DNA of 64,000 nucleotides. Source: Nitrospirota bacterium. Its GTDB lineage: Bacteria > Nitrospirota > Thermodesulfovibrionia > Thermodesulfovibrionales > UBA6898. How positions within the stretch are numbered: the first letter of the stretch is position 1; every line of letters begins with the position of its first letter. The notes below the pieces were generated by a model. That model did not search any database, had not been told where the DNA came from, and saw only the letters and a program-made list of their open reading frames with translations. The DNA lies in NCBI GenBank assembly GCA_004321925.1, contig SCQH01000008.1, positions 1 through 64,000 on the forward strand, written 5' to 3'. A program made the position numbers and the translations under genes. This document shows, in pieces, positions 1 through 64,000 of this stretch.

Positions 1-147
1 GCAAGAAAATTTGTGCTGCTTAGTGTAAAATCTCATATGAGGCCTCCTTTTGGTGAAGATTTTGGGTACCTGAATCATACCTGTTTCGGGTGTGATTCAG
101 GGGGGCCTTAATGAGTATCACGGAGTATTTCACGATCAATCAGTCAG
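1..147. other. Upstream region with no complete gene
   Basis: Frame 1 is open from the window edge to a TAA at 109-111, immediately followed by a TGA, and could be the tail of an upstream gene, but I do not recognise its product. A 13-bp inverted repeat lies at 69-101. Downstream of the two stops, codons from about 127 already read like the start of a HAMP domain in frame with the GGDEF gene at 148. No convincing promoter is visible. Confidence 0.4.
69..101. repeat. 13-bp inverted repeat (hairpin)
   Basis: Positions 69-81 pair with 89-101 (12 Watson-Crick pairs and one G:T), leaving a 7-base loop at 82-88. No T-run follows on either strand, so it is not a standard intrinsic terminator. It sits just before the point where the HAMP-GGDEF gene appears truncated. 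It could be an RNA hairpin, a protein site, or a repeat element. Confidence 0.6.
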
Positions 148-882
148 TTGAAATACGCGACGCAGGAGATATCGGAAGGGCGTTTTGAGTATACGCCTGA
201 AATCAGCAATGATGAACTCGGAGCGCTTTCTTATTCCTTCAGAGAAATGGCAGAGAGGCTCAAGCGGCTGGAGAGTCTGCATCTTGATGCCAATCCGCTA
301 ACGCGTCTCCCGGGCGGAAGGGCGATCGAGGATGTCCTGCAGAACAGGCTCGACGCGAAAGGGCCGCTTGCCTTCTGCCTGCTGGACATGGACAATTTCA
401 AGGCCTTTAACGATCATTATGGATATGCCAGCGGGAGTGAACTTATAAAGGAGACCGCCAGGGTGATAGAGAAGTCTGTCAGAAGTTACGGTGCACCGGA
501 TGACTTCATCGGTCATATCGGCGGCGATGATTTTGTTCTCATAACATCGCCTGAGAGGTCGTTGGTCATCTGCAATGAGGTTATCCAGGGCTTCGACAGC
601 ATGGCGCCACTGCATTACACCGAAGAGGACCGGGGTCGCGGATACATTATTTCCAAAAATCGTCAGGGGGATGAGGTGCAATTTCCGCTCATGACATTAT
701 CAATAGCCGTGGTGACCAATCTTCACCGGAGGCTTACCAACACGGTTGAGGTCGGTGAGATCGCCGCGGAGCTGAAGGAATACGCAAAGTTGATTCCCGG
801 AAGCGTGTATGTCGTCGACAAGAGAAGGAAGGATGAGGCTCCCGCAGTCTCTGTGGCGCTGGACCTTATGACACGAGGGTGA
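148..882 (+). CDS. HAMP-GGDEF protein, apparently N-terminally truncated
   Basis: Residues 1-45 look like a HAMP linker (pattern EISEGRF...NDELGALS) and residues 50-240 like a GGDEF domain, starting at NPLTRLPGG. The signature is GGDDF (usual GGDEF), with LLDMDNFKAFND supplying the expected metal-binding Asp. Such proteins normally have a sensor and membrane segments before HAMP, making or sensing c-di-GMP at the inner membrane. Here there are none: HAMP-like codons continue upstream to about 127, but stops occur at 109-114. The TTG at 148 is the first listed start and has no clear Shine-Dalgarno site. The gene may be a broken remnant or a short cytoplasmic form. Its stop overlaps the GTG of the next gene. 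Activity is uncertain. Confidence 0.65.
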   Translation: MKYATQEISEGRFEYTPEISNDELGALSYSFREMAERLKRLESLHLDANPLTRLPGGRAIEDVLQNRLDAKGPLAFCLLDMDNFKAFNDHYGYASGSELIKETARVIEKSVRSYGAPDDFIGHIGGDDFVLITSPERSLVICNEVIQGFDSMAPLHYTEEDRGRGYIISKNRQGDEVQFPLMTLSIAVVTNLHRRLTNTVEVGEIAAELKEYAKLIPGSVYVVDKRRKDEAPAVSVALDLMTRG

Positions 883-1406
883 CCGGAGGGCTCTCGGCAT
901 ACGGATTGTTACTCGCCGGTGTGCTGGTGCTGGCTCAGTGCTCCCCTCAGCATGTCCGGCAGGAGGAACGTTCTCCCCGCGAACTGATGAGCCAGATTGC
1001 GGACATAGAGACAGCAAGGATCCAGCCCGAGATAGAAAAAGCGGCAGGGGACATTAAGGCAGGACCTGAACCGAAGGCCATCATTATGGAGCATCTGCGC
1101 CTTGCACTGCTGTACTCGCATTACAGGAACCCTTCACCTGATTACCCCCGGGCGCTGAAGGAGCTGGACCAGTACCTCCTGCTTGTTCCGGATGGAGCCG
1201 GCACAAGCGAGGTCAGGGACAGACATGCCCTACTGAAAGAGATAAATCGTCTTGGTGGGGAAAGTGAGACGCTGAACGACACCATAAAGCAGCTGAAGAA
1301 GGAAGCGGCAAGGTTGGGCAAGGAAAACAAGTCGATCAGGGAAAAACTCTCCCAGCTTGAAGCCCTTGATATAGAGTTCGAAAAAAAGCGGAAACAGGTC
1401 CGGTAA
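879..1406 (+). CDS. Lipoprotein with TPR-like core and coiled coil
   Basis: This 175-residue protein starts at a GTG overlapping the upstream stop by 4 bases (GTGA). It has a lipoprotein signal with lipobox LAQC (Cys21), so it should be lipidated in the envelope. Residues 60-110 are helical and TPR-like (LRLALLYSHYR, YPRALKELDQYLLLVP), and residues 130-170 form a Lys/Glu-rich coiled coil. This resembles small lipoproteins encoded beside two-component or diguanylate-cyclase genes in related bacteria (general knowledge, not a named family). Coupling to the GGDEF gene suggests a shared origin or role. I cannot assign a specific function. Confidence 0.7.
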   Translation: MTGGLSAYGLLLAGVLVLAQCSPQHVRQEERSPRELMSQIADIETARIQPEIEKAAGDIKAGPEPKAIIMEHLRLALLYSHYRNPSPDYPRALKELDQYLLLVPDGAGTSEVRDRHALLKEINRLGGESETLNDTIKQLKKEAARLGKENKSIREKLSQLEALDIEFEKKRKQVR

Positions 1407-1510
1407 TCCGGGCGCAGTAAACCCTCCGGCCAGTGTTTCGGAAATAGAGTCCTTTATTAACGTCAGAGACCCGGGAAGGTCTTCAAATAGAAAAAAACGA
1501 ATGATTCCAT

Positions 1511-1516
1511 TATAAT
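1511..1516 (+). promoter_or_regulatory. Possible -10 box for ilvC operon
   Basis: A perfect TATAAT lies 35 bases before the ilvC ATG, in an AT-rich stretch. No good -35 box is found at 16-18 bp; the best match upstream is poor. A strong AAGGAGG Shine-Dalgarno follows at about 1539-1545. Placement fits a promoter for ilvC-psd-pssA-leuA. Confidence 0.4.
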
Positions 1517-1533
1517 AGAGCACTGTTCAATAA

Positions 1534-2568
<1,035 letters not shown>

Positions 2569-2658
2569 TGAGGAATCAGGCAGGGACTGAGATACGGTGG
2601 CGGCTGAAGATACATTTTATTTCGCCAGCCTCAGTCCTTGTCTGATCCATAGAAAGCC

Positions 2659-3300
2659 ATGATCCGGTTCGCCCCTGAAGGGTACCCCTTCATAATCATC
2701 TCAGGGCTCATTTCTGTCACCGTCGCTGTGTGGCCCGGCCCGTTGTATGCTGTCGTCCCGATCATCACAACCGCCTTCATGCTCTACTTTTTCAGAGACC
2801 CTGAAAGGGTCGTGCCGGACGGGAAGGATATATTTGTGTCGCCCGCTGACGGTAAGATCATTGTCATCAGGGACGTTCAGGAGGACAGGCACCTCCACGT
2901 TGCAGCGAAGCAGATCAGTATCTTTATGTCCCCCCTTAATGTACACGTGAACCGTGCTCCCTGTGACGGTAAGGTCAAAAGCGTCAGGCATAACGCAGGA
3001 CGCTTTCTTGCCGCATACAAGGACGAGGCCTCGATCAGGAACGAAAATATCGAAATGGTCCTTGAATCGGTCTATGGGGACATTCTGGTAAGACAGGTGG
3101 CCGGTTTTGTCGCCAGAAGGGCGGTTTGCCGTGTGAAGGAAGGCTATCAGCTAATGCAGGGGGAGCGGTACGGCATCATTAAATTCAGTTCCCGTCTCGA
3201 TGTTTATCTTCCAAAAGATGCTATGATTAAAGTGAAGCTGGGTGACTCGGTGAGGGCTGGCGAGACACTGCTGGCACAGGCTCATTCAGAACCAAAATAG
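2659..3300 (+). CDS. psd: Phosphatidylserine decarboxylase, short form
   Basis: This enzyme converts phosphatidylserine to phosphatidylethanolamine at the inner membrane. The 213-residue length fits the short (archaeal-type) Psd. Membrane segments occupy residues 10-45, followed by the conserved core (SPADGKI, FMSPLNVHVNRAP, GRFLAA, QVAGFVARR). The self-cleavage region, usually with Gly-Ser where Ser becomes the pyruvoyl cofactor, reads F-S-S-R at residues 176-179, so Gly is replaced by Ser. The following LDVYLP matches the family. pssA starts directly after its stop, so the pathway's two steps are co-encoded. Identity is strong; the altered cleavage site is the oddity. Confidence 0.93.
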   Translation: MIRFAPEGYPFIIISGLISVTVAVWPGPLYAVVPIITTAFMLYFFRDPERVVPDGKDIFVSPADGKIIVIRDVQEDRHLHVAAKQISIFMSPLNVHVNRAPCDGKVKSVRHNAGRFLAAYKDEASIRNENIEMVLESVYGDILVRQVAGFVARRAVCRVKEGYQLMQGERYGIIKFSSRLDVYLPKDAMIKVKLGDSVRAGETLLAQAHSEPK

Positions 3301-4092
3301 ATGGAACATAGGGACGGATCAGAGAAAAAGCCAAAAAAAGGGGTATACCTTCTTCCGAATACCCTCACGCTTTGCGGCATGTTCTGCGGCTATTTTGCGA
3401 TCATGTCAGCCATAAACGGCAACTATGTCTATGCAGCCTGGTCCATTGTCCTCGCCACGATCTTTGATGGTCTTGATGGCTGGATCGCCCGCTTGACGAA
3501 CACCTCAACACGGTTTGGCGTCGAGCTTGATTCACTGTCTGACCTTGTTGCCTTTGGCGTTGCTCCGGCAGTCATGATGTACAAATGGACCCTCATGCCC
3601 TTTGGCAGACTGGGATGGGCAGCGTCCTTTCTCTTTGTTGCCTGCGGTGCACTCAGGCTTGCCCGTTTTAATGTACAGACAGGCTCTACCAGTTCCAAGG
3701 CCTTTAAGGGCATCCCGATACCTGCGGCAGCGGTGATCCTGTCTTCAGTTATTATCTTCTATTATGGATACGATTTTCATGTCGGCCCTCCGAGCAAAAA
3801 TGTCTTTTATCCTGTCTTTACGATCATCCTGTCACTCCTTATGGTCAGTACGCTGAGATTCCACGGGATCAAAGAGATCGATTTCCGGGAGAAGAAACCG
3901 TTCTGGGTCCTGATCGTTTTTGTGCTGGTCCTTTTTGTTTTTCTCATTCATGCCTCCAGCGCCATATTTATTTTTGCAATGGCATATCTCGTTTGGGGTA
4001 TAATTGAGAATATCATTTTGTTCATAAAGAAGGTCAGAATGAAACAGTCTGACCAGCACCTGACAGGAGTCCAGAACGATGAGAACCGTTAA
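3301..4092 (+). CDS. pssA: CDP-diacylglycerol-serine O-phosphatidyltransferase
   Basis: PssA makes phosphatidylserine from CDP-diacylglycerol and serine, the substrate for the adjacent Psd. The CDP-alcohol phosphatidyltransferase motif DGxxAR-x8-GxxxDxxxD is complete near residues 58-80 (DGWIAR...GVELDSLSD). At 263 residues with about seven or eight hydrophobic segments, it fits the Bacillus-type integral membrane enzyme. The ATG directly abuts the psd stop, and the 3' end overlaps leuA by 14 bases, indicating translational coupling. Confidence 0.95.
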   Translation: MEHRDGSEKKPKKGVYLLPNTLTLCGMFCGYFAIMSAINGNYVYAAWSIVLATIFDGLDGWIARLTNTSTRFGVELDSLSDLVAFGVAPAVMMYKWTLMPFGRLGWAASFLFVACGALRLARFNVQTGSTSSKAFKGIPIPAAAVILSSVIIFYYGYDFHVGPPSKNVFYPVFTIILSLLMVSTLRFHGIKEIDFREKKPFWVLIVFVLVLFVFLIHASSAIFIFAMAYLVWGIIENIILFIKKVRMKQSDQHLTGVQNDENR

Positions 4093-5581
4093 GATTTTCG
4101 ATACAACGCTCAGGGACGGAGAGCAGTCCCCCGGCGCTTCGATGAATGTCGAGGAGAAGATCCAGATCGCCAAGCAGCTCGTGAAAATGGGCGTGGACAT
4201 TATCGAGGCAGGGTTCCCAATAGCCTCCCCCGGCGATTTTGAGGCGGTCAAAAGGATCGCCGGAGAGGTCCGCGGGGCAACGATAGCAGGACTTGCTCGG
4301 GCAAAGGAAGAGGACATCAAAAGGGCCTGGGAGGCAGTCAGGGATGCATCAAGAAAAAGGATACATACCTTCCATTCAACATCTGACATCCACCTCAAGT
4401 ATCAGTTCAGGGTTAGCCGCGCAGAGGCGCTCAAGAGATCTGTTGAGATGGTCAGATATGCAAGGAGCCTGGTGGATGACGTTGAGTTCTCGCCCATGGA
4501 CGCGACAAGGACCGATATCCCCTACCTTATTGAAGTGGTCGAGGCCGTCATTGCGGCGGGCGCTTCGACCGTCAATATACCGGATACGGTCGGTTATACA
4601 ACACCGCTGGAGTTTGGCTCCCTGATCAAAGCGATCAAGGAAAAGATCGGCGACCGGGCAGTCATTTCAGTCCATTGCCATAACGACCTTGGCCTGGCCG
4701 TTGCGAACGCCCTTGCGGCCATCTACCACGGAGCGGGTCAGGTGGAATGCACCATTAACGGGATAGGCGAAAGGGCGGGGAACTGCTCTATGGAAGAAGT
4801 CGTCATGAACCTGGCCACCAGGAAGGATTTTTATAAGGCCAAGACCAACATCAGGACGAAAGAGATCATCCGGGCCAGCAGGCTGCTGACGCGGATCACC
4901 GGCATACCGGTACAGCCGAACAAGGCTATCGTGGGCGCAAATGCCTTTGCCCATGAGTCGGGCATTCATCAGGACGGACTTCTGAAGGAGAAGCTCACCT
5001 ACGAGATCATGAGACCTGAGGACATCGGGTTGAAACAGACAGAGCTTGTGCTGGGTAAGCACTCCGGCCGGCACGCCTTCAAAACACGCATCAAAGAGTT
5101 GGGGTATGAACTCACTCCTGATGAGGTCGAGACCGCCTTTGAGAAGTTCAAGCACCTGGCGGACCAGAAAAAGGATATCTTTGATGAGGACATAGAGGCC
5201 CTGGTCTCCGAGGGGGTTGCAAAGATCCCCGAACTGTATAGTCTTGTGGACCTTTCTGTTTCGAGCGGTATGGGCGTCAGACCGACCGCGGCCCTGAAAC
5301 TCAAGGTGAAGGGCAGGACCGTTGACAGCGTCGAACATGGAGACGGGCCCGTGGACGCCGTTTACAGGGCAATAGTGGCTGTGACAAAGACTAAAAGCAG
5401 GCTAATGAAATTTGAAGTTAAGAGCATCACCGGCGGCACTGACGCACTGGGTGAGGTGCTGGTATCGCTTGAGGAAGGCAGCAGGAAAGCGCGCGGGCAG
5501 GGGGCTGATACGGATATTCTTGTTGCCGCTGCCAAGGCCTATGTGAACGCTCTCAACAAGCTCGCTGCAAAGAAACGATAG
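4079..5581 (+). CDS. leuA: 2-Isopropylmalate synthase
   Basis: LeuA condenses acetyl-CoA with 2-oxoisovalerate, the first committed step of leucine synthesis. The 500-residue protein has the HMGL-like TIM barrel with TTLRDGEQSPGA near residues 8-19, metal ligands in HCHND near 199-203, and the GANAFAHESGIHQDG signature. The C-terminal third is the regulatory LeuA dimer domain that mediates leucine feedback. The start overlaps pssA by 14 bases. The pathway links it with ilvC upstream. Confidence 0.96.
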   Translation: MRTVKIFDTTLRDGEQSPGASMNVEEKIQIAKQLVKMGVDIIEAGFPIASPGDFEAVKRIAGEVRGATIAGLARAKEEDIKRAWEAVRDASRKRIHTFHSTSDIHLKYQFRVSRAEALKRSVEMVRYARSLVDDVEFSPMDATRTDIPYLIEVVEAVIAAGASTVNIPDTVGYTTPLEFGSLIKAIKEKIGDRAVISVHCHNDLGLAVANALAAIYHGAGQVECTINGIGERAGNCSMEEVVMNLATRKDFYKAKTNIRTKEIIRASRLLTRITGIPVQPNKAIVGANAFAHESGIHQDGLLKEKLTYEIMRPEDIGLKQTELVLGKHSGRHAFKTRIKELGYELTPDEVETAFEKFKHLADQKKDIFDEDIEALVSEGVAKIPELYSLVDLSVSSGMGVRPTAALKLKVKGRTVDSVEHGDGPVDAVYRAIVAVTKTKSRLMKFEVKSITGGTDALGEVLVSLEEGSRKARGQGADTDILVAAAKAYVNALNKLAAKKR

Positions 5582-5594
5582 GGAAGGCGGATAT

Positions 5595-6059
5595 ATGCTG
5601 CTGGCAAGGGACATAATGAACACAAATATCGTTACCGTTACTCCTGAGACAACGGTCGGGGAGCTGGGAAGGCTTTTCCTTGATAAAGGGATCAGCGGCG
5701 CCCCGGTCATCGATAGCGAGAACCGTTTGCAGGGCATTGTAACAGAAAATGATCTTATCAGGCAGAACCGGCGGTTCCATATCCCTACCATTGTCCGGCT
5801 TTTCGATGCCTTTATTCCTCTGGAAGGCTCCTCATCGATAGAAAAGGAGATCAGACGCATGTCAGCGGCTACCGTAGCGGATATCTGCACACGCGATGTG
5901 ATAACCACCGGGCCTGACGCCACCCTTCAGGATATTGCATCTACCATGTCTGACAAGAATGTACATCTGATCCCTGTCCTCGATGACGGAAGGCTCGTCG
6001 GTATCATCGGCAAGATAGATCTCATAAAAGGTACTCTTGGTGAGGGTCACCAGCAGTAG
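5595..6059 (+). CDS. Tandem CBS-domain protein
   Basis: The 154-residue protein consists almost entirely of two CBS motifs (about residues 5-60 and 93-150), each with the D/R-I-M...TVxP and GIVTENDLI-type patterns. A CBS pair forms a Bateman module that usually binds adenine nucleotides. It has no attached effector domain, so its partner is unknown. It lies 13 bases after leuA and overlaps tsaE by 20 bases or more. The ATG follows GGAAGGCGG at suitable distance. Confidence 0.85.
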   Translation: MLLARDIMNTNIVTVTPETTVGELGRLFLDKGISGAPVIDSENRLQGIVTENDLIRQNRRFHIPTIVRLFDAFIPLEGSSSIEKEIRRMSAATVADICTRDVITTGPDATLQDIASTMSDKNVHLIPVLDDGRLVGIIGKIDLIKGTLGEGHQQ

Positions 6060-6495
6060 TCCTTTTGAAACAGAAGAGATCGGGCGGCGTCTCGGCAGGT
6101 TGTTGAAGGCCGGGGATATTGTATGTCTTTTCGGAGATCTTGGCGCGGGCAAGACGACCATGGTAAAAGGCATTGCCTCTTCTTTCGGGATCAGCAGCAG
6201 GGACGTGACAAGCGCGAGCTTTACGGTCATAGCCGGATACCCGGTTACTCCCCCTTTTTACCATATAGATCTTTACCGGATAGAAAGCCCTGACGACCTT
6301 GAGAGCACCGGGATATGGGACATAATCGGCGGGGAGTCAGTGTCGGTCATCGAGTGGGCCGAGAGGCTTGGGGATGAGAAGCTCGTACAGTCGGTCAGGG
6401 TTTATTTTGAAGAGCCGGCAGAAGATATAAGAGTGATAACCATAGAAGGGATCAATGAAGAAAATTGGAGTGATATGCAAGCCCGGCAGGCCTGA
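6040..6495 (+). CDS. tsaE: tRNA threonylcarbamoyladenosine biosynthesis ATPase TsaE
   Basis: TsaE is the ATPase that works with TsaB and TsaD in forming t6A37 on ANN-decoding tRNAs. Walker A GDLGAGKTT lies near residues 30-38, and the family motifs YHIDLYR and VIEWAER are present. The usual SPTF switch segment reads SASF. Length of about 151 residues is normal. The start is GTG at 6040 or TTG at 6037; both lie within range of an AAGG site, and both overlap the CBS gene. The 3' end overlaps nadK by 41 bases. Confidence 0.9.
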   Translation: MRVTSSSPFETEEIGRRLGRLLKAGDIVCLFGDLGAGKTTMVKGIASSFGISSRDVTSASFTVIAGYPVTPPFYHIDLYRIESPDDLESTGIWDIIGGESVSVIEWAERLGDEKLVQSVRVYFEEPAEDIRVITIEGINEENWSDMQARQA

Positions 6496-7306
6496 AACAC
6501 TGGATATCCTCGGCAGTCTTCTGCCCTGGCTCGACCGGAAGGGCTGTCAGGCGCTGGTCGACAAGGAGACTGCTGCACGGCTTGGCATCGGCGGGACTGA
6601 AAAGAGCGACATTGCCTCGTGGGCAGATGTTATCCTCGTCCTGGGGGGCGACGGCACCATGCTGAGTGTCAGCCGGCTTGTCGCCAGCAGGGGTGTTCCG
6701 ATACTGGGTATCAATCTTGGCAGCATGGGGTTCATCACCGAGATCAAGCGTGAAGAGATCTATGATGCCATCGAAAAGATGCTCTCGGGCGAGTGCAGTT
6801 TCGAGGACCGGCTGATGCTGACCGCACGTGTCTACCGGGACAGTGTCATGGAGGCCGAGTATACGGTCCTGAACGACGTTGTTGTCACAAAAAGCGCACT
6901 TGCACGGATCATCGACATGGATACCTTTGTCGATGGCACGTATGTCACGACCTTCAAGGCCGATGGTCTCATCATTTCAACACCGACCGGCTCGACGGCT
7001 TATTCTCTTTCGGCTGGCGGGCCAATTATCTATCCGACCCTCGACTCTATCGTCCTGACACCGATATGTCCGCATACCTTGACGAACAGGCCTATCGTGC
7101 TTCCGGGCGATTTCCAGGTCAGGATCATTCTCAAAACACAGAGCGAAGATGTCTACCTGACCCTTGACGGACAGGTCGGTCTGCCTCTTGAAGTGAATGA
7201 CATCATTGAGATCGAGAAGTCCGAGCATAGGACCAGGCTGGCCATGCCCTGCGGGCGTGATTACTTTAAAGTCCTCAGGACAAAGCTGAAGTGGGGCGAA
7301 CGGTAA
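6455..7306 (+). CDS. nadK: NAD kinase
   Basis: NadK phosphorylates NAD to NADP using ATP or polyphosphate. The catalytic GGDGT motif is at about residues 63-67, followed by NLGSMGFITE and the glycine-rich second motif TPTGSTAYSLSAGGP. The 283-residue length is typical. The gene overlaps tsaE by 41 bases with an ATG inside the tsaE reading frame, and ends 3 bases before the next gene, so it is probably in the same transcript. Confidence 0.95.
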   Translation: MKKIGVICKPGRPETLDILGSLLPWLDRKGCQALVDKETAARLGIGGTEKSDIASWADVILVLGGDGTMLSVSRLVASRGVPILGINLGSMGFITEIKREEIYDAIEKMLSGECSFEDRLMLTARVYRDSVMEAEYTVLNDVVVTKSALARIIDMDTFVDGTYVTTFKADGLIISTPTGSTAYSLSAGGPIIYPTLDSIVLTPICPHTLTNRPIVLPGDFQVRIILKTQSEDVYLTLDGQVGLPLEVNDIIEIEKSEHRTRLAMPCGRDYFKVLRTKLKWGER

Positions 7307-7309
7307 CCG

Positions 7310-8131
7310 GTGACAGAAATAGGCGAAACAGTGTCACCAGATGTTGTCGGTAGCGTGATAGAGGCCCTGGAGTTCTATCGTGCTTTGGGGGTAGACCGGG
7401 TCCCTGTCACCCTCGGGCCCGACTCTCTGCGCGGTATATCAATAGCCCCGGAGACCTCCGTGAATGCCGCAAGACAGACGGAGCCGGAAACGATGCCCTG
7501 CTGCTCAGTGACCGTGGAGGTCGACCCCATCGCAGAAGCCGGAACAATACGGCGCTCCCCTGAGGATAAGGCAAAGCTGCTGGCAGAGCTCAGAGATGAT
7601 ATCGGTGACTGCAGACGGTGCAAACTTTCCGAGCAGAGAACAAACATTGTCTTTGGGTATGGAAATCCTGATGCGGGGCTCATGTTCATCGGCGAAGCAC
7701 CCGGAGAGGACGAAGATATACAGGGGATCCCTTTTGTAGGCAAGGCAGGAATGCTTCTGACCAGGATGATCGAGAAAATGGAGCTCTCACGGGAATCAGT
7801 CTATATTGCGAATGTCATAAAATGCAGGCCTCCGGGCAACCGGGAGCCTGAGGAAGATGAGCTTGATACCTGCAGGAGGTTTATCGAGAGGCAGATAGAT
7901 ATCATCGGTCCGCAAGTTATCATGACGCTCGGCAGGATCGCCTTGCAGTCACTGATGCGTATCAGGGGCATTAAGATAACCCAGGCACGGGGAAAGTTCC
8001 TTGAGTACCGGGGGATCCCCGTCATGCCTACGTTTCACCCCGCATATCTTCTCAGGAACCCTGCCGATAAATGGAAGACCTGGTCCGATGCTCAAAAGGC
8101 CCTTGAAAAACTGAATGCCATCAAGACATGA
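7310..8131 (+). CDS. Family 4 uracil-DNA glycosylase (Fe-S type)
   Basis: The protein removes uracil from DNA in base-excision repair. The family-4 motif A is present as GEAPGEDED (near residues 127-135) and motif B as HPAYLLRNP near the end. Four cysteines in the C-x2-C ... C-x(~15)-C arrangement (CRRCKLS, KCRPPGN, DTCRR) fit the 4Fe-4S cluster ligands. The first 75 residues are an extra, weakly conserved extension also seen in longer family members. The start is GTG, 3 bases after nadK. The gene overlaps the next one by 17 bases, linking it to the envelope cluster only by position. Confidence 0.92.
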   Translation: MTEIGETVSPDVVGSVIEALEFYRALGVDRVPVTLGPDSLRGISIAPETSVNAARQTEPETMPCCSVTVEVDPIAEAGTIRRSPEDKAKLLAELRDDIGDCRRCKLSEQRTNIVFGYGNPDAGLMFIGEAPGEDEDIQGIPFVGKAGMLLTRMIEKMELSRESVYIANVIKCRPPGNREPEEDELDTCRRFIERQIDIIGPQVIMTLGRIALQSLMRIRGIKITQARGKFLEYRGIPVMPTFHPAYLLRNPADKWKTWSDAQKALEKLNAIKT

Positions 8132-9101
8132 CCAGTCCGAGCATCGCAGCTTGTCTTCCAGGCCGGGACTTCTCTTTTTTTCTCTTGTCGTTCTTTGTTG
8201 CTTTGCCTGCCTGAAAGGCGTGTCAAATGCTGCGGGGGAAGACCGGATCATTGCTGAGGTGAACGGTGAGGCGGTAACCGACGCGGAATACCGGCTTTTT
8301 TTGCTGAAAGATCCGACCCCCGATGTCAGGAATACGGTCGATGAGAAAATTCTGACCCGGCTCATCGAAGAGAGGCTGATACTGCACGAAGCTAAAAAAA
8401 GGCGGATGACGGTTTCTGATAATGACGTAGAGCAGAGCATCCGTGATTTTCAGCAGCGCAACTCCCTGTCTCCCCAGGCATTCGAGAAGACCATTAATGA
8501 TAAGGGGATGGACCTGTCTCAGTACAAAAAATGGCTCAAAGACAATATAATAGTTATAGCGAGGATTACCGATTCTGAGGTGGACAGCAAGGTAATGGTA
8601 ACAGAGAAGGATATTTCGGATTATTATAACCAGAACAGGCGCTTGTTTGTTAAGGACCCGGAAAAGATACTGACTGGTGCTATCATCATGATCATGAGTG
8701 AAAATCCCTCGCCCGATGAGATAACCATGATGAAACTGAAATCGCTCAGGATATATAATGAGTTAAAAAAGGGAACCTCTTTTGATGCCATGGTGGAGCT
8801 TTACTCCGAAGACCCCTCCAAGGGGAAGAATGGAATAATCGGAGAGTTCAGGAGGGGGGAGCTGGTCCCCGAACTGGATAAAAAGCTCTTTGGCCTCAGA
8901 GAGGGCGAGATCAGTGAGCCCATCTGGGTCAAAGAGGGCATTTTTATCCTGAAGCATGTCAGAAGCCTTAAGGAGACATATGTCCCGGTCAGGGACGCGC
9001 GGGAACATATAAAGGCCACACTTTTAAAGGAAAGACGGGAAACAAGATATCGTACCTGGATTAAATCACTATGGGAACGTTCAAAAATAATTATCTATTA
9101 G
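8115..9101 (+). CDS. SurA/PpiC-type periplasmic peptidyl-prolyl isomerase
   Basis: This 328-residue protein carries an N-terminal signal or anchor (hydrophobic residues 18-40, ending near SNAAG), a SurA-type N-terminal chaperone region (EVNGEAVTDAEYRLFLL, LIEERLILHEAKKRRMTVS), and a parvulin domain at about 175-290 (SFDAMVELYSEDPSKGKNGIIGEFRRGEL...LREGEISEPI). It should fold or escort outer-membrane proteins in the periplasm. The last residues form a helix as in SurA. The start overlaps the UDG gene by 17 bases and the end overlaps the next gene by 31. It begins a run of five envelope-protein genes. Confidence 0.88.
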   Translation: MPSRHDQSEHRSLSSRPGLLFFSLVVLCCFACLKGVSNAAGEDRIIAEVNGEAVTDAEYRLFLLKDPTPDVRNTVDEKILTRLIEERLILHEAKKRRMTVSDNDVEQSIRDFQQRNSLSPQAFEKTINDKGMDLSQYKKWLKDNIIVIARITDSEVDSKVMVTEKDISDYYNQNRRLFVKDPEKILTGAIIMIMSENPSPDEITMMKLKSLRIYNELKKGTSFDAMVELYSEDPSKGKNGIIGEFRRGELVPELDKKLFGLREGEISEPIWVKEGIFILKHVRSLKETYVPVRDAREHIKATLLKERRETRYRTWIKSLWERSKIIIY

Positions 9102-12058
9102 CATCGGTGTCAGTTCTGTTCGTGACGCTCTGTCTTCTGACGCTCATTAATACCGCGCATACTGCTGTCTCTGACGAATCAGAGCTTTTTGAAAAGGCCT
9201 ATGGTCTTTACCAGACAAATCAGCCGGAGAAAGCCCTGGAGCTCTTTGTCCTCTTCATGAAAGAATATCCGTCGAGTTCTGCCCGGGACTCGGTCATGTA
9301 CTGGCAGGCAAAGGCAATGATACAGCTCAAAAGGACAGAGGAGGCCAAAAGGGTCTTCAGTGCGATCGCAGAACAGTTCCCCGGCAGCATGTTCAGCAAA
9401 TTTGCGCGGCAGGAACTTGAAGTGCTTGGGCAGGCAGTGCCCGACGCAGTGATCATGCCTGAACCGTCAAAGGAGACACTGCAGAAGCCCGGAGAGATCA
9501 AGCCGGATGTCAGATCCGAGGATCTGAAAATGGCCGAAGAGAAGATCAAGACCCTTAAATTGCAGCTTTCAGAGGCATACACGAAAAACCAGATACTGGA
9601 GAACGAACTTGCGGTGACCATTACAGACAAGCAGTACCTGAAGAACCTGCTTGATGAGTCCAAAAATGCACGCGAGGGTCAACCGGGAGGCAGGGAGGCT
9701 GACCCCCTGCGAGCCGAAAATACACGGTTGCAGCGGGAGCTGAAAAGCCTTGAAGCACGCATGAAGGGTTCAGACAAGATAACAGGCACGGCGGTTAGCA
9801 AGGTAGAACTTGATGACAGTTTAAGAAAGTATAAGGCCCTGGAGGATAAGAACAGGGACCTTGTCAGTAAATCACTGGATTATATCAAGCAGACCGATGC
9901 CCGCCTCGAAAAACTTGAGAATGACAACGACGCCATGCGAAAGGAATTGAAGGAGTCTGGCAGGCTGAAAAGTGAGGCAGATGTCCTCCTCAGGAAGATC
10001 TCAGACGAAAAAGCTGCCCATGAAAGAAAACTAAAGGAACAGGAAGACGTCATCGTATCCTTAAACCGTCTGAAGGAGGAGAACGAAAAGCTTCAAAAAT
10101 CTGCCGGAACGCAGGCAGCCATATCGAAGCCTGATGTTGGTGACCTCGAGGCTTTAAAGAAAGCGAATGATGTATTACAGAAGCGCATATCAGATCTTCA
10201 GGCCAGACAGGGATCTGCAAATGATCTTTTGGCAAAGACAAGGGAACTTGAGAGAAAGTACGCAGAGTCAGAAATTGAGTTACGCAAAGCACTGGACGAA
10301 AAAAGCAGGTCCGAGAAGAAGCTTCAGGACATGGAGAGGTCCCTTGCTGAGCAGAAACAGGGAAGATCTGCGACTGCCCCGAATGGGAATGACACCAGGG
10401 ACTCTGACGCCTATGCAAAACTCAGGGACGGATTAACCCAGTCCGGCCTTTCTGTAAATAAGGCTGAGCTTGAGATCCAGAGACTGGAACGTGAAAAGGA
10501 AACTCTCAGTAAAAAGCTGAAGGAGTCAGAGAGAACAGCGGCCGATACGGAGAAGGCAAAGGTTGCCCTTGAGGTCCAGGCGAAGAAGGCGGCAGCGGAG
10601 ACTGCGGCCCTTGAAAAGCGCGCCAAGGATGCCGAAAGACAGCGGCTTGAGATAGAGGTCCAGGCAAAAAAGGCAGTTGAGGACCGGGGTCTGCTTGAAA
10701 AGAGGATCAGGGATGGAGAAGCAGTCATTGCATCACTGAGCAAGGTTAAGGAAGAGAACGAGAAGCTCAAGGCAGAGAAGGAAAGGGCAGGGGGTAGTGT
10801 TAAGCAGGCAGATTCTGAGATACAGAGGCTGCAGGCCGAGCGGGATGCCCTCCAAAAGAGGATAAAGGACTTCGATGTGAAGGACCGTGAACTGGCGGAA
10901 CTCAGGACACGGCTACAGGTCCTCGAAAGGCAATCGGCCGAGACGGAGAAGGCAAAGGTTGCCCTTGAGGCCCAGGCGAAGAAGGCGGCAGCGGAGACTG
11001 CGGCCCTTGAAAAGCGCGCCAAGGATGCCGAAAGACAGCGGCTGGAGATAGAGGTCCAGGCAAAAAAGGCAAAAGAGGATCGGGGGCTGCTTGAAAAGAG
11101 GCTAGAGGAAAACAGCAGGGTTATCGTGTCTCTGGAGAAGATACGAGATGACCATACCCGCCTGAAACAACTTGCAGGCAAAGACACTGATACGCAAAGA
11201 AAACTGGAGGAAACAAATAAACAGTTAAGCCTCCTGAGCTTGGAGTACAAGGAACTTTTACAGCGCTATGAGACACTCACGCGGAAGGAAACTCCCGTCA
11301 TCAGGATAGGCAAGCAGACCTATACCATGTCACAGATGGCAGCAGAACAGATGATCTCGTCAAAAGTACTGTCGAGGATGGACATTGGATCATCACCCTG
11401 GAGGAAGAATAATGCTTATGAGGATTTTATCATTGAGCAGTTATTGATGAATCATGCCGGTGACAGAGTGAAAAAAGTCGTGCTTACTGAGGCAGACCGC
11501 CTTTCCAATACATATCACTTTGACACCCGGGAGCGTGAATATCTGATAAAATATCTGGCAATAGACCGCCTGATCAAGGATAAAATTGCAGGGCAGCAGG
11601 TGGAAGAGGCACGGATAAAGCAGTACTTCGAAAATAACAGGAATTCTTTTATCGCCGGGAAATTGGAGAAGACGGTCAAGTCGCTGTCGATGCCTTTTTC
11701 CGGTAGTACCAGGGTTGATGGCGCTGTCCTGATGACCGATATTCAGACCGAGGCTGCAGCCGGCCGGTCTCTTGAGTCTTTCAAAAAAGATCACCCTGGT
11801 CCGCTGACATTCAGGCAGCTGAATTTTGATGACCTGCCGCCCTGGATACAAGAAAGGCTGAAGGATCTCAAGGCAGGAGAGATCAGCCACGTTATTTCAA
11901 CAGATGACCAGTTCATGATCTGTCAGGTGCAGATAAAGGAACCGGTATTCAGGACGTATGACGAGGTGCGGAAGGATATCCAAAAGACGCTGGCAACCGC
12001 AGATGTCCTCGGTACATGGCTCAATGCAGTCAGGAAAGAGGCTGAGGAAATACGATGA
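9071..12058 (+). CDS. Large TPR / coiled-coil / parvulin-like fusion protein
   Basis: The 995-residue protein has an N-terminal signal or membrane anchor (residues 8-32). Residues 35-115 are TPR-like, resembling YbgF/CpoB (LFEKAYGLYQ...PEKALELF; AIAEQFPGSMFSKFA). Residues 150-740 form a very long charged coiled coil. The C-terminal part (742-995) has SurA-type layout: an EIEQ-like helical chaperone segment, then a degenerate rotamase (YFENNRNSFI...GEISHVISTDDQFMICQVQIKEP). The usual PPIase active-site pattern is weak, so it may be a chaperone only. A near-identical 165-bp duplication lies within the coiled coil (10541-10705 and 10937-11101). Both ends overlap neighbouring genes. I know no named family with this architecture; a periplasm-spanning scaffold is an inference. 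Confidence 0.8.
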   Translation: MGTFKNNYLLASVSVLFVTLCLLTLINTAHTAVSDESELFEKAYGLYQTNQPEKALELFVLFMKEYPSSSARDSVMYWQAKAMIQLKRTEEAKRVFSAIAEQFPGSMFSKFARQELEVLGQAVPDAVIMPEPSKETLQKPGEIKPDVRSEDLKMAEEKIKTLKLQLSEAYTKNQILENELAVTITDKQYLKNLLDESKNAREGQPGGREADPLRAENTRLQRELKSLEARMKGSDKITGTAVSKVELDDSLRKYKALEDKNRDLVSKSLDYIKQTDARLEKLENDNDAMRKELKESGRLKSEADVLLRKISDEKAAHERKLKEQEDVIVSLNRLKEENEKLQKSAGTQAAISKPDVGDLEALKKANDVLQKRISDLQARQGSANDLLAKTRELERKYAESEIELRKALDEKSRSEKKLQDMERSLAEQKQGRSATAPNGNDTRDSDAYAKLRDGLTQSGLSVNKAELEIQRLEREKETLSKKLKESERTAADTEKAKVALEVQAKKAAAETAALEKRAKDAERQRLEIEVQAKKAVEDRGLLEKRIRDGEAVIASLSKVKEENEKLKAEKERAGGSVKQADSEIQRLQAERDALQKRIKDFDVKDRELAELRTRLQVLERQSAETEKAKVALEAQAKKAAAETAALEKRAKDAERQRLEIEVQAKKAKEDRGLLEKRLEENSRVIVSLEKIRDDHTRLKQLAGKDTDTQRKLEETNKQLSLLSLEYKELLQRYETLTRKETPVIRIGKQTYTMSQMAAEQMISSKVLSRMDIGSSPWRKNNAYEDFIIEQLLMNHAGDRVKKVVLTEADRLSNTYHFDTREREYLIKYLAIDRLIKDKIAGQQVEEARIKQYFENNRNSFIAGKLEKTVKSLSMPFSGSTRVDGAVLMTDIQTEAAAGRSLESFKKDHPGPLTFRQLNFDDLPPWIQERLKDLKAGEISHVISTDDQFMICQVQIKEPVFRTYDEVRKDIQKTLATADVLGTWLNAVRKEAEEIR
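10541..10705 (+). repeat. Intragenic direct repeat, copy 1
   Basis: This 165-bp segment recurs at 10937-11101, offset 396 bp (132 codons), with only a handful of substitutions. It encodes an alanine/lysine/glutamate-rich piece of the coiled coil. The in-frame spacing preserves heptad phasing approximately and implies a recent internal duplication. Confidence 0.9.
10937..11101 (+). repeat. Intragenic direct repeat, copy 2
   Basis: Second copy of the 165-bp repeat at 10541-10705. Differences are scattered single bases, for example GATACGG versus GAGACGG near the start and AGTTGAGGAC versus AAAAGAGGAT near the end. Confidence 0.9.
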
Positions 12059-13317
12059 TGTTCAGGCGCAAGGACAACGCAGCAGGCATTGAAAGGAAGA
12101 TACAGGAGGCCCTAAAGAAGCCTCTGACCCCTGAAAACCTCAATTATCTTGGGGACCTCTACCTGCGCAAGGGCGAACGGGAGATGACCATAGAAAGCTA
12201 TTATAATGCTATTGCAAAGCTCCATATCTCGCAGCAGGACAAGATGGTGGCCCTATATAAAAAGATCCTTAAGGTATCCCCGTATGAAGAAAAAGCATAC
12301 AATGGCCTGATCACCCTGTTTTCCAAGATGGGGCTTGTGGCGGACGAGGTTAAATACCTGACGTTGCTGGCCAAATTGTATCAGACCAGAAGTGATTACA
12401 ACCAGGTGAATTCCACGTTCAGAAAGATCAATGCCCTCGATCCTGATAACGAGGCAGCCTTAAAGTATTTTGGAACAGGCAAACAGGCCGATGTCTCACT
12501 ACCTGCACAGGATGAAGATATCGGTATGAATGAGGAACATGCCGCTGAGCTTCTTTCCGGGCTTCCCGAAATTGGCGACCTGGCCGATGTTGTTCCGGCT
12601 TCACCTGAGGAAGATATCCCTCAGGAAGAAAGTTCCGTACAATCCCCGGACCAGCGGAGCACTGAAGCCGAGAGCACTGCGATTCCTTTCCTGCAGGAAA
12701 CAGGGCAGAGCCCTGAATCCCGGGATGAACCGTTAATACCTGCGGGCGAGCTCCCCTCGAACAATAGGCTTTATCTTGGAGGGGGGATTGCTGTATTATT
12801 AATCATTCTTTTAGCAGCAGGTTTTTATTTACTGAATAGAAAGACTCCTGTTGCCGATTCTCCGGTCAAGGCCCCTGAAGCCGGTTTCACTGAAAAGGGC
12901 CCTGCGTCAAAACAGGGAAAGGCCATAGGGGTTGACTTGAAGGTAGTAAGAATGTCCGATGCGACGCTGAGGGATAATGGAATCGACAAGGGGTTAGGCC
13001 ACGGGGTGATCAATGAAAATGAGTTCTATATGCTGACGGCATACCAGCGGAGGGGATGTCTGCCTGAGGGGCTTCTTGCATCTCCTTCCACGCTGATATC
13101 ATTTGTTGATAGTAAAGGCAGGTTGAATCCGCCAGTAGACATCAGGGGACTGGCCGAGTTCAACAGGACCGTCTATAAATCCCGGGTTGCGGGTTGCGGG
13201 GAAAATAAACCGGTCTTTGTGAAGGTCTTTATCGCACATAAAAAAGGCATGGGATATACCGGACTTTCGGTGAACATTCCAGGGAAAGGCGCGGCAGAAA
13301 TACTTACGTGGGATTAG
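12055..13317 (+). CDS. TPR protein with single membrane span and exported C-terminal domain
   Basis: The 420-residue protein starts at an ATG overlapping the previous stop (ATGA); a second ATG follows directly. Residues 15-140 form a TPR-like array (NYLGDLYLRKGEREMTIESY; VALYKKILKVSPYEEKAYNGL), then an acidic Ser/Glu/Pro linker. One hydrophobic span lies at about 242-262. The C-terminal 150 residues form a compact domain with two cysteines (RRGCLPEG, VAGCGENK) and no family I recognise. With no signal peptide, the TPR part should be cytoplasmic and the C-terminal part periplasmic. Such N-in TPR proteins often act as assembly hubs. Its place between a coiled-coil protein and a LysM-like protein suggests a joint envelope role. 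Confidence 0.75.
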   Translation: MMFRRKDNAAGIERKIQEALKKPLTPENLNYLGDLYLRKGEREMTIESYYNAIAKLHISQQDKMVALYKKILKVSPYEEKAYNGLITLFSKMGLVADEVKYLTLLAKLYQTRSDYNQVNSTFRKINALDPDNEAALKYFGTGKQADVSLPAQDEDIGMNEEHAAELLSGLPEIGDLADVVPASPEEDIPQEESSVQSPDQRSTEAESTAIPFLQETGQSPESRDEPLIPAGELPSNNRLYLGGGIAVLLIILLAAGFYLLNRKTPVADSPVKAPEAGFTEKGPASKQGKAIGVDLKVVRMSDATLRDNGIDKGLGHGVINENEFYMLTAYQRRGCLPEGLLASPSTLISFVDSKGRLNPPVDIRGLAEFNRTVYKSRVAGCGENKPVFVKVFIAHKKGMGYTGLSVNIPGKGAAEILTWD

Positions 13318-14792
13318 GGATTGGGAATTACATAAGCGCAGCAGTTTTCGCGTCATGTCTGTTTATTTTTACGGGGAATGACCTATTTGCCGCCCCTCGG
13401 ACCCCGCGCGCTGATAAAGTCAGCGGGGTGCCGACCGTAGAGATAAAGCTCAGGCGTGATTCTTCACTGAACCGGATCATCAAGGCCTATACCCCCGGGT
13501 TGCCTGACAGGGATATTGCAGAGTTCCTGAGGGAATTTTCGTCGGCCAATGAAGGGATAAAGAATTTCAACCTGATCAGGAAAGGCACCGTAGTGAGAGT
13601 GCCGGCCCGCTACCTTGAGAAAGGCAGTCGCTCACGTGACCCGAAACCGGGGCTGGCCGCCTCAGACAAGAAGACTGCCGGGCTCCCTGCAGTTGACTAT
13701 CACCGTGAATTAAAGCCGACGGCACAGACGTTTCCTCAGAATGACCCGTTCAGGAACTCGCCTGTTTCCGACAGCATCAGAACCCTTCTTGAGTCCCTCT
13801 ATGGCGCAGTGACGGTGGAATCAGGCGGGCTTAAATTCTTTTCTGTCGGAGAGCGCTCTGAGATTTCCCTGGATACCTCTTATCTGCCTCTTATGGTCCT
13901 GAATAACAGTACGGTCCTGGTCCTTGATCCAGGGAATATTCTCCCTGAAGAGATCAAGCAGCTCGTCAGGACCTTGTGGCCCGAATATACCTTTTTCAGT
14001 TACCGAGAGGGCCAGGATCTCAGAAGGCTGACCGGGTCTCTTCTTGAATCACTCGGATACTCAGTCTACCGGGACAGGTCCCTGATACTCGGCGGACGAT
14101 CACAGCTTGAGTATAACGCCGATTTTGTCGTATACCGGGAGCAGGGCGATCTTATGAGCAGCGACATCGCCATTGTAAGCATTGCAGGTTCTCCCGGGCA
14201 GCATACGCCTGACAGCCTGGTGAGATGGCTGGGCGAGAGGGATGTTAACCTGATCCGGATGAGTACATCAGAAAACGGGCAGGCAGAACCTGCCACACGG
14301 GCCGGCCTGGCCAAACTGACCCTGACGGCCGGCACCAGGGAACTGATCAGGGAGATACTTTCCCTGACCGGATATTCCTATGCAACTGATGTGGTGCTAA
14401 ACCTTTCGGACAGAAAAGAATACCGTTACAACCTGAAGACTGATTTCAGCATACCGGCTGGCCAGAGAAAGAAGGTCATCGAACTCGCAGAACTCTCAGA
14501 GGAGGAAATCAGTCTTGCCCGCAAGAAAGGCGTTGACGTCGCCTGCATCGGTCCGGGAGACGATACCAAGGGCATTCTGAGAAAATTGATTCAGCTCCTC
14601 GGTATCATTCATGCCGATTCTCCGGCTGCGGTTTCATCGTATATCACCCCCCGCAACGCAAAATACCGGCTGCTCCTGCCGGGAATATACTTTCGGACCG
14701 GACAAGGACAGTTCTTTGCAACCGATTCCGAGTTGGGGCAGGAATTGCTGAGGGACATCATTGATCCCCGAATAAGGATCATAGCCTACTAG
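13308..14792 (+). CDS. Exported protein with LysM-like N-terminal region
   Basis: The 494-residue protein starts at a GTG that overlaps the previous gene by 10 bases. A signal peptide covers residues 8-29 (ending LFAAP). Residues 45-100 resemble a LysM module (VEIKLRRDSSLNRIIKAY ... FNLIRKGTVVRVPARYL), which would bind peptidoglycan, but it is divergent. The remaining 370 residues form alpha/beta segments I do not recognise. The gene is translationally linked to the TPR-membrane protein, so a shared complex is plausible. Function unknown. Confidence 0.7.
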   Translation: MGLGIGNYISAAVFASCLFIFTGNDLFAAPRTPRADKVSGVPTVEIKLRRDSSLNRIIKAYTPGLPDRDIAEFLREFSSANEGIKNFNLIRKGTVVRVPARYLEKGSRSRDPKPGLAASDKKTAGLPAVDYHRELKPTAQTFPQNDPFRNSPVSDSIRTLLESLYGAVTVESGGLKFFSVGERSEISLDTSYLPLMVLNNSTVLVLDPGNILPEEIKQLVRTLWPEYTFFSYREGQDLRRLTGSLLESLGYSVYRDRSLILGGRSQLEYNADFVVYREQGDLMSSDIAIVSIAGSPGQHTPDSLVRWLGERDVNLIRMSTSENGQAEPATRAGLAKLTLTAGTRELIREILSLTGYSYATDVVLNLSDRKEYRYNLKTDFSIPAGQRKKVIELAELSEEEISLARKKGVDVACIGPGDDTKGILRKLIQLLGIIHADSPAAVSSYITPRNAKYRLLLPGIYFRTGQGQFFATDSELGQELLRDIIDPRIRIIAY

Positions 14793-14873
14793 AGCTCATT
14801 TTATTTCTTTGACAGAGCAGTACTAAATATGATTTCATATAACATTTGGTGAATAAAAAGAGGGCATATAACT

Positions 14874-16904
14874 ATGATGAAAAAACCGTATAGAGACATT
14901 ATTATCCTGATCGTATCGGCTGTATTGCTTGCAGGTTGGTTGCCCGTTCCCGTGCAGGCAGGCACTGTTGTCGTCAAGCCGGGCCAGTTTGATCATTTTT
15001 CGCTTCAGCTTCCTGATAAATCCATTGCCGGTGAGAATTTTATCGTCAGGGTGCAGGCCTTTGACCTTAATAATAACCTGATCACCAATTTTATCGAGTC
15101 GGGGAAGGAATTCAAGATCGATGTAAGCGGCTCTGCCGCGGTCCAGCCGTCCACGCTGAATGCGTCATCTTTTTCAGGAGGCGCGGCAAATATCTCTGTT
15201 AACTGCAAAAAGGCTGAGAGGCTCATTATTTCTATCCGTGAGTCCGGCGGCACCGTCCCGGTAATATCACGGGAATTGATTGTTTCACCCAATAAGCTTG
15301 AGCATTTTGTTCTGCAGGCGCCGGCAACCGTCAAGGCAGGCACCAGATTTGATATGCGCATCATCGCAAAGGACCTCTTTGACAATACGGTCGATGACGT
15401 GGAGATCGGGAGGAATCTGAAGATCACCTCATCAGGGACCGCCAATCCCGTCATGGTGAGCAGTGCTGCCATCGATTTTAAGAATGGAACGGCAACAGCA
15501 ACCTTTGTTTCCGAAAAGGCGGGCGCCACGGTTATCGAACTTCAGGAGATCTCAGGCGGCAGCAGGGGGCGGTCTAACGAGGTCAGCGTCACCCCCGGCT
15601 CCCTGAGCAGTTTCAAGGTTCAGGCACCCAAGGCAGCGGTTGCCGGTGAGGCCTTTGACCTGCTGGTGTCTGCGTATGACGCGTATGACAACCTGATCAC
15701 GAATTATGCAACTGCAGGTGCCGGCGTGTCACTGCTCAGTACCGGCAGCACCAAGATCGAACCGTCTTTCCTTGCACCGTCGGATTTCAAGGGAGGGCAG
15801 GCTGTGGTCAGGGCTGTTTACGACAAGGCTGAGGACATAACGGTCATTGCAAAGGACGTCAACAGCGAGAAATCAGGAAAGACCGCCGAGATACAGATCA
15901 GCAATGCTTCCCCGGATCATTTTGTTGTGGTCACGCCGGATATGGCAGTATCAGGCCAAAGGTTCAAGATCAAGATCGAGGCTTACGACCGGTTCAATAA
16001 TATCGTGAGAAACTTTAACATTTCCGGAAACGAGGTGTTGCTGAGCACGACAGGCACCAGTTTCATTAATCCTTCGATCATTGTGCCGACAGACTTCATT
16101 AATGGAATAGCAATGATCGATGTCACCTATGACAAAGCAGAATCCTTTACCCTTTCTGCCAAGATGATCAGCGATAAACGTCAGCCCAAGATGACCATCA
16201 GCGAGAAGGTGCCGGCTAAAGAGGCGGCCCAACCGGTTCAGCAGGCTTCCGGCCGGAAGGAAGAAAAACCGGTCCCGGTGAAAAAGGACGTAAAGCCGGA
16301 ACCTAAGAAAGAAACTGCAGCCCCGGCAGAACCCAGAAAGAAACCGGAAGCTGAGACAAGGCCGGCTGAGAAACCTGTCAGGACGGCGAAGGTGCAGAAA
16401 CCCGCTGCTGAAACAAAACCCTCATTGCCGGCAGAAAAACCCCCCGTGAAACCGGCCGAAGCAAAGAAACCGGAGGTCAAGCAGGCGGCGGAGCAGAAGC
16501 CTGATAGACCGGCAGAGGCTGTCCGGACGCCTCAGGAACCGCTAAAGAAGGAAGAAAAGAAGGGTGAACATACGACAGCGGTCAGCAAGATAGCTGCAAT
16601 TGAGGCTAAGAGCAAGGCAATGCTCGTGATCAATCTTTCCGATGTTGGCCCGCAGTTTGAATATTCCGACAGTGTCGTCACGAGGGGTGGCAAGGAGTGG
16701 CTCAGTCTTTCCATGAAACCGGCCGTTAGGAAGACCGAGAAAGTGTTTAAGTTTAAATCGGCCTTCATGGGAGAAGTCCAGGTGGAAGATGACAAATCTG
16801 GGCAGAATGCCCTTACTATCCTGATAGAATTGCTTCCCACCGGGGTTACCTTTGACGTAGAGCGGATCAAGAACACGCTCATAGTGACGCTTTCCAAACC
16901 CTAA
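14874..16904 (+). CDS. Surface protein with four Ig-like repeats and C-terminal AMIN-like domain
   Basis: The 676-residue protein has a signal peptide (residues 8-30, ending VQAGT). Four repeats of about 102 residues begin near 36, 139, 241 and 344, each with the pattern F-x-(V/L)-x-A...AGxxFxxxxxAxDxxxNxxxxF and a STGT/SG-rich middle, like bacterial Ig-fold modules. A Lys/Pro/Glu-rich linker spans about 445-575. The last 95 residues resemble an AMIN domain (LVINLSDVGPQFEYSD...LLPTGVTFDVERIKNTLIVTL), known from PilQ secretins and cell-wall amidases as an envelope-targeting domain. It begins 81 bases after the previous gene, with AGAGG before ATGATG. The architecture suggests a spacer from peptidoglycan or outer membrane to the surface; partner unknown. 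Confidence 0.75.
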   Translation: MMKKPYRDIIILIVSAVLLAGWLPVPVQAGTVVVKPGQFDHFSLQLPDKSIAGENFIVRVQAFDLNNNLITNFIESGKEFKIDVSGSAAVQPSTLNASSFSGGAANISVNCKKAERLIISIRESGGTVPVISRELIVSPNKLEHFVLQAPATVKAGTRFDMRIIAKDLFDNTVDDVEIGRNLKITSSGTANPVMVSSAAIDFKNGTATATFVSEKAGATVIELQEISGGSRGRSNEVSVTPGSLSSFKVQAPKAAVAGEAFDLLVSAYDAYDNLITNYATAGAGVSLLSTGSTKIEPSFLAPSDFKGGQAVVRAVYDKAEDITVIAKDVNSEKSGKTAEIQISNASPDHFVVVTPDMAVSGQRFKIKIEAYDRFNNIVRNFNISGNEVLLSTTGTSFINPSIIVPTDFINGIAMIDVTYDKAESFTLSAKMISDKRQPKMTISEKVPAKEAAQPVQQASGRKEEKPVPVKKDVKPEPKKETAAPAEPRKKPEAETRPAEKPVRTAKVQKPAAETKPSLPAEKPPVKPAEAKKPEVKQAAEQKPDRPAEAVRTPQEPLKKEEKKGEHTTAVSKIAAIEAKSKAMLVINLSDVGPQFEYSDSVVTRGGKEWLSLSMKPAVRKTEKVFKFKSAFMGEVQVEDDKSGQNALTILIELLPTGVTFDVERIKNTLIVTLSKP

Positions 16905-16944
16905 CGGTCCTCCCTGATCACCCTGTCGCATATAGGATTTTAAT

Positions 16945-17232
16945 GTGACTACCGGCTGTGGTTCCTGCAAACATGGGCATGAGATAAAGGCAGATGGCAG
17001 CAGGCCGTCGCCGGGCACGGTCTGGTGTTCCCAGCGCAAGATCCAGATGGCAAAGCACCGGCAGATGTCTTGTTACATCCCCCTGGTAGTTCAAAAGACG
17101 AAACATTGTATCGATTGCAAGAAAGCTAAGATCATCAAGCCTTCAGGCGAGGCCCCTCAATTAGGCAATATCTGGTGCGATAAGAAGCATACCGAGATAA
17201 ACAAACAACGCAGCATGGAGTGCTTTGAATAG
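16945..17232 (+). CDS. Small duplicated Cys-rich (zinc-ribbon-like) protein
   Basis: This 95-residue protein starts at GTG (an ATG two bases earlier is immediately followed by a stop). It contains two copies of one module with identical spacing: C-x2-C-x18-W-C-x14-C. In both copies W precedes the third Cys and M-x-C ends the module. Four cysteines per module suit one zinc ion or a small Fe-S site. There is no signal peptide, so it should be cytoplasmic. It converges on recD2 with a 6-base gap and no terminator. I know no named family; a metal-binding or nucleic-acid role is inference. Confidence 0.7.
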   Translation: MTTGCGSCKHGHEIKADGSRPSPGTVWCSQRKIQMAKHRQMSCYIPLVVQKTKHCIDCKKAKIIKPSGEAPQLGNIWCDKKHTEINKQRSMECFE

Positions 17233-17238
17233 ACCGTA

Positions 17239-19392
17239 CTAGCTTCTCATCAGTGAGGCCAATCGCTCCCTGAGGCCGGTATGCCGCATCTGTGGCTTGT
17301 TGTTCCTTATGGCTATGCCCAGGGCCTTTTTGGTGCCGACGATAATGACAAGCTTTTTCCCCCGCGTTATCGCAGTATAGAGAAGGTTCTTCTGGAGCAT
17401 CATGTAATGCTGCGTCAGAAGCGGCATGACAACAACCGGGTATTCACTCCCCTGTGATTTATGGACAGAGATGGCGTATGCAAGCACAATTTCGTCGAGC
17501 TCCGCAAGTTCGTACGTGACCGGCCTGCCGTCGAAAGCAACACTAACATGCTGGTCTTCCCGGTCAATTGAAAGGACAGTTCCGATATCCCCGTTAAAGA
17601 CGTCCTTATCATAATTGTTCCTGATCTGCATCACCTTATCGCTGGTCTTTAGGGTCCTGCCGCCTCTGATAAGCAGGTCCGTCGAAGGGTTCAGGCATCT
17701 CTGAAGCTCGATATTAAGGTTGGCTGCCCCGATGATCCCCCGGTGCATGGGTGACAGGACCTGAATATCTCTGATCGGGTGATACCCGAATTTCTGCGGT
17801 ATCCTGGCCGCACAGAGGGAGACCACCTTCTGTGCGGCCTCTTCAGGGTCTTCGCATTCAATGAAATAAAAATCCTGAGGGACCTCTTTTGAGGAACTGA
17901 GAATAGGGAACTCATCATTGTTGATCCTGTGTGCGTTTCTGATGATAAGGCTCTCGCCCGATTGCCTGAAGATCTCCCTGAGCCTGATGGTCTGCACCGC
18001 TCCGGAATCAATGATATCCCGTAATACATTACCGGGCCCGACAGACGGAAGCTGGTCCACATCTCCGACAAAGATCAGCGCAGCCTGTCTCGGCACAGCC
18101 TGAAGGAGATGGTACATAAGCACGGTATCGATCATGGATGCTTCGTCTATGATGACCAGGTCTGCCCCGAGAGGATTCGCATCATTTCTGCTGAAACCTC
18201 CCTGCCTTGGGTTGAATTCCAGCAGGCGGTGAATGGTTTTGGCCTCCTGGCCAGAGGCCTCTGCCATCCTTTTGGCGGCTCTCCCGGTCGGTGCAGCAAG
18301 AAGGACACGTTGTCCCGACTTCCGGTAAAGACTGAGGATCGCCCTGATTATCGTTGTCTTGCCGGTGCCGGGTCCGCCGGTGATTATGCAGACCTTTGTC
18401 TTCAGGGAGGAAAGGACTGCGCTCTTCTGTTTTTCCGCAAGCTGAATGCTCAGATCTTTCTGGATGCCCTCCAGGGAAAGGTCTTGTGTGAGAAGACCGG
18501 GCTCCCGTGGTGATGAGAGAAAAGAGGCCAGAAACTCAGCAATCCCTTTTTCGGCATTATAGAACAGCGTCAGGTAAACGTTCTCCTCTGTGATAACGAC
18601 TCTTTTGTCTGCAGCCAGCTTTTCGATTGAGGCATTGATGGTCGTCTCATTGATCGCCAGCACCTTAAAGCACTCCTCAACGAGGGAGGAACGGGGATAA
18701 TAAACGTGACCTTCGTCAGCCATCTGCTGCAGGACATACAGTATCCCTTCTTCAGCTCTGATAGCAGCATCTTCAGGTATCCCCAGTTTCCGTGCGATCG
18801 TGTCTGCGGTGAGGAACCCGACTCCGAAGATGTCAGCTGCAAGACGGTAGGGATTTTCCCTGACGATCCTGATCGAGTCCCTGCCGTATTGCTTAAAGAT
18901 CCGTGCCGCATAGGACGCGCTCACCTCATGGCCCTGCAAGAACAGCATCACTTCGCGGATCTCTTTTTGCTCAGACCATGCGGTCCTTATCATGTCGATC
19001 CTTTTGGCGCCGATACCTTCCACCTCAGTGAGTCTGCCGCTGTCGTGTTCGATGATATCGAGTGTCTTCTCTGCAAATGCGTCGATCAGTCTTTTCGCCA
19101 TGACAGGCCCGATCCCCTTGATCAGTCCTGAACCCAGGTATCGCTCGATTCCCTTGACCGTGGCAGGTATGACGGTCTCATACGAGGATACCCTGAACTG
19201 CTGGCCGTATTTCGGATGGCTGTCCCAATCACCCTGCAGCCTGAGCATCTCGCCGGGCGATACAGAGACAAGATTACCGACAACCGTGACCAGATCCTTC
19301 TGCCCCTGGACCTTTATCTTCGCGATCGTATAGTGATTCTCTTCATTGTGAAACGTAACACGTTCCAGCTGCCCCTGAAGCTCTGTTGCCAT
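17239..19392 (-). CDS. recD2: RecD2-type DNA helicase
   Basis: The 717-residue protein has the RecD2 layout: an N-terminal OB-like region, helix-hairpin-helix repeats (RYLGSGLIKGIGPVMAKRL; TEVEGIGAKRIDMI) and an SF1B helicase core. Walker A GGPGTGKTT lies near residue 340, with APTGRAAKRM, motif II VIIDEASM, and GDVDQLPSVGPGNVL following. The C-terminal motif ISVHKSQGSEYPVVV is intact. RecD2 is a 5'-3' helicase of bacteria without RecBCD roles here, acting in replication-fork and DNA repair. No Shine-Dalgarno precedes the ATG; a TACAAT at 19398-19403 would place transcription start near the ATG itself. The gene is separated from hemE by a terminator. Confidence 0.95.
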   Translation of the reverse strand: MATELQGQLERVTFHNEENHYTIAKIKVQGQKDLVTVVGNLVSVSPGEMLRLQGDWDSHPKYGQQFRVSSYETVIPATVKGIERYLGSGLIKGIGPVMAKRLIDAFAEKTLDIIEHDSGRLTEVEGIGAKRIDMIRTAWSEQKEIREVMLFLQGHEVSASYAARIFKQYGRDSIRIVRENPYRLAADIFGVGFLTADTIARKLGIPEDAAIRAEEGILYVLQQMADEGHVYYPRSSLVEECFKVLAINETTINASIEKLAADKRVVITEENVYLTLFYNAEKGIAEFLASFLSSPREPGLLTQDLSLEGIQKDLSIQLAEKQKSAVLSSLKTKVCIITGGPGTGKTTIIRAILSLYRKSGQRVLLAAPTGRAAKRMAEASGQEAKTIHRLLEFNPRQGGFSRNDANPLGADLVIIDEASMIDTVLMYHLLQAVPRQAALIFVGDVDQLPSVGPGNVLRDIIDSGAVQTIRLREIFRQSGESLIIRNAHRINNDEFPILSSSKEVPQDFYFIECEDPEEAAQKVVSLCAARIPQKFGYHPIRDIQVLSPMHRGIIGAANLNIELQRCLNPSTDLLIRGGRTLKTSDKVMQIRNNYDKDVFNGDIGTVLSIDREDQHVSVAFDGRPVTYELAELDEIVLAYAISVHKSQGSEYPVVVMPLLTQHYMMLQKNLLYTAITRGKKLVIIVGTKKALGIAIRNNKPQMRHTGLRERLASLMRS

Positions 19393-19464
19393 GGCTTATT
19401 GTACCTTAACGCCACCGGGGTTTTGTAACGAAGTGTTTGCGGATTTACTTGTTCAGGAGGGAAT

Positions 19465-19490
19465 AAAAAAGGCCCCTCAGAAGAGGGGCC
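19465..19490 (-). terminator. Intrinsic terminator after hemE
   Basis: On the minus strand an 8-bp GC-rich stem (19483-19490 with 19471-19478), 4-base loop and a run of six T (19465-19470) form a classic rho-independent terminator, 30 bases after hemE. It would end the vorB-hflX-radical SAM-hemE run and insulate recD2. Confidence 0.92.
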
Positions 19491-19519
19491 CTGGGTGAAG
19501 GGAGGCTAAGCTGAACTTA

Positions 19520-20548
19520 TCATTTTCTGCTCAGGCGATGAACTGCCTCGACCATGGCGATAGCATTTTCAACCGGGGTCTCAGGCAGTATGCCGTGTCC
19601 GAGATTGAAAATATGACCGCGGGCACCCTCGGCCCTGTTGAGGACGTCCTGGACCCTCTCATCGATATGTTCATGAGGAGCAAACAAAACGCAGGGGTCA
19701 AGATTGCCCTGGATCGATGCCTTCTTCCCGATCTTCTTGACCGCCTTATGCATATCGACCCGCCAGTCAATGCCGATGACGTCGGCCCCGCATTTCTTGA
19801 CGACCTTGAGGATGCCGGCACAGTCGTTGGCAAAATAGATCACCGGCACCTCATATTTCTTTAATGCCTTAATGGTGGTTTTGACATAGGGGAAGATAAC
19901 ATTCTCATAATCGTACGGGGCCAGATTCCCTGCCCATGAATCAAACAGCTGCACTGCCTGCGCGCCGGCCCTGATCTGTGCGGAGAGATATTCGATAATG
20001 GTCGCTGTTATCTTTTCCAGCAGGCCTGCGAAAAGACCGGGGTTCTGGTACATCATTTTTTTGGTATGGGCAAAGTTCCTGGAACTGCCGCCCTCGATAA
20101 TATAGGTCGCCAGCGTATAAGGGGCCCCCGAAAAACCGATGAGCGGCACTTTTCCGGCAAGCTCCTGCCGGAGCATTCTTATCGCCTCAAGGACAAAGGG
20201 CATGCTGTCTTCAGTATCCGGGATGACAAGCCTGTCGACACCCGATTTGCTCCTGACCGGGTCACCCAGGATCGGTCCCTTTTTATCAGAGAACTCAAGG
20301 TGCATTCCCATCGCCTCAACCGGTATCAGGATGTCAGAAAAGAGTATCGCCGCATCCACGTTCAGTATGTCTACCGGCTGAAGGGTCACCTTTGTAGCAA
20401 GTTCAGGCGTCTTGCACAGGGTCAGAAAGTCTACCTTCGACCTGACCTCCTGGTACTCCTTCATGTAGCGGCCTGCCTGCCTCATCAGCCAGACCGGTGT
20501 ATAATCGACTTCCTCTCCCCTGCATGCCTTTAAAAACGTATCGTTCAT
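19520..20548 (-). CDS. hemE: Uroporphyrinogen decarboxylase
   Basis: HemE decarboxylates uroporphyrinogen III to coproporphyrinogen III. Conserved motifs include the N-terminal WLMRQAGRYMKEY with catalytic Arg residues, GFSGAPYTLATYI and the C-terminal LGHGILPETPVEN. I place the start at the ATG 20548, giving 342 residues beginning MNDTFLKAC; the ATG overlaps the upstream TAA by one base (TAATG). An in-frame ATG at 20587 would add 13 unlikely residues. It follows a radical SAM gene and is followed by a terminator. Confidence 0.95.
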   Translation of the reverse strand: MNDTFLKACRGEEVDYTPVWLMRQAGRYMKEYQEVRSKVDFLTLCKTPELATKVTLQPVDILNVDAAILFSDILIPVEAMGMHLEFSDKKGPILGDPVRSKSGVDRLVIPDTEDSMPFVLEAIRMLRQELAGKVPLIGFSGAPYTLATYIIEGGSSRNFAHTKKMMYQNPGLFAGLLEKITATIIEYLSAQIRAGAQAVQLFDSWAGNLAPYDYENVIFPYVKTTIKALKKYEVPVIYFANDCAGILKVVKKCGADVIGIDWRVDMHKAVKKIGKKASIQGNLDPCVLFAPHEHIDERVQDVLNRAEGARGHIFNLGHGILPETPVENAIAMVEAVHRLSRK

Positions 20549-21615
20549 TATTCTGCCTTTCTTAATTTCACTGGAGTATAACTGCAAAACGGTTCTTCTT
20601 CAAGGTAATCGCCATAAACAGAGTAAGCGCGGGCTCGGCAGCCGCCGCAGACGTTCACGAACTCGCAGGAACCGCACCGCCCCTTGTATTTTTTGAAGTC
20701 TCTGAGGTCTTTGAATAGATCGGAGTTCTCCCAAATGTCCTTGAAGGACTGCTGACGAATATTGCCGGCAGGTTTTGGAAAATAACTGCAGGGCAGGACA
20801 TTGCCGTCGACATCGACGAGACAGATAAGCTGTCCGGCCAGACAGCCTTTTGATCCTCCGGTCGAGAATTTCAACGTACGGCGCTTGACGGCCGTTCCCT
20901 CTTCCTTGTTCTTCTGAAGCACGACCCGGTAGTAATGAGGTGCACAGGTCGGCCTCACCAGCATCAGGTCCTCGTCTTTTTCCATGGTATAGTGCCAGTC
21001 GAGTATGCCGTCATATTCTTCTTTCGAAATGAGCTCTTTCATGATATCCTCACCCCTGCCGGTCGGGACGATCATGAACATATACCAGGCCGTCGCTCCC
21101 AGCTCTTTTGCCAGTTTATAGACCTGCGGAATCTGTTCCTGATTTCTCTTGGTGAATGAGGAGTTGATGATGAACTCAATGCCATGCTTTTTGAAAAGCC
21201 GCGCAGCATTCAGTGTGCCTTCAAATGCCCCTTTCTGGCTTCTGAAGTCGTCATGGACCTCAGCGTCGGCGCCGTCCAGGCTGAGTGAGACAATGCGGAT
21301 GCCTGAGGTCTTTATCTTTTCGCATATCTCCTCGTTGACGAGAGTGCCGTTCGTGGCCAGACACATCCGGAGCCCCTTGTCGGTCCCATAGCGGGCTATC
21401 TCAAAGACATCCTGGCGTGTCAGGGGCTCGCCCCCCGAGAGCACAACAACCGGGTTGGCATAGCTCACGATGTCGTCGAGGACCCTGAAGGCCTCCTGCG
21501 TGCTGAAATCAGGGTGTCCCGTCACTTCCATTTCGGACGAAGAGCGGCAATGAACACACCTGAGGTTACATCTCCTGGTTATTTCCCAGGCTATCCATTT
21601 CGGTACAAATTCCAT
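20548..21615 (-). CDS. Radical SAM/SPASM protein, heme-pathway type (AhbC/AhbD/NirJ-like)
   Basis: The 355-residue enzyme has the radical SAM cluster motif C-x3-C-x2-C at Cys16, Cys20 and Cys23 ([10 protein letters not shown]), the GGEPL motif, and a C-terminal SPASM domain with further cysteines (KGCLAG...LPCSY...[15 protein letters not shown]). Proteins of this kind linked to heme or heme d1 synthesis include AhbC, AhbD and NirJ, which act on iron-porphyrin side chains. Its one-base coupling to hemE supports a tetrapyrrole role, but the exact reaction is inferred. An AAGGA site precedes the ATG. Other SPASM peptide-modifying roles cannot be excluded. Confidence 0.85.
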
Positions 21616-21643
21616 GAGGTTTCCTTATGATAACTTTTTATTA

Positions 21644-23305
21644 TTATACCTTTAACAGGTCCATTTTTTCATTAAAGACATATTTCTCGACCGCTTCCAG
21701 CAGCGGGGCAAAGGTTGTATTATCAACTGCTGAGACCGGTATCGCATGGTATCTCTGCGACAGGTTCAGCACTTCCCGGGGGGGGATCAGGTCTGTCTTG
21801 TTGAAGACGAGGAGTCTCGGCTTATTTGCAAGGTCAAGACCCTTCAGGATCGTATCCACCGCCGTCATATGCTGTTCTGCCCGCGGACTGGAAATATCAA
21901 CGACATGCAGGAGGAGGTCTGCATCCTGCAGTTCTTCAAGGGTAGACCTGAATGCGGCAAGCAGGTCCTTCGGAAGGTCCCTGATGAACCCGACGGTGTC
22001 CGTGATGATGATCTCCCGTTCATGCGGGAACCTGAGCCGCCTGCTCGCCGTGTCAAGGGTTGCAAAGAGCTTGTCTTCAACAAAGGTTGCGCTCTTTGTC
22101 AGGGCATTCAGCAGTGTTGATTTGCCTGCGTTCGTATACCCCACTATCGAAACGATCGGGACCCTGCAGGCAATGCGCCGCGTCTTCCTCTGCCGGCGTG
22201 CCTCGCTCAATGATTTCAGCTCTTTTTCGAGAAGGGCGATCCTGTCCCGGACCCTTCTGCGGTCGACCTCAAGTTTCATCTCGCCGGGGCCCCTCCCGCC
22301 TATGCCGCCCATGAGCTTTGACATTGCCGTCCCTTTGCCGGTAAGGCGGGGCAGGCGGTATTTGAGCTGCGCGAGCTCCACCTGCACCTTGCCGTCCCTG
22401 CTGTGGGCACGCCGGGCAAAAATATCGAGGATGAGCTGGGACCGGTCAATGACCTTCAGCTCAGTCAGGTCATTGATGGACTTGATCTGCGACGGATTGA
22501 GGTCCTGGTCAAAGATCAGCATTGTGGCTCCCCTGTTCATGGCGGTGATGACAAGGTCCTTGAGCTTCCCCTCTCCGAGGAGATACTTCGGATTTATTTC
22601 TTTCGGTTTCTGTATGACCGTCTCAAGCACAGTGACATTGCTTGAGAGCGCAAGGTCTCTCAGTTCATCCATGGAATCTTCCAGCTCATAACGGGGCCCC
22701 GTCGAAACACTGACCAGGATGGCACTTTCATGTGCCGTGCGGTCGGGCTGAACGCCCTGACCCTTGGTCGTCGTAAATCCGCGCGACCTCTCAAACTCCT
22801 CTTCCAGGGAGGTAATGAACGGCCTGAAATCAAAGTCATGGTCATAAAAATCTGCCGGGGGCAGCACCTCAACACCGGTATTGAGGGCCTGAGGGATGAG
22901 ATGTGCAATATGGAGGGCTGAGGGCTGGTCCTTATTCAGACCTATGGCCGCAATGACGTCGAACCTAAGCAGGGAAAGGTCAGTTATGTCGTCCTTGTTC
23001 AGGGGGTCGTTGTTGAGATGGGTATGGATGAAACGCAGGCCCCGGAGCGCCTTTTTGCCCAGGGGATAATCATCAAGAGGCGGGAGGAACATGCCCCGGG
23101 CATCTCCGACGATAACATGGGTGATGATCCCCTTCCGCGAGGCGATGACCCCGACCTGACGGTTCAGTTCATACGAGAGAGCGGCAAGATATTTGCCGAG
23201 TTCAAGGGTGATGAGCTCGGAGTGAAGTCGCCTTCTGTATATTTTTTCGAGACTGGCCGTCTGGCTCCCCTTGAGGCCGGTCAGTTTGCCATAGAGTGTC
23301 GGTAT
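21644..23305 (-). CDS. hflX: Ribosome-associated GTPase HflX
   Basis: HflX is a GTPase that binds the 50S subunit and splits stalled ribosomes. The G motifs are present: GYTNAGKST (G1), DTVGF (G3) and NKTD (G4), preceded by the glycine-rich linker GGIGGRGPGEMKLE. Conserved N-terminal domain codons (TLYGKLTGLKGSQ..., LNRQVGVIASRKG) continue about 70 codons upstream of the first ATG at 23092. The best start is an AUA at 23305, 6 bases after a GGAGG Shine-Dalgarno; no ATG, GTG or TTG exists in frame there. This gives 553 residues, matching long HflX forms. An ATG start at 23092 (482 residues) would remove half of the N-terminal domain. Identity is certain; start is not. Confidence 0.9.
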   Translation of the reverse strand: MPTLYGKLTGLKGSQTASLEKIYRRRLHSELITLELGKYLAALSYELNRQVGVIASRKGIITHVIVGDARGMFLPPLDDYPLGKKALRGLRFIHTHLNNDPLNKDDITDLSLLRFDVIAAIGLNKDQPSALHIAHLIPQALNTGVEVLPPADFYDHDFDFRPFITSLEEEFERSRGFTTTKGQGVQPDRTAHESAILVSVSTGPRYELEDSMDELRDLALSSNVTVLETVIQKPKEINPKYLLGEGKLKDLVITAMNRGATMLIFDQDLNPSQIKSINDLTELKVIDRSQLILDIFARRAHSRDGKVQVELAQLKYRLPRLTGKGTAMSKLMGGIGGRGPGEMKLEVDRRRVRDRIALLEKELKSLSEARRQRKTRRIACRVPIVSIVGYTNAGKSTLLNALTKSATFVEDKLFATLDTASRRLRFPHEREIIITDTVGFIRDLPKDLLAAFRSTLEELQDADLLLHVVDISSPRAEQHMTAVDTILKGLDLANKPRLLVFNKTDLIPPREVLNLSQRYHAIPVSAVDNTTFAPLLEAVEKYVFNEKMDLLKV

Positions 23306-23441
23306 GAATATCCTCCGGTAAGAATTATATTCTATACCTATAGTAGCACACCCTGATTTGAAAGAAGCGGTGATGACACTGCTCGACGACCCGACCCTTG
23401 ATCATTTTCACAGAGAGTTCAGGAAGCTCAGAGAAGAGTGA

Positions 23442-24560
23442 TCAGGTCGTCTTGCGGGAGCGTTTCCTTCTCTTATAGGCTGTCATGATCTTCCCACTGA
23501 CCTCTTCTGTCGTAAAGACCGCGCCGCCGGGCTTGCCGAAGAAGATGACGTCAGACCTGCCGTTTACCGCGAGACGGACATCCTCCAGCATCTGGCCGGC
23601 ATTCATCTCCATGACCAGGAAGGAACGTCCCTTAGCAGCCAGCCGGGCAAGGGCCTTCTCAGGGAACGGGAAGAGCGTTACCGGCCGCAAGAGGCCGATC
23701 TTTTTGCCTTGAGCCCTGAATTCCCTGACCGCAGAAAGGGCTATCCTGGCTGCAATGCCATAGGCCACGACGACCAGGTCTGCGTCCTGAAGAAAATAGG
23801 AATCGACGATCACCTCGTTTCTTCTGATAAACTGGTATTTTTCGATCAGGGCGCGGTTCTGGGCCTCAAGCGCTCCCGGTCCCATATAGAGTGTCTTGAT
23901 GACCCGTGGGGGGCGCCCCGTGCAGCCGTCAAGGATCCATTTCTTCGGGGGAAGCTTTGAGGGGCGTGCGTACGGGGTCGGGAGAAAGGGTTCCATCATC
24001 TGGCCGATGACCCCATCACCAAGGAGGATGACCGGGGTCCGGTATTCATCTGCCTTGTCGAAGGCCCGCATCGTCAGGTCCCACATCTCCTGGAGGTTAA
24101 AGGGGGAATAGACGATGCATTTATAGTCTCCATGTCCGCCGCCCTTGACAGCCTGGAAATAATCGGCCTGACTGGCCGTAATATTGCCGAGGCCCGGACC
24201 GCCCCTCTGGATATTGACGATAACTGCAGGAAGTTCAGCGATCGCCAGGAAGGATATGGTCTCCTGCATAAGACTTATTCCGGGACTGCTTGACGAGGTC
24301 ATGGCCCGCGCCCCTGCGGCAGAAGCCCCATACACCATGTTAATGGAGGCGATCTCGCTTTCAGCCTGGATGAAGACACCCCCGACCTCAGGCATTCGTC
24401 TGGCCATATATTCAGGGATCTCATTTTGGGGGGTAATGGGATACCCTGCATAAAACCTGCAGCCGGCCTGGACCGCAGCCTCGGCTATTGCCTCATTCCC
24501 TTTCATGAGGAGATGTCTGTTCTTCAATAGTTTTGTGCCCATTACGGTTGATTGTGCCAT
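23442..24560 (-). CDS. vorB: 2-Oxoacid:ferredoxin oxidoreductase, alpha subunit (VorB-like)
   Basis: The alpha subunit of a ferredoxin-dependent 2-oxoacid oxidoreductase helps convert a 2-oxoacid plus CoA to acyl-CoA, CO2 and reduced ferredoxin. The conserved AGYPITPQNEIPEY and QAESEIASINMVYGAS motifs lie near residues 38-80, with the SSPGISLMQE and RGGPGLGNI segments following. The 372-residue length and sequence style fit the VorB/KorA class, so branched-chain 2-oxoacids or 2-oxoglutarate are likely substrates. No beta or gamma gene is adjacent; matching subunits lie at 35117-36411. The gene is divergent from rimP and may share a transcript with hflX 136 bases downstream. Confidence 0.9.
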   Translation of the reverse strand: MAQSTVMGTKLLKNRHLLMKGNEAIAEAAVQAGCRFYAGYPITPQNEIPEYMARRMPEVGGVFIQAESEIASINMVYGASAAGARAMTSSSSPGISLMQETISFLAIAELPAVIVNIQRGGPGLGNITASQADYFQAVKGGGHGDYKCIVYSPFNLQEMWDLTMRAFDKADEYRTPVILLGDGVIGQMMEPFLPTPYARPSKLPPKKWILDGCTGRPPRVIKTLYMGPGALEAQNRALIEKYQFIRRNEVIVDSYFLQDADLVVVAYGIAARIALSAVREFRAQGKKIGLLRPVTLFPFPEKALARLAAKGRSFLVMEMNAGQMLEDVRLAVNGRSDVIFFGKPGGAVFTTEEVSGKIMTAYKRRKRSRKTT

Positions 24561-24623
24561 ATGCCCGTTGATTATAGCATAGTATGACTTCTATGTTCAG
24601 CCTCACCGCAGTTTCGAAAAGGA

Positions 24624-24653
24624 TTGATTTTTTTGTATTTTTCCTGTTAAGAT
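24624..24653 (+). promoter_or_regulatory. Probable promoter for rimP-nusA
   Basis: TTGATT (24624-24629) and TAAGAT (24648-24653) are separated by 18 bp, with a TG one base before the -10 (extended -10). Transcription would begin near 24660, leaving a leader of about 70 bases that contains the hairpin at 24694-24717. Confidence 0.55.
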
Positions 24654-24693
24654 TATCAATACGAGTCGTACTATTACAGGAGTTGTACAATTT

Positions 24694-24723
24694 AAAGAGT
24701 GGGTGTCCCCACTCTTTTGTTTT
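24694..24723 (+). terminator. Leader terminator/attenuator before rimP-nusA
   Basis: A perfect 10-bp stem (24694-24703 with 24708-24717) with a 4-base loop is followed by T-rich sequence, just before the rimP ATG at 24728. Terminator-like hairpins in this position are known in rimP-nusA leaders; in Bacillus subtilis NusA stimulates termination at the leader and so represses its own operon. The same feedback is a reasonable inference here. Confidence 0.8.
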
Positions 24724-24727
24724 ATAT

Positions 24728-25189
24728 ATGGCAAGCATTCAAAATAAAATTGCGCTTATGGCTGAATCCATATCCCCCGGACATGGATTGCATCTCGTTG
24801 ATATCGAGTTGGCCGGGAGCCCGCGAAGGACGGTCGTCAGGGTTTTTATTGACAAGCCCGGCGGGGTGACCCTGCAAGACTGCGAGCGTTTCAGCAGGGC
24901 ATTGTCAGCGGCACTTGACGTTGAGGATGTTATCAGGACTGCCTATGTCCTTGAGGTCTCCTCTCCGGGTCTCGACAGGCCTCTGAGGAGGCTGCAGGAC
25001 TTTATGCTGAACATCGGCAAGCTCGCACGGGTGAGCATCCGGGAAAAGATAGACGAACAGAGTTTTTTCATTGGCAGGATTACTGAAGTGGACGGGAACA
25101 CCATACGTCTGATTTTAGAGGATAGCAAAGAGGTATTAATACCTTTTGAACAAATCTCGAAGGCACGTCTGGAGATAGAAATACGATGA
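24728..25189 (+). CDS. rimP: Ribosome maturation factor RimP
   Basis: RimP assists 30S subunit maturation. The 153-residue product begins MASIQNKIALMAESI at ATG 24728; an in-frame ATG at 24584 would place the attenuator inside the gene and is rejected. Typical motifs are present: GLHLVDIELAG, VFIDKPGGVTLQDCERFSRAL, YVLEVSSPGLDRPL. The stop overlaps the nusA ATG (ATGA), giving the classic rimP-nusA coupling. Confidence 0.94.
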   Translation: MASIQNKIALMAESISPGHGLHLVDIELAGSPRRTVVRVFIDKPGGVTLQDCERFSRALSAALDVEDVIRTAYVLEVSSPGLDRPLRRLQDFMLNIGKLARVSIREKIDEQSFFIGRITEVDGNTIRLILEDSKEVLIPFEQISKARLEIEIR

Positions 25190-26307
25190 CCAAAGAACTT
25201 TGTCATGTCATAGATCAGATCAGCAGAGAAAAGGGAATATCAAAAGAGATCCTTATAGAGGCGCTTGAGTCTGCGCTTCTGTCAGCGATGAGAAAGAAAT
25301 ACGGCGGCAGGTCCAATATATATCTGAACATAGACCGCCAGAAATGTAACATCAAGCTTTATGAAACCAAGACCGTTGTCGCTGATGTTCAGAACCCTTT
25401 CGAGGAGATCTCGGTAAAGGACGCGCAGGCCAAGGAACCGGGCAGGGTCGAAGGCGATGTCCTGGAGTTCCCCCTTGATCTGCACGACCTCGGCAGGATC
25501 GCTGCCCAGACGGCAAAACAGGTCATTTTCCAGAGGGTCAGGGAAGCTGAGAGGGATGTCATTTTCAACGAGTTCAAGGACAAGACAGGTCAGATCATCA
25601 GCGGCGTTGTCATGAGAAAGGAAAAAGGTGTCTATTTCCTGAACCTTGGCAAGGCCGAGGCTGTCCTCCCGATCAAGGAGACCCTTCCGACCGAGAACCT
25701 GAAACGCGGAGACACGGTAAGGGCCATCATTGAGGATGTCAGGGTGACCTCAAAAGGGCCTGAGATACTTATCTCCAGGGCCACACCGCAGTTTGTGGCA
25801 GGTCTCTTCAAGATGGAGGTCCCGGAGATCAACGAGGGACTGGTCCTGATAAAGAATATTGTCAGAGAACCCGGGGAAAGGACCAAGATTGCCGTTTACT
25901 CGAAGGACACGGCAATTGACCCGGTGGGGTCCTGTGTCGGCATGAAGGGGACGCGGGTACAGACCATTGTCAGGGAACTCAGGGGAGAACGCATCGATAT
26001 CATTCCCTGGACAGATGATCCCCGGATGCTTATTGCACGGGCGCTGAGCCCCGCATCGATCGATAAGATAGGCATCAACGAAGACGGCAAAACAGCGATG
26101 GTCGTGGTGAACGACCAGCAGTTATCCCTTGCCATCGGAAAAAAAGGACAGAACGTCCGGCTTGCAATGAAACTGACCGGCTGGGACATTGATATTATCA
26201 ATGACTCGGAATATTCAAAGATCCGCATGGAAGAGACCGACAAGGCGCTTGAGACCAGCCTGAAAAAGGAAAGCCTGAAAAAAGACATACCGCCTCTTGA
26301 TGGGTAA
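25186..26307 (+). CDS. nusA: Transcription elongation/termination factor NusA
   Basis: NusA binds RNA polymerase and RNA to modulate pausing, termination and antitermination. The 373-residue form has the N-terminal polymerase-binding domain (1-125), S1 domain (about 130-200), KH1 (GSCVGMKGTRVQTIVREL) and KH2 (LAIGKKGQNVRLAMKLTGW). It ends soon after KH2, lacking the acidic repeats found in E. coli NusA, which is common outside Gammaproteobacteria. It overlaps rimP by 4 bases and recG by 8. infB does not follow, unlike the usual order. Confidence 0.96.
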   Translation: MTKELCHVIDQISREKGISKEILIEALESALLSAMRKKYGGRSNIYLNIDRQKCNIKLYETKTVVADVQNPFEEISVKDAQAKEPGRVEGDVLEFPLDLHDLGRIAAQTAKQVIFQRVREAERDVIFNEFKDKTGQIISGVVMRKEKGVYFLNLGKAEAVLPIKETLPTENLKRGDTVRAIIEDVRVTSKGPEILISRATPQFVAGLFKMEVPEINEGLVLIKNIVREPGERTKIAVYSKDTAIDPVGSCVGMKGTRVQTIVRELRGERIDIIPWTDDPRMLIARALSPASIDKIGINEDGKTAMVVVNDQQLSLAIGKKGQNVRLAMKLTGWDIDIINDSEYSKIRMEETDKALETSLKKESLKKDIPPLDG

Positions 26308-28399
26308 AGACCGGCTAGCTGCCCGTATTCGGGAATTAAAAGGCATCGGCCCTGTACGGGGCCGCCTCCTCGAAAAGATCGGTATCAAGACCCTGCGGGA
26401 CGCTCTTTATTATCTTCCGTTCAGGTATGAGGACAGAACGCATATCAAGTCAATATCCTGCCTCAATCCCGGGACACTCGAAACAGTCAGGGGAAAGATC
26501 ATGTCGTCGGTCATCCGGCAATACCGCGAAAGGACCGGGAGAAGGCAGACCCGGCTGGAGGTAGCTGTCGATGACGGGACGGGGATTCTCAGGGCCGTGT
26601 GGTTTAATCAGGCATACAGGCAGAAGTCCTTCATTGTCGGGCAGGAACTTTTTTTGAGCGGGGTCGTGCAGACGGAAAGCCGTTCGAAGGGGACCCCTGA
26701 GATGGGGCATCCTGAGTATGAATCGATCACCGACGACCGGGATTCCCTTATTCACACGAACAGGATCGTCCCCATCTACAGGACAACGGAAGGTATAACC
26801 CAGAAACAATTCCGGGCGATACTGCATGAGATCGCATCCGGTCCCGGGTTGACCGTGCATGACCCTGTCCCGGAAGAGGTGTTAAAACGCACAGGCCTGC
26901 CCGGACTTGCGGAGAGCCTGCAACAAGTCCACATGCCCCGCAGCACGACCGACGTCTCTTTGCTGAATACACAGGGAACCCCGTACCATAAACGACTGGC
27001 CTTTGATGAATTTATGCTCTTTGAACTCGGCATGGCCCGTATCAGGGAGGCTACTGCGAGGGCTCAGGGGATATCCTTTGTTGCACAAGGCAGGCTGCTA
27101 AAAAGATTACGTGCCCTGCTGCCTTTCGCCCTCACCGGCGCACAGGAACGGGTCATTACCGAGATACTCGGCGACATGAAAGGATCCTCTCCCATGCGCA
27201 GGCTTCTTCAGGGGGATGTCGGAAGCGGTAAGACGATGGTGGCCCTCGCAGCTATCCTGACCGCGGTGGAATGCGGTTATCAGACGGTCTTTATGGCCCC
27301 GACCGAAGTCCTTGCAGAACAGCATTTTCTGACCCTCGGGAGGCTTGCAACGACGTTGGACCTGACGGTCGAACTGCTGACGGGCAGCACCCGGAACAGG
27401 CGCCTCGGCAAGATCGAATCCGGGGAGGTCGATATTGTTATCGGAACGCACGCGATCATTCAGGAAAAGGTGAGGTTTCGAAGGCTCGGACTGGCGGTTA
27501 TTGACGAACAGCATAAGTTCGGGGTGGTCCAGAGAACTCTGCTCCGGGAGAAGGGCATTCATCCCGACGTCCTCGTCATGACCGCAACCCCCATCCCGCG
27601 TTCGCTGGCCATGACGCTTTTCGGGGATCTTGACTGTTCTGTCCTTGATGAGCTGCCACCCGGCAGAAAACCGGTTCATACGATGGTCTTTGATGCCGAG
27701 GAAAAACAGGAGATTTACCGCATCATAGGGAATGAACTCTCCCGGGGACGGCAGGTCTATGTTGTCTATCCGCTCATCGATGATTCCGAGACAAGCGATC
27801 TGCGTTCTGCAACACAGGGAAAAAAGGCCTTTGAACGGATATTTCCGGAATTTACCGTAGGCCTTCTCCACGGGAAAATGAGCCCTTCTGACAAGGAGGA
27901 GGTCATGAAGCGTTTCAAAAACGGGGCCGTGCAGATCCTGGTAAGCACCACGGTCATTGAGGTCGGCATTGACGTCCCCAATGCTTCGGTCATGATCATA
28001 GTCCATGCAGAACGATTCGGTCTGGCCCAGATGCATCAGTTGCGCGGCAGAATAGGCCGGGGAACTGACAGCTCTCACTGCCTGCTGGTAGCCTATAAAC
28101 CGCTTGGAGATGAGGCCAGGCGCCGGCTCGATGTCCTGGTCGGGTCCGCCGACGGTTTCAGGATATCTGAAGAGGACCTTGCCATCAGGGGACCGGGAGA
28201 ATTTTTCGGCGAACGGCAGGCAGGCTTGCCAGACCTGAGAGTAGCTGATATGCTAAGAGATAGCGATATGCTTGAGGTTGCCCGTACCGAGACAGCCGGA
28301 CTGCTTTGTGGTGATCCCGGACTGAGCGCCTATCCGATGCTCAGGGAAGCGCTTGACATGTTTTGGAAAGAAAAACGGGAGTTGTTCACGACCGGATAA
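26300..28399 (+). CDS. recG: ATP-dependent DNA helicase RecG
   Basis: RecG remodels stalled forks and Holliday junctions. The roughly 699-residue protein has the wedge (OB) domain at about 60-160, Walker A GDVGSGKTM near residue 306, motif II DEQH near 402, and motifs IV-VI in the C-terminal helicase lobe (TTVIEVGIDVPNA, LRGRIGRG), ending with the TRG region. The ATG at 26300 (a TTG lies directly before it at 26297) overlaps nusA by 8 bases. Nearby gene order is unusual, as recG takes the place of infB. Confidence 0.95.
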   Translation: MGKDRLAARIRELKGIGPVRGRLLEKIGIKTLRDALYYLPFRYEDRTHIKSISCLNPGTLETVRGKIMSSVIRQYRERTGRRQTRLEVAVDDGTGILRAVWFNQAYRQKSFIVGQELFLSGVVQTESRSKGTPEMGHPEYESITDDRDSLIHTNRIVPIYRTTEGITQKQFRAILHEIASGPGLTVHDPVPEEVLKRTGLPGLAESLQQVHMPRSTTDVSLLNTQGTPYHKRLAFDEFMLFELGMARIREATARAQGISFVAQGRLLKRLRALLPFALTGAQERVITEILGDMKGSSPMRRLLQGDVGSGKTMVALAAILTAVECGYQTVFMAPTEVLAEQHFLTLGRLATTLDLTVELLTGSTRNRRLGKIESGEVDIVIGTHAIIQEKVRFRRLGLAVIDEQHKFGVVQRTLLREKGIHPDVLVMTATPIPRSLAMTLFGDLDCSVLDELPPGRKPVHTMVFDAEEKQEIYRIIGNELSRGRQVYVVYPLIDDSETSDLRSATQGKKAFERIFPEFTVGLLHGKMSPSDKEEVMKRFKNGAVQILVSTTVIEVGIDVPNASVMIIVHAERFGLAQMHQLRGRIGRGTDSSHCLLVAYKPLGDEARRRLDVLVGSADGFRISEEDLAIRGPGEFFGERQAGLPDLRVADMLRDSDMLEVARTETAGLLCGDPGLSAYPMLREALDMFWKEKRELFTTG

Positions 28400-28408
28400 G
28401 GAGGCGCA

Positions 28409-28723
28409 GTGATCAAGGAACTGAAAAGCGATTTCAAAAAGGGAATCGGCAGGATAAAATGGTTTTCACGTATTTTCTCTGAACGGCTTAAGATCGAGAT
28501 CACTATCGTCAAGCTCCTCTACCGGTCCGATGACATCGACCAGAGGAAGGACGAAATGCTGCTCTCTATCGGGCGAAGGGTTTATGACCTGAAGGGCAAT
28601 CCTGAAAAGAACATTCTGACGGACAGGCAGATCGTAGAGCATCTTGCAGAGATAGAGAGACTGGAAAAAGAGATCCTGGAATTGCAGGAGAAGATAGCTG
28701 AGCTCAGCAGGGTTGGCACGTAG
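28409..28723 (+). CDS. Small coiled-coil protein of unknown function
   Basis: This 104-residue basic/acidic protein starts at GTG 28409 behind a strong AAGGAGG. Most of it is predicted helical; residues 75-100 form a heptad coiled coil (HLAEIERLEKEILELQEKIAEL). There is no signal or membrane span. It sits between recG and the prepilin peptidase and directly abuts the latter. I recognise no family. Confidence 0.7.
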   Translation: MIKELKSDFKKGIGRIKWFSRIFSERLKIEITIVKLLYRSDDIDQRKDEMLLSIGRRVYDLKGNPEKNILTDRQIVEHLAEIERLEKEILELQEKIAELSRVGT

Positions 28724-29497
28724 ATGTCTGTTTATGTCATTGCTTTCATTACGGGAGCCCTCATCGGCTCATTTCTTAATGTCTGTATTTACCGGATACC
28801 CCGGAGTGAGTCCATCGTATACCCTGCATCGAGATGCACGTCATGCGGCAACCCCATAGCTCCCTGGGACAACATCCCGATTGTCAGCTATCTTATCCTC
28901 GGCGGCCGGTGCAGGCATTGCTCCCAGAGATATTCTGCACTCTACCCGCTTGTTGAGACCCTTAACGCGCTTCTTTATACCGCGGTCCTCTGGAGATTCG
29001 GACCTGTCTGGAGTTCGCTGGTCTTTTGTATCTTTGTATCTTCCCTGATAGTCATTACCTTTATCGACCTTGAATTTCAGATCATCCCGGACAGGATAAC
29101 CCTGCCGGGGATCCCGCTCGGCCTCCTTGCAGGAGCACTGCTCCTGCCCGATCCTTTTATGAGGGCGGCTGATCTCGGTATCGTCTCCTCTCTCGTCGGG
29201 CTGCTTGCAGGAGGCGGGATGTTTTATCTTGTTGCCGTCTTGAGCAGGGGCGGGATGGGAGGCGGTGATATCAAGATGATGGCTATGGTCGGCGCACTGA
29301 CCGGGTGGAAGGCGGTCCTGCTGACGACCTTTATCGGCAGCCTGACCGGTTCGGTGATCGGTATCTTCCTCATGGTCTTCAGGGGAAAAGGGAGAAAGAC
29401 CAAAATTCCCTTCGGCCCCTTTCTGGCCTTTGGATCTCTGGTAACCCTTTTCTTCGGACAGGAGATACTGATGTGGTATCTGTATCTCCATAAATAG
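28724..29497 (+). CDS. pilD: Type IV prepilin peptidase / N-methyltransferase
   Basis: PilD cleaves type IV prepilins and pseudopilins and methylates the new N-terminus at the inner membrane. The N-terminal methylase/zinc part has two CxxC pairs (CTSCGNP, CRHCSQR), and the catalytic aspartates lie in FIDLEFQIIPD and GGGDIKMM (the GGGD motif). At 257 residues with multiple hydrophobic segments it is normal in size. The ATG follows directly on the previous TAG. No pilin gene is in the window, so its substrates are elsewhere. Confidence 0.94.
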   Translation: MSVYVIAFITGALIGSFLNVCIYRIPRSESIVYPASRCTSCGNPIAPWDNIPIVSYLILGGRCRHCSQRYSALYPLVETLNALLYTAVLWRFGPVWSSLVFCIFVSSLIVITFIDLEFQIIPDRITLPGIPLGLLAGALLLPDPFMRAADLGIVSSLVGLLAGGGMFYLVAVLSRGGMGGGDIKMMAMVGALTGWKAVLLTTFIGSLTGSVIGIFLMVFRGKGRKTKIPFGPFLAFGSLVTLFFGQEILMWYLYLHK

Positions 29498-29514
29498 CGG
29501 GGGAGGACCGTTCT

Positions 29515-30762
29515 ATGACCCACGCTACTCTGACCTATATAACCCTTTCCTTTGTTGTTCTCCTGCTCATCCTGCTCTACATCATGAGGGCTGCCTTCAG
29601 TTACCGGAGAAAGAAGGACGAAGAGGCTGACAAGGACGCCACTGAGGTAGGTTTTGTCGTCGATGCGTTCCATGGACTGGTAACCTCTCAAAAAGAAAAG
29701 GAACGGGAGCTTGAGATACTCCGGAAACAGGCTGAAGAGCGCGCCACAGCCATCGAAAGCTATAACGAGGACATCCTGCAGAGCGTCCCGAGCGGCGTGG
29801 TGAGCTTTGACCGGCGGCTGACCATCACCAGGATGAATTCGGCAGCAGAAAAGATCCTGGACCTCAGGGAGGCGGACAGCATAGGGATGGAGTACCATGA
29901 GATCTTTGCAAGCCCCATTCGGGAACTGCTGGAAAATAGAGAGACGGTTGAGCGGATAGAGGCTGGGTATGTCACGGTTACCGGCAGGCGGATATGGCTT
30001 GGCCTGAACATGTCTCCGCTGAAGGACAGCACGGGGGCAATTATCGGGCAGATCCTTGTGTTTACCGACCTGACAGAACTGAAGGCGTTTCAGTCTCAGA
30101 AGGAACTGCGTGAACGGCTTTCTAATCTGGGAGAGATGTCTGCCGGAATTGCTCATGAGCTCAGGAACCCTATGGCGGTCATATCAGGATACACGAAGAT
30201 CCTCTCCCGAAAGGTCGATGAGACCTTGCAGCCGGCCGTCGAGGCCATTTCGAAGGAGGTGTCGGTCATGGACAGGATCATTGCCGATTTCCTTTCCTTT
30301 GCCCGGCCTACGGAATTAATGTTGACGCGGGTCGACCCGGGGAGCTTGATCGAAGGCTGTGTTGCCGCCTCAGACGGGGTCCTTGCCGGCATCAGGGTTG
30401 TCACCGATTACGCGGTGCTGCCGGCGATCATGGCGGACGAGGTCCTGTTGCGCCAAACGATCATCAACCTCCTGCAGAACGCTGCTGAATCCATGCCGGA
30501 CGGAGGCGTTCTGACAATACGGACGCTCCTGAAAGACCGGCTGAGCATATCGATATCGGATACCGGTCATGGTATTCCCGAAAACATTCAGGATAAGATA
30601 TTTCTGCCTTTCTTTACGACAAAGGAACGGGGAACCGGACTCGGTCTTTCGATCGTCCATAAAGTGGTGATATCTCATGGCGGCAGCCTCGACCTGGAGA
30701 CGAGCAGTAAAGGAACCACCTTTGTTATAAACCTGCCGAAAGACGTGCTGATCGAGACATGA
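29515..30762 (+). CDS. Membrane histidine kinase with PAS domain (PilS/NtrB-like)
   Basis: The 415-residue kinase has one N-terminal membrane span (about 8-29), a short coiled coil, a PAS domain (about 75-185) and a HisKA/HATPase pair. The phospho-acceptor is His214 in GIAHELRNPM; N-box NLLQNAAESMP, G1 DTGHGIPENI and G2 GTGLGLSIVHK follow. The HELRNP style is typical of NtrB/PilS/ZraS kinases that pair with sigma-54 activators. No response regulator is adjacent, so it is an orphan here. GGGGGAGG precedes the ATG. Confidence 0.9.
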   Translation: MTHATLTYITLSFVVLLLILLYIMRAAFSYRRKKDEEADKDATEVGFVVDAFHGLVTSQKEKERELEILRKQAEERATAIESYNEDILQSVPSGVVSFDRRLTITRMNSAAEKILDLREADSIGMEYHEIFASPIRELLENRETVERIEAGYVTVTGRRIWLGLNMSPLKDSTGAIIGQILVFTDLTELKAFQSQKELRERLSNLGEMSAGIAHELRNPMAVISGYTKILSRKVDETLQPAVEAISKEVSVMDRIIADFLSFARPTELMLTRVDPGSLIEGCVAASDGVLAGIRVVTDYAVLPAIMADEVLLRQTIINLLQNAAESMPDGGVLTIRTLLKDRLSISISDTGHGIPENIQDKIFLPFFTTKERGTGLGLSIVHKVVISHGGSLDLETSSKGTTFVINLPKDVLIET

Positions 30763-30834
30763 AGCGTAAGGGCAGGGCGTGTTGCCGGAGGTTTCTCTCT
30801 AGGTAAACCGGGTGAAATAGACTAAGATATTCAT

Positions 30835-32733
30835 ATGAGCATGGAAATGAACAGTATAACGGATATGATAGCATCTCTCAGAAAGGACTACCCTGAGAAA
30901 TTCGTGTCCGAGGATGCGATCTTTGGTCATATTCACCCCGGCGACAGGATCTTCATCGGCACGGGCTGCGGGGAACCCCAGTACCTGATGCAGTCCCTGG
31001 TCCGCTATCTGCAGAGCCACCCCAAGGCCTTTTTCGACACGGAGATACTGCAGGTCTGGAACCTTGGGGTTACCCCCTATGCCGATAAAAAATATAAGGA
31101 CAACTTCCGCTATAATTCATTTTTCATAGGCCAAAACACCCGTGATGCCGTTAATAAGGGACTGTCGGATTATACACCGGTATTCCTTTCAGCTGTCCCC
31201 GGACTTTTCTCCAAGAAACGTGTTCCGGTCGATGTCGCGCTGATCCAGACATCGCTTCCGGACAAGCACGGTTATGTGAGCCTGGGGGTGAGCGTCGATA
31301 TTGTGCAGGCTGCAGTGAATAGTGCTGAACTGGTCATCGCACAGGTCAATTCCCATATGCCCCGGGTCCATGGTGACACCTTTCTGCACCTCAGAGAACT
31401 GGACTTTGTCATACCCCATGAGGAGGATCTCCTGGAGTTTGAAACCACGGTTCCGGACGATATCGTCCACAAGATAGGGCAGTATGTCTCCCAGATCATA
31501 CAGGATGGCGATACGATCCAGGTTGGCTATGGGAGTCTCCCGAACGCCATCCTGGCCCATCTGCATACAAAGAAGCATCTGGGCGTGCATACTGAACTGC
31601 TCAGTGACGGCATCGTGGATCTGATGAAAAAAGGCATTATCGATAATTCGCGTAAGGAGCTCAACAGGGGCAAGACCGTTGCCGCGTTCTGCATGGGGAA
31701 GAAAGAGACGTACGAATTCATCCATGATAACCCGGCCGTTGAATTCAGGCCGGTCAATTACACCAATAATCCCCTGGTGATCGCACGCAATAAGAATGTT
31801 GTAGCGATCAACAGCGCCCTCGAAATAGACCTTACCGGGCAGGCGACCGCTGAATCACTCGGAAAATATTTTTTCAGCGGCATCGGGGGCCAAGCCGATT
31901 TTATGCGAGGGGCGATCCTGTCGGATGGCGGAAAAACAATACTGGCCCTGCAGTCAACCGCCGAAGACGGGGAGGTTTCACGCATTGTCCCGCTCCTCGC
32001 CGAAGGGGCCGGCGTTACCCTGACCAGAGGTGATCTGCATTATGTGATCACCGAATATGGCATCGCGTATCTGCACGGCAAGAACATTCGTGAGCGGGCA
32101 ATGGACCTGATCGCCATAGCCCATCCCCGGTTCAGACAGACGCTTATCGAAAAGGCGAGGGGGCTTTCCCTGATCTACCGGGACCAGGCGTTCATTGCCG
32201 GGGAAAAGGGTGAATATCCGCGTGACCTCGAAACGACGAGGACCACCAGGTCCGGATTGAACCTTATCTTCAGGCCGGTCAAGATCAGCGACGAACACCT
32301 GCTGAAGGATTTCTTCTATGCCCTATCCAGCGATTCCCTGCATAGCCGCTTTATCTCCATGCGCAATGATATGCCGCACGAAAGACTCCAGCAGTTCGTT
32401 GCCATTGATTATTCGAAGGAGATGGTCATTCTGGCGATCGTCCGGACGGACAATATTGAGCGGATCATCGGTATGGGACAGTATTTTATCGATGCCGAAA
32501 CACATATGGCAGAAGTTGCCTTTGTCGTCCTTGATGAGTATCATGACAAAGGGGTCGGCAGTGAGCTGCTTTTCTATCTGACCTATCTCGCCAAGAAGAA
32601 CGGGCTGCACGGGTTTACCGCAGCAGTAATGAGCGACAATAAAAAAATGACGCATCTCTTCGAAAGGGCGGGCTTTGTCATCGAGGCAACCTCAGACACA
32701 ACGGTCTATGAACTCTCCCTGTCCTTCAGGTAA
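30835..32733 (+). CDS. Acetyl-CoA hydrolase/transferase fused to GNAT acetyltransferase
   Basis: This 632-residue fusion has a CoA-transferase family I-like catalytic part at residues 1-455 (VGYGSLPNAILAHL, LHTELLSDGIVDLMKKG, GGQADFMRGA, TEYGIAYLHGK) and a GNAT domain at 480-630 (VAFVVLDEYHDKGVGSELLFYL, FERAGF). The first part would hydrolyse acyl-CoA or transfer CoA between acyl groups; the second would acetylate an unknown amine. Such fusions occur in several anaerobic lineages, and CoA-dependent protein acetylation as a regulatory link is a possible inference. Shine-Dalgarno is weak. It converges on the receiver-PilZ gene with 15 bases between. Confidence 0.88.
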   Translation: MSMEMNSITDMIASLRKDYPEKFVSEDAIFGHIHPGDRIFIGTGCGEPQYLMQSLVRYLQSHPKAFFDTEILQVWNLGVTPYADKKYKDNFRYNSFFIGQNTRDAVNKGLSDYTPVFLSAVPGLFSKKRVPVDVALIQTSLPDKHGYVSLGVSVDIVQAAVNSAELVIAQVNSHMPRVHGDTFLHLRELDFVIPHEEDLLEFETTVPDDIVHKIGQYVSQIIQDGDTIQVGYGSLPNAILAHLHTKKHLGVHTELLSDGIVDLMKKGIIDNSRKELNRGKTVAAFCMGKKETYEFIHDNPAVEFRPVNYTNNPLVIARNKNVVAINSALEIDLTGQATAESLGKYFFSGIGGQADFMRGAILSDGGKTILALQSTAEDGEVSRIVPLLAEGAGVTLTRGDLHYVITEYGIAYLHGKNIRERAMDLIAIAHPRFRQTLIEKARGLSLIYRDQAFIAGEKGEYPRDLETTRTTRSGLNLIFRPVKISDEHLLKDFFYALSSDSLHSRFISMRNDMPHERLQQFVAIDYSKEMVILAIVRTDNIERIIGMGQYFIDAETHMAEVAFVVLDEYHDKGVGSELLFYLTYLAKKNGLHGFTAAVMSDNKKMTHLFERAGFVIEATSDTTVYELSLSFR

Positions 32734-32748
32734 ACAGGGGCACCGGCC

Positions 32749-33429
32749 TCAGTCTTTTCCTGCGCGGTCATTAATAAAGTCCTCGATGGCGGTCCTGGAC
32801 GAGTCACGAAGATTTATGAATTTGATGCCATACTGGTGGGACCCATCCTGAGCATGTATTACCCTGACCACTTCGCTGTCGGTCACGATCCTCTCTGACC
32901 CGGGCAGGAAAAATGAGCACGTGACATGCTCACCGCTGCGGAGTACCTTTTCCGTCCTGATCAATATGCCGGTGGCGCTGATATTTTGCGAGGTGCAGAA
33001 GAACGGACCGCTCACGTTCTTGCCCTCGACCGATATTTTCAGGAGTATCCTGCAGCTTTTCCTGGACGATATGCTCAATAACTGGCTGAGCTTGCCGAGC
33101 AGAACTGCCTTGTCAAGCGGTTTTGTTATATAGTCATTGACGTTACAGCGCATGACCCTGTCGATGTCCGCTGTCGTGTTCCTGCAGACTATCAGGATGG
33201 ATACCTGCCGCAGCACCTCGTCGTTCCTGACGACGCGACAGAAATCCTCTGTGCTCATGCCGGGCGTATGCAGGTCCGTAATGATGACATCAGCCTTTTC
33301 AGCCCGGTGGATCTCAAGCGCCTGGTCGGCGGTATACGCGGTAAGCACCTGATGACCATTCCTGCCGAGCAGGCTGTGGTCCTGATCGACAACGGTCATC
33401 AGACTGTCCACTATAAGTATTTTTTTCAT
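32749..33429 (-). CDS. Receiver-PilZ protein (c-di-GMP-binding response regulator)
   Basis: Residues 1-115 form a response-regulator receiver with phosphorylatable Asp52 (ITDLHTPGM) and Lys103 (YITKPLD); the usual Thr before it is a Cys82, and the acidic pair has only one Asp at position 8. Residues 120-215 form a PilZ domain with R-K-S-C-R (RxxxR) and NISATG (NxSxxG), so c-di-GMP binding is likely. Such proteins couple phosphorylation to c-di-GMP outputs such as motility. It is the last gene of the minus-strand run, 5 bases after the DUF1189-like gene. Confidence 0.88.
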   Translation of the reverse strand: MKKILIVDSLMTVVDQDHSLLGRNGHQVLTAYTADQALEIHRAEKADVIITDLHTPGMSTEDFCRVVRNDEVLRQVSILIVCRNTTADIDRVMRCNVNDYITKPLDKAVLLGKLSQLLSISSRKSCRILLKISVEGKNVSGPFFCTSQNISATGILIRTEKVLRSGEHVTCSFFLPGSERIVTDSEVVRVIHAQDGSHQYGIKFINLRDSSRTAIEDFINDRAGKD

Positions 33430-33434
33430 TTCTT

Positions 33435-34217
33435 CTAACCTTTCACATCAGGTAATGGGATTGATTTTACTGCATAGGTAATATAGCCAAGGGGGGTGAT
33501 GACGCTCACGAGCCACCAAAAGGGGACAGCAACACCCGCCAGGGTAAGCAAAGCCCCTGACAGCAGCACCGGGGTCAGGGACACCGCAGCGAGACGGACG
33601 AGGGATTTGAAATCCAGACTTGCGCCTGTTCCCCGGGCCACCATGCCGCCAAAAACTGCATAGAGTACAGCCAGAAGCGTATTGAGCAGCCAGGAAAAAA
33701 ACAGGGAAACCGGATAATAGATAAAGGGAAATGTCTCTACGAACGAGTCCATGAAATCAAAGGCACTGCCGCGGTCAATGACGACCTTATCACCGAAATC
33801 GGAAAGGTTGAACGTCCTGCTCTCATGCCCGTCTCTTCCGAGCACGATGGTTCTCTTTGTGAAAAGGACCATGGCCTTTGACCCGCGGAGGGAGTTCATG
33901 CTGCCGGTTGTGTCGATGATCATAAAGGGATCGCCGGTTTTCTCATCCTTGATGATATATGGCTCGGGTTCGCTGATGGACAACTCGCCTTTTGATATGG
34001 TGATCAGGGGCAGCTGCCTGATGTACATGGCCGCTTCCCGATTTATATAGGTTGAGACGTCGGCCTGCATCTTCATTACCCCCGGCAATGTGCAGAGGGC
34101 AAGCAACGCTGCCAGATAGGCAAGGCCGGTCCCCTTCCAGCGGCTGATTACATCATAATAGAACTGCCGGGAAAAGAACGATAAGTACAATGCGTGGAGA
34201 AAGGAATATTCTTTCAT
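33435..34217 (-). CDS. DUF1189-like membrane protein
   Basis: The 260-residue protein has an N-terminal hydrophobic span near 28-47, a large soluble loop (60-160) and several hydrophobic segments in the last 100 residues. The start (EYSFLHALYLSFFSRQFYYDV) and overall layout match DUF1189 proteins of unknown function. It overlaps the lspA stop by one base (TGATG), so it is co-translated with the signal peptidase. Function unknown. Confidence 0.75.
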   Translation of the reverse strand: MKEYSFLHALYLSFFSRQFYYDVISRWKGTGLAYLAALLALCTLPGVMKMQADVSTYINREAAMYIRQLPLITISKGELSISEPEPYIIKDEKTGDPFMIIDTTGSMNSLRGSKAMVLFTKRTIVLGRDGHESRTFNLSDFGDKVVIDRGSAFDFMDSFVETFPFIYYPVSLFFSWLLNTLLAVLYAVFGGMVARGTGASLDFKSLVRLAAVSLTPVLLSGALLTLAGVAVPFWWLVSVITPLGYITYAVKSIPLPDVKG

Positions 34218-34672
34218 CAGGTGCTGCTTCCACGTGGAAATGAGTTCAGCAGCAGTAACAGGATGCCAAGAGACAGCGCAGAATCCGCTATATTGAAGGC
34301 CGGCCAGTAATGTCTGCCGGCGTGGAACTCAAGAAAATCGATAACATAGCCGTGAAGCAGTCTGTCCAGAAGGTTGCCTGCAGCTCCTCCGAGGATAAGG
34401 GCAAGCCCATAGCTGTTTTCACGATCCTTGTATATGAGGATCAGGATACAGATGATCGCAACACTCGAGACGGTTATGAAAAACAGGTTGCCAAGCTCCC
34501 GGAACATTCCGAAGGCAGAGCCGATGTTCCGGTAATAGACGATATTGAATACCGGGAGGACCGTTACAACATCCAGAAAATGCAGCGTTCTCAGGATCAG
34601 CAGCTTCGTCAGCTGGTCCAGGGCAAAAACCGTGAAAGAGATCATTAGGGGCAGAAGGTACCGGGATTTCAT
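34217..34672 (-). CDS. lspA: Lipoprotein signal peptidase II
   Basis: LspA removes signal peptides from prolipoproteins after diacylglyceryl transfer at the inner membrane. The 151-residue protein has four hydrophobic segments, and its catalytic aspartates are in AGNLLDRLLHGYVIDF and FNIADSAL. The conserved NIGSAFGM is present. The lipoproteins in this window (879-1406, 43129-43683, 48063-49622, 56267-56791) are its expected clients. It lies 11 bases after the acetyltransferase gene. Confidence 0.95.
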   Translation of the reverse strand: MKSRYLLPLMISFTVFALDQLTKLLILRTLHFLDVVTVLPVFNIVYYRNIGSAFGMFRELGNLFFITVSSVAIICILILIYKDRENSYGLALILGGAAGNLLDRLLHGYVIDFLEFHAGRHYWPAFNIADSALSLGILLLLLNSFPRGSST

Positions 34673-34683
34673 TGTCGTTAAAC

Positions 34684-35136
34684 TCAGAGATTAAGGATCA
34701 AGGCATGCTCATCGCATTCGGGAAACTTGGGGCAGCGTATGCAATCTCCCCATATCTTCTGGGGCAGGGCCGCCTTGTCAACCTCCTTAAAGGCCAGTTC
34801 CCTGAAAAAAGAGGGCCGGTAGGTCAGCACAAAGACCCTGCTGGCTCCCAGCAGTTTTGCATCCGAAAGGCAGCGGCGGACAAGCTTCCTGCCTATGCCC
34901 ATGCTCTGATATTCCTTCATCACCGCAAGAGATCTTATCTCCGCAAGGTCATCCCATAATATGTGCAGGGCGCAGACGCCGATGATCTTTCCCCCATCTT
35001 CGGCAATATGAAAATCCCGGACATTTTCATACAGCTCATTGATCGACCGGGGGATCATCTCCTCCCTGCGTGCAAATTCATTGACCAGTTTCTGGATCTC
35101 CCGTATATCTCCAAGCTTAGCCCTTCTTATTTTCAA
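34684..35136 (-). CDS. GNAT acetyltransferase (short N-acetylglutamate synthase-like)
   Basis: The protein has the GNAT fold: LKIRRAKLGDIREIQKLV, IIGVCALHILWDDLAEIRSLAVMKEYQSMGIGRKLV (CoA-binding Q/R-x2-G-x-G/A) and FVLTYRPSFFRELAFKEVD. This pattern resembles the short ArgA-like N-acetylglutamate synthases of several bacteria, which would provide the first arginine step, but substrate is not proven. I take the TTG at 35136 (GAGGGGG site 9 bases before), giving 150 residues and a 20-base overlap with the gamma subunit gene; an ATG at 35169 would give 161 residues. It has four C-terminal cysteine/histidine residues (DCIRCPKFPECDEH). Confidence 0.8.
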   Translation of the reverse strand: MKIRRAKLGDIREIQKLVNEFARREEMIPRSINELYENVRDFHIAEDGGKIIGVCALHILWDDLAEIRSLAVMKEYQSMGIGRKLVRRCLSDAKLLGASRVFVLTYRPSFFRELAFKEVDKAALPQKIWGDCIRCPKFPECDEHALILNL

Positions 35137-35662
35137 TGTATGAAACCCCCTCTTGAAATGCCCTGACATTGACCCCGGATGCGCGATGGTAGGGGCTTTC
35201 CGGGTCTTCGAATATTCCGTTGAGCGATGTGAATTTCAGCAGGTGCGTTTGTGCCAGGAGAGCGCCCAGCATGACCATGTTCGCTGATTTTGTGGTCAGC
35301 ACTGAACTGGCCACCTCGGTTGCCGGGACAGGGACGGTCACTATGTCGGAACGGAGAACAGGCCTGGTGATGAGCGATGAATCATAAAGAAGATATCCAT
35401 GCCTGCGGAGCCCCTGCTGGTATTTCTCCAGCGAGATGCTGTTCATCGCAATCAGGATATCGGGGTTCTGCACTACCGGAGAACCGATCATCTCATCCGA
35501 AATGATAACCGTGCAGTTTGCGGCGCCACCCCTCATTTCGGCACCGTACGACGGGAACCAGGTCACTTCTTTTTTCTCCGCGGCTGCAGCAAAGGCCAGG
35601 ACCTTTCCGAGGAAAAGGATCCCCTGCCCGCCGGAGCCGGCAATGATAAGTTTTGTGATCAC
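35117..35662 (-). CDS. 2-Oxoacid:ferredoxin oxidoreductase, gamma subunit
   Basis: The 181-residue gamma subunit carries the AGSGGQGILFLGKVLA motif and the SYGAEMRGGAANC segment of the VorC/KorC group. It helps form the catalytic complex with alpha and beta subunits. The start is GTG at 35662, overlapping the beta stop by 4 bases (GTGA). An ATG at 35734 would add 24 residues lying in the beta gene. It has no alpha subunit beside it; the probable partner is at 23442-24560. Confidence 0.88.
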   Translation of the reverse strand: MITKLIIAGSGGQGILFLGKVLAFAAAAEKKEVTWFPSYGAEMRGGAANCTVIISDEMIGSPVVQNPDILIAMNSISLEKYQQGLRRHGYLLYDSSLITRPVLRSDIVTVPVPATEVASSVLTTKSANMVMLGALLAQTHLLKFTSLNGIFEDPESPYHRASGVNVRAFQEGVSYIENKKG

Positions 35663-36411
35663 GAACTGCGCCCCCCAATAATGTCTTTGAACACGCCGAC
35701 AGGAAAGTATCTGAGCAATTCGGACCTCATCCACTGCAGCGATTCAAGGGGAGACATCCCCCAGTCCGTAGGGCAGGGCGACAGTAGCTCGACGAGACTG
35801 AACCCCCTGCCTTCGATCTGGTATCTCAATGATTTTTCAATGGCCTTTTTTGCACTGCATATCCCCGGATATGAGTCCAGGGAGACCCGCTCGATATACG
35901 CTGATCCTTCAACGGCGGTAAGAAGCTCCGCGATACGCAGGGGATACCCTTGTGTCGCCGGCAGCCTTCCCTGCGGGGTCGTTGTCGTCTTTTGCCCGGT
36001 GATCGTTGTCGGGGCCATCTGGCCCCCGGTCATGCCATAGGTTGCGTTATTGACAAAAAAAACCGATATGTTCTCGCCTCGAGAGGCGGCATGGATGATC
36101 TCTGCAGTGCCGATCGCGGCAAGGTCGCCGTCACCCTGATAGGAAAAAACGATGCGGTCAGGTTGCATTCTCTTGATCCCGGTAGCAACGGCAGGCGGCC
36201 TGCCGTGAGCAGTTTCGATCATGTCGAAATCAAAATAATCATAAGCAAAGACGGCACAACCGACAGGGGCTATCCCGATAGTGCGCCCCCGGATATTCAG
36301 CGTATCTATTGACTCTGCGACAAGCCGGTGCAGGATGCTGTGGCCGCACCCCGGACAATATCTGAACTGGGCCGCTTTCAGGCTCCTGGGTCTGCCGGAG
36401 ATCTTATTCAC
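35659..36411 (-). CDS. 2-Oxoacid:ferredoxin oxidoreductase, beta subunit
   Basis: The thiamine-diphosphate subunit has FRYCPGCGHSILHRL at the N-terminus, the TPP-binding GDGDLAAIGTAEI and the FFVNNATYGMTGGQ continuation. At 250 residues it matches the VorA/KorB class. It starts at GTG 36411, overlapping the diguanylate cyclase stop by 8 bases; an ATG at 36486 would run through that gene in another frame. Together with the gamma subunit (GTGA overlap) it forms a two-gene unit. Substrate is probably a branched-chain 2-oxoacid or 2-oxoglutarate by similarity. Confidence 0.9.
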   Translation of the reverse strand: MNKISGRPRSLKAAQFRYCPGCGHSILHRLVAESIDTLNIRGRTIGIAPVGCAVFAYDYFDFDMIETAHGRPPAVATGIKRMQPDRIVFSYQGDGDLAAIGTAEIIHAASRGENISVFFVNNATYGMTGGQMAPTTITGQKTTTTPQGRLPATQGYPLRIAELLTAVEGSAYIERVSLDSYPGICSAKKAIEKSLRYQIEGRGFSLVELLSPCPTDWGMSPLESLQWMRSELLRYFPVGVFKDIIGGRSS

Positions 36412-37753
36412 TGATCCTGCCCCGGAAGCAGACCACTTTGTTCTTGCCTGAACGCTTGGCAGTATACATGGCGGTATCGGCGGCATTCAGCAATGCTTTG
36501 ACACCCCCCGCATTTTTAGGATATGAGGCAATGCCTCCACTGAGCGTAATACTTATGCCTCCGGAATGACTCATAAGAAAAACGTTCTTTTCAACGGAAG
36601 TCCGGATTCTGTCTGCGAGATTAATGGTATCCTCCTCGGTCGTATTGGGAAGTATGATAACAAACTCTTCGCCTCCGTATCTAACCACAACGTCGGTCTC
36701 TCTCGAAACGTTCAGCAGGATCCGGGCGAGTTCATGCAGCACATCGTCTCCTGCCTGATGCCCGTGTGTGTCGTTGAGTTTCTTGAAGTTGTCAATGTCG
36801 AACAGGATCAGGGAAAAGGTGGTTCCGTACCGCTTTGACCGGGCGATCTCCGCATCAAGGAATTTATAGAAATACCGGCTGTTGTAAAGGCCGGTCAGAC
36901 CGTCCGTGATCGAAAGCCTCTTCGTCTCCTGAAAGAGCTTGATCTTGTCAAGGATCATCGCCACGTGGTTTCCCACCAGCGACAGGAGGGCCGCGAGGTC
37001 AAAATTGAAACTCTCCGTCCTTCCCCCTTTCAGAGACAGGAACAGGACACCAAAGACATCATGCTCATAGCTCAGGGGCAGGGCAGTCAGAAACGACAGC
37101 CGTTCCTTGCGCAATATCTCATACCGACAGATCTCCGAGGCCTCGGCCACATAGAGCGGTTCATGGGAGCCGATGATTTCAGCACAAAGACTGTCCAGCG
37201 CCCCCAGTTCGAGAGCGCTGATAAAATCGGGCGAGAGGTCCCTTTGGGTCTTGAGATGAAATGACTCTCCTTCTCTGAGCATGAGCCAGCCGGTAGAGAA
37301 GTCGGTGACGAGCAAAACTTTTTTCAGGAGGTTTTCCATGACCAGGTCAAGATTCCCCGAGGAGATAAAGGCGCTTGACAGCGTATTGATAATGATCAGT
37401 TCCTTGTTTCTCTTGAGGAGCTCTTTTTCGAGGCCGACAAAATTTGAGATGTCCTTCAGGGCGATGCGAAGGAACTCGCTGCCGTCAGCAGTCCTGAACG
37501 GCAGTATAAAGACCTCATAATGCCTGCCGGAACGGATAACAAGGTCGAAGTCCTCGGCGTTGTTCCTGACCGCGTCAGGGACCTTCTCGCAAAAGATCCG
37601 GAGCGGCTCAATATCCTGATAATGCCGTCCGATAAGCTCATCCTTTTTGAGTCCGAGCAATTCTGCACAGCCCTGATTGATGTCGATAATTTCGTCCTTC
37701 TGCACGATGAGGAACGGATCAGGGATAAGATCCAGGGTGAAGTATTCTGACAT
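36404..37753 (-). CDS. PAS-GAF diguanylate cyclase
   Basis: The 449-residue protein starts with a PAS domain (1-125), has a GAF-type domain (about 130-275), and ends with a GGDEF domain (285-445). The signature is intact as RYGGEEF, with DGLTGLYNSRYF and DIDNFKKLNDTHGH. It should make c-di-GMP in response to a small ligand or redox signal. It has no membrane span. It is upstream of the oxidoreductase beta gene and overlaps it by 8 bases, hinting that expression is linked. It is 130 bases after pcm, so it may have its own promoter. Confidence 0.93.
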   Translation of the reverse strand: MSEYFTLDLIPDPFLIVQKDEIIDINQGCAELLGLKKDELIGRHYQDIEPLRIFCEKVPDAVRNNAEDFDLVIRSGRHYEVFILPFRTADGSEFLRIALKDISNFVGLEKELLKRNKELIIINTLSSAFISSGNLDLVMENLLKKVLLVTDFSTGWLMLREGESFHLKTQRDLSPDFISALELGALDSLCAEIIGSHEPLYVAEASEICRYEILRKERLSFLTALPLSYEHDVFGVLFLSLKGGRTESFNFDLAALLSLVGNHVAMILDKIKLFQETKRLSITDGLTGLYNSRYFYKFLDAEIARSKRYGTTFSLILFDIDNFKKLNDTHGHQAGDDVLHELARILLNVSRETDVVVRYGGEEFVIILPNTTEEDTINLADRIRTSVEKNVFLMSHSGGISITLSGGIASYPKNAGGVKALLNAADTAMYTAKRSGKNKVVCFRGRISE

Positions 37754-37883
37754 CTTTTGTTCAGGACCTGTTTTTTTCCCGCGTGTAATAACAAGCCTCC
37801 GGATATCGTGATCTTCTATATTACAAAATATCGCTCAAAAGAATCTGGTGTTTTGTGAGGCTGCTTACCCTGAAATGTCCTTG

Positions 37884-38528
37884 TCAGCCCGCATCCCAGC
37901 CAAACCTCCCGATCAGAGGAACAAACATACAGGGCGTGTGAAGCTCCCTGGTCAGACCGTCACTATTTTTTCGGATCCTCAGCAACTGCTGGAAATTACG
38001 GTCACCGACGGGGATGACCAGGATCCCGCCGGGAGCAAGCTGATCAATAAGCGGTTGGGGAGGATCGGGCGCCCCGGCAGTGACCATGATCCTGTCAAAG
38101 GGGGCCTCTTCGGGCCATCCCAGGGTTCCGTCCCCGGTCTTCAGGAAGATCGTGGTATACGTCAGGTCCCTGAAACGGCCTGCTGCCTGCTCAGTAAGGT
38201 CATCATACCTTTCAATGGTATAGACCGCCCGGCTGAGTTCTGCGAGAATGGCTGCCTGGTATCCTGACCCGGTGCCGATTTCGAGGACCTTCTCCGTGCC
38301 GCTGAGCTCCAAGAGTTCGGTCATAACCGCGACCATGTACGGCTGAGATATTGTCTGGCCATCGGCGGTCGGTAAGGCCATGTCCTCGTAGGCAAGCTGT
38401 TGTCGTGAACTCTCGACAAAAAGATGGCGCGGAACCTCTGCCATGGCCTTGAGCACCCGGGGGTCCCTGATCCCGCGCGGCACCAACTGGGTCTTGACCA
38501 TCGCCTCCCTTAGTCTCTTATAGTCCAT
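37884..38528 (-). CDS. pcm: Protein-L-isoaspartate O-methyltransferase
   Basis: Pcm methylates isoaspartyl residues to start protein repair, using S-adenosylmethionine. The 214-residue protein has GTGSGYQAAILAEL (SAM site), the TIERYDDL segment and GDGTLGWPEEAPFDRIMVTAG. Genes for pcm and surE often occur together, and surE lies two genes upstream in the same direction, 15 bases separating pcm from the FAD oxidoreductase. Confidence 0.95.
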   Translation of the reverse strand: MDYKRLREAMVKTQLVPRGIRDPRVLKAMAEVPRHLFVESSRQQLAYEDMALPTADGQTISQPYMVAVMTELLELSGTEKVLEIGTGSGYQAAILAELSRAVYTIERYDDLTEQAAGRFRDLTYTTIFLKTGDGTLGWPEEAPFDRIMVTAGAPDPPQPLIDQLAPGGILVIPVGDRNFQQLLRIRKNSDGLTRELHTPCMFVPLIGRFGWDAG

Positions 38529-38543
38529 GACCGGACAGGGACT

Positions 38544-39923
38544 TCATAGTCGTTTCGCTATTTCACGTGCGGCAATAACGCCGGACGCGGATGCCTGAAT
38601 GAGCCCCCTGCTGACACCGGGGCCATCTCCTGCAGCAAAGACGTTCTGCACCTCGGTTTCAAGGCAGGTGGTGAGCTTCAGCTGCATCGAATAGAACTTC
38701 ACCTCAACACCATAGAGTAGTGTATGGCGGGAATTGACGCCCGGGGCGATCATGTCGAGGGCCTCAAGCATTTCAAGGATATCCGAGAGATACCGGTAGG
38801 GAAGGGCAAAGCTCAGGTCACCGGGGGTTGCGTCCGGCAGCGTTGGCTGAACAATGCCCTTGGCGATACGTTCCGGGGTCGAGCGGCGGCCGGCATGCAG
38901 GTCCCCGAGCCTCTGGACAATGACCCCCTTGCCGATAAAATTCGCCAGCTGGGCAATATACCGGCCGTAGGATATCGGTTCGTTGAAGGGTTCGGTAAAA
39001 TAGGTGCTGACCAGCAGGGCAAAGTTCGTGTTGTTCGTCCTCCGGTCCGTATAACTGTGGCCATTGACGGTCCAGATCCCCTTGAGATACTCTTTGACGA
39101 CCTCGCCATAGGGGTTGACACAGAACGTCCTGACCTTATCATCAAATTTCTTCGAATAAAATACAAGCTTCGGCTCATACGTGATCGCTGTCAGGGGCTC
39201 CAGGACCGAGGCCGGCAGTTCAACCCTGACCCCGACATCGACCGGATTGTTCAGTTGTGTCAGTCCGAGCCTCCGGGCCTCCTGCTCAAGCCATTTCGCC
39301 CCCTCCCTGCCCGGTGCAAGCACCAGATAGTCAGAAGCGACCGAACTGCCGTCCCGGAGTCGTACGCCCTGATATCTGCCGTTTTCCACAATGACCTGCT
39401 CTGCCTCAGTCCCAAAGGCAATATCGACCGAACGGGCGATTGCATCCTTCATTTTCTTGAGCACCTTCAGGCACCGGTCAGTTCCGATATGCCTGATCCG
39501 GGAAGGGATCAGCATCAGGTTGTTCCTGGAGGCGAGTTGTTCAAGACCCTGTATCTTCTCGGGGTCGTCCCCGAATATCTCTTTTGGCGCTCCGTACCGG
39601 ATGTAGATCCGGTCGACGTAATCGATCATTGAGCGGACACTTTCCTTGTCCAGATAGCGCGAAAGAAAGCCGCCGACCTCAGGGGAAAGGCTCAGTTTCC
39701 CGTCGCTGTATGCACCCGCACCGCCCCATCCACTGAGCAGGTGACATTCGGGGCATGCGGTACATGATATTTTTCTCTCCTTGGAAGGACATCTTCTTTG
39801 CTGGATATCCCTCCCTTTTTCGATGATCAGGACGGAGACCTTTTTCCGGGATTTGAGGAATTCAAGGGCAGAAAAGATGCCCGCAGGGCCCGAGCCGAGG
39901 ATGATGACATCATATTTTTTCAT
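38544..39923 (-). CDS. FAD-dependent oxidoreductase, COG2509-like
   Basis: The 459-residue flavoprotein begins with the Rossmann motif VIILGSGPAGIFSALEF. Further features are a cysteine cluster (RRCPSKERKISCTACPECH), the GWGGAGAYSDGKLS segment and the late FAD contact VFAAGDGPGVSRGLIQASASG. This matches a family of uncharacterised NAD(P)/FAD dehydrogenases (COG2509), widespread in anaerobes. The cysteine cluster may bind an Fe-S centre. It overlaps surE by 14 bases. Substrate unknown. Confidence 0.88.
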   Translation of the reverse strand: MKKYDVIILGSGPAGIFSALEFLKSRKKVSVLIIEKGRDIQQRRCPSKERKISCTACPECHLLSGWGGAGAYSDGKLSLSPEVGGFLSRYLDKESVRSMIDYVDRIYIRYGAPKEIFGDDPEKIQGLEQLASRNNLMLIPSRIRHIGTDRCLKVLKKMKDAIARSVDIAFGTEAEQVIVENGRYQGVRLRDGSSVASDYLVLAPGREGAKWLEQEARRLGLTQLNNPVDVGVRVELPASVLEPLTAITYEPKLVFYSKKFDDKVRTFCVNPYGEVVKEYLKGIWTVNGHSYTDRRTNNTNFALLVSTYFTEPFNEPISYGRYIAQLANFIGKGVIVQRLGDLHAGRRSTPERIAKGIVQPTLPDATPGDLSFALPYRYLSDILEMLEALDMIAPGVNSRHTLLYGVEVKFYSMQLKLTTCLETEVQNVFAAGDGPGVSRGLIQASASGVIAAREIAKRL

Positions 39924-40689
39924 CAGGACCCTCCAGCATTTCTGATACGGGCCAGTGTTCCCTCATGTGGGAGAGGGCGCTGTGGTTGGTAAGGTCAAGA
40001 TGGACAGGGGTTATCGAGACATAATTCTGCTGCACTGCCTCCATGTCTGCCTCATCTCCATGCTCCCAGAAGGTTCTTCCTCCGCCGATCCAGTAATATT
40101 TCTCACCCCAGGGGTTGAAGGTCTCCTGTATCGAATTCTCATACATGCGTTTCCCCTGCCGCGTCAGCTTTATCCCCTTGATATCGGGGCGCAGGACATT
40201 AGGAACGTTGACATTCAGAAGCGTATCGTACGGAAGAGAATGTTCAAGGACATACGCCACGATCTTTGCGGCAAAAAACGTGGCCGTATCATAATGGGAC
40301 TGTTTGTCCGCCACAAGGGAAAAAGCCACGGAAGGGACGCCGAATATCGTTCCCTCGATCGCGGCCGACACGGTTCCGGAGTAGGTGATATCGTCCCCCA
40401 GGTTGCCCCCGCGGTTGATGCCGGACACAACGAGATCGGGCTTTCGGGGCAAAAGCTTGTTGATGCCCAGGGTGACACAATCCGTTGGTGTTCCGTTGAC
40501 ACTGATGACATGGTCCCGGATCGTCTCTGCCTTAAGGGGCCGGTGGAGCGTCAGGGAATGCCCCGCTGCGCTGCGTTCACGGTCAGGGGCGACAATATAT
40601 GCCTCCCCAAAATCTTTCATTGCCCGAAACAGGGCAATGATGCCGGGAGCGTGGACCCCGTCGTCGTTCGTGACCAGGATTAAAGCCAT
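39910..40689 (-). CDS. surE: 5'/3'-nucleotidase SurE
   Basis: SurE dephosphorylates nucleoside monophosphates and often accompanies pcm. The 259-residue protein has the metal-binding LVTNDDGVHAPG at residues 5-16, and SGINRGGNLGDDITYSGTV. It is the first gene of the minus-strand run reaching down to 32749. It is divergent from purM across a 120-base gap. No clear promoter stands out. Confidence 0.95.
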   Translation of the reverse strand: MALILVTNDDGVHAPGIIALFRAMKDFGEAYIVAPDRERSAAGHSLTLHRPLKAETIRDHVISVNGTPTDCVTLGINKLLPRKPDLVVSGINRGGNLGDDITYSGTVSAAIEGTIFGVPSVAFSLVADKQSHYDTATFFAAKIVAYVLEHSLPYDTLLNVNVPNVLRPDIKGIKLTRQGKRMYENSIQETFNPWGEKYYWIGGGRTFWEHGDEADMEAVQQNYVSITPVHLDLTNHSALSHMREHWPVSEMLEGPDEKI

Positions 40690-40809
40690 AGTTAATCTTA
40701 TCAGAAATCAGCACGGAGATTAAGGGAAAGTTTCATGACCGGCGGATCTATGCATAGAACGTGACGGAAAAACACCGGCAAAAAACGTCTTGCCCTTTCA
40801 GGTTACTTT

Positions 40810-41901
40810 ATGCAAAATATAGGGACTTACAAAAGGGGCCTTCCGCTGCAGATGATGAAAAAAACAGAAAAGATTACATACAAAAAAGCAGGCGTCAACA
40901 TCGGCGAGGGTGACAGATTTGTCGATCTGATCAAGCCTCTGGTCAAGAAGACCTTTCGGCCGGGCGTGATGACCGATATAGGCTCGTTCGGCGCTCTCTT
41001 CAAACTGGACATCAAGAAATATAAGAACCCTGTCCTGGTCAGCGGCACGGATGGCGTCGGGACGAAACTCAAGGTTGCCTTCATGGCTGACCGGCACGAT
41101 ACGGTCGGGATCGACCTCGTGGCAATGTGTGTTAATGATATACTGACCAGCGGGGCTGAGCCGCTTTTTTTTCTGGACTACTTTGCAACGGGAAAGCTCA
41201 AGCCTGAAAAAGCCGCGGAGGTGATCAAGGGCATTACTGACGGATGCGCTGAGGCCGGCTGTGCCCTCGTTGGCGGAGAGACGGCAGAGATGCCGGGGTT
41301 CTATGAAAAGGGCGAGTATGACCTGTCAGGTTTTGCGGTCGGTGTTGTTGATAAGGACAGGATCATAGACGGCAGAGGCATAAAGGACGGGGACTCGGTC
41401 ATCGGGATCGCTTCAAACGGCATTCATAGCAACGGATACTCTCTGGTCAGAAAGATATTGTTTGATGCTCACTCCTTCAGCCTGGCGAAGAAATTTCATG
41501 AACTGGGGAGTTCTCTGGGTGAAGAACTGCTCAGACCGACAAAGATCTATGTCAGGGCTGTTCAGGCCCTGCAAAAGAAGGTGGCGCTTAAGGGCATGGC
41601 CCATATTACGGGAGGCGGGATCCCCGGCAACCTGCCGCGTATCTTCCCCGGGAACCTGGGGGCCCTGATCCTCGAAAATGCATGGCCGGCCCAGCCTGTT
41701 TTTGATCTGATGAAGCTGTTGGGCAATGTACCTGCCGAGGACATGAGAAGTACCTTTAATATGGGTATCGGATTCATCCTCGTTGTCAGCGAGGCTGATA
41801 CGGACCGGACACTGGCGACCCTGGGAAAGAATGGCCAGGAGGCCTATTATATCGGGGTTATGAGTAAAAAGATCAAGGGGGTTCATTATGCAAAAATTTA
41901 G
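40810..41901 (+). CDS. purM: Phosphoribosylformylglycinamidine cyclo-ligase
   Basis: PurM (AIR synthetase) forms the imidazole ring of purines. The conserved GTDGVGTKLKVA lies near residues 78-89, followed by VGIDLVAMCVNDI and GETAEMPGFY. The ATG at 40810 has a weak CAGG site 7 bases upstream. A methionine pair 14 residues on (40852, 40855) would give a more typical N-terminus (TYKKAGVNIGEG), so the start is uncertain. It overlaps the M23 peptidase gene by 14 bases. Confidence 0.94.
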   Translation: MQNIGTYKRGLPLQMMKKTEKITYKKAGVNIGEGDRFVDLIKPLVKKTFRPGVMTDIGSFGALFKLDIKKYKNPVLVSGTDGVGTKLKVAFMADRHDTVGIDLVAMCVNDILTSGAEPLFFLDYFATGKLKPEKAAEVIKGITDGCAEAGCALVGGETAEMPGFYEKGEYDLSGFAVGVVDKDRIIDGRGIKDGDSVIGIASNGIHSNGYSLVRKILFDAHSFSLAKKFHELGSSLGEELLRPTKIYVRAVQALQKKVALKGMAHITGGGIPGNLPRIFPGNLGALILENAWPAQPVFDLMKLLGNVPAEDMRSTFNMGIGFILVVSEADTDRTLATLGKNGQEAYYIGVMSKKIKGVHYAKI

Positions 41902-42724
41902 AGTGGTCTTAAAGAAGGCCTTCACCCCGGTGACGATCATGCTGATCCCTCACAGCAACTCCCGATCGTTCAACCTGAAGATCCCGTCCGTAGGCATATT
42001 TATTTCAGTACTGCTTTGGTTTATCGGCACAGGGTATGTGCTTTCTGTCGCCGTTGATGCCCTGGAATATAAAAGAATGAAGGAGAATCTCTCCTATTAT
42101 TCCTCACAATTCATTGAACTGAAATCAACAATTACTTCTCTGAAAAAGGCAGAAAGCGAGTTAAGCAGGCTTTTTTCGTTTAAGACCAAGGAACAGGTCC
42201 TGAAGAATATTGATGATTCGGACAGCGGTTCTCTGGACATGCACAACCTTAAGGAACAGATTAAGGTTTCAATGGAAAGTGTCGGTGAAATAAAGGATTT
42301 CCTAAGTCAGCAGAAGGATCTCTATATGGCGACACCCGTTGGCTGGCCTGTTGAAGGCCATATTACCTCTCCTTATGGTGACAGGGTGCACCCCAGATCA
42401 GGGGAGCCTGATTTTCATTCAGGGATCGACATAGCCTCTGAACCGGGAAATTCTGTCAGAGCCACTGCCGACGGTATCGTCAGTTTTTCGGGCTGGAGCG
42501 GCGGCGGCGGCAATCTTGTTGTTCTTGAACATGGATTCGGTTATTCAACCTATTATGCGCATAATAAAATGGTCGTCGTAAGGGTCGGCCAAAAGGTCAA
42601 GCGAGGGGAACTTGTCGGATATGTCGGGTCAACGGGAAATTCGACCGGCCCGCATCTTCATTATGAGGTCTGGCGGGAGGGAAAGGTCCTGAATCCCATG
42701 AAATACATACAAGGGAGGTCCTGA
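41888..42724 (+). CDS. M23-family (LytM) peptidase
   Basis: The 278-residue protein has a membrane anchor at about 35-56, a coiled coil at 60-150 and a LytM domain at 155-275. Zinc ligands are present in HSGIDIA (HxxxD) and HLHYEVW. It should cleave peptidoglycan cross-links or regulate amidases at the inner membrane. The following gene is a bactofilin, and M23-bactofilin pairs set cell shape in several bacteria, for example Helicobacter. Overlaps purM by 14 bases and bactofilin by 1. Confidence 0.93.
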   Translation: MQKFRVVLKKAFTPVTIMLIPHSNSRSFNLKIPSVGIFISVLLWFIGTGYVLSVAVDALEYKRMKENLSYYSSQFIELKSTITSLKKAESELSRLFSFKTKEQVLKNIDDSDSGSLDMHNLKEQIKVSMESVGEIKDFLSQQKDLYMATPVGWPVEGHITSPYGDRVHPRSGEPDFHSGIDIASEPGNSVRATADGIVSFSGWSGGGGNLVVLEHGFGYSTYYAHNKMVVVRVGQKVKRGELVGYVGSTGNSTGPHLHYEVWREGKVLNPMKYIQGRS

Positions 42725-43101
42725 TGTTTCACAAAAACACGGAAAAACTCGAGTCACTGGTCGGGAGCAACTCCTCTTTCAAGGGGAACATCGATTCAAA
42801 GGGAACAGTGAGGATCGACGGTTCGATCGACGGAAACATACATGCCGACTGGGTTGTTATTGGCGAAAAGGCCGCGGTCCTTGGGGATATCGTGTCCCGG
42901 GGGATCATTGTCGGGGGCAGGGTGGATGGTAACCTTCACGCAAAAGAGATCGTTGAGATCAGGAACAAAGGGCAGGTGCATGGTGAGGTTCATACCAGCA
43001 AGCTGACCATCATCGAAGGGGCGATATTTGAAGGCAGATCTTCAATGCAGAAGGAAGAGTCGAAGGTCGTTGAGTTGCTCTCAAAGGAAAAGATCAAGTA
43101 G
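42724..43101 (+). CDS. Bactofilin
   Basis: The 125-residue protein is a right-handed beta-helix cytoskeletal protein of the bactofilin family. The core at residues 12-105 shows repeated I-x-G-x-I/V elements (GNIDSKGTVRIDGSIDGNIHA, GDIVSRGIIVGGRVDGNLHA). It is translated from an ATG overlapping the peptidase stop (TGATG). It probably positions the M23 peptidase, as known for cell-shape modules in other phyla; this is inference. Confidence 0.93.
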   Translation: MFHKNTEKLESLVGSNSSFKGNIDSKGTVRIDGSIDGNIHADWVVIGEKAAVLGDIVSRGIIVGGRVDGNLHAKEIVEIRNKGQVHGEVHTSKLTIIEGAIFEGRSSMQKEESKVVELLSKEKIK

Positions 43102-43128
43102 CGAATGACCACCCCGCGGTGTACTTTG

Positions 43129-43683
43129 CTAGCGTAGCTGCCAGTATATATACGGGTCAAACCAATATGGGGTGTACGGATACGGTTCGGGATAATAGGC
43201 CGGGCCCATAGGATACGGGTAAAGCTGAAAGACCATACCACGTCTCCAGAGATAGATCTCCCGGGCCTCCAGAAGAGGATAGGAGTATTCAACCTCACCA
43301 AACCTCTTTTTGCTCGTACCGACAACATTTCCGGCCACAGTGATGCCCCTGCCTTTTTTGTAAATGAACGGGTCGATCCTTTTTTTGCTCATGACAATGA
43401 ACCTGCCTTCAGAAACATCCCTGTCAATGATGCCGCCGAGGGAGTCTAAAGGGTTTTGGACAACCTCGATCTCCGCCCCGGCCCTGCTCCTTCTGATCTC
43501 AGCAATGGTGCCTCCCAGGATGACCGTTTTATTCAGGAAGGGTCCGGTATTATCTGCGAGCTGCGAAAAAGAAACGTTTTGTTCGGCGCCCTGAAGGATT
43601 TCCCGTGAGATAACGTGGGAGCAGGCAGAAAGCAGAAAGGGGAAAAACACAAAAACAAGGGTCAGGTGCAGGCTCCGGTTCAT
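43129..43683 (-). CDS. Slp-family outer-membrane lipoprotein
   Basis: The 184-residue protein has a signal peptide with lipobox LSAC (Cys21). The Slp-like core includes GPFLNKTVILGGTIAEIRRS, EVVQNPLDSLG, GRFIVMS and GRGITVAGNVVG. Slp proteins are starvation-induced lipoproteins of unknown mechanism. The last 35 residues are Tyr/Pro-rich (YPYPMGPAYYPEPYPY), a common tail of these proteins. It converges on bactofilin with 27 bases between and no clear terminator. Confidence 0.9.
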   Translation of the reverse strand: MNRSLHLTLVFVFFPFLLSACSHVISREILQGAEQNVSFSQLADNTGPFLNKTVILGGTIAEIRRSRAGAEIEVVQNPLDSLGGIIDRDVSEGRFIVMSKKRIDPFIYKKGRGITVAGNVVGTSKKRFGEVEYSYPLLEAREIYLWRRGMVFQLYPYPMGPAYYPEPYPYTPYWFDPYIYWQLR

Positions 43684-43873
43684 ACTTATTTTTATCCTGT
43701 TTCAGAGACAAATGCAAGCGGGAAAGACGGTTTTGTCCCTGTCGCTTAAATCAGCTGAAAAGGAGCATTCTGAGGATTTGGCACTATTGATTTTTTTCAA
43801 CCTGTAAGGTAGCATATAAAGCTCATTATGCATGATACCACCAATAAAATATCATTTCTCGGAGGGATGTCCC

Positions 43874-46609
43874 ATGGCTAAGGCTTCAGCAGCAAAATAC
43901 GTCTATTTTTTTGGTAACGGGAAGGCCGACGGAAAGTCAGAGATGAAAAATCTCCTGGGCGGTAAAGGAGCGAATCTTGCCGAGATGACCAACCTCAGGA
44001 TCCCGGTGCCTGCCGGCTTTACCATTACAACTGAGGTCTGCACGCTCTATTACAAGAACAACCGAAAATATCCGAAAGAGCTCGGTCCTCAGACAGAGGC
44101 TGCCCTGCTCAGGGTTGAGAAGATCATGGGGAAAAAGTTCGGAGACCCGGTAAACCCGTTGCTCCTTTCGGTCCGCTCAGGTGCCCGCAGTTCGATGCCT
44201 GGCATGATGGAGACGGTCCTGAACGTAGGGCTCACCTCCAAGACCATCCCCGGCCTTGTCAAAAAAACCGGGAATGAGCGTTTTGTCTTTGATGCATACC
44301 GCAGGCTCATGATGATGTATTCCGACGTGGTCATGGAGAAGGCTGCCGGCATTGAACCGGTGGATGGCCAGGGCATACGCCATAAACTCGAGCATGCGCT
44401 CGAGGCGGTCAAGAAGAACAAGGGCTACAAGAGCGATACGGACCTGACGGTCGATGACCTGAAGCTCCTTTGTGAAGAGTTCAAGGTCATCATCAAACAC
44501 ACGCTCAAAAAAGAATTTCCGGACAATCCGAAAGATCAGTTATGGGGTGGGATCGGTGCGGTCTTTCAGTCCTGGATGGGCAAACGGGCCATCTCGTACC
44601 GGAAGATAGAAAAGATCCCTGAGGAGTGGGGAACGGCCGTCAACGTCCAGTCAATGGTCTTTGGCAATACGGGTGACAACTCTGCAACCGGCGTCGCCTT
44701 TACCCGGAATCCTGCAACGGGTGAGAATATGTTCTTCGGCGAATGGCTGACGAACGCTCAGGGGGAAGACGTTGTTGCGGGCATCAGGACCCCCAACCCG
44801 GTAAATAAGGCAGGCAAGACAGCCGACACCAGGCACCTGCCGTCGCTTGAAGAGGACATGCCGAAAATTTATAAAGAGCTTTACGCAATACAAAAGAGGC
44901 TCGAAAAACATTACCAGGATATGCAGGACATCGAATTCACTATTGAGGACGGAAGACTCTGGATGCTGCAGACCCGGATCGGAAAGCGCAATGGACAGGC
45001 AGCGATCCGTATGGCGGTTGAAATGGCACAGGAGAAGATGATCAACAGGGAAACAGCCCTGCTCAGGGTTAAGCCCGAGCAGCTGGACGAACTCCTGCAT
45101 CCGAGTGTAGCCCCTGTTGCTGAAAAGAAGGCTGTTGAGCTTGCGAAGGGTCTTCCCGCTGGTCCCGGCGGCGCTGTCGGAAGAATCGTGCTGACGGCGG
45201 ACGATGCAGCGGCCTGGGCAAAGAAGGGCGAAAAGGTCATTCTGGTAAGGACAGAAACCTCTCCTGAGGATGTCCATGGGATGCATGCGGCAGAAGCGAT
45301 CCTGACCGCAAAAGGCGGTATGACAAGCCACGCAGCCCTTGTGGCCAGGGGATGGGGAAAATGCTGCATAGTCGGCTGCTCTGCCCTAGACATCAATGTT
45401 CAGAAGAAGGTATTGCAGGTCAATGGCAGGACCCTGAGGGAAGGCGACTGGATCACCCTCAACGGCACCAAGGGACGTGTTTACGAAGGGAAGCTCGATC
45501 TCCTGCCGGCTGATCCTGAGCACAATGCCTGGTATAAACAGCTTATGAAAATGGCAGATCAGGTCAGGACCCTCAAGGTCAGGACAAATGCCGATACGCC
45601 GAATGATGCGGCAACTGCACGGAACTTTGGCGCTGAAGGCATCGGTCTCTGCAGGACCGAACATATGTTCTTCGGGCCGGACAGGATAAAGGCCGTTCGG
45701 GAGATGATCCTTTCCGAGACCCTCGAAGGAAGAAAGAAGGCGCTGGTGAAGCTCCTGCCGTTCCAGAAGAACGACTTCATCGGGATATTCAGGGCAATGA
45801 ACGGTCTGCCCGTGACGGTCAGGCTCCTGGACCCGCCGCTCCATGAATTTCTCCCGCATACGGACAAGGAATTGAGAGACCTTGCTTCAGATATGGGCGT
45901 TTCATTCGAACAGCTCAATGCGAAGAATAAATCCCTGCATGAGTTCAATCCGATGCTGGGGCACCGCGGATGCCGTCTCGGCGTGACCTTTCCGGAGATA
46001 TACGAGATGCAGGTCCAGGCCATTATGGAGGCAGCCTGCGAGCTCACCAGGCAGAAGGTGAAGGTACTCCCTGAGATCATGATCCCCCTGGTCGGTCATG
46101 TCAACGAGCTTGCTTCGATGAGAGCTCTTACCATTGAGACGGCGGCAAGGGTGCAACGCGAATTTAAGGTCAAGGTACCCTATACGGTCGGCACCATGAT
46201 CGAGCTCCCGCGGGCCTGTATTACGTCGGACGAGATCGCACCTTTTGCTGATTTCTATTCCTTCGGCACAAACGATCTCACCCAGACCGTCTATGGTCTG
46301 TCGCGTGATGATGCCGGAAGGTTCCTGCCGTTTTATGTCGAAAACAATATACTCAAGGACGACCCCTTCGTCACCATAGATCAAAAGGGTGTCGGAGCTT
46401 TCATGAAGATCGCCGCGGAAAAGGGCAGAAAGATCAAAAAAGATCTGAAGCTTGGTATATGCGGAGAGCATGGCGGCGAGCCCAGGTCTGTCGAGTTCTG
46501 CCACAACATCGGCCTCAACTACGTAAGCTGCTCGCCGTTCAGGGTTCCTATAGCCCGCTTTGCCGCTGCCCAGGCTGCGCTCAAGACAAAAACGGCCAGA
46601 AAAAAATAG
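43874..46609 (+). CDS. ppdK: Pyruvate, phosphate dikinase
   Basis: PpdK interconverts pyruvate, ATP and phosphate with phosphoenolpyruvate, AMP and pyrophosphate. The 911-residue enzyme has the ATP-grasp N-terminal domain (LLGGKGANLAEM, SVRSGARSSMPGMM), the phospho-carrier His near residue 485 in GGMTSHAALVARG, and the C-terminal PEP/pyruvate barrel ending in GICGEHGG. I use the ATG at 43874, about 8 bases after GGAGGG; an upstream ATG at 43832 adds 14 non-conserved residues. It ends before an exceptionally good terminator. It supplies PEP for gluconeogenesis or glycolytic flux with pyrophosphate in an anaerobic context. Confidence 0.97.
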   Translation: MAKASAAKYVYFFGNGKADGKSEMKNLLGGKGANLAEMTNLRIPVPAGFTITTEVCTLYYKNNRKYPKELGPQTEAALLRVEKIMGKKFGDPVNPLLLSVRSGARSSMPGMMETVLNVGLTSKTIPGLVKKTGNERFVFDAYRRLMMMYSDVVMEKAAGIEPVDGQGIRHKLEHALEAVKKNKGYKSDTDLTVDDLKLLCEEFKVIIKHTLKKEFPDNPKDQLWGGIGAVFQSWMGKRAISYRKIEKIPEEWGTAVNVQSMVFGNTGDNSATGVAFTRNPATGENMFFGEWLTNAQGEDVVAGIRTPNPVNKAGKTADTRHLPSLEEDMPKIYKELYAIQKRLEKHYQDMQDIEFTIEDGRLWMLQTRIGKRNGQAAIRMAVEMAQEKMINRETALLRVKPEQLDELLHPSVAPVAEKKAVELAKGLPAGPGGAVGRIVLTADDAAAWAKKGEKVILVRTETSPEDVHGMHAAEAILTAKGGMTSHAALVARGWGKCCIVGCSALDINVQKKVLQVNGRTLREGDWITLNGTKGRVYEGKLDLLPADPEHNAWYKQLMKMADQVRTLKVRTNADTPNDAATARNFGAEGIGLCRTEHMFFGPDRIKAVREMILSETLEGRKKALVKLLPFQKNDFIGIFRAMNGLPVTVRLLDPPLHEFLPHTDKELRDLASDMGVSFEQLNAKNKSLHEFNPMLGHRGCRLGVTFPEIYEMQVQAIMEAACELTRQKVKVLPEIMIPLVGHVNELASMRALTIETAARVQREFKVKVPYTVGTMIELPRACITSDEIAPFADFYSFGTNDLTQTVYGLSRDDAGRFLPFYVENNILKDDPFVTIDQKGVGAFMKIAAEKGRKIKKDLKLGICGEHGGEPRSVEFCHNIGLNYVSCSPFRVPIARFAAAQAALKTKTARKK

Positions 46610-46630
46610 ACTTCGGTCGTATACGGTACT

Positions 46631-46667
46631 AAAAATAGAGGGGGTATTTGTTACCCCCTCTATTTTT
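46631..46667 (+). terminator. Strong intrinsic terminator after ppdK
   Basis: A perfect 16-bp inverted repeat (46631-46646 with 46652-46667) with a 5-base loop starts with AAAAA and ends with TTTTT, so it can act on both strands. It lies 21 bases after the ppdK stop. Confidence 0.95.
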
Positions 46668-46694
46668 AGATGACCTGCTAATTATAAGTTAACG

Positions 46695-46725
46695 TTGACA
46701 TCCCACCTCCACATCCTGTAATAAT
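46695..46725 (+). promoter_or_regulatory. Probable promoter for the degenerate GGDEF gene
   Basis: TTGACA (46695-46700) is followed after 19 bp by AATAAT (46720-46725), with TG one base before the -10 (extended -10). It is placed between the ppdK terminator and the ATG at 46755, so it opens a new transcription unit. Confidence 0.6.
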
Positions 46726-46754
46726 TTATACAGAATAAAGACAACCGGGGGTTG

Positions 46755-47363
46755 ATGATGAGCTTGACCGACGCAAAAAAGTATATTGACGATCTGCACA
46801 AGAGGCAGGAGAACCCTTTGCTCTGGCCTGATTTTCTGACCGGACTGCCGGGCAAATCCGCTATCATCAAGCAGCTGGATAAGGCATACCCGAACCTGGG
46901 TACCTATGCGGTTGCCTATATACGTATCGCCAACATCCACCCCTACCTTATCAAATACGGACCTGACCGTCATGCTGAGATCATACAATGGGCTGCTGCT
47001 ATATTGAAAACATCCTGTGAAAAATGCGCGGGTTGTTTTATCGCAACGGTCAGCACGCATGATTTTGTCATTATCTGCAAAACAAAGACCATGTCGAAGC
47101 ACCTGAAGGATGTCATGAAGACATTCGACAGGAAGGTCGAGACCTTCTACACCGCGGAAGACCGGAAAAGCAGAACGATACTTTCTTTTATCAGAAGTGG
47201 TGAGAAGGTGACCATCGGGTTGATAAAGATGATAGCCGTGGTCACCGACAGCGATCCGGGTATAGAAAAAAGTCAGCTTATCAGGGAGATGGGTAAGGCC
47301 TGTGACGGACTGGCAGCAGGCAGCCAGAATATCCTGAACCTGAGCGCCTTCCGAAAGGGCTGA
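46755..47363 (+). CDS. Degenerate GGDEF-like protein
   Basis: The roughly 202-residue protein contains a recognisable GGDEF start (WPDFLTGLPGKSAIIKQL) and the following alpha/beta pattern, but the catalytic signature is replaced by VSTHDF and metal-binding acidic residues are lost (AYIRIANIHPYL in place of DIDxF). It should not make c-di-GMP; such proteins may bind nucleotides or act as partners. GGGGG precedes a run of possible starts (TTG 46752, ATG 46755, ATG 46758); the exact one is uncertain. No signal peptide. Confidence 0.75.
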   Translation: MMSLTDAKKYIDDLHKRQENPLLWPDFLTGLPGKSAIIKQLDKAYPNLGTYAVAYIRIANIHPYLIKYGPDRHAEIIQWAAAILKTSCEKCAGCFIATVSTHDFVIICKTKTMSKHLKDVMKTFDRKVETFYTAEDRKSRTILSFIRSGEKVTIGLIKMIAVVTDSDPGIEKSQLIREMGKACDGLAAGSQNILNLSAFRKG

Positions 47364-47397
47364 GCCTGCAGTCCCTCTCTCTTCCGCATCAGGCAAG

Positions 47398-48066
47398 GTG
47401 AGTATCCCTTATCGACCATCAATAGCCTTGCCCTGCGGCAGGCAGCTGCCGCATCGCGCCGAACTCTATCATGATGCGGTTGTTCGGGCCGGGGGAGACC
47501 CCGAGTTCATCCGCCTGGACAAGAGGCCTGAAGAACTCCTTGAACATTTTGACGGGTTTCTTTTCCCCGGGGGAAAAGATCTGCCGCCTCAGTTGTATCA
47601 TGAGGCAGGGTCATTCTCTGTCGACCTTGAGGAAGAAGACCGAATTGCCTTTGATTTCGCCCTCCTTGAACTCATCGTGCGTTATAATAGACCGGTGTTC
47701 GGTATCTGTTATGGCATGCAGCTGATCAATGTGTTCATGGGCGGGACCCTGTATCAGGATATTGCCTCTGAGGTCCCCGGTGCCCTGGACCACACCAAGA
47801 ACGGACACCCGATCGTGGTACGTTCAAATCCCTGGATATCCGAAGGAACCTATGAGATCAACAGCAGCCACCACCAATCCGTCAGGCGTCCCGGAAAGCG
47901 ATTAACCCCGTTTGCCTTTTCTCCTGACGGTATTATTGAAGCCTTCCATGCTGGACATGAGTCGTTCATGGCAGGATGTCAATGGCATCCTGAAAGAGGT
48001 CCTGGTGCCCTGGATATGCAGATGTTCGCGCAATTCATCTCAGCCTGTCGCATGAGACGGGTATGA
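47398..48066 (+). CDS. Class I glutamine amidotransferase-like hydrolase (peptidase C26)
   Basis: The 222-residue protein matches gamma-glutamyl-gamma-aminobutyrate hydrolase-type enzymes (PuuD family). The catalytic Cys is in FGICYGMQLIN; the His/Glu pair is in CQWHPERG; and FLFPGGKDLPP and SSHHQSVRRPG are typical. Start is GTG with a weak AAGG site nearby. Its stop overlaps the ABC substrate-binding protein start (ATGA), so the hydrolase may process imported peptides or gamma-glutamyl compounds (inference). Confidence 0.88.
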   Translation: MSIPYRPSIALPCGRQLPHRAELYHDAVVRAGGDPEFIRLDKRPEELLEHFDGFLFPGGKDLPPQLYHEAGSFSVDLEEEDRIAFDFALLELIVRYNRPVFGICYGMQLINVFMGGTLYQDIASEVPGALDHTKNGHPIVVRSNPWISEGTYEINSSHHQSVRRPGKRLTPFAFSPDGIIEAFHAGHESFMAGCQWHPERGPGALDMQMFAQFISACRMRRV

Positions 48067-49622
48067 CCTCTCCGTGGAAACTGCTTGCGGCAGCGCTCTG
48101 CCTGTCGCTTATGTCACCTGCCTGCACATCAAAGAACCGCCTTGAGGGCTATCTTTACCAGCGCCTCAACGCCGATCCGACGACGCTCGACCCCGCATTC
48201 ATCGTGGATGTGACCGGCGGTTCTATCGCAGCCAAGCTCTTCAATGGTCTGGTCAGGCTTGACCCGGATCTGAATATTGTGCCCGATATAGCCGGAAAAT
48301 GGGACATACGCGACAGCGGGAAGGTCTATACATTTTATCTGAACCGCGGGGTGAGGTTCTTCAACGGACGTGAGGTCACCGCAGAGGACTTCAGATTTTC
48401 GTTCAGGAGGATACTCCATCCGCTCACCAGATCACCGAATACCTGGGTGTTTGACAGTATTCTGGGGGCAGAGGAATTCATGAAAGGACAGACAGCGGAT
48501 GTCAGGGGCATCGAAGTGCTCGATGCCTATACGCTTCGGATAACCCTGAGACGGTCCTTTGCACCTTTCATGAACCTCCTCACCATGACGGCTGCGTATG
48601 TCGTGCCGGGAGAAGAAATAGAAAGGAAAGGACCGGAATTCTCCTTTCGTCCCGTCGGCACGGGGCCATTCATCCTGAAAAGCTGGGAGCACAATACCGA
48701 ACTGGCCCTGAAGGCCAATGAGGGATATTTTGCCGGCCCCCCAAAAATAAGGGGCATCATATACAGGGTCATTCCTGAAGATCTCACTGCAGTGACAGAG
48801 TTCGAACTGGGCAACCTTGACGTCATAGCCGTACCGGCTTACGAGTTTGCACGCTACAGCAGGTCGCAGGAGTGGCAGGGCCTTATTTCGTCCGGAAGGG
48901 GGCTTAATACCTATTACCTTGGGTTTAACTGTTCACGGCCGCCTTTTGATGATGCGGCCCTCAGAAGGGCTGTTGCAGGGGCGATCGACCGCGAGAAGAT
49001 ACTGGCAACCTTCTATGAAAAACGGGGACGGATCGCTCGCGGACCTGTCCCGGACCTGCTGCGCCAATGGGATGCGCCGGCCCTGCATCCTTACGACCCG
49101 GCAAAAAGCATGGCGGTCATAGACGGTTCCGGAATAAAGAGCAGGGTGGTGACATTCTACGTTAATGCTGACCAGGAGGTCATCGACCTCGCTGAGATCA
49201 TTCAGTCATACCTGAAGACTGCAGGGATCACCGTTGCGATCAAACAGCTTGAATGGAGCGCTTTCAAGTCAGCCATAAACAAAGGGGAAGCGGATATGTT
49301 CTGGCTCAGCTGGTGGGCAGACTATCCTGATCCGGAAAATTTTCTTTTTCCCCTGTTTCATTCATCCAATCACGGCCCCAGCGGCAACAGGGCGCGTTAT
49401 ACCAACCGTGAGGTCGACAGGCTTATCGAGGCCGGCCAGAGGACCCCGGACCGTTCCCTGAGAAATCAGTATTACATGAAGGCCGAGAGAATAATTGCCG
49501 AGGAGTCGCCCTGGGTCTTTTTCTGGCATAAGACAGATTTTATCGTAAAGCAGCAGCAGGTGAAAGACCACCGGATCTACCCTATTTACACGATCGACAA
49601 AGGAACTGGAGTATCCTTCTGA
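48063..49622 (+). CDS. Peptide ABC transporter substrate-binding lipoprotein
   Basis: The 519-residue protein belongs to the SBP_bac_5 family that delivers oligopeptides or similar solutes to DppBC-type permeases. A lipobox MSPAC (Cys21) anchors it to the membrane. Family features include the QRLNADPTTLDPAFI start, the YTFYLNRGVRFFNGREVTAEDF segment and DMFWLSWWADYPDPENF near the end. It overlaps the amidotransferase gene by 4 bases and is coupled to the permease gene (CTGA overlap). Substrate unknown. Confidence 0.93.
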   Translation: MTSPWKLLAAALCLSLMSPACTSKNRLEGYLYQRLNADPTTLDPAFIVDVTGGSIAAKLFNGLVRLDPDLNIVPDIAGKWDIRDSGKVYTFYLNRGVRFFNGREVTAEDFRFSFRRILHPLTRSPNTWVFDSILGAEEFMKGQTADVRGIEVLDAYTLRITLRRSFAPFMNLLTMTAAYVVPGEEIERKGPEFSFRPVGTGPFILKSWEHNTELALKANEGYFAGPPKIRGIIYRVIPEDLTAVTEFELGNLDVIAVPAYEFARYSRSQEWQGLISSGRGLNTYYLGFNCSRPPFDDAALRRAVAGAIDREKILATFYEKRGRIARGPVPDLLRQWDAPALHPYDPAKSMAVIDGSGIKSRVVTFYVNADQEVIDLAEIIQSYLKTAGITVAIKQLEWSAFKSAINKGEADMFWLSWWADYPDPENFLFPLFHSSNHGPSGNRARYTNREVDRLIEAGQRTPDRSLRNQYYMKAERIIAEESPWVFFWHKTDFIVKQQQVKDHRIYPIYTIDKGTGVSF

Positions 49623-50551
49623 AACAATATCTCATTAAGAAAATCGTTCTTCTTTTTCCGCTGGTGCTGGGGATCACGCTCATCACCTTTGCACTGACAA
49701 AGGCACTTCCTGGCGACCCTGTATACAGTATGGTCGGTGAACGTTCAGACCCTGAGACCATCAAGAGGATCCGGACGGCACTCGGCGCCGACAAAGGGAT
49801 CGTCGACCAGTACAGGGGCTATCTCCTGCTGCTTCTGCGGGGTGAGCTGGGGAGGTCATATTATACGAACAGAAAGGTCCTCGATGACATCAGGGTCAAG
49901 GTCCCCATGACCTTCATGTTAGCTGCGGGGGCCATGCTCATCGCTGTTCCCGCGGGGATACTTATGGGCCTGGCAGCTGCGCTGAGCAGCAGGGTGAGAA
50001 CAGACAGGATCATCACCGGGGTCTCGGTCATCGGGTTAAGCCTGCCTGTTTTCTGGAGCGGTCTGATGTTGATGTATCTTGTCAGTCTGAAGCTTAAAAT
50101 ACTGCCTCCTTCAGGGACCGGCGGGTTAAGATACCTGGTTCTGCCGGCCTTAACCCTTTCGCTGCCGGCCATGGCGACCCTGACCCGGATAACGCGGACG
50201 AGCGTTAACGAGATCACCACAATGATGTATGTCAGGACGGCCAGGGCAAAAGGCCTGAGTGAGCTGCGGATAACCGTCGTCCATATCCTGCGAAATGCCC
50301 TGATACCGGTCGCAACCGTCATCGGTCTTGATTTCGGAAGCTATTTGAGCGGTGCTGTCCTCACCGAGACGATCTTCGGCTGGGACGGTATCGGAAGATA
50401 TGCCATGGAAGGCATTATGAAAAGGGACTATCCGGTCATCATGGGCTGTGTCATCGTCAGTACCCTTTCCTTTGTACTGATAAATCTTCTTGTGGACATA
50501 GTCTATCACTATCTTGACCCGAGATTGAGGTTGTATGGGACTGACCGCTAA
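49619..50551 (+). CDS. DppB-type ABC permease
   Basis: This inner-membrane permease has the DppB layout of about six spans, with the N-terminal pattern KQYLIKKIVLLFPLVLGITL and ALPGDP, and the EAA loop (ARAKGLSELRITVVHILRNALIPV). The first GTG (49664) would cut off the start of the first membrane span. Homology extends in frame to a CTG at 49619, 7 bases after GGAG and overlapping the upstream stop as CTGA. That gives 310 residues and is the start I favour. It overlaps the next permease by 17 bases. Confidence 0.87.
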   Translation: MKQYLIKKIVLLFPLVLGITLITFALTKALPGDPVYSMVGERSDPETIKRIRTALGADKGIVDQYRGYLLLLLRGELGRSYYTNRKVLDDIRVKVPMTFMLAAGAMLIAVPAGILMGLAAALSSRVRTDRIITGVSVIGLSLPVFWSGLMLMYLVSLKLKILPPSGTGGLRYLVLPALTLSLPAMATLTRITRTSVNEITTMMYVRTARAKGLSELRITVVHILRNALIPVATVIGLDFGSYLSGAVLTETIFGWDGIGRYAMEGIMKRDYPVIMGCVIVSTLSFVLINLLVDIVYHYLDPRLRLYGTDR

Positions 50552-51359
50552 GGCCACCGCGGGCGTCATTGCGCTGCTGTTTGTTCTGTCCCTCATTGCC
50601 CCCCTTATCATACCGTATGGCGCAGATATGATAGATCTGGACAGCATAAAGGAACCGCCGGGATGGGAACATCCGTTTGGAACTGACAACAAAGGCAGGG
50701 ATATATTGGCACGGGTACTTGCCGGAGGGAAGATCTCGATCGGAATTTCTGTCGCCGCCGTGATCATTTCGCTCGGCATCGGTCTTGTTGTAGGCCTGGT
50801 TTCCGGTTATTTCGGGGGTGTCCCGGACATGATACTGATGTCTGTCGTCGATCTGATCCTGGCCTTCCCCTCGCTCATTCTGGCCATCGGCATTTCTTTG
50901 CTGCTGCCACCCGGGCTCTATACCGTTATCATTGCCATCACCCTGGTCGGATGGACCTCCTTCGCGCGTCTTATCAGGGGATACGTTCTCTCGATCAGGG
51001 AATCATCCTATGTCGAAGCAGCCAGGTCGATCGGGTGCAGTAATACGCGCATACTACTGGTTCATATACTTCCCCAGTGCATACCACTATCCCTGGTCAT
51101 GGCCGGCATGAAGCTCGGCGGCTATATACTGACCGAGGCAGCCCTCAGCTTCCTGGGCCTCGGGGTCCAGCCGCCAACGGCAACGTGGGGTTCAATGATA
51201 AGCTCAAGCAGGGCGTTTCTCAACACAGCTCCCTGGATGGTGCTTGCCCCGGGGATCTGTATCGCCGTGACCGCTCTTTGCTTCAATCTGATGGGGGATT
51301 CCCTGAAGGACAGATATGATGTTATGAAAACAGGCGCGTCCGGACAGGACGCCGTGTAA
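50535..51359 (+). CDS. DppC-type ABC permease
   Basis: The 274-residue permease has an N-terminal span, the PPGWEHPFGTDNKGRDILARVLAGGK signature, and the EAA loop (EAARSIGCSNTRILLVHILPQ). It pairs with the DppB-type permease. No ATP-binding subunit gene follows; the next gene is a DtxR regulator on the opposite strand. The ATPases must be elsewhere or shared. The start overlaps the upstream gene by 17 bases. Confidence 0.92.
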   Translation: MGLTAKATAGVIALLFVLSLIAPLIIPYGADMIDLDSIKEPPGWEHPFGTDNKGRDILARVLAGGKISIGISVAAVIISLGIGLVVGLVSGYFGGVPDMILMSVVDLILAFPSLILAIGISLLLPPGLYTVIIAITLVGWTSFARLIRGYVLSIRESSYVEAARSIGCSNTRILLVHILPQCIPLSLVMAGMKLGGYILTEAALSFLGLGVQPPTATWGSMISSSRAFLNTAPWMVLAPGICIAVTALCFNLMGDSLKDRYDVMKTGASGQDAV

Positions 51360-51375
51360 GGGGAACTGACCGGGA

Positions 51376-52035
51376 TCAGATCTTCTTCAGGAATATCTCT
51401 TTTGCGATCTCGGGGTCCAGCGCAACGGTTGTCTCGTCGATCTGCAGGATGCAGGAGGGTGTTTTTTGCAGGTATTTTATGGTGCTGCCGGCCGCGATCC
51501 CCAATGAATTGAGCCGGTTGATCCGTGAAGGATCCGATGAAACAATAAAGGTGATCTTCCCGGTTGCCCCGACCTCAAACTCTGAAAGTCTGGTCACGAC
51601 GGGTGCAACATCTACCCGGAATTTCTTGCAGCACTCACCCCTCGGCACCGGCTTGCCATGAGGGCAGGTCGGAGGATGTCCCAGGAACGTACAGACGCTT
51701 TCGGTCAGTTCTTCACTCAGGATATGCTCCATCTTGCAGGCATCGTCCAGCACCGCATTAACAGGCATTTCAAAGACATCGGTAAAGAGGCGTTCGGCAA
51801 GGCGCTGCCGCCTGATCAATCCTTTTGCTCTGACTTGTCCTTTCGGCGTCAGCCTCACCGTCCCGTTCTCGACGAGGATAAAACCATCATCAATCAGGGT
51901 CTTCAGCAGCAGGGTGTTGTCCGGATCATCAGAGCTCCTGATAAACCGGTCATGCTCCCGGTGTCCCTCCTCGTCCAGAACCCAGATAAGCTCAAGCGCC
52001 TCATCCAGGCGCTCCTTGTCAATAGGCTGGTTCAT
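51376..52035 (-). CDS. DtxR/MntR-family metal-dependent regulator with FeoA domain
   Basis: The 219-residue protein has a DtxR winged-helix-like N-terminus (LDEALELIWVLDEEG... LIDDGFILVENGTVRLTPKG), a dimerisation domain with the metal motif DDACKMEHILSEEL, and a C-terminal FeoA/SH3-like domain (about 142-215; VGATGKITFI, LNSLGIAAGSTIKYL). A GHPPTCPHGKPVPRGECC segment joins them. It should repress iron- or manganese-uptake genes in response to metal. No target operator is recognised. It converges on the permease gene with 16 bases between. Confidence 0.9.
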   Translation of the reverse strand: MNQPIDKERLDEALELIWVLDEEGHREHDRFIRSSDDPDNTLLLKTLIDDGFILVENGTVRLTPKGQVRAKGLIRRQRLAERLFTDVFEMPVNAVLDDACKMEHILSEELTESVCTFLGHPPTCPHGKPVPRGECCKKFRVDVAPVVTRLSEFEVGATGKITFIVSSDPSRINRLNSLGIAAGSTIKYLQKTPSCILQIDETTVALDPEIAKEIFLKKI

Positions 52036-52098
52036 GGGATTATTTTACTTGATGACAGCAGGTCTATGCAAAGTTTATTAAGACGGGGCAGGGGCGGA

Positions 52099-52728
52099 TC
52101 AAAACATCCTTCCCTGATTTCCGGTGCCTGACCGCATGGCTTCCCGAATGGGTGCATAGGTTTTCCGATGAATGGGGCAGGGTCCGTGTTTCTGCAGTGC
52201 TTCGGTATGTTTCCTGGTGAAATAACCCTTATGCATATCAAAGCCATACTCGGGATAGAGCAGGTGATAGGACATCATGGCTTGATCTCTGGCCACCTTG
52301 GCAAGGATCGAGGCCGCACTGATGACGGCGACGGTTGCATCTCCCCTGACAATGGTTTCGACAGGTATATCAAGGGCAGGGGCATGATTTCCATCGATGA
52401 GAGCCTTTGCGGGTTTAATGCCCAGGCCGGAAACGGCCCGTTTCATGGCGAGGAGGGTCGCGTGCAGGACATTCAGTCTTTCTATTTCTTCGAGGCTTGC
52501 CTTATCGATGCACCAGCAGAGGGCCTTGAGCTTTATCTCCCTGCTCAGCGCTTCACGCATGCGTGCGGTCAGCGCTTTAGAATCTGCCAGGCCTCTTATA
52601 GGATCGTTCGGGTCAAGGATAACAGCCCCGACATACACCTCGGCAGCTCCGGCACCGCGGCCTGCTTCATCAACACCGGCAATGACATCCAGCCTCTGCA
52701 GGCGGGTGCCATCCCGGTATAAGTCCAT
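52099..52728 (-). CDS. rnhB: Ribonuclease HII
   Basis: RNase HII removes ribonucleotides embedded in DNA. The catalytic GVDEAGRG is present near residue 20, with [25 protein letters not shown] and [15 protein letters not shown]; together these supply the four acidic residues. The usual PLAGPVV after GRG reads [13 protein letters not shown], a notable divergence. At 209 residues it is normal. It follows rplS with a 14-base gap, as in many genomes. Confidence 0.92.
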
Positions 52729-52742
52729 CCCAGCCCGACAGG

Positions 52743-53090
52743 TTAGGCGTTAAGACCTTTTTCCTTTATCTTGGCGGCCTTTCCTTTTTTGCCCCTGAGG
52801 TAGTAAAGCTTCGCCCTTCTGACATCTCCCCTTTTCATCACCTCGACACGGTCGATCGCCGGAGAGCAGACAGGGAATATCTTCTCAACGCCAATGCCGA
52901 ATGAGACCTTCCTGACCATAAAGGTCTCACGGGTGCCGCTTCCTTTCCTCCCGATGACAACGCCCTGGAAAGGCTGGATCCGTTCCTTGTCTCCTTCAAC
53001 AACCTTTACGAATACCTTGACCGTATCGCCGATATTAAACTCACCGAGGTCTCTTTTGAAACCTTCCTCAATAGCCTGTACCATGTTCAT
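52743..53090 (-). CDS. rplS: 50S ribosomal protein L19
   Basis: L19 sits at the 30S-50S interface. The 115-residue protein has the conserved start ([24 protein letters not shown]), [14 protein letters not shown] and the basic KVEVMKRG-type end ([20 protein letters not shown]). It follows trmD by one base, the usual order. Confidence 0.97.
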
Positions 53091-53091
53091 G

Positions 53092-53826
53092 TTAATTTTC
53101 CTCCTTTATTTCGTCTAATAATTTCATATCGTCCTCAGACAGCGTATATGTATCAAACAGGTCCGGCCGCTTCATCAAGGTCGCCTTCAGGGCCTGTTTT
53201 TTTCTCCATCGGCTGACCTCACTATGATTGCCGGAAAGAAGCACCGGAGGCACCTCCTTGCCGCTGAAGATCTCCGGCCGCGTATAATGCGGATAATCAA
53301 GCAGGCCGCTTGAAAATGAATCAGCTTCAGCAGAACGACAGTCTCCCAGTGCTCCGGGAATCAGCCTGGTAACGGCATCTATTATAACCAATGACGGCAG
53401 TTCTCCGCCAGTTAAAACGTAGTCGCCGACCGAAATTTCTTCGTCGGCAAGATACTGATGCACCCGCTCGTCTATGGCCTCATATCTCCCGCAGAAAAAT
53501 ACCAGTTCCTTTTCTTCCCCCAGCAGCTCCTCAGCGCAGTTCTGATCAAACTTCCTCCCCGTGGGAGACAAGAGTATGATCTTTCTGGTTGCCCTGTCAG
53601 GCCATAGCTCTTCGGTTATTCGGAAGAAGGGTTCGGGCTTCATGACCATTCCGGCGCCGCCGCCATACGGGTAGTCATCAACCGTATGATGCTTGTCGGA
53701 GGTATACGCCCTTAGGTCATGGACATTAACGGTCAGGAGACCTTTTGCAATGGCCCGTTTCATGATGCTTGCACCGAGGTAGGCATTGATGACCTCAGGA
53801 AAGATCGTTACGACGCTGCAATTCAT
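53092..53826 (-). CDS. trmD: tRNA (guanine37-N1)-methyltransferase
   Basis: TrmD methylates G37 of tRNAs to prevent frameshifting. The 244-residue SPOUT enzyme has [13 protein letters not shown] at the N-terminus, [17 protein letters not shown], and the trefoil knot motif [15 protein letters not shown]. Its ATG overlaps the rimM stop by 4 bases (ATGA). Confidence 0.97.
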
Positions 53827-54341
53827 GTCTCGTCCAGCATGCCCTTCATGGGGTCTACAACGATGACCCCCTGTTCGGGGTCTATTTTTTTTACAACCTC
53901 TTTTATTGCAGGGATCAGGATCTCCCGCTGCCTGTCTCTGACCACGTAGACATCATTGCTGCCGGTAGCAAATACATCCTCCACTGTTCCCAGTATCTCA
54001 CCCGCGGTTGTCACGACGGAGAGGCCGATGATGTCTGCGGTAAAGTACTGTCCGGCAGGAAGTGAGGGAAGGATCTTTTTTTCAGCAACAACGAGCGAGT
54101 TCCTGTAAAGAGCAGCCTCAGTCATGGTATGGATCCCGTGAAAAGAAATAATATAACCCCTATTATGGCGGCGTACGGAGCGCAGGATTCTTTCTTCGCT
54201 GTTCCCGGAAGGGAGCATAAGGAGAACCTTGCTTTCCGGGGGAAGGAGACCGAATATGTCGGAAAGGGGCAGGGCGTTCATCTCTCCCTTGACCCCATGT
54301 TCCCGAGTGATATGAGCTATTGAGACTGTTTCAGAGCTGAT
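53823..54341 (-). CDS. rimM: 16S rRNA processing protein RimM, start codon unclear
   Basis: RimM assists 30S head maturation. Typical motifs are VSIAHITREHGVKGEM at the N-terminus, LVVAEKKILPSL, and the PRC-barrel end (DVYVVRDRQREILIPAI...VVVDPMKGML). Coding similarity extends upstream of the first ATG (54281) to about 54335, but between there and the khpA stop (TGA 54363-54365, same frame) no ATG, GTG, TTG or CTG exists. I end it provisionally at an AUC (54341), giving 172 residues, with a weak CAGG upstream. Alternatives are an ATG 54281 start missing the N-terminal strand, a base error, or readthrough of the khpA UGA. Identity is firm, start is weak. Confidence 0.8.
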   Translation of the reverse strand: MSSETVSIAHITREHGVKGEMNALPLSDIFGLLPPESKVLLMLPSGNSEERILRSVRRHNRGYIISFHGIHTMTEAALYRNSLVVAEKKILPSLPAGQYFTADIIGLSVVTTAGEILGTVEDVFATGSNDVYVVRDRQREILIPAIKEVVKKIDPEQGVIVVDPMKGMLDET

Positions 54342-54362
54342 TTCAGAAAACCTGACACCGGG

Positions 54363-54596
54363 TCACTCGATGATCTCAAGGACGTAACGCTTGCCCATCT
54401 TTGTCCCGGCTGCATTTATAAGAGTCCGCATGGCACGTGCAGTCTTCCCCTGCTTGCCAATGACCTTGCCAAGATCACCTGCAGCGACCTTCAGTTCAAA
54501 TATAGTGGTCTTTTCGCCCTCTACTTCATTGACCGTCACATCTTCAGGCCTGTCTACCAAGGCCTTAGACATCATTTCGACCAGCTCTTTCATCAT
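54363..54596 (-). CDS. khpA: KH-domain RNA-binding protein KhpA
   Basis: The 77-residue protein is a single KH domain with the [17 protein letters not shown] motif (GxxG loop GKQG), matching KhpA, which with KhpB binds many RNAs. It normally sits between rpsP and rimM as here. A second ATG lies one codon after the first. Its TGA stop is followed by C and is in the same frame as rimM. Confidence 0.93.
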
Positions 54597-54626
54597 GCAA
54601 CGTCCACTGCCGGGCGGCTGACTGAA

Positions 54627-54863
54627 TTACAGACCGGCCCTCTGCATGAGTTTCCTGGCAGTAACGGTCGGCTGAGCACCTTTCCCGATCCAGTACTTTG
54701 CCTTTTCGAGGTCTATCTTGATTTCTGAAGGCTCCTTCAGCGGATCATAGGTGCCGAGGATCTCGATGAAAGGTCCATCCCTGCGCGCCCTCGAATCGGT
54801 AACGATCATACGATAAAACGGTTTCTTGTGAGCTCCCATCCTAGTTAAACGAATCTTTACCAA
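54627..54863 (-). CDS. rpsP: 30S ribosomal protein S16
   Basis: S16 is a small 30S protein (78 residues here). Conserved residues are [17 protein letters not shown] and [19 protein letters not shown]. The start is TTG at 54863, about 7 bases after GGAGG; an upstream in-frame TTG at 54878 lies within the Shine-Dalgarno region and adds five residues. It begins the rpsP-khpA-rimM-trmD-rplS-rnhB block. Confidence 0.95.
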
Positions 54864-54890
54864 AAAAAACACCTCCAAATAAATTTTATA

Positions 54891-54920
54891 ATTTTAATAT
54901 ATTAGCGTTTATAAAGTAAA
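54891..54920 (-). promoter_or_regulatory. Possible promoter for the rpsP block
   Basis: On the minus strand TTTACT (54915-54920) and TAAAAT (54891-54896) are 18 bp apart in an AT-rich 80-base gap between ffh and rpsP. The -35 is weak. The gap may instead be a leader within an ffh-rpsP transcript. Confidence 0.35.
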
Positions 54921-54945
54921 GCAGGCAGTAAAAGGGGAACGGCTT

Positions 54946-56265
54946 TCAGAAAGGGAACATACCGGGAATCTTCAGGTTCTTCTTGCCCTTGAACATCTTC
55001 AGCATCTTGCGCAGTTCAACATACTGCTTGACCACCCTGTTGACCTCTGCAACAGAAGTTCCGCTGCCCAGGGCTATCCTTCTTCTTCTGCTTCCGTTCA
55101 GCAGTGAGTGGTTTGCCCGCTCCTTCCGTGTCATGGAGTTTATGATCGCCTCTGTCCTTACGAACTCCCTTTCGTCAACTTTAAGGTTCTTGACCTTATT
55201 GAATCCGGGGATCATGCTCAGCAGGCTTTCCATTGATCCCATGCTGCGGATCTTTTTGAGCTGGTCTCTGAGATCATCGAACGTAAAGGAATCTCCGAGG
55301 ATCTTTTTTTGAAGGGCTTCAGCCTCTTTATGGTCAAACGACTTCTGCGCCTGTTCAATAAGGGTCAGGACGTCGCCCATGCCCAGGATCTTTGAGGCTA
55401 TCCGGTCAGGGTGAAACGGCTCGAGCATGTCGATCTTTTCCCCGACCCCGATGAACTTTATCGGTTTATCGGTTACGGCCCGTATTGAGAGGGCAGCCCC
55501 GCCACGGGCATCACCATCCATCTTTGTCAGGATAACACCATCGATTCCGATCTGCCCGTTGAATTGCTTTGCTATGGTGACGGCATCCTGCCCGGTCATC
55601 GAATCGGCAACAAGGAGTATCTCACGCGGGGCAACCGCCTCTTTGATCTGCTTCAATTCGTTCATCAGGGCCTCATCAACATGAAGCCGGCCCGCCGTGT
55701 CAAGAATGACGATATCATGGGCCTCGGTCTTTGCCCTTTTCACTGACTCGGTCGCAACAAGAACAGGGTCTTTGGTGTCACGGGCATGATGCACGTTGAC
55801 ATCGATCTGCTTGCCAAGGGTGATCAACTGGTCGATAGCTGCAGGCCTCTGAAGGTCACAGGCAACCAGCAATGGTCTTCTGCCTTCTTTTTTAAATATC
55901 CTGGCAAGTTTCGCAGCGGTAGTCGTCTTTCCCGAACCCTGCAGGCCGACCATCATGATGACGGTCGGAGGATTTGGGGAGAGGGTGATCCTGCTGTTGG
56001 TACTGCCCAGCAGACTGCAGAGCTCGTCATTGACGATCTTGATGACCTGCTGACCCGGGGTCAGACTTTCAAGGACATCCTTGCCGACAGCCTTGCTCTT
56101 GATGTTCTGGATCAGATCTTTGACAACCTTGAAGTTGACATCGGCTTCGAGCAGGGCAAGGCGGATCTCCTTCAGTGCTGTCTCAACATCCTCATCCCTG
56201 AGGAGCCCTTTTCCCTTGAGACCCTTGAAAACCCTGTCCAGCTTTTCTGTTATCGATTCAAACAT
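54946..56265 (-). CDS. ffh: Signal recognition particle GTPase Ffh
   Basis: Ffh binds signal peptides and SRP RNA to target proteins to the membrane. The 439-residue protein has the N domain (1-85), G domain with GLQGSGKTTTAAKLA, DTAGR and TKMDGDARGG, and the methionine-rich M domain at the C-terminus (SMGSMESLLSMIPGF). It is followed after an 80-base gap by rpsP, a common neighbour, and its start lies directly after the TlpA-like gene (1 base between). Confidence 0.97.
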   Translation of the reverse strand: MFESITEKLDRVFKGLKGKGLLRDEDVETALKEIRLALLEADVNFKVVKDLIQNIKSKAVGKDVLESLTPGQQVIKIVNDELCSLLGSTNSRITLSPNPPTVIMMVGLQGSGKTTTAAKLARIFKKEGRRPLLVACDLQRPAAIDQLITLGKQIDVNVHHARDTKDPVLVATESVKRAKTEAHDIVILDTAGRLHVDEALMNELKQIKEAVAPREILLVADSMTGQDAVTIAKQFNGQIGIDGVILTKMDGDARGGAALSIRAVTDKPIKFIGVGEKIDMLEPFHPDRIASKILGMGDVLTLIEQAQKSFDHKEAEALQKKILGDSFTFDDLRDQLKKIRSMGSMESLLSMIPGFNKVKNLKVDEREFVRTEAIINSMTRKERANHSLLNGSRRRRIALGSGTSVAEVNRVVKQYVELRKMLKMFKGKKNLKIPGMFPF

Positions 56266-56266
56266 A

Positions 56267-56791
56267 TCACAGGAGTTTATCTATCTGCCGGGAGAAAGTC
56301 GTGGTAAAATTCTCAGCAGTTCCCGTCTGGGAACTGACTATCACGCCCGATTTGTCAATGATGAAGAGGGCAGGTATGCTCTTGATATTATAAGCCCTGG
56401 TCACTGCTTCGTCACCGACCAGGATCGTATAATTTATCTTCTGTTCCCTGGCAAAATCCGCGAGTTTCCCGGTAGTATCCTTTCCCTCGTCAACAGAAAC
56501 AGCCAGGATGGCGACATTCCTGTCACGGTACTGATCCTGCAGGGTTATGAACTCGGGGACAGATGCCCTGCATGGCGGACACCACGTTGCCCAAAATTCA
56601 AGCAATACAACCTTGCCGGAATAATCCGACAAGCGGACACGGTTGCCCTTCAGGTCCCGGAGGGTAAAGTCCGGGGCCTTGCTGCCGGTTACCGCAGGAG
56701 ATTGCTGCCCTGTCTCCGTCCCCCTGCTGCATGCAACTGCGGAAAGCACCGATAGGATCAGCACAATGAGGATAAACCTGTTATATTTCAA
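56267..56791 (-). CDS. TlpA/ResA-like thioredoxin lipoprotein
   Basis: The 174-residue protein has a lipoprotein signal with lipobox VAC (Cys21) and a thioredoxin fold with the active site WCPPCRA near residues 69-75. TlpA/ResA proteins reduce disulfides in the envelope, often for cytochrome c maturation. It lies just upstream of ffh and next to a classical thioredoxin gene. Substrate unknown. Confidence 0.9.
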   Translation of the reverse strand: MKYNRFILIVLILSVLSAVACSRGTETGQQSPAVTGSKAPDFTLRDLKGNRVRLSDYSGKVVLLEFWATWCPPCRASVPEFITLQDQYRDRNVAILAVSVDEGKDTTGKLADFAREQKINYTILVGDEAVTRAYNIKSIPALFIIDKSGVIVSSQTGTAENFTTTFSRQIDKLL

Positions 56792-56851
56792 AAGAACACC
56801 CCGGAACGACCCTGTGGGTCAGTCAGTGATTAGCATTAGGGAAAGAAGAGA

Positions 56852-57184
56852 TTAACTGCTCAGATGCGCGTCGATCTTTGCCTTGAGCTGCGACTTCTGT
56901 GCAACACCGACGATCTGGTCTATCTGCTTTCCGTCCTTGATAAAGATAAGCGTCGGTATCCCCATTATCTTGTAGTTGCTTGCGATATCCGGATTGTCGT
57001 CCGTATTCAACTTGGCAACCTTCATCTTCCCTGCGTATTCCTTGGCAAGTTCCTCCACGGTCGGTGCTATCATACGGCATGGTCCGCACCACACAGCCCA
57101 AAAATCGACCATGACAAGCCCCTTCGCCTGTAAAATTTCCTGATCCCATGTTGCGGTTGTAACATCAAGTACGCCTTCAGCCAT
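56852..57184 (-). CDS. trxA: Thioredoxin
   Basis: The 110-residue cytoplasmic thioredoxin has the active site WCGPC near residue 33, and the cis-proline GIPTLIFIKDG. I choose ATG 57184, six bases after AGGAGG, giving the standard MAEGVLDVTTATWDQ start; a further in-frame ATG at 57241 lacks a good site. It supplies electrons to reductases in the cytoplasm. Confidence 0.95.
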   Translation of the reverse strand: MAEGVLDVTTATWDQEILQAKGLVMVDFWAVWCGPCRMIAPTVEELAKEYAGKMKVAKLNTDDNPDIASNYKIMGIPTLIFIKDGKQIDQIVGVAQKSQLKAKIDAHLSS

Positions 57185-57279
57185 AACGAACCTCCTGGTA
57201 TGAATTATAAGATTATATTCAGTCGCTGATTCATTTGTCAAACAGAGTGCCCATTACGCGCCGGTTCTGGTGTCGTATG

Positions 57280-57308
57280 TTGACAGCAATGCACTTTTCT
57301 GTTATTTT
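57280..57308 (+). promoter_or_regulatory. Possible promoter for the barrel gene
   Basis: TTGACA (57280-57285) is separated by 17 bp from TATTTT (57303-57308). The expected start site falls at or next to the ATG at 57314, and no Shine-Dalgarno is present, so a leaderless transcript is possible. Confidence 0.45.
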
Positions 57309-57313
57309 TTCTT

Positions 57314-58099
57314 ATGGTAATTAAATTACTCTGTGCCGTTCTGCTCGTCTGCGTGTCCCCCGGCCTTGTTATGGCCTTTGATAATACCGGGTTGCAGCCG
57401 ATTTCACCCTATGGTGTTTTTTCCACGTTCAGCACGGAGAGCCTCCCCAAAAACAAGGTTGGTCTGGAAGTGACCGCTGAGCGGGCAATAGATCCCGAGT
57501 TCTACCGGTTCGGGATCAAGGGTGCCTATGGCCTCACCGATGCAATCGAGTTTAATTTTTCTGCCCCCTATATCTTCAAGTATGCTAATGCCGTTGATGG
57601 CCCCGAGGATTTTTCCTTCGGCTGGAAACACCGGGTCTATGATGAGGGGAAATACGGTCCTTCACTTGCTTATATAGTAAGCACCTCCATCAATAACGGC
57701 AGGAAGGAATTCAGCACCAACGGCAGAATAGGGGTGGGCTTCATTGCGAGCAAGAGGGTAGGTCCTTTCAAGGGTCACCTGAATATCTTCGCTGCAAATC
57801 CGGGGACAGCCGCACTGAAAAGTGAGGTATCTTTTTCAGGTGGTATAGACTTTTCAGCCGCCAACAACTTAAACCTCCTGGGTGAGCTCGTCATCAAAAA
57901 GGGGCATACCACAAAAGAATATGACCAGGTGGAGACCCGCCTCGGCTATCGGATCAAAACAACCGATTTTCTGTATACCACGCTCGGTGTCGGCATTGAC
58001 CTCAAGGACAAAGGCCCCGAGTATAGGTTCATTCTGTCTGTCAGCCTGACATCCCCGCACAAAAAGACTGTGATCAAGCGGATCTATGAAGAAGAATAG
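57314..58099 (+). CDS. Predicted outer-membrane beta-barrel protein
   Basis: The 261-residue protein has a signal peptide (residues 1-21, ending VMAF), then alternating beta-strand patterns with aromatic ends (VGLEVTAERAIDPEFYRFGIKGAYG; FSFGWKHRVYD; YRFILSVSLTSP). Its pattern fits small porin-like barrels. It shows no Shine-Dalgarno before the ATG. It lies upstream of the Tat genes. Function unknown. Confidence 0.7.
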   Translation: MVIKLLCAVLLVCVSPGLVMAFDNTGLQPISPYGVFSTFSTESLPKNKVGLEVTAERAIDPEFYRFGIKGAYGLTDAIEFNFSAPYIFKYANAVDGPEDFSFGWKHRVYDEGKYGPSLAYIVSTSINNGRKEFSTNGRIGVGFIASKRVGPFKGHLNIFAANPGTAALKSEVSFSGGIDFSAANNLNLLGELVIKKGHTTKEYDQVETRLGYRIKTTDFLYTTLGVGIDLKDKGPEYRFILSVSLTSPHKKTVIKRIYEEE

Positions 58100-58145
58100 G
58101 CCTGCCCGGAGCCAGGGATGGACCCGTCCCAGGAAGGACCCCTAG

Positions 58146-58442
58146 ATGTTTGACATCGGCATCCAGGAATTGATCATTATTTTCGTCATTGCGCTGCTCG
58201 TTTTCGGCCCGGAACGGTTGCCGGAGATCAGCCGGAAACTGGGGAGATGGGTCGTTGAGATACGCAGGGGAGTGCACGAGGCCAAGATCCAGATGGAGAA
58301 GGAATTTAATGACGTCAATGCCACGGTAGAGGACGATGTCAGCAATCTTCTCAAGAATGTTGAACCGCAGGCACAGAAAGTTGAACTGCAGGAACAGAAA
58401 AAGGAAGAAGCGCCGATCAAAGAGACAGAGGGCAAGATATAA
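58146..58442 (+). CDS. TatA/TatB-type translocase subunit
   Basis: The 98-residue protein has an N-terminal membrane helix (about 8-20), the FGPERLPE hinge at residues 20-27, then an amphipathic helix and an acidic/Gln-rich tail. The ELIIIF...FGP and Glu near the start are typical of TatA/TatB. With tatC directly behind, it should form the twin-arginine export system for folded proteins. One subunit may serve as both TatA and TatB. Confidence 0.92.
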   Translation: MFDIGIQELIIIFVIALLVFGPERLPEISRKLGRWVVEIRRGVHEAKIQMEKEFNDVNATVEDDVSNLLKNVEPQAQKVELQEQKKEEAPIKETEGKI

Positions 58443-59216
58443 TTGGAACGCATCGAGATGCCGTTGATAGAACATCTTGCCGAGTTACGCAAAAGGCTCC
58501 TGATCTCTTTTTCATTTCTGGGCATTGCCTTTGTCGTCCTGTTTAGATTCTCAGAGCATATTTTTCGTCTCCTGATCTTTCCCTTGAAGTCCGAATTGAA
58601 GTTTGTACCGGTGAGACCGTTCATAACGATCATAGAAAAACAGGCGGCCTCTTCGCTTGTATTCCTGGCCCCGGCCGAAGCGTTCTGGATGCACATGAAG
58701 GTATGCATGGTGGCTGCGCTCATCGTGTCTCTTCCCGTTATTTTTTTCCAGATATGGCGCTTCATCTCCCCCGGCCTGGTTGAAAAGGAAAAAAAATACA
58801 TTGTCCCGTTCATTTTCTTTTCTACAGCGCTGTTCCTGATCGGCGCGGTTTTTTGTTTTGTGATTATCCTTCCGTTTGCGATGACCTTCCTTCTCGGGTA
58901 CAAAACGGAAAACATCACCCCGATGCTTTCTGTCGGCAGTTACATAGACTTCTGCCTGAAGTTCATCCTTGCCTTCGGAGCGATATTCGAACTCCCGCTG
59001 GTCATTTTATTTCTGACCCGGTTTGGCATCATCACCCCTGATACCCTGGCAAAGCACCGGCGTTATGCCGTCCTCGTTGCCTTCATCGCCGGGGCGATCC
59101 TGACCCCTACGCCGGATGCCTTTAACCAGGCCCTCATGGCGATTCCTATAATAATTCTTTACGAAATTGGTATACTACTATCAAGGATTTTATACCGGAG
59201 GGGAAAGAATGCCTAG
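58443..59216 (+). CDS. tatC: Twin-arginine translocase subunit TatC
   Basis: TatC is the receptor for twin-arginine signal peptides. The 257-residue protein has six membrane spans and the conserved MPLIEHLAELRKRLL start, IWRFISPGLVEKEKK and FGAIFELPLVILFLTRFGI. TTG 58443 follows the TatA/B stop directly; an ATG at 58458 is a possible alternative. The end overlaps the next gene by 8 bases. Confidence 0.94.
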   Translation: MERIEMPLIEHLAELRKRLLISFSFLGIAFVVLFRFSEHIFRLLIFPLKSELKFVPVRPFITIIEKQAASSLVFLAPAEAFWMHMKVCMVAALIVSLPVIFFQIWRFISPGLVEKEKKYIVPFIFFSTALFLIGAVFCFVIILPFAMTFLLGYKTENITPMLSVGSYIDFCLKFILAFGAIFELPLVILFLTRFGIITPDTLAKHRRYAVLVAFIAGAILTPTPDAFNQALMAIPIIILYEIGILLSRILYRRGKNA

Positions 59217-59487
59217 TGCACGCGGGAAAAGCCTTCAGGCGCTCATCAGGGACGTGGCAGAGGGATACGTGGCTGTCAACCCCCTGTTCCTGAAGTCCTT
59301 TGAGCCGGAGGTGCTCAAGGAGTTCTATCATGAGATATCGAAGGTCCAAAATGATATACGACTGGAACGGTTTCCCACGAATGATACCAATGCCATACGC
59401 TTGAGGAATGTCAAACTGCAAAGACTCTATTCTGCTACCGTGATCATCCGGAACTTTGCCCGTGAACGCAGGGTAGCCCTTGTGTAA
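59209..59487 (+). CDS. Small conserved-looking protein of unknown function
   Basis: The 92-residue, charged helical protein starts at ATG 59209 behind GGAGGGG, overlapping tatC by 8 bases; an upstream TTG (59167) is inside tatC. No motif or membrane span is visible. Its linkage to tatC and to the downstream HEAT and HD-GYP genes may be informative, but I do not recognise it. Confidence 0.75.
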   Translation: MPSARGKSLQALIRDVAEGYVAVNPLFLKSFEPEVLKEFYHEISKVQNDIRLERFPTNDTNAIRLRNVKLQRLYSATVIIRNFARERRVALV

Positions 59488-59528
59488 TGACCATAACAAT
59501 GAAATCCGCGAGGACATGACCAGCTGCC

Positions 59529-61163
59529 ATGGACGACGTTAAAGCAGTCAGGGACATAATTCAGTCTTTTTCAAAGTCAAAGAAGATCCTCAGGATGTAT
59601 CCTGAGAATAATCCCATTTATATGAATACCCTCGATGAGGACCTCAGCAAATTCAAGGACTTTTTTTATTCCAAGGATGCGATGACCCTTCTGATCAGGC
59701 AGAATGAGATCCTGTATGACACCGAGCAGGTGTACGCCAATCAGGAAAAAGACGACAACCTGGCCCTGTTCTTTTTCAAGGACGGCTTGCGGGAGATCAC
59801 GTTCCACGCCGGCTTGCCGCGTGAAGAACTGGAGTCGTTCCTCAAGATAATTTCGATGGACTTTAACCGTGACACCATGGATGACGATATTGTGACGCTT
59901 TTTTGGGAAAAGGACTTCCAGAAGATACAGTATGTCGTTGACGATCTTGTCCTTTCGGATGATGAGGATTATGAGACAAAGGCGGTCATGGAGGTCAAGG
60001 AGAAAGCATCGGAGGAAGACAATATCTTCAAGGCATACGAGGACGCCATCAAGCAGGACGAAGAGGTCAAAGATGTTGCCATCGTGCCTCTTCTGGACAA
60101 GGACCTGCAGCTGCTTTTAAAGGAGCTGGACAATGACAGCACCGACAAAACGCCCAAGCTGATCGATATACTCTTTGAGATGATCTATCTCTCCGAAACA
60201 GCAGATGATTTTGAGGCCCTGGTCACTGCCTTCAAGGGGTCGATCGAATTCAGCATCGTCAAAGGGGACATAGTTCCCGTTACCCAGCTTTTGGCCCGGT
60301 TGAAGCAGCTCATTGATGGCGATGAATTCAGTGCGGACGTAAAAAAGCATTTAAAGAAGATCATCTTCTTCGCAGGCAGTGACACGATAATCAGCCTCCT
60401 TGGAGAAGTGCTCGATCTGGGCCAGGAGACCGAGGAAAAGATCCTCGATGATTTTATTACCTACCTGGATAAGAACTCCATCGTGCCCTTCATGAAGATA
60501 CTTGGCGAATTAAAGAGCATTCATGCCAGGAAATTCGTAATCGATGCCCTCATTTCCATCGGAAACAAGGATATAACCATCCTGGCCAAGGGCCTCAGCG
60601 ATTCGCGCTGGTACGTCGTCAGAAACATCATCTATATCCTGAGGAAGATTGGCGACAAGAAGGCTGTCGATTATCTGCTCAAAACGGTCAAGCATGGCGA
60701 CGTCAGGGTGAAGAAGGAGGTCATCAGGACCCTGGGCGAACTTGGCGGAGCCGGCGTTCTGCAGGCACTGAGGGAATGCCTGGACGACCCTGATGTCCAG
60801 GTCCGCGCGGCCTCGTTAAAAGCCCTGGTCAATATCGGGTCGGAGGCGGCAAAGAGGATCATCCTCAATAAGGTTTCCGACAAGATCTTCAAGGACAGGG
60901 AGTTTGAGGAAAAGAAGGAATATTTCGAATCCCTGGCCCGCTGGAAGGACAGCGAAATATTCAATTTCCTCACGACGACCCTCAAGCAGAGCACCTTTTT
61001 CGGAAGGGCAAAGAACTATGAAAACAGGGCCTGTTCTGCCTATGCGCTCGGAATTTTCGGCGGCAGCGACGCCCTGGCAATCCTGAACAAATTCAAAAAT
61101 GACAGCAACAAGCAGTTCAGAGATGCTGTTCATATTGCGATCAAGCGTGCCGGCAATGGATAA
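59529..61163 (+). CDS. HEAT-repeat protein
   Basis: The 544-residue cytoplasmic protein has an N-terminal helical region (1-170) and HEAT-like repeats at about 330-540 (HARKFVIDALISIGN, WYVVRNIIYILRKIGDKKAVDYLL, VKKEVIRTLGELGGAGVLQALREC). HEAT arrays act as protein-interaction scaffolds. It overlaps the following HD-GYP gene by 8 bases, so the two are probably made together. Partners and function are unknown. Confidence 0.8.
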   Translation: MDDVKAVRDIIQSFSKSKKILRMYPENNPIYMNTLDEDLSKFKDFFYSKDAMTLLIRQNEILYDTEQVYANQEKDDNLALFFFKDGLREITFHAGLPREELESFLKIISMDFNRDTMDDDIVTLFWEKDFQKIQYVVDDLVLSDDEDYETKAVMEVKEKASEEDNIFKAYEDAIKQDEEVKDVAIVPLLDKDLQLLLKELDNDSTDKTPKLIDILFEMIYLSETADDFEALVTAFKGSIEFSIVKGDIVPVTQLLARLKQLIDGDEFSADVKKHLKKIIFFAGSDTIISLLGEVLDLGQETEEKILDDFITYLDKNSIVPFMKILGELKSIHARKFVIDALISIGNKDITILAKGLSDSRWYVVRNIIYILRKIGDKKAVDYLLKTVKHGDVRVKKEVIRTLGELGGAGVLQALRECLDDPDVQVRAASLKALVNIGSEAAKRIILNKVSDKIFKDREFEEKKEYFESLARWKDSEIFNFLTTTLKQSTFFGRAKNYENRACSAYALGIFGGSDALAILNKFKNDSNKQFRDAVHIAIKRAGNG

Positions 61164-62559
61164 CAAAGAAGATATAGAGATTAATAAGACCGCACGCGAA
61201 CTGGTCAATCAGATCTCCGTCGTCCTGAAGACCTCCCAGATCCACGATGCGAACAACGTCGCCGTTTCTTCGATGATCGACAAGGTAATGGCCATCATTA
61301 ACACCATGATCCTTGCTGAGCGGATCATTGCGCTTGAGTTGCGGGGCGATTTTTTCTACGTGAATGACACCCGCATCCGCTACCCTCTTGAATATCTGCT
61401 CAATTTTGACTTTCTTGTCAGAGAATTCAAAAAACGCGAGCTCGGGAGCCTGATCTTCAAGGACAGGCTCAGTTCTGATGATATAAAGATATTCGTCAAG
61501 GCGTTTATCTCGTCCGGGTTTTCATCGACCCCCTTTGATGTCATGCAGGAAAAGGTTTCAGACCTCAAGAACTTTTCTGTGGAACGGCTCAAGAATATTG
61601 TCGACCGTGATACCGTGGAACCCCGCAAAATGGTCAAAAAAACGTATTTCAATGCTGTCTCATTTACTAAAGGGGTCATTAATAAGATCAAGAGCGGCGA
61701 AAAGGTCAATATCAAAAAGGCAAAAAGGGTTGTTGAGACCATGGTCGACCAGATACTCGAACAGGAGCAGCTCCTGCTGGGGATGACTGCCATCAAGGAT
61801 TACGACGAATACACCTATCACCATTCGGTGAATGTCAGCGTTCTCTCCATTGCCCTGGGTCAGCGCCTTGGCCTGAACAAAAAGAAACTGACGGACCTCG
61901 GGATCGTGGCCATATTCCATGATATCGGCAAGATGGAGATCCCCAATGAAATACTCAATAAACCGACACGGTTCACCGACGACGAATGGAAGATCATCAG
62001 GAAGCATCCTGCGTGGGGGGTCAAGTCCCTCCTTGGCCTGAAGAAGCTTGATGAACTGACCATTAAATCGGCGATCGTCGCCTTTGAACACCATATGAAT
62101 TATGACCTGAGCGGATATCCCCGGATCAGAAAAAGGATCGAACTTGATTTTTTCAGCAGGATCATCTCTCTTGCGGACCAGTATGATGCCATGACCTCGG
62201 CCCGTGTCTATTCCAGGATCCCCATGTCGCCCGACAAGGCACTGAGTATCATGATGGAACGTTCGGGTGGCCAGTTGGATCCCCTGCTCATGAAGTTTTT
62301 TATCAACATGATCGGTGTCTTCCCGATCGGTACCCTGGTCATGCTGAACACGAAGGAACTGGGGCTGGTGTATGAAAGCAACCAGCTTTTTGCCTCCCGC
62401 CCGAGGGTTATGGTAATAATCGACAAGGATGGCAAGAGATCAACAGGGTTCGTCGTGGACCTTACGGAAAAGAATGATCAGGGTGACTATATCCGCTCTA
62501 TCGTTAAAACCATGGATCCGAATAAATACAATATTAATCTGGCGGAATACCTGCTCTAA
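61156..62559 (+). CDS. HD-GYP phosphodiesterase-type protein
   Basis: The 467-residue protein has an N-terminal region of about 190 residues that resembles the start of the preceding HEAT protein in style, then an HD-GYP domain (210-400). HDIGKMEIPNEIL (near 254), EHHMNYDLSGYP (near 310-320) and the DQYDAMTSARVY segment match active c-di-GMP phosphodiesterases. ATG 61156 overlaps the HEAT stop; an upstream ATG at 61099 lies inside the HEAT gene. The domain degrades c-di-GMP, opposing the cyclases in this window. Confidence 0.92.
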   Translation: MDNKEDIEINKTARELVNQISVVLKTSQIHDANNVAVSSMIDKVMAIINTMILAERIIALELRGDFFYVNDTRIRYPLEYLLNFDFLVREFKKRELGSLIFKDRLSSDDIKIFVKAFISSGFSSTPFDVMQEKVSDLKNFSVERLKNIVDRDTVEPRKMVKKTYFNAVSFTKGVINKIKSGEKVNIKKAKRVVETMVDQILEQEQLLLGMTAIKDYDEYTYHHSVNVSVLSIALGQRLGLNKKKLTDLGIVAIFHDIGKMEIPNEILNKPTRFTDDEWKIIRKHPAWGVKSLLGLKKLDELTIKSAIVAFEHHMNYDLSGYPRIRKRIELDFFSRIISLADQYDAMTSARVYSRIPMSPDKALSIMMERSGGQLDPLLMKFFINMIGVFPIGTLVMLNTKELGLVYESNQLFASRPRVMVIIDKDGKRSTGFVVDLTEKNDQGDYIRSIVKTMDPNKYNINLAEYLL

Positions 62560-62608
62560 TTGTACGGATAAAGTGCTTCAGGGCAAGAAAGATCTCTGGG
62601 AAGACCGG

Positions 62609-63991
62609 TCAGATCTTGAACCAATTTTTCTTTTCTTTTAGGCCAGCCAGCGTTGTGGTCAGGTCTTTCATAAGCCTCAGAAGGTCTGTTTGCCCCTGCT
62701 TCATGTCTTTTATATCCTTCATGCCCGGGGCAAGCTTTTCAACCGTTTTTTGCAGGCCGTCCACTGAGCCCTGCAGTCCGGCAATGTCATCAGTCGTCTT
62801 GTCAGCCCTGGGCGCAAGAACAGTTTTTTGAAGGGCGTCCATTGAACCCTGCAGTCCGGCAATATCATCGGTCATCTTCTCCATTCTGGCCGTAAGAGCG
62901 ATGATCATGTCACGCAGTTCAGCGGAGATGTTGTCGGTGGCGGGGAGAACTTCAGGTTCCTGGCGTGCCGGCAGGGGACGGGGCGCGGAAGGCTTTTCAA
63001 TGTCAGCTTTGTATTCAGGTACGATTCCGGGACCGGCCCCGGAGGCCTTTTCAATTTCAGCGGTATATTCAGGGACGATCTCCGGCCTGTCACCAGAGGC
63101 CTTTTCGATCTCAACGGTATATTCGGGGACGGCACCAGGGGCCTTTTCAGGCTCACTGGTGTATTCAGGGACGATCTCCGGCCTGTCACCAGAGGCCTTT
63201 TCAGCCTCGATGGTATATTCGGGGAAAGCGCCTTCAGGCTCAACGGTGTATTCAGGGACGATCTCAGTGGTATCGTCATGAAGTTCAAGGGCAGGAATTT
63301 CCTCCTGTTCCATAACGGGAATTGCCTCGGCCATTGCCGGTTCGGCCTCCATAGGCGGGGCAGTTTCCACTGCATCCTTTTGGGGCAACGGCTGGATCTC
63401 GATCTTGTGTTTCTTGGAAATATATTTGAGCAGAAGCTTGGTTATAAGCTTGAAGGTGTCTTCAACCCCCTGCCCATTGACGGCCGTCGCCTCGATAACA
63501 TGATAGTTGTAAGGGTTCAGATCACTGTTCAATTCAGCAGGGGTGCAGACCTCCTTCAGGTCTCTTTTGTTGTACTGGAGAACGACCGCGATCTCATCAG
63601 GGTTGATATTGTTCGCGTAGAGGTTCTCACGCATGTTGGCAAAGCTCTCCATGTTCTGTTCACGCATTGCCCGCTGAGAATCGGCAACGAATACGATCGC
63701 ATCAGCACCCTTTAAGACAACCTTCCGGGTGGCATTATACCTGACCTGTCCGGGTACGGTATACAACTGAAACCGTATTGAAAAATCCCTTATCTTGCCG
63801 AGTTCAATGGGGAGAAAATCAAAAAAGAGGGTTCGGTCAGATTCCGTAGAAAGGGACAGCAACTTTCCCTTTGTCTCCGGATTCAGAACCGAGTGCAGGT
63901 ATTGAAGGTTGGTGGTTTTACCGCTTAACCCCGGCCCGTAATAGACTATTTTCAGCGTGATCTCTTTTGTCGCGTAATTAAAAAGAGCCAT
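62609..63991 (-). CDS. MglA-like small GTPase with long repetitive C-terminal tail
   Basis: Residues 1-195 are an MglA/Ras-like GTPase: GPGLSGKTTNLQ (G1), TVPGQ (G3), and QYNKRD (G4). MglA proteins control polarity and motility. Residues 195-330 form an Ala/Glu/Pro-rich tail with six PEY(T/K) repeats (P-E-Y-T-x-E-x-E-K-A-S-G-D-R-P-E pattern), and residues 350-460 form a coiled coil with duplicated AGLQGS(M/V)D(A/G)LQKTV segments. The usual MglA is only about 195 residues, so the tail is unusual. It converges on the HD-GYP gene with a 49-base gap. The start ATG lies just inside the window. Confidence 0.88.
   Translation of the reverse strand: MALFNYATKEITLKIVYYGPGLSGKTTNLQYLHSVLNPETKGKLLSLSTESDRTLFFDFLPIELGKIRDFSIRFQLYTVPGQVRYNATRKVVLKGADAIVFVADSQRAMREQNMESFANMRENLYANNINPDEIAVVLQYNKRDLKEVCTPAELNSDLNPYNYHVIEATAVNGQGVEDTFKLITKLLLKYISKKHKIEIQPLPQKDAVETAPPMEAEPAMAEAIPVMEQEEIPALELHDDTTEIVPEYTVEPEGAFPEYTIEAEKASGDRPEIVPEYTSEPEKAPGAVPEYTVEIEKASGDRPEIVPEYTAEIEKASGAGPGIVPEYKADIEKPSAPRPLPARQEPEVLPATDNISAELRDMIIALTARMEKMTDDIAGLQGSMDALQKTVLAPRADKTTDDIAGLQGSVDGLQKTVEKLAPGMKDIKDMKQGQTDLLRLMKDLTTTLAGLKEKKNWFKI
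63067..63106 (-). repeat. 40-bp direct repeat in MglA-like tail, copy 1
   Basis: Identical to 63163-63202 (offset 96 bp, 32 codons). It encodes one PEY/EKASGDRPE repeat unit and marks recent tandem expansion of the tail. Confidence 0.9.
63163..63202 (-). repeat. 40-bp direct repeat in MglA-like tail, copy 2
   Basis: Second identical copy of the 40-bp repeat at 63067-63106 within the GTPase tail. Confidence 0.9.
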
Positions 63992-64000
63992 AATGTTATA

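Follow-up and report, generated by a model that had tools for sequence, protein, structure and literature searches.

Nitrospirota have a double-membrane envelope that has been little studied. In a 64,000-nucleotide stretch of one Nitrospirota contig (SCQH01000008.1; hereafter the window), five genes for envelope proteins, P1 to P5, lie one behind another on the forward strand, which raises the question of whether they encode a single system. The initial annotation proposed as much, in the form of a trans-envelope scaffold or surface-assembly system with its own chaperones. We find that the string is two neighboring modules, P1–P2 (module A) and P3–P4–P5 (module B), and not one system. In the reading that we favor, to which we give a probability of roughly 0.4, P1–P2 would be a periplasmic folding pair and P3–P4–P5 a separate, lineage-specific trans-envelope tether. 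Literature searches for the gene set P1–P5 found nothing.

Gene String and Protein Architecture

A recheck of the ORFs returned the five genes with the coordinates, order, and overlaps first reported (Table 1). Successive frames overlap by 31 (P1/P2), 4 (P2/P3), and 10 bases (P3/P4), 81 bases separate P4 from P5, and all five frames are kept in relatives. The upstream gene, for uracil-DNA glycosylase (udg), shares 17 bases with P1; the five genes therefore continue a leuA-CBS-tsaE-nadK-udg run rather than form a free-standing operon. Promoter and terminator scans gave results at chance level, and Tandem Repeats Finder detected no array.

Table 1. Genes and domains of the five-gene string, in window positions
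Feature	Position	Strand	Remarks
P1	8115–9101	+	328 aa ORF
P2	9071–12058	+	995 aa ORF
P2 TPR region	9206–9412	+	Residues 46–114
P2 coiled-coil internal duplication	10486–11101	+	220-nt copies 10486–10705 and 10882–11101, 85% identical
P2 C-terminal parvulin-like domain	11255–12055	+	Profile matches
P3	12055–13317	+	420 aa ORF
P3C domain	12925–13314	+	130 aa, one invariant Cys
P4	13308–14792	+	494 aa ORF, GTG start
P4 LysM-like domain	13437–13613	+	~11-residue insertion
P4 tandem repeats	14007–14555	+	R1 14007–14282, R2 14322–14555
P5	14874–16904	+	676 aa ORF
P5 four invasin-like Ig domains	~14985–16169	+	Profile and model
P5 Lys/Pro/Glu-rich linker	~16170–16568	+	Profile and model
P5 all-beta C-terminal domain	~16575–16895	+	Profile and model

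P1, initially called a PpiC isomerase, has a signal sequence, a SurA_N domain (PF13624, 2.9e-14), and one rotamase domain (PF00639, 9.7e-15); these Pfam matches confirm the family, and the parvulin histidines make the enzymatic part of the name doubtful. Isomerase activity of the parvulin fold goes with two conserved active-site histidines. Among 14 aligned members of the P1 family this pair is missing: the second position is tyrosine or phenylalanine in 14/14, and the first is alanine or serine, with two members having a histidine one residue earlier. The family profile aligns to E. coli SurA over ~240 residues (E about 1e-38), although P1 has a single parvulin domain and SurA has two.

The early description of P2 as a TPR/coiled-coil/parvulin-like fusion was right. 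Its order is an N-terminal signal anchor (transmembrane residues 8–26), a CpoB/YbgF-like TPR, a long coiled coil, and a C-terminal SurA_N/parvulin-like domain. The TPR is clear by domain search; the parvulin part is detectable by profile only (98.6%; LIC12922, PrsA) and in the window protein lacks the conserved histidines. The periplasmic TPR resembles that of CpoB/YbgF (NCBIfam tol_pal_ybgF, E = 1.8e-7; CpoB chain, E = 0.022), but its 31.8 bits compare with a family cutoff of 90.1 bits, and no tol-pal genes are seen near P2. In E. coli, the TPR of YfgM binds PpiD, which contains a parvulin domain (PMC9643414). P2 has the parts list of that pair (an inner-membrane signal anchor, a periplasmic TPR, and a parvulin domain, here degenerate) in one chain. 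It differs in being a single polypeptide, whose parts are set apart by a long coiled coil, and in having a TPR of the CpoB/YbgF type (TPR_6), which matched no YfgM-type TPR family in the domain searches. By analogy with YfgM-PpiD, the three parts of P2 may act together. An apparent split of P2 in one relative (G002) is an assembly gap, marked by X residues, and not a real split; an apparent split is also seen in G003.

P3 proved to be the TPR-membrane protein that had been described, with a cytosolic TPR region, a single transmembrane helix (residues 239–257), and a periplasmic C-terminal domain that we call P3C. This is a new periplasmic domain. Long coiled-coil proteins carry it too, again behind a transmembrane helix, and in several cases their genes adjoin genes for PilZ-DUF4388-DnaJ-TPR proteins.

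P4 carries a signal sequence, a LysM-like domain, and tandem alpha/beta repeats; searches of Pfam and NCBIfam returned no match. Its earlier labeling as LysM-like is moderately supported: hhalign aligned the whole domain, with an insertion, to LysM at 39% (P = 3e-4), far above the controls (≤2.1%), though this is not decisive. In relatives, the same type of domain is found at the C terminus of GspD secretins and at the N terminus of BBP2-type beta-barrels. Both repeats are modeled with alpha-beta-beta-beta-alpha-beta topology, the order of the PD-(D/E)XK core fold, and PD-(D/E)XK nuclease-like domains are their closest single-domain fold matches (Foldseek probability up to 0.97; entries R2, Bax1, DrdV, and Can2). 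Unlike the nucleases Mrr, Bax1, and R2, P4 is exported and has no (D/E)xK motif; each repeat conserves an aspartate, with no lysine after the acidic position. Homology to Mrr-type nucleases was rejected (profile match to Mrr_cat <3%), as were fold matches to gelsolin and villin (TM-score ~0.1), and designed TIM barrels, the sole PDB-sequence matches, were taken as chance.

P5, which has a signal sequence, had been read as a four-repeat AMIN-like protein. By profile and structural match the repeats are Ig-like, which rules out AMIN for them, and they resemble those of the invasin and FdeC adhesins (Foldseek E = 2e-12 and 1e-10; Big_1 in 11 of 17 members). The C-terminal domain is all-beta, as in the AMIN proteins AmiC and PilQ, and over 31 columns it locally resembles the final strands of PilQ AMIN. 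AMIN was set aside here too, as unproven: the profile gave 0.6% and 10.9% against two AMIN sets, where the positive control (AmiC-type versus PilQ-type AMIN) gave 95.9%, and Pfam gave no match. Intimin and invasin have an outer-membrane barrel, whereas P5 has a signal sequence, the Lys/Pro-rich linker, and the C-terminal beta domain instead; as to an outer-membrane or surface anchor, neither a barrel nor a lipobox was seen in its sequence or in the model, although P5 may have an anchor of another kind.

Distribution and Independence of the Two Modules

P3, P4, and P5 occur in the identical 9 of the 27 home-family genomes, and in at least seven genomes they are contiguous in conserved order. 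P2 is present in all nine (9/9) and in eight further home-family genomes without P3–P5. P1 and P2 are adjacent without P3–P5 in G007, G010, G013, G016, G017, G019, and G057, f11 carries P1–P2 without them, and P1–P2 occupy the same place behind nadK-udg in relatives without P3–P5, so the claim that the scaffold has its own chaperones is not supported. Conversely, in UBA9159 P3–P4–P5 lie together at another locus with no P1–P2 beside them. The idea of a trans-envelope scaffold thus survives for P3–P4–P5, on their shared phyletic pattern, their order, and UBA9159.

It might still be that the five genes are chance neighbors: P1–P2 would serve outer-membrane proteins in general as chaperones, and the other three would be separate envelope proteins whose genes merely share a stretch in one family. 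We consider this rather unlikely. It fits the independence of P1–P2 from P3–P5 and the solo occurrence of P5 outside the home family, next to tpiA, ftsY, or ruv genes; it does not fit the exact common pattern of P3, P4, and P5, their second locus in UBA9159, or genome G022, which keeps P5 although it does not adjoin P4. The co-occurrence carries less weight than it might seem to, because linked genes can be lost together. The presence of P3–P5 varies within two genera; mapped onto the P1 tree, it takes three changes to explain, two of them forced by well-supported branches.

Across 396 genomes sampled from the phylum, P5 is found in 53, mostly solo beside housekeeping genes; P3C (11/396) and the P4 core (10/396) are found exclusively in P5-bearing genomes. 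Scattered homologues, which the initial annotation had named as evidence against its idea, are thus seen for P5 outside the home family and not for P3–P4. Since most P5 carriers lack P3 and P4, these two cannot be needed for a basic role of P5, which is the older hub of the module.

P5 and its partners could instead belong to the machinery of wall growth, with P5 acting alongside the MreB-PBP2-RodA elongation complex and P3–P4 as parts added in one family. In f13, P5 and an mreBCD-pbp2-rodA run stand head to head and ftsY follows P5, the same pattern is seen at other loci by gene length and an FtsY match, and P4 has its LysM-like domain. Such a neighborhood could be mere inherited order, however, P5 is located elsewhere in f2, f9, and f1, and most of the sampled genomes lack P5, which is therefore not essential for the machinery; we regard this explanation as improbable. 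Quite improbable, too, is a single five-gene system in which P1–P2 serve as dedicated chaperones of a P3–P4–P5 surface structure. The gene overlaps suggest co-transcription, P2 accompanies P3–P5 in every home-family genome that has them, and P2 tends to be longer where P3–P5 are present, but P2 persists in the eight home-family genomes without P3–P5, P1–P2 persist in f11, and the UBA9159 locus does without them.

A part in type II secretion or type IV pili, in which P4 would resemble a pilotin or anchor a secretin, is highly improbable: the LysM-like domain of P4 is the C terminus of GspD in relatives, but secretins are present in 61/61 close relatives with or without the module, which gives no sign of a link to pili or secretion, and among the genomes examined no secretin, ATPase, or pilin gene was recognized beside the cluster. 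A flagellar link was also rejected, as Flagellin_N and the module differ in their distribution. The cluster matches no named operon for pili or secretion, in keeping with the first impression that it belongs to no named system.

Proposed Roles

In the folding-pair-and-tether reading, P1 would work like SurA and P2 like YfgM-PpiD in one chain, as a membrane-anchored TPR, coiled coil, and degenerate parvulin; as a general SurA/PpiD-like pair, they would relay exported proteins in the direction of the outer membrane. P3 would be anchored in the inner membrane with its TPRs in the cytosol and P3C in the periplasm, P4 would hold peptidoglycan through its putative LysM-like domain, and P5 would be an exported rod of Ig domains that crosses the wall with its linker and C-terminal beta domain to meet P3C or P4. 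Counting against this reading are the separation of P5 from P4 in G022, the many carriers of P5 that lack P3 and P4, the indecisive LysM match, and a search of P5 that turned up no outer-membrane anchor. In its favor, beside the distribution of the genes, the single transmembrane helix of P3 sits between the TPRs and P3C, the LysM-like domain is supported and is common to outer-membrane secretins and barrels, and the Ig domains of P5 match FdeC and invasin.

An extension of the tether, unlikely as it stands, would bring in cytosolic input. P3C is found only with P5, and in f9 genomes both are neighbors of the same PilZ-DnaJ family; this suggests a lineage-specific linkage in which PilZ-DUF4388-DnaJ-TPR proteins work together with single-pass membrane proteins bearing P3C, P3C contacts P5, and the whole is fixed to the wall by P4. 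P5 would be the hub and P3C its inner-membrane socket, with PilZ-type signals possibly tuning the linkage.

P1–P2 is a common pair of probable folding helpers, and P3–P4–P5 is an undescribed three-gene set. If our reading of P2 is true, periplasmic helpers of the TPR and parvulin kinds are joined in one chain, and nature would have supplied a test of the idea behind YfgM-PpiD. P5 is a conserved protein without annotation, and if P3–P4–P5 is a tether, P3 and P4 are its candidate partners and the three would give Nitrospirota a new way of joining the inner membrane to the wall and to an exported protein.

Gene order and co-occurrence

All five frames of the proposed envelope cluster (P1-P5, in order on one strand) were confirmed at the positions first given (within 8115-16904) in an ORF listing of the window, with overlaps of 31, 4 and 10 bases between successive frames from P1 to P4 and a gap of 81 between P4 and P5. 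The cluster is not free-standing, however: a uracil-DNA glycosylase gene (udg) directly 5' of P1 overlaps it by 17 bases, so the five genes end a longer series of genes on this strand. Because the frames are kept as proteins in relatives at identities down to about 30%, they are genes. Records matching the P5 profile are from Nitrospirota, mainly Thermodesulfovibrionales. P6, directly after P5, is small and rich in Cys and matches no family; in several relatives lacking P3-P5 it comes after P2.

Exactly nine of the 27 home-family genomes carry P4 and P5, and the identical nine carry P3C, the C-terminal domain of P3. Across a phylum sample of 396 genomes, many of them metagenome assemblies, P5 occurs in 53, P3C in 11 and the P4 core in 10, as genome counts in which the species tree is not taken into account. 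P5 is the hub, and P3C and the P4 core are confined to P5-bearing genomes. The order P3-P4-P5 is conserved in the window, G002, G003, G008, G011, G020 and G024; in G006 the locus falls on two contigs, with P4 incomplete at the edge of the first and its C-terminal end adjoining P5 on the second. Home-family genomes without P3-P5 include several that are >95% complete, presence varies within two genera, and on the P1 tree the trait must change three times, and well-supported branches force two of these changes. That the genes are chance neighbours is a reading to which we give perhaps one chance in four: outside the home family P5 adjoins unrelated genes (tpiA in family f2, ruv genes in f9), while the shared distribution and order, and the presence of P5 in G022 even though it is unlinked there, point to association.

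Domains of P3, P4 and P5

P3 was correctly described as a TPR-membrane protein, with TPRs, a single TM helix (239-257) and then P3C, of about 130 residues. P3C recurs in long coiled-coil proteins, again behind a TM helix; their genes lie beside, or one gene from, a PilZ-DUF4388-DnaJ-TPR gene in G000, G002, G003, G046 and G055 (the PilZ match in G000 is weak); a relative of this gene lies immediately 5' of P5 in f9 genomes.

P4 found no family match in domain searches, but the LysM-like label holds to the extent that its N-terminal domain aligns to LysM over the whole domain length, with one insertion. The same domain forms the C-terminus of GspD in relatives and also begins a BBP2-type barrel, at its N-terminus, whose gene lies in a group read from sequence as exopolysaccharide genes. 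An AlphaFold model of P4 (mean pLDDT 74) has alpha-beta-beta-beta-alpha-beta repeats, R1 and R2, which are mutually related (P 1.5e-4). Its best single-domain Foldseek matches are PD-(D/E)XK-like domains; the profile test was negative, and the (D/E)xK motif is absent.

The four repeats that the initial annotation called AMIN-like in P5 are present, but they are Ig-like domains with FdeC and invasin as best fold matches. AMIN could not be established in P5 by profile tests in which AmiC-type and PilQ-type AMIN, as positive control, detected each other at 95.9%. The rest of the protein is a Lys/Pro/Glu-rich linker, which varies in length, and a C-terminal domain that is all-beta.

A role in wall growth with MreB would fit family f13, where P5 and an mreBCD-pbp2-rodA run are arranged head to head and ftsY follows P5. 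Pfam confirms the pattern in L054; at other loci it is assigned by gene length and BLAST match to FtsY. We consider this role unlikely; the tpiA and ruv neighbourhoods differ.

Features of P2-P6 and their relatives
Feature	Locus	Coordinates	Further loci
P6	window	16945-17232	
P2 as two overlapping frames within the coiled coil (G003); frameshift or assembly error	L038	12504-15913	
P3C ending long coiled-coil single-TM protein, PilZ-DUF4388-DnaJ-TPR gene adjoining	L195 (G000)	387-4955	L196, L197, L198, L201
Relative of PilZ-DUF4388-DnaJ-TPR gene upstream of P5	L053		L059
P5 head to head with mreB-type run, ftsY-like gene next	L054		L055, L060, L134, L135, L139, L141, L142, L148
Type II system GspD secretin, P4 LysM-like domain at C-terminus	L056	6609-8738	L092, L093, L094
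Beta-barrel protein (BBP2 type), P4 LysM-like domain at N-terminus	L057	8424-10286	
Beta-barrel protein, P4 LysM-like domain at N-terminus; Wzc-like kinase and ligase-like genes adjoining (both read from sequence)	L095	8080-9942	

A separable P1-P2 pair

P1, a PpiC isomerase in the initial annotation, has SurA_N and Rotamase domains, and its family profile matches SurA along some 240 residues. In 14 aligned homologues, however, the first parvulin histidine position aligns to A or S and the second is Y or F; P1 is therefore better read as foldase-like, its activity doubtful. P2 (9071-12058) is indeed a TPR/coiled-coil/parvulin-like fusion: a signal anchor (residues 8-26), a YbgF/CpoB-like TPR region, a coiled coil holding an internal duplication (85%), and a parvulin-like C-terminal domain. 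In profile comparison this last domain matches the P1 family with a probability of 98.6%; its PDB matches are LIC12922 and PrsA. Among known arrangements YfgM-PpiD of E. coli comes closest: there the parvulin PpiD pairs with a TPR protein as one unit at the Sec translocon (PMC9643414), whereas P2 has both kinds of part in a single chain; the likeness is one of parts and does not establish homology to YfgM.

The P2 searches scored a subset of each genome's candidates. Complete P2 genes encode 826-1300 aa in genomes with P3-P5 versus 522-715 aa in those without, kinship ignored; the single exception is G022 (410 aa). Second, diverged P2-like proteins of 670-720 aa (TPR plus SurA-like part) occur elsewhere in three genomes of one genus (G008:C10, G020:C199, G024:C123). 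A P2 split in G002, similar to that in G003, is an assembly gap.

P1 and P2 occur together without P3-P5 in G007, G010, G013, G016, G017, G019 and G057, adjoining nadK and/or udg in most, and the lineage UBA9159 has P3-P4-P5 without P1-P2, after a nadA-like gene (label read from sequence); the idea of a system with its own chaperones finds no support here. A single five-gene system, for which the overlapping frames might speak, is an unlikely reading. We favour, tentatively and at a probability of roughly 0.4, a folding pair beside a separate tether: P1-P2 would serve protein folding in general, in the manner of SurA and PpiD, and P3-P4-P5 may contact one another and the wall, linking the inner membrane through the wall to an exported Ig rod.

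Follow-up and report, generated by a model that had tools for sequence, protein, structure and literature searches.

The start codon of hflX in Nitrospirota: conservation of AUA, AUU and AUC and a probable tie to IF3

The window, that is, the whole stretch of 64,000 nucleotides of a Nitrospirota genome analysed here, carries on its minus strand a gene for HflX whose first in-frame ATG lies inside a conserved domain. A preliminary description of this DNA had placed the start of translation 71 codons earlier, at an AUA. The locus thus raises the questions of whether such a codon is the true start of hflX, whether it is peculiar to one genome, and what might keep it in place. The features concerned are the following.

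21644..23305, minus strand: hflX, 553 codons from AUA to stop; TIGR03156, 442 bits
23303..23305, minus strand: AUA start codon; AUH (AUA, AUU or AUC) at the aligned position in 197/235 distinct relatives
23312..23316, minus strand: Shine-Dalgarno GGAGG, 6 nt (ATATTC) before the AUA
23324..23329, minus strand: TATAAT, possible -10 box, with no good -35 found
23402..23404, minus strand: upstream in-frame stop TGA, read in the sequence
23090..23092, minus strand: first in-frame ATG (codon 72), 71 codons after the AUA and within the conserved domain
22766..23305, minus strand: N-terminal domain, residues 1 to about 180, JAB1/MPN-like predicted fold
22988..23026, minus strand: JAMM-like metal-site motif H94-T-H96 ... 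D106; H94, H96 and D106 in 156/156 rows

The product is HflX, with a TIGR03156 score of 442.3 bits against a curated cut-off of 216.75, and the HflX GTPase motifs GYTNAGKS, DTVGF and NKTD can all be read in its translation. The known HflX region begins near residue 191-195 and is preceded by about 190 residues. On the minus strand GGAGG, 6 bases and the AUA can be read directly one after the other, as had been described. Equally in agreement with that description, ATG, GTG and TTG are absent from the 32 in-frame codons between the upstream TGA and the AUA and, in fact, from the whole frame between that stop and codon 72. No GGAGG stands before the ATG at 23092, unlike before the AUA.

If the TATAAT at 23324-23329 were a -10 box, the leader would be no longer than some 15-20 nt. 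Between -48 and -18, a hexamer of the form TA[TAG]AAT occurs in 52 of 178 AUH relatives, versus 15 in shuffles, and a consensus promoter scan gave no promoter on the minus strand. With the -10-like hexamer in only 52 of the 178 relatives and no minus-strand promoter in the scan, the promoter reading is weak and was not retained.

Start codons of hflX among relatives

The gene was followed through whole genomes and a collection of genomes, and distinct hflX start regions were gathered from Nitrospirota and from a second phylum, that of a Syntrophaceae genome. Where rows were identical over 220 nt only one was counted, and the final count comprises 235 regions. Three loci without upstream room or with a partial domain (L096, L108, L216) and seven loci without the N-terminal domain (L106, L109-L113, L115) were dropped before the counts. 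An earlier set of 216 distinct rows was used for the Shine-Dalgarno, -10 hexamer, tree (215 rows), pair-identity and joint-switch counts, and 156 of its rows for the count of the metal-site motif. The start codon was read for that part of the domain-carrying genomes whose start-region sequence was in the sample.

An AUH codon occupies the aligned first codon in 197 of the 235 regions (ATA 60, ATC 64, ATT 73), which bears out the proposed AUA start, and in 7 more it lies one or two codons off that position. Canonical by rule, that is, with ATG, GTG or TTG within two codons, are 26 regions, including L316, whose ATG stands 1 nt after GGAGG and is followed by an ATA at 7 nt; the other 5 regions have neither type. 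For three of these five (L190, L192, L293), as well as for the canonical L187, the start may be ACG, another near-cognate codon and there the best one after the Shine-Dalgarno. In the locus set that also supplied the hemE and radical-SAM controls described below, the count of AUH starts was 67 of 72. Comparison with close relatives had been suggested as a check, and in the window's genus, represented by five genomes, the codon is ATA, ATA, ATT, ATC and ATA (L001, L007, L008, L009 and L039, onto the last of which the source genome's own stretch, L401 of G001, collapsed). Homologues of other lineages (eight loci of the 216-row set) carry ATG (6), GTG (1) or TTG (1) at exactly the same position. 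In this sample a non-AUG start is the rule for hflX and not the exception, and AUA, AUU and AUC are interchangeable, there being nothing special to AUA.

On a tree of the 215 N-terminal domains, built with the start codon excluded and rooted at the midpoint, parsimony requires a minimum of 51 changes among ATA, ATC and ATT (178 tips), compared with 4 that exchange one of these for ATG, or the reverse, at that codon, an imbalance in which selection on the start codon is visible. Switches between canonical and noncanonical starts number 13, versus about 24 with shuffled labels. The root state is noncanonical, and such a start is therefore ancestral within the sample by parsimony. The earlier remark that AUA starts are rare thus holds for genes in general; it does not hold for hflX. 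Furthermore, a Shine-Dalgarno motif is found upstream of 169 of the 178 AUH genes, mostly at 5-9 nt, and of only 10 of the 26 canonical ones (Fisher p about 3e-11, only indicative since the rows are related). The pattern resembles a swap, in which a weak codon that has a strong Shine-Dalgarno gives way to a strong codon whose Shine-Dalgarno is weak.

The AUH codon as translation start and the domain that follows it

AUA, AUC and AUU are exactly the codons of isoleucine, and it had therefore to be ruled out that the AUA is an internal isoleucine of an hflX that begins farther upstream or by a frameshift, a reading to which the 43 of 178 AUH genes (earlier set) with some canonical in-frame codon farther upstream lend some colour. 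Against it, the AUH codon follows immediately on a stop codon in 13 of the 197 loci, so that the AUH there is not an internal isoleucine, barring frameshift or readthrough; in 149 of the 197, and in the window itself, the frame between the upstream stop and the AUH holds no canonical codon. The Shine-Dalgarno at 5-9 nt in most relatives and the ATG, GTG or TTG of other lineages at the same position point the same way. Protein conservation, too, ends at this codon: in 377 pairs that are 70-90% identical, amino-acid identity is 0.07-0.36 over 8 upstream codons and 0.48-1.00 from codon 1, which is isoleucine in all rows by selection of rows. An internal isoleucine is, on balance, hardly credible. 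The lack of an AUG counts for the AUH start only jointly with the abutting stops and the Shine-Dalgarno.

A start at the ATG at 23092, with untranslated sequence before it, would be the choice of gene callers limited to ATG, GTG and TTG, which would pick this first canonical codon or a later one. The sequence between the two codons speaks against it. In three pairs with genus members, codons 2-71 have a dN of about 0.12-0.19 and a dS above 1, codons 72-140 being alike; by these rates codons 2-71 evolve as coding sequence under purifying selection, and the claim that the conserved domain extends 71 codons 5' of the first ATG is upheld. Residues 6, 10, 11, 23, 44, 49, 50, 57 and 59 are invariant or nearly so, and the predicted fold starts, with high confidence, at residue 4, so that a codon-72 start would cut away much of the conserved domain. 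Considering also that GGAGG stands in front of the AUA and not of this ATG, we regard it as a very unlikely start. The doubt that an AUG had been misread as AUA is of even less weight: the source genome is in 120 contigs and single-base errors do occur, but an AUH codon is found in all five genus members and in most of the two-phylum sample, in independent assemblies that include several of a single contig or of few large ones (L402, L404, L407, L410), and these codons rule out a sequencing or assembly error, whose probability is negligible. Reassignment of the AUA codon was also weighed and dismissed, since the closest relatives have AUC and AUU in its place. As far as the sequence can tell, hflX of the window starts at the AUA 6 nt past GGAGG.

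The N-terminal domain was found in 187 of 195 genomes of Nitrospirota and, in the phylum to which the Syntrophaceae genome belongs, in 191 of 247, while a search of 144 genomes from a third phylum, represented by L113, found it in none. The AlphaFold model, with a mean pLDDT of 86 over 191 residues, is confident from residue 1 to about residue 170 and falls to low values at the end. In a structure comparison the best match was Pyrococcus furiosus JAMM1 (Z 7.8, 3.3 A, 111 residues), where a Z below 8 may reflect a common arrangement; the 50 PDB entries listed are presumably JAB1/MPN-type domains, going in part by their titles. The best Foldseek E-value was 1.1e-3. When 20 members were searched with E values of up to 1 allowed, no Pfam family matched the domain and no JAB family appeared among the hits, though the profile library may lack JAB.

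H94, H96 and D106 are invariant in the 156 rows long enough for the motif count, in which position 103 is N, S, T or D and position 35 is E in 140 and D in 16. The JAMM motif is given as E ... H-S/T-H-x7-S-x2-D (PMC300881), and the spacer in HflX is one residue shorter than this x7; H94/H96 ... D106 looks like a JAMM-type metal site and is here considered a putative one. Mycobacterial HflX also joins an extra N-terminal part to the core, of 39-58 residues (PMC12493154), whereas that of the window HflX has about 190 and a JAB1/MPN-like predicted fold.

Control genes and infC

Other genes of these genomes served for comparison. The start of hemE is canonical in 32 of 32 loci, that of the radical-SAM gene adjoining hflX in 33 of 34, and in der an ATG lies 4-5 codons ahead of the first motif in all 28 loci located among 30 examined. 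In each of six short HflX loci without the domain a canonical codon is suitably placed to serve as the start, and in none of the six was an AUH codon with a five-base Shine-Dalgarno found.

Two side observations belong to these controls. The remaining radical-SAM locus (L036-L115 set) has ATA at the aligned start. In many der loci (L257-L286) a TANAAT-like hexamer lies about 10 bases before the ATG and a Shine-Dalgarno is absent, as judged by eye and uncounted; such der mRNAs look as if they were leaderless.

The infC gene is a different case. With its state called by the best Shine-Dalgarno and ties assigned to canonical (4 of 84 loci unclear, one with ATG, L236), infC has an AUH start in 29 of 30 loci from close relatives, one of which is that of the window's own genome (L254, ATA). 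Elsewhere, 28 of 29 infC loci are AUH where hflX is AUH as well, and 17 of 25 are so in genomes picked for their canonical hflX. Canonical infC was found in 6 of 23 canonical-hflX genomes versus 0 of 28 (Fisher p 0.006, an overstated value as all six lie in one clade of the hflX tree and amount to one event), and for this reason a joint switch of infC and hflX was dropped as proof. The only lineage in which infC has turned canonical also has canonical hflX, again as one event. Several members of the window's family have two infC genes; the second type (L227-L236, L238) carries AUA, AUC or AUU after a strong Shine-Dalgarno in most loci, with ATG in L236.

A proposed tie of hflX to IF3

IF3 destabilises initiation complexes on noncanonical codons and represses such starts, as for infC and sigR (PMC5472188), and infC is autoregulated through its AUU (Butler, 1987; Sacerdot, 1996, as described in PMC5472188). 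In S. aureus reporters, AUA and AUU starts yield about 10-30% of AUG (PMC13009471). HflX splits both 70S ribosomes that are vacant and 100S ribosomes in hibernation; IF3 is a hindrance to the joining of subunits and has been implicated as a factor that counteracts the formation of 100S ribosomes (PMC6060826).

The reading that we favour, and consider likely as a whole, is that hflX starts at AUA, that a weak AUH codon holds HflX low, and that this start is IF3-sensitive like that of infC. AUH codons pair imperfectly with the initiator tRNA, so that HflX output would be kept low, and the strong Shine-Dalgarno would hold it above zero. The earlier suggestion that the codon limits HflX synthesis is supported indirectly, by the near-absence of change to AUG, the trade-off between codon and Shine-Dalgarno and the published reporters (PMC13009471). 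The weak start that may keep HflX low is probably discriminated by IF3; since IF3 rejects initiation complexes on AUH, hflX translation should rise, like that of infC, whenever IF3 is lax or in short supply compared with 30S subunits. A link to IF3 had also been suggested, and it becomes more likely because infC has an AUH start in the same genomes. HflX, as the splitter, and IF3, which blocks subunit rejoining, could thereby be set by one signal, and we infer from this a joint homeostasis of the two.

The serious rival accepts the AUH start and regards it as a fixed attenuator, giving a low and constant level of HflX that would be unresponsive even to physiological changes of IF3. A set level is what the compensation between codon and Shine-Dalgarno strength fits, and many genomes with canonical hflX keep AUH infC, so that the two genes are not tightly tied. 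Nevertheless, in the bacteria that have been studied IF3 does discriminate against AUH (PMC5472188), and an AUG with a weak Shine-Dalgarno would be a simpler route to a fixed level, one that 16 of the 26 canonical genes appear to have taken, yet AUH is kept in most lineages. A fixed attenuator thus retains an appreciable probability, clearly short of an even chance.

Among known systems, infC resembles hflX in its AUH start, strong Shine-Dalgarno, deep conservation and presence in the same genomes, and IF3 acts on ribosomal subunits; it differs in that hflX does not encode IF3, so that any control would be one-way, with no feedback on its own product. The stress-related gene sigR of Streptomyces also joins a noncanonical start to a conserved strong Shine-Dalgarno; its start is GTC, in one genus, and was tested by mutation, whereas that of hflX is AUH and found in two phyla (PMC5472188). 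AUH starts are described for pcnB of E. coli (AUU) and for ccpN (AUA), cvfC1 (AUU) and citZ (AUA) of S. aureus, genes of other functions whose conservation is reported within staphylococci or S. aureus lineages (PMC13009471). Ribosome GTPase genes that would need an AUU for the full-length product are described in two isolated cases, as far as reported without phylum-wide conservation. In literature searches, with most subscription papers outside their coverage, none of the entries listed pointed to an hflX with a noncanonical start or to a JAMM-like domain on HflX. Apart from infC, only a small number of genes are to our knowledge described as having noncanonical starts, and those considered here were reported in one species or genus.

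The finding adds a second ribosome-traffic gene that keeps a noncanonical start across two phyla in which the neighbour and control genes do not, and it brings to light a conserved extra domain of HflX. It also predicts that HflX proteins of both phyla are misannotated, with N-termini too short, by callers limited to ATG, GTG and TTG, the same limitation through which sigR was misannotated (PMC5472188). A broader proposal, plausible but tentative and only slightly short of an even chance in our judgement, is that in the ancestor shared by the sampled Nitrospirota and the Desulfobacterota-type phylum hflX and infC formed a small IF3 regulon, defined by start codons alone and kept very long by selection against AUG. 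When free IF3 lags behind the supply of 30S subunits, or behind idle 70S ribosomes, both the splitter and the anti-rejoining factor would be translated more. The AUH starts of hflX offer, in this respect, a natural experiment on the purpose of IF3 discrimination, and, if the proposal is true, a common near-cognate start codon would be a regulatory element of ribosome-pool homeostasis.
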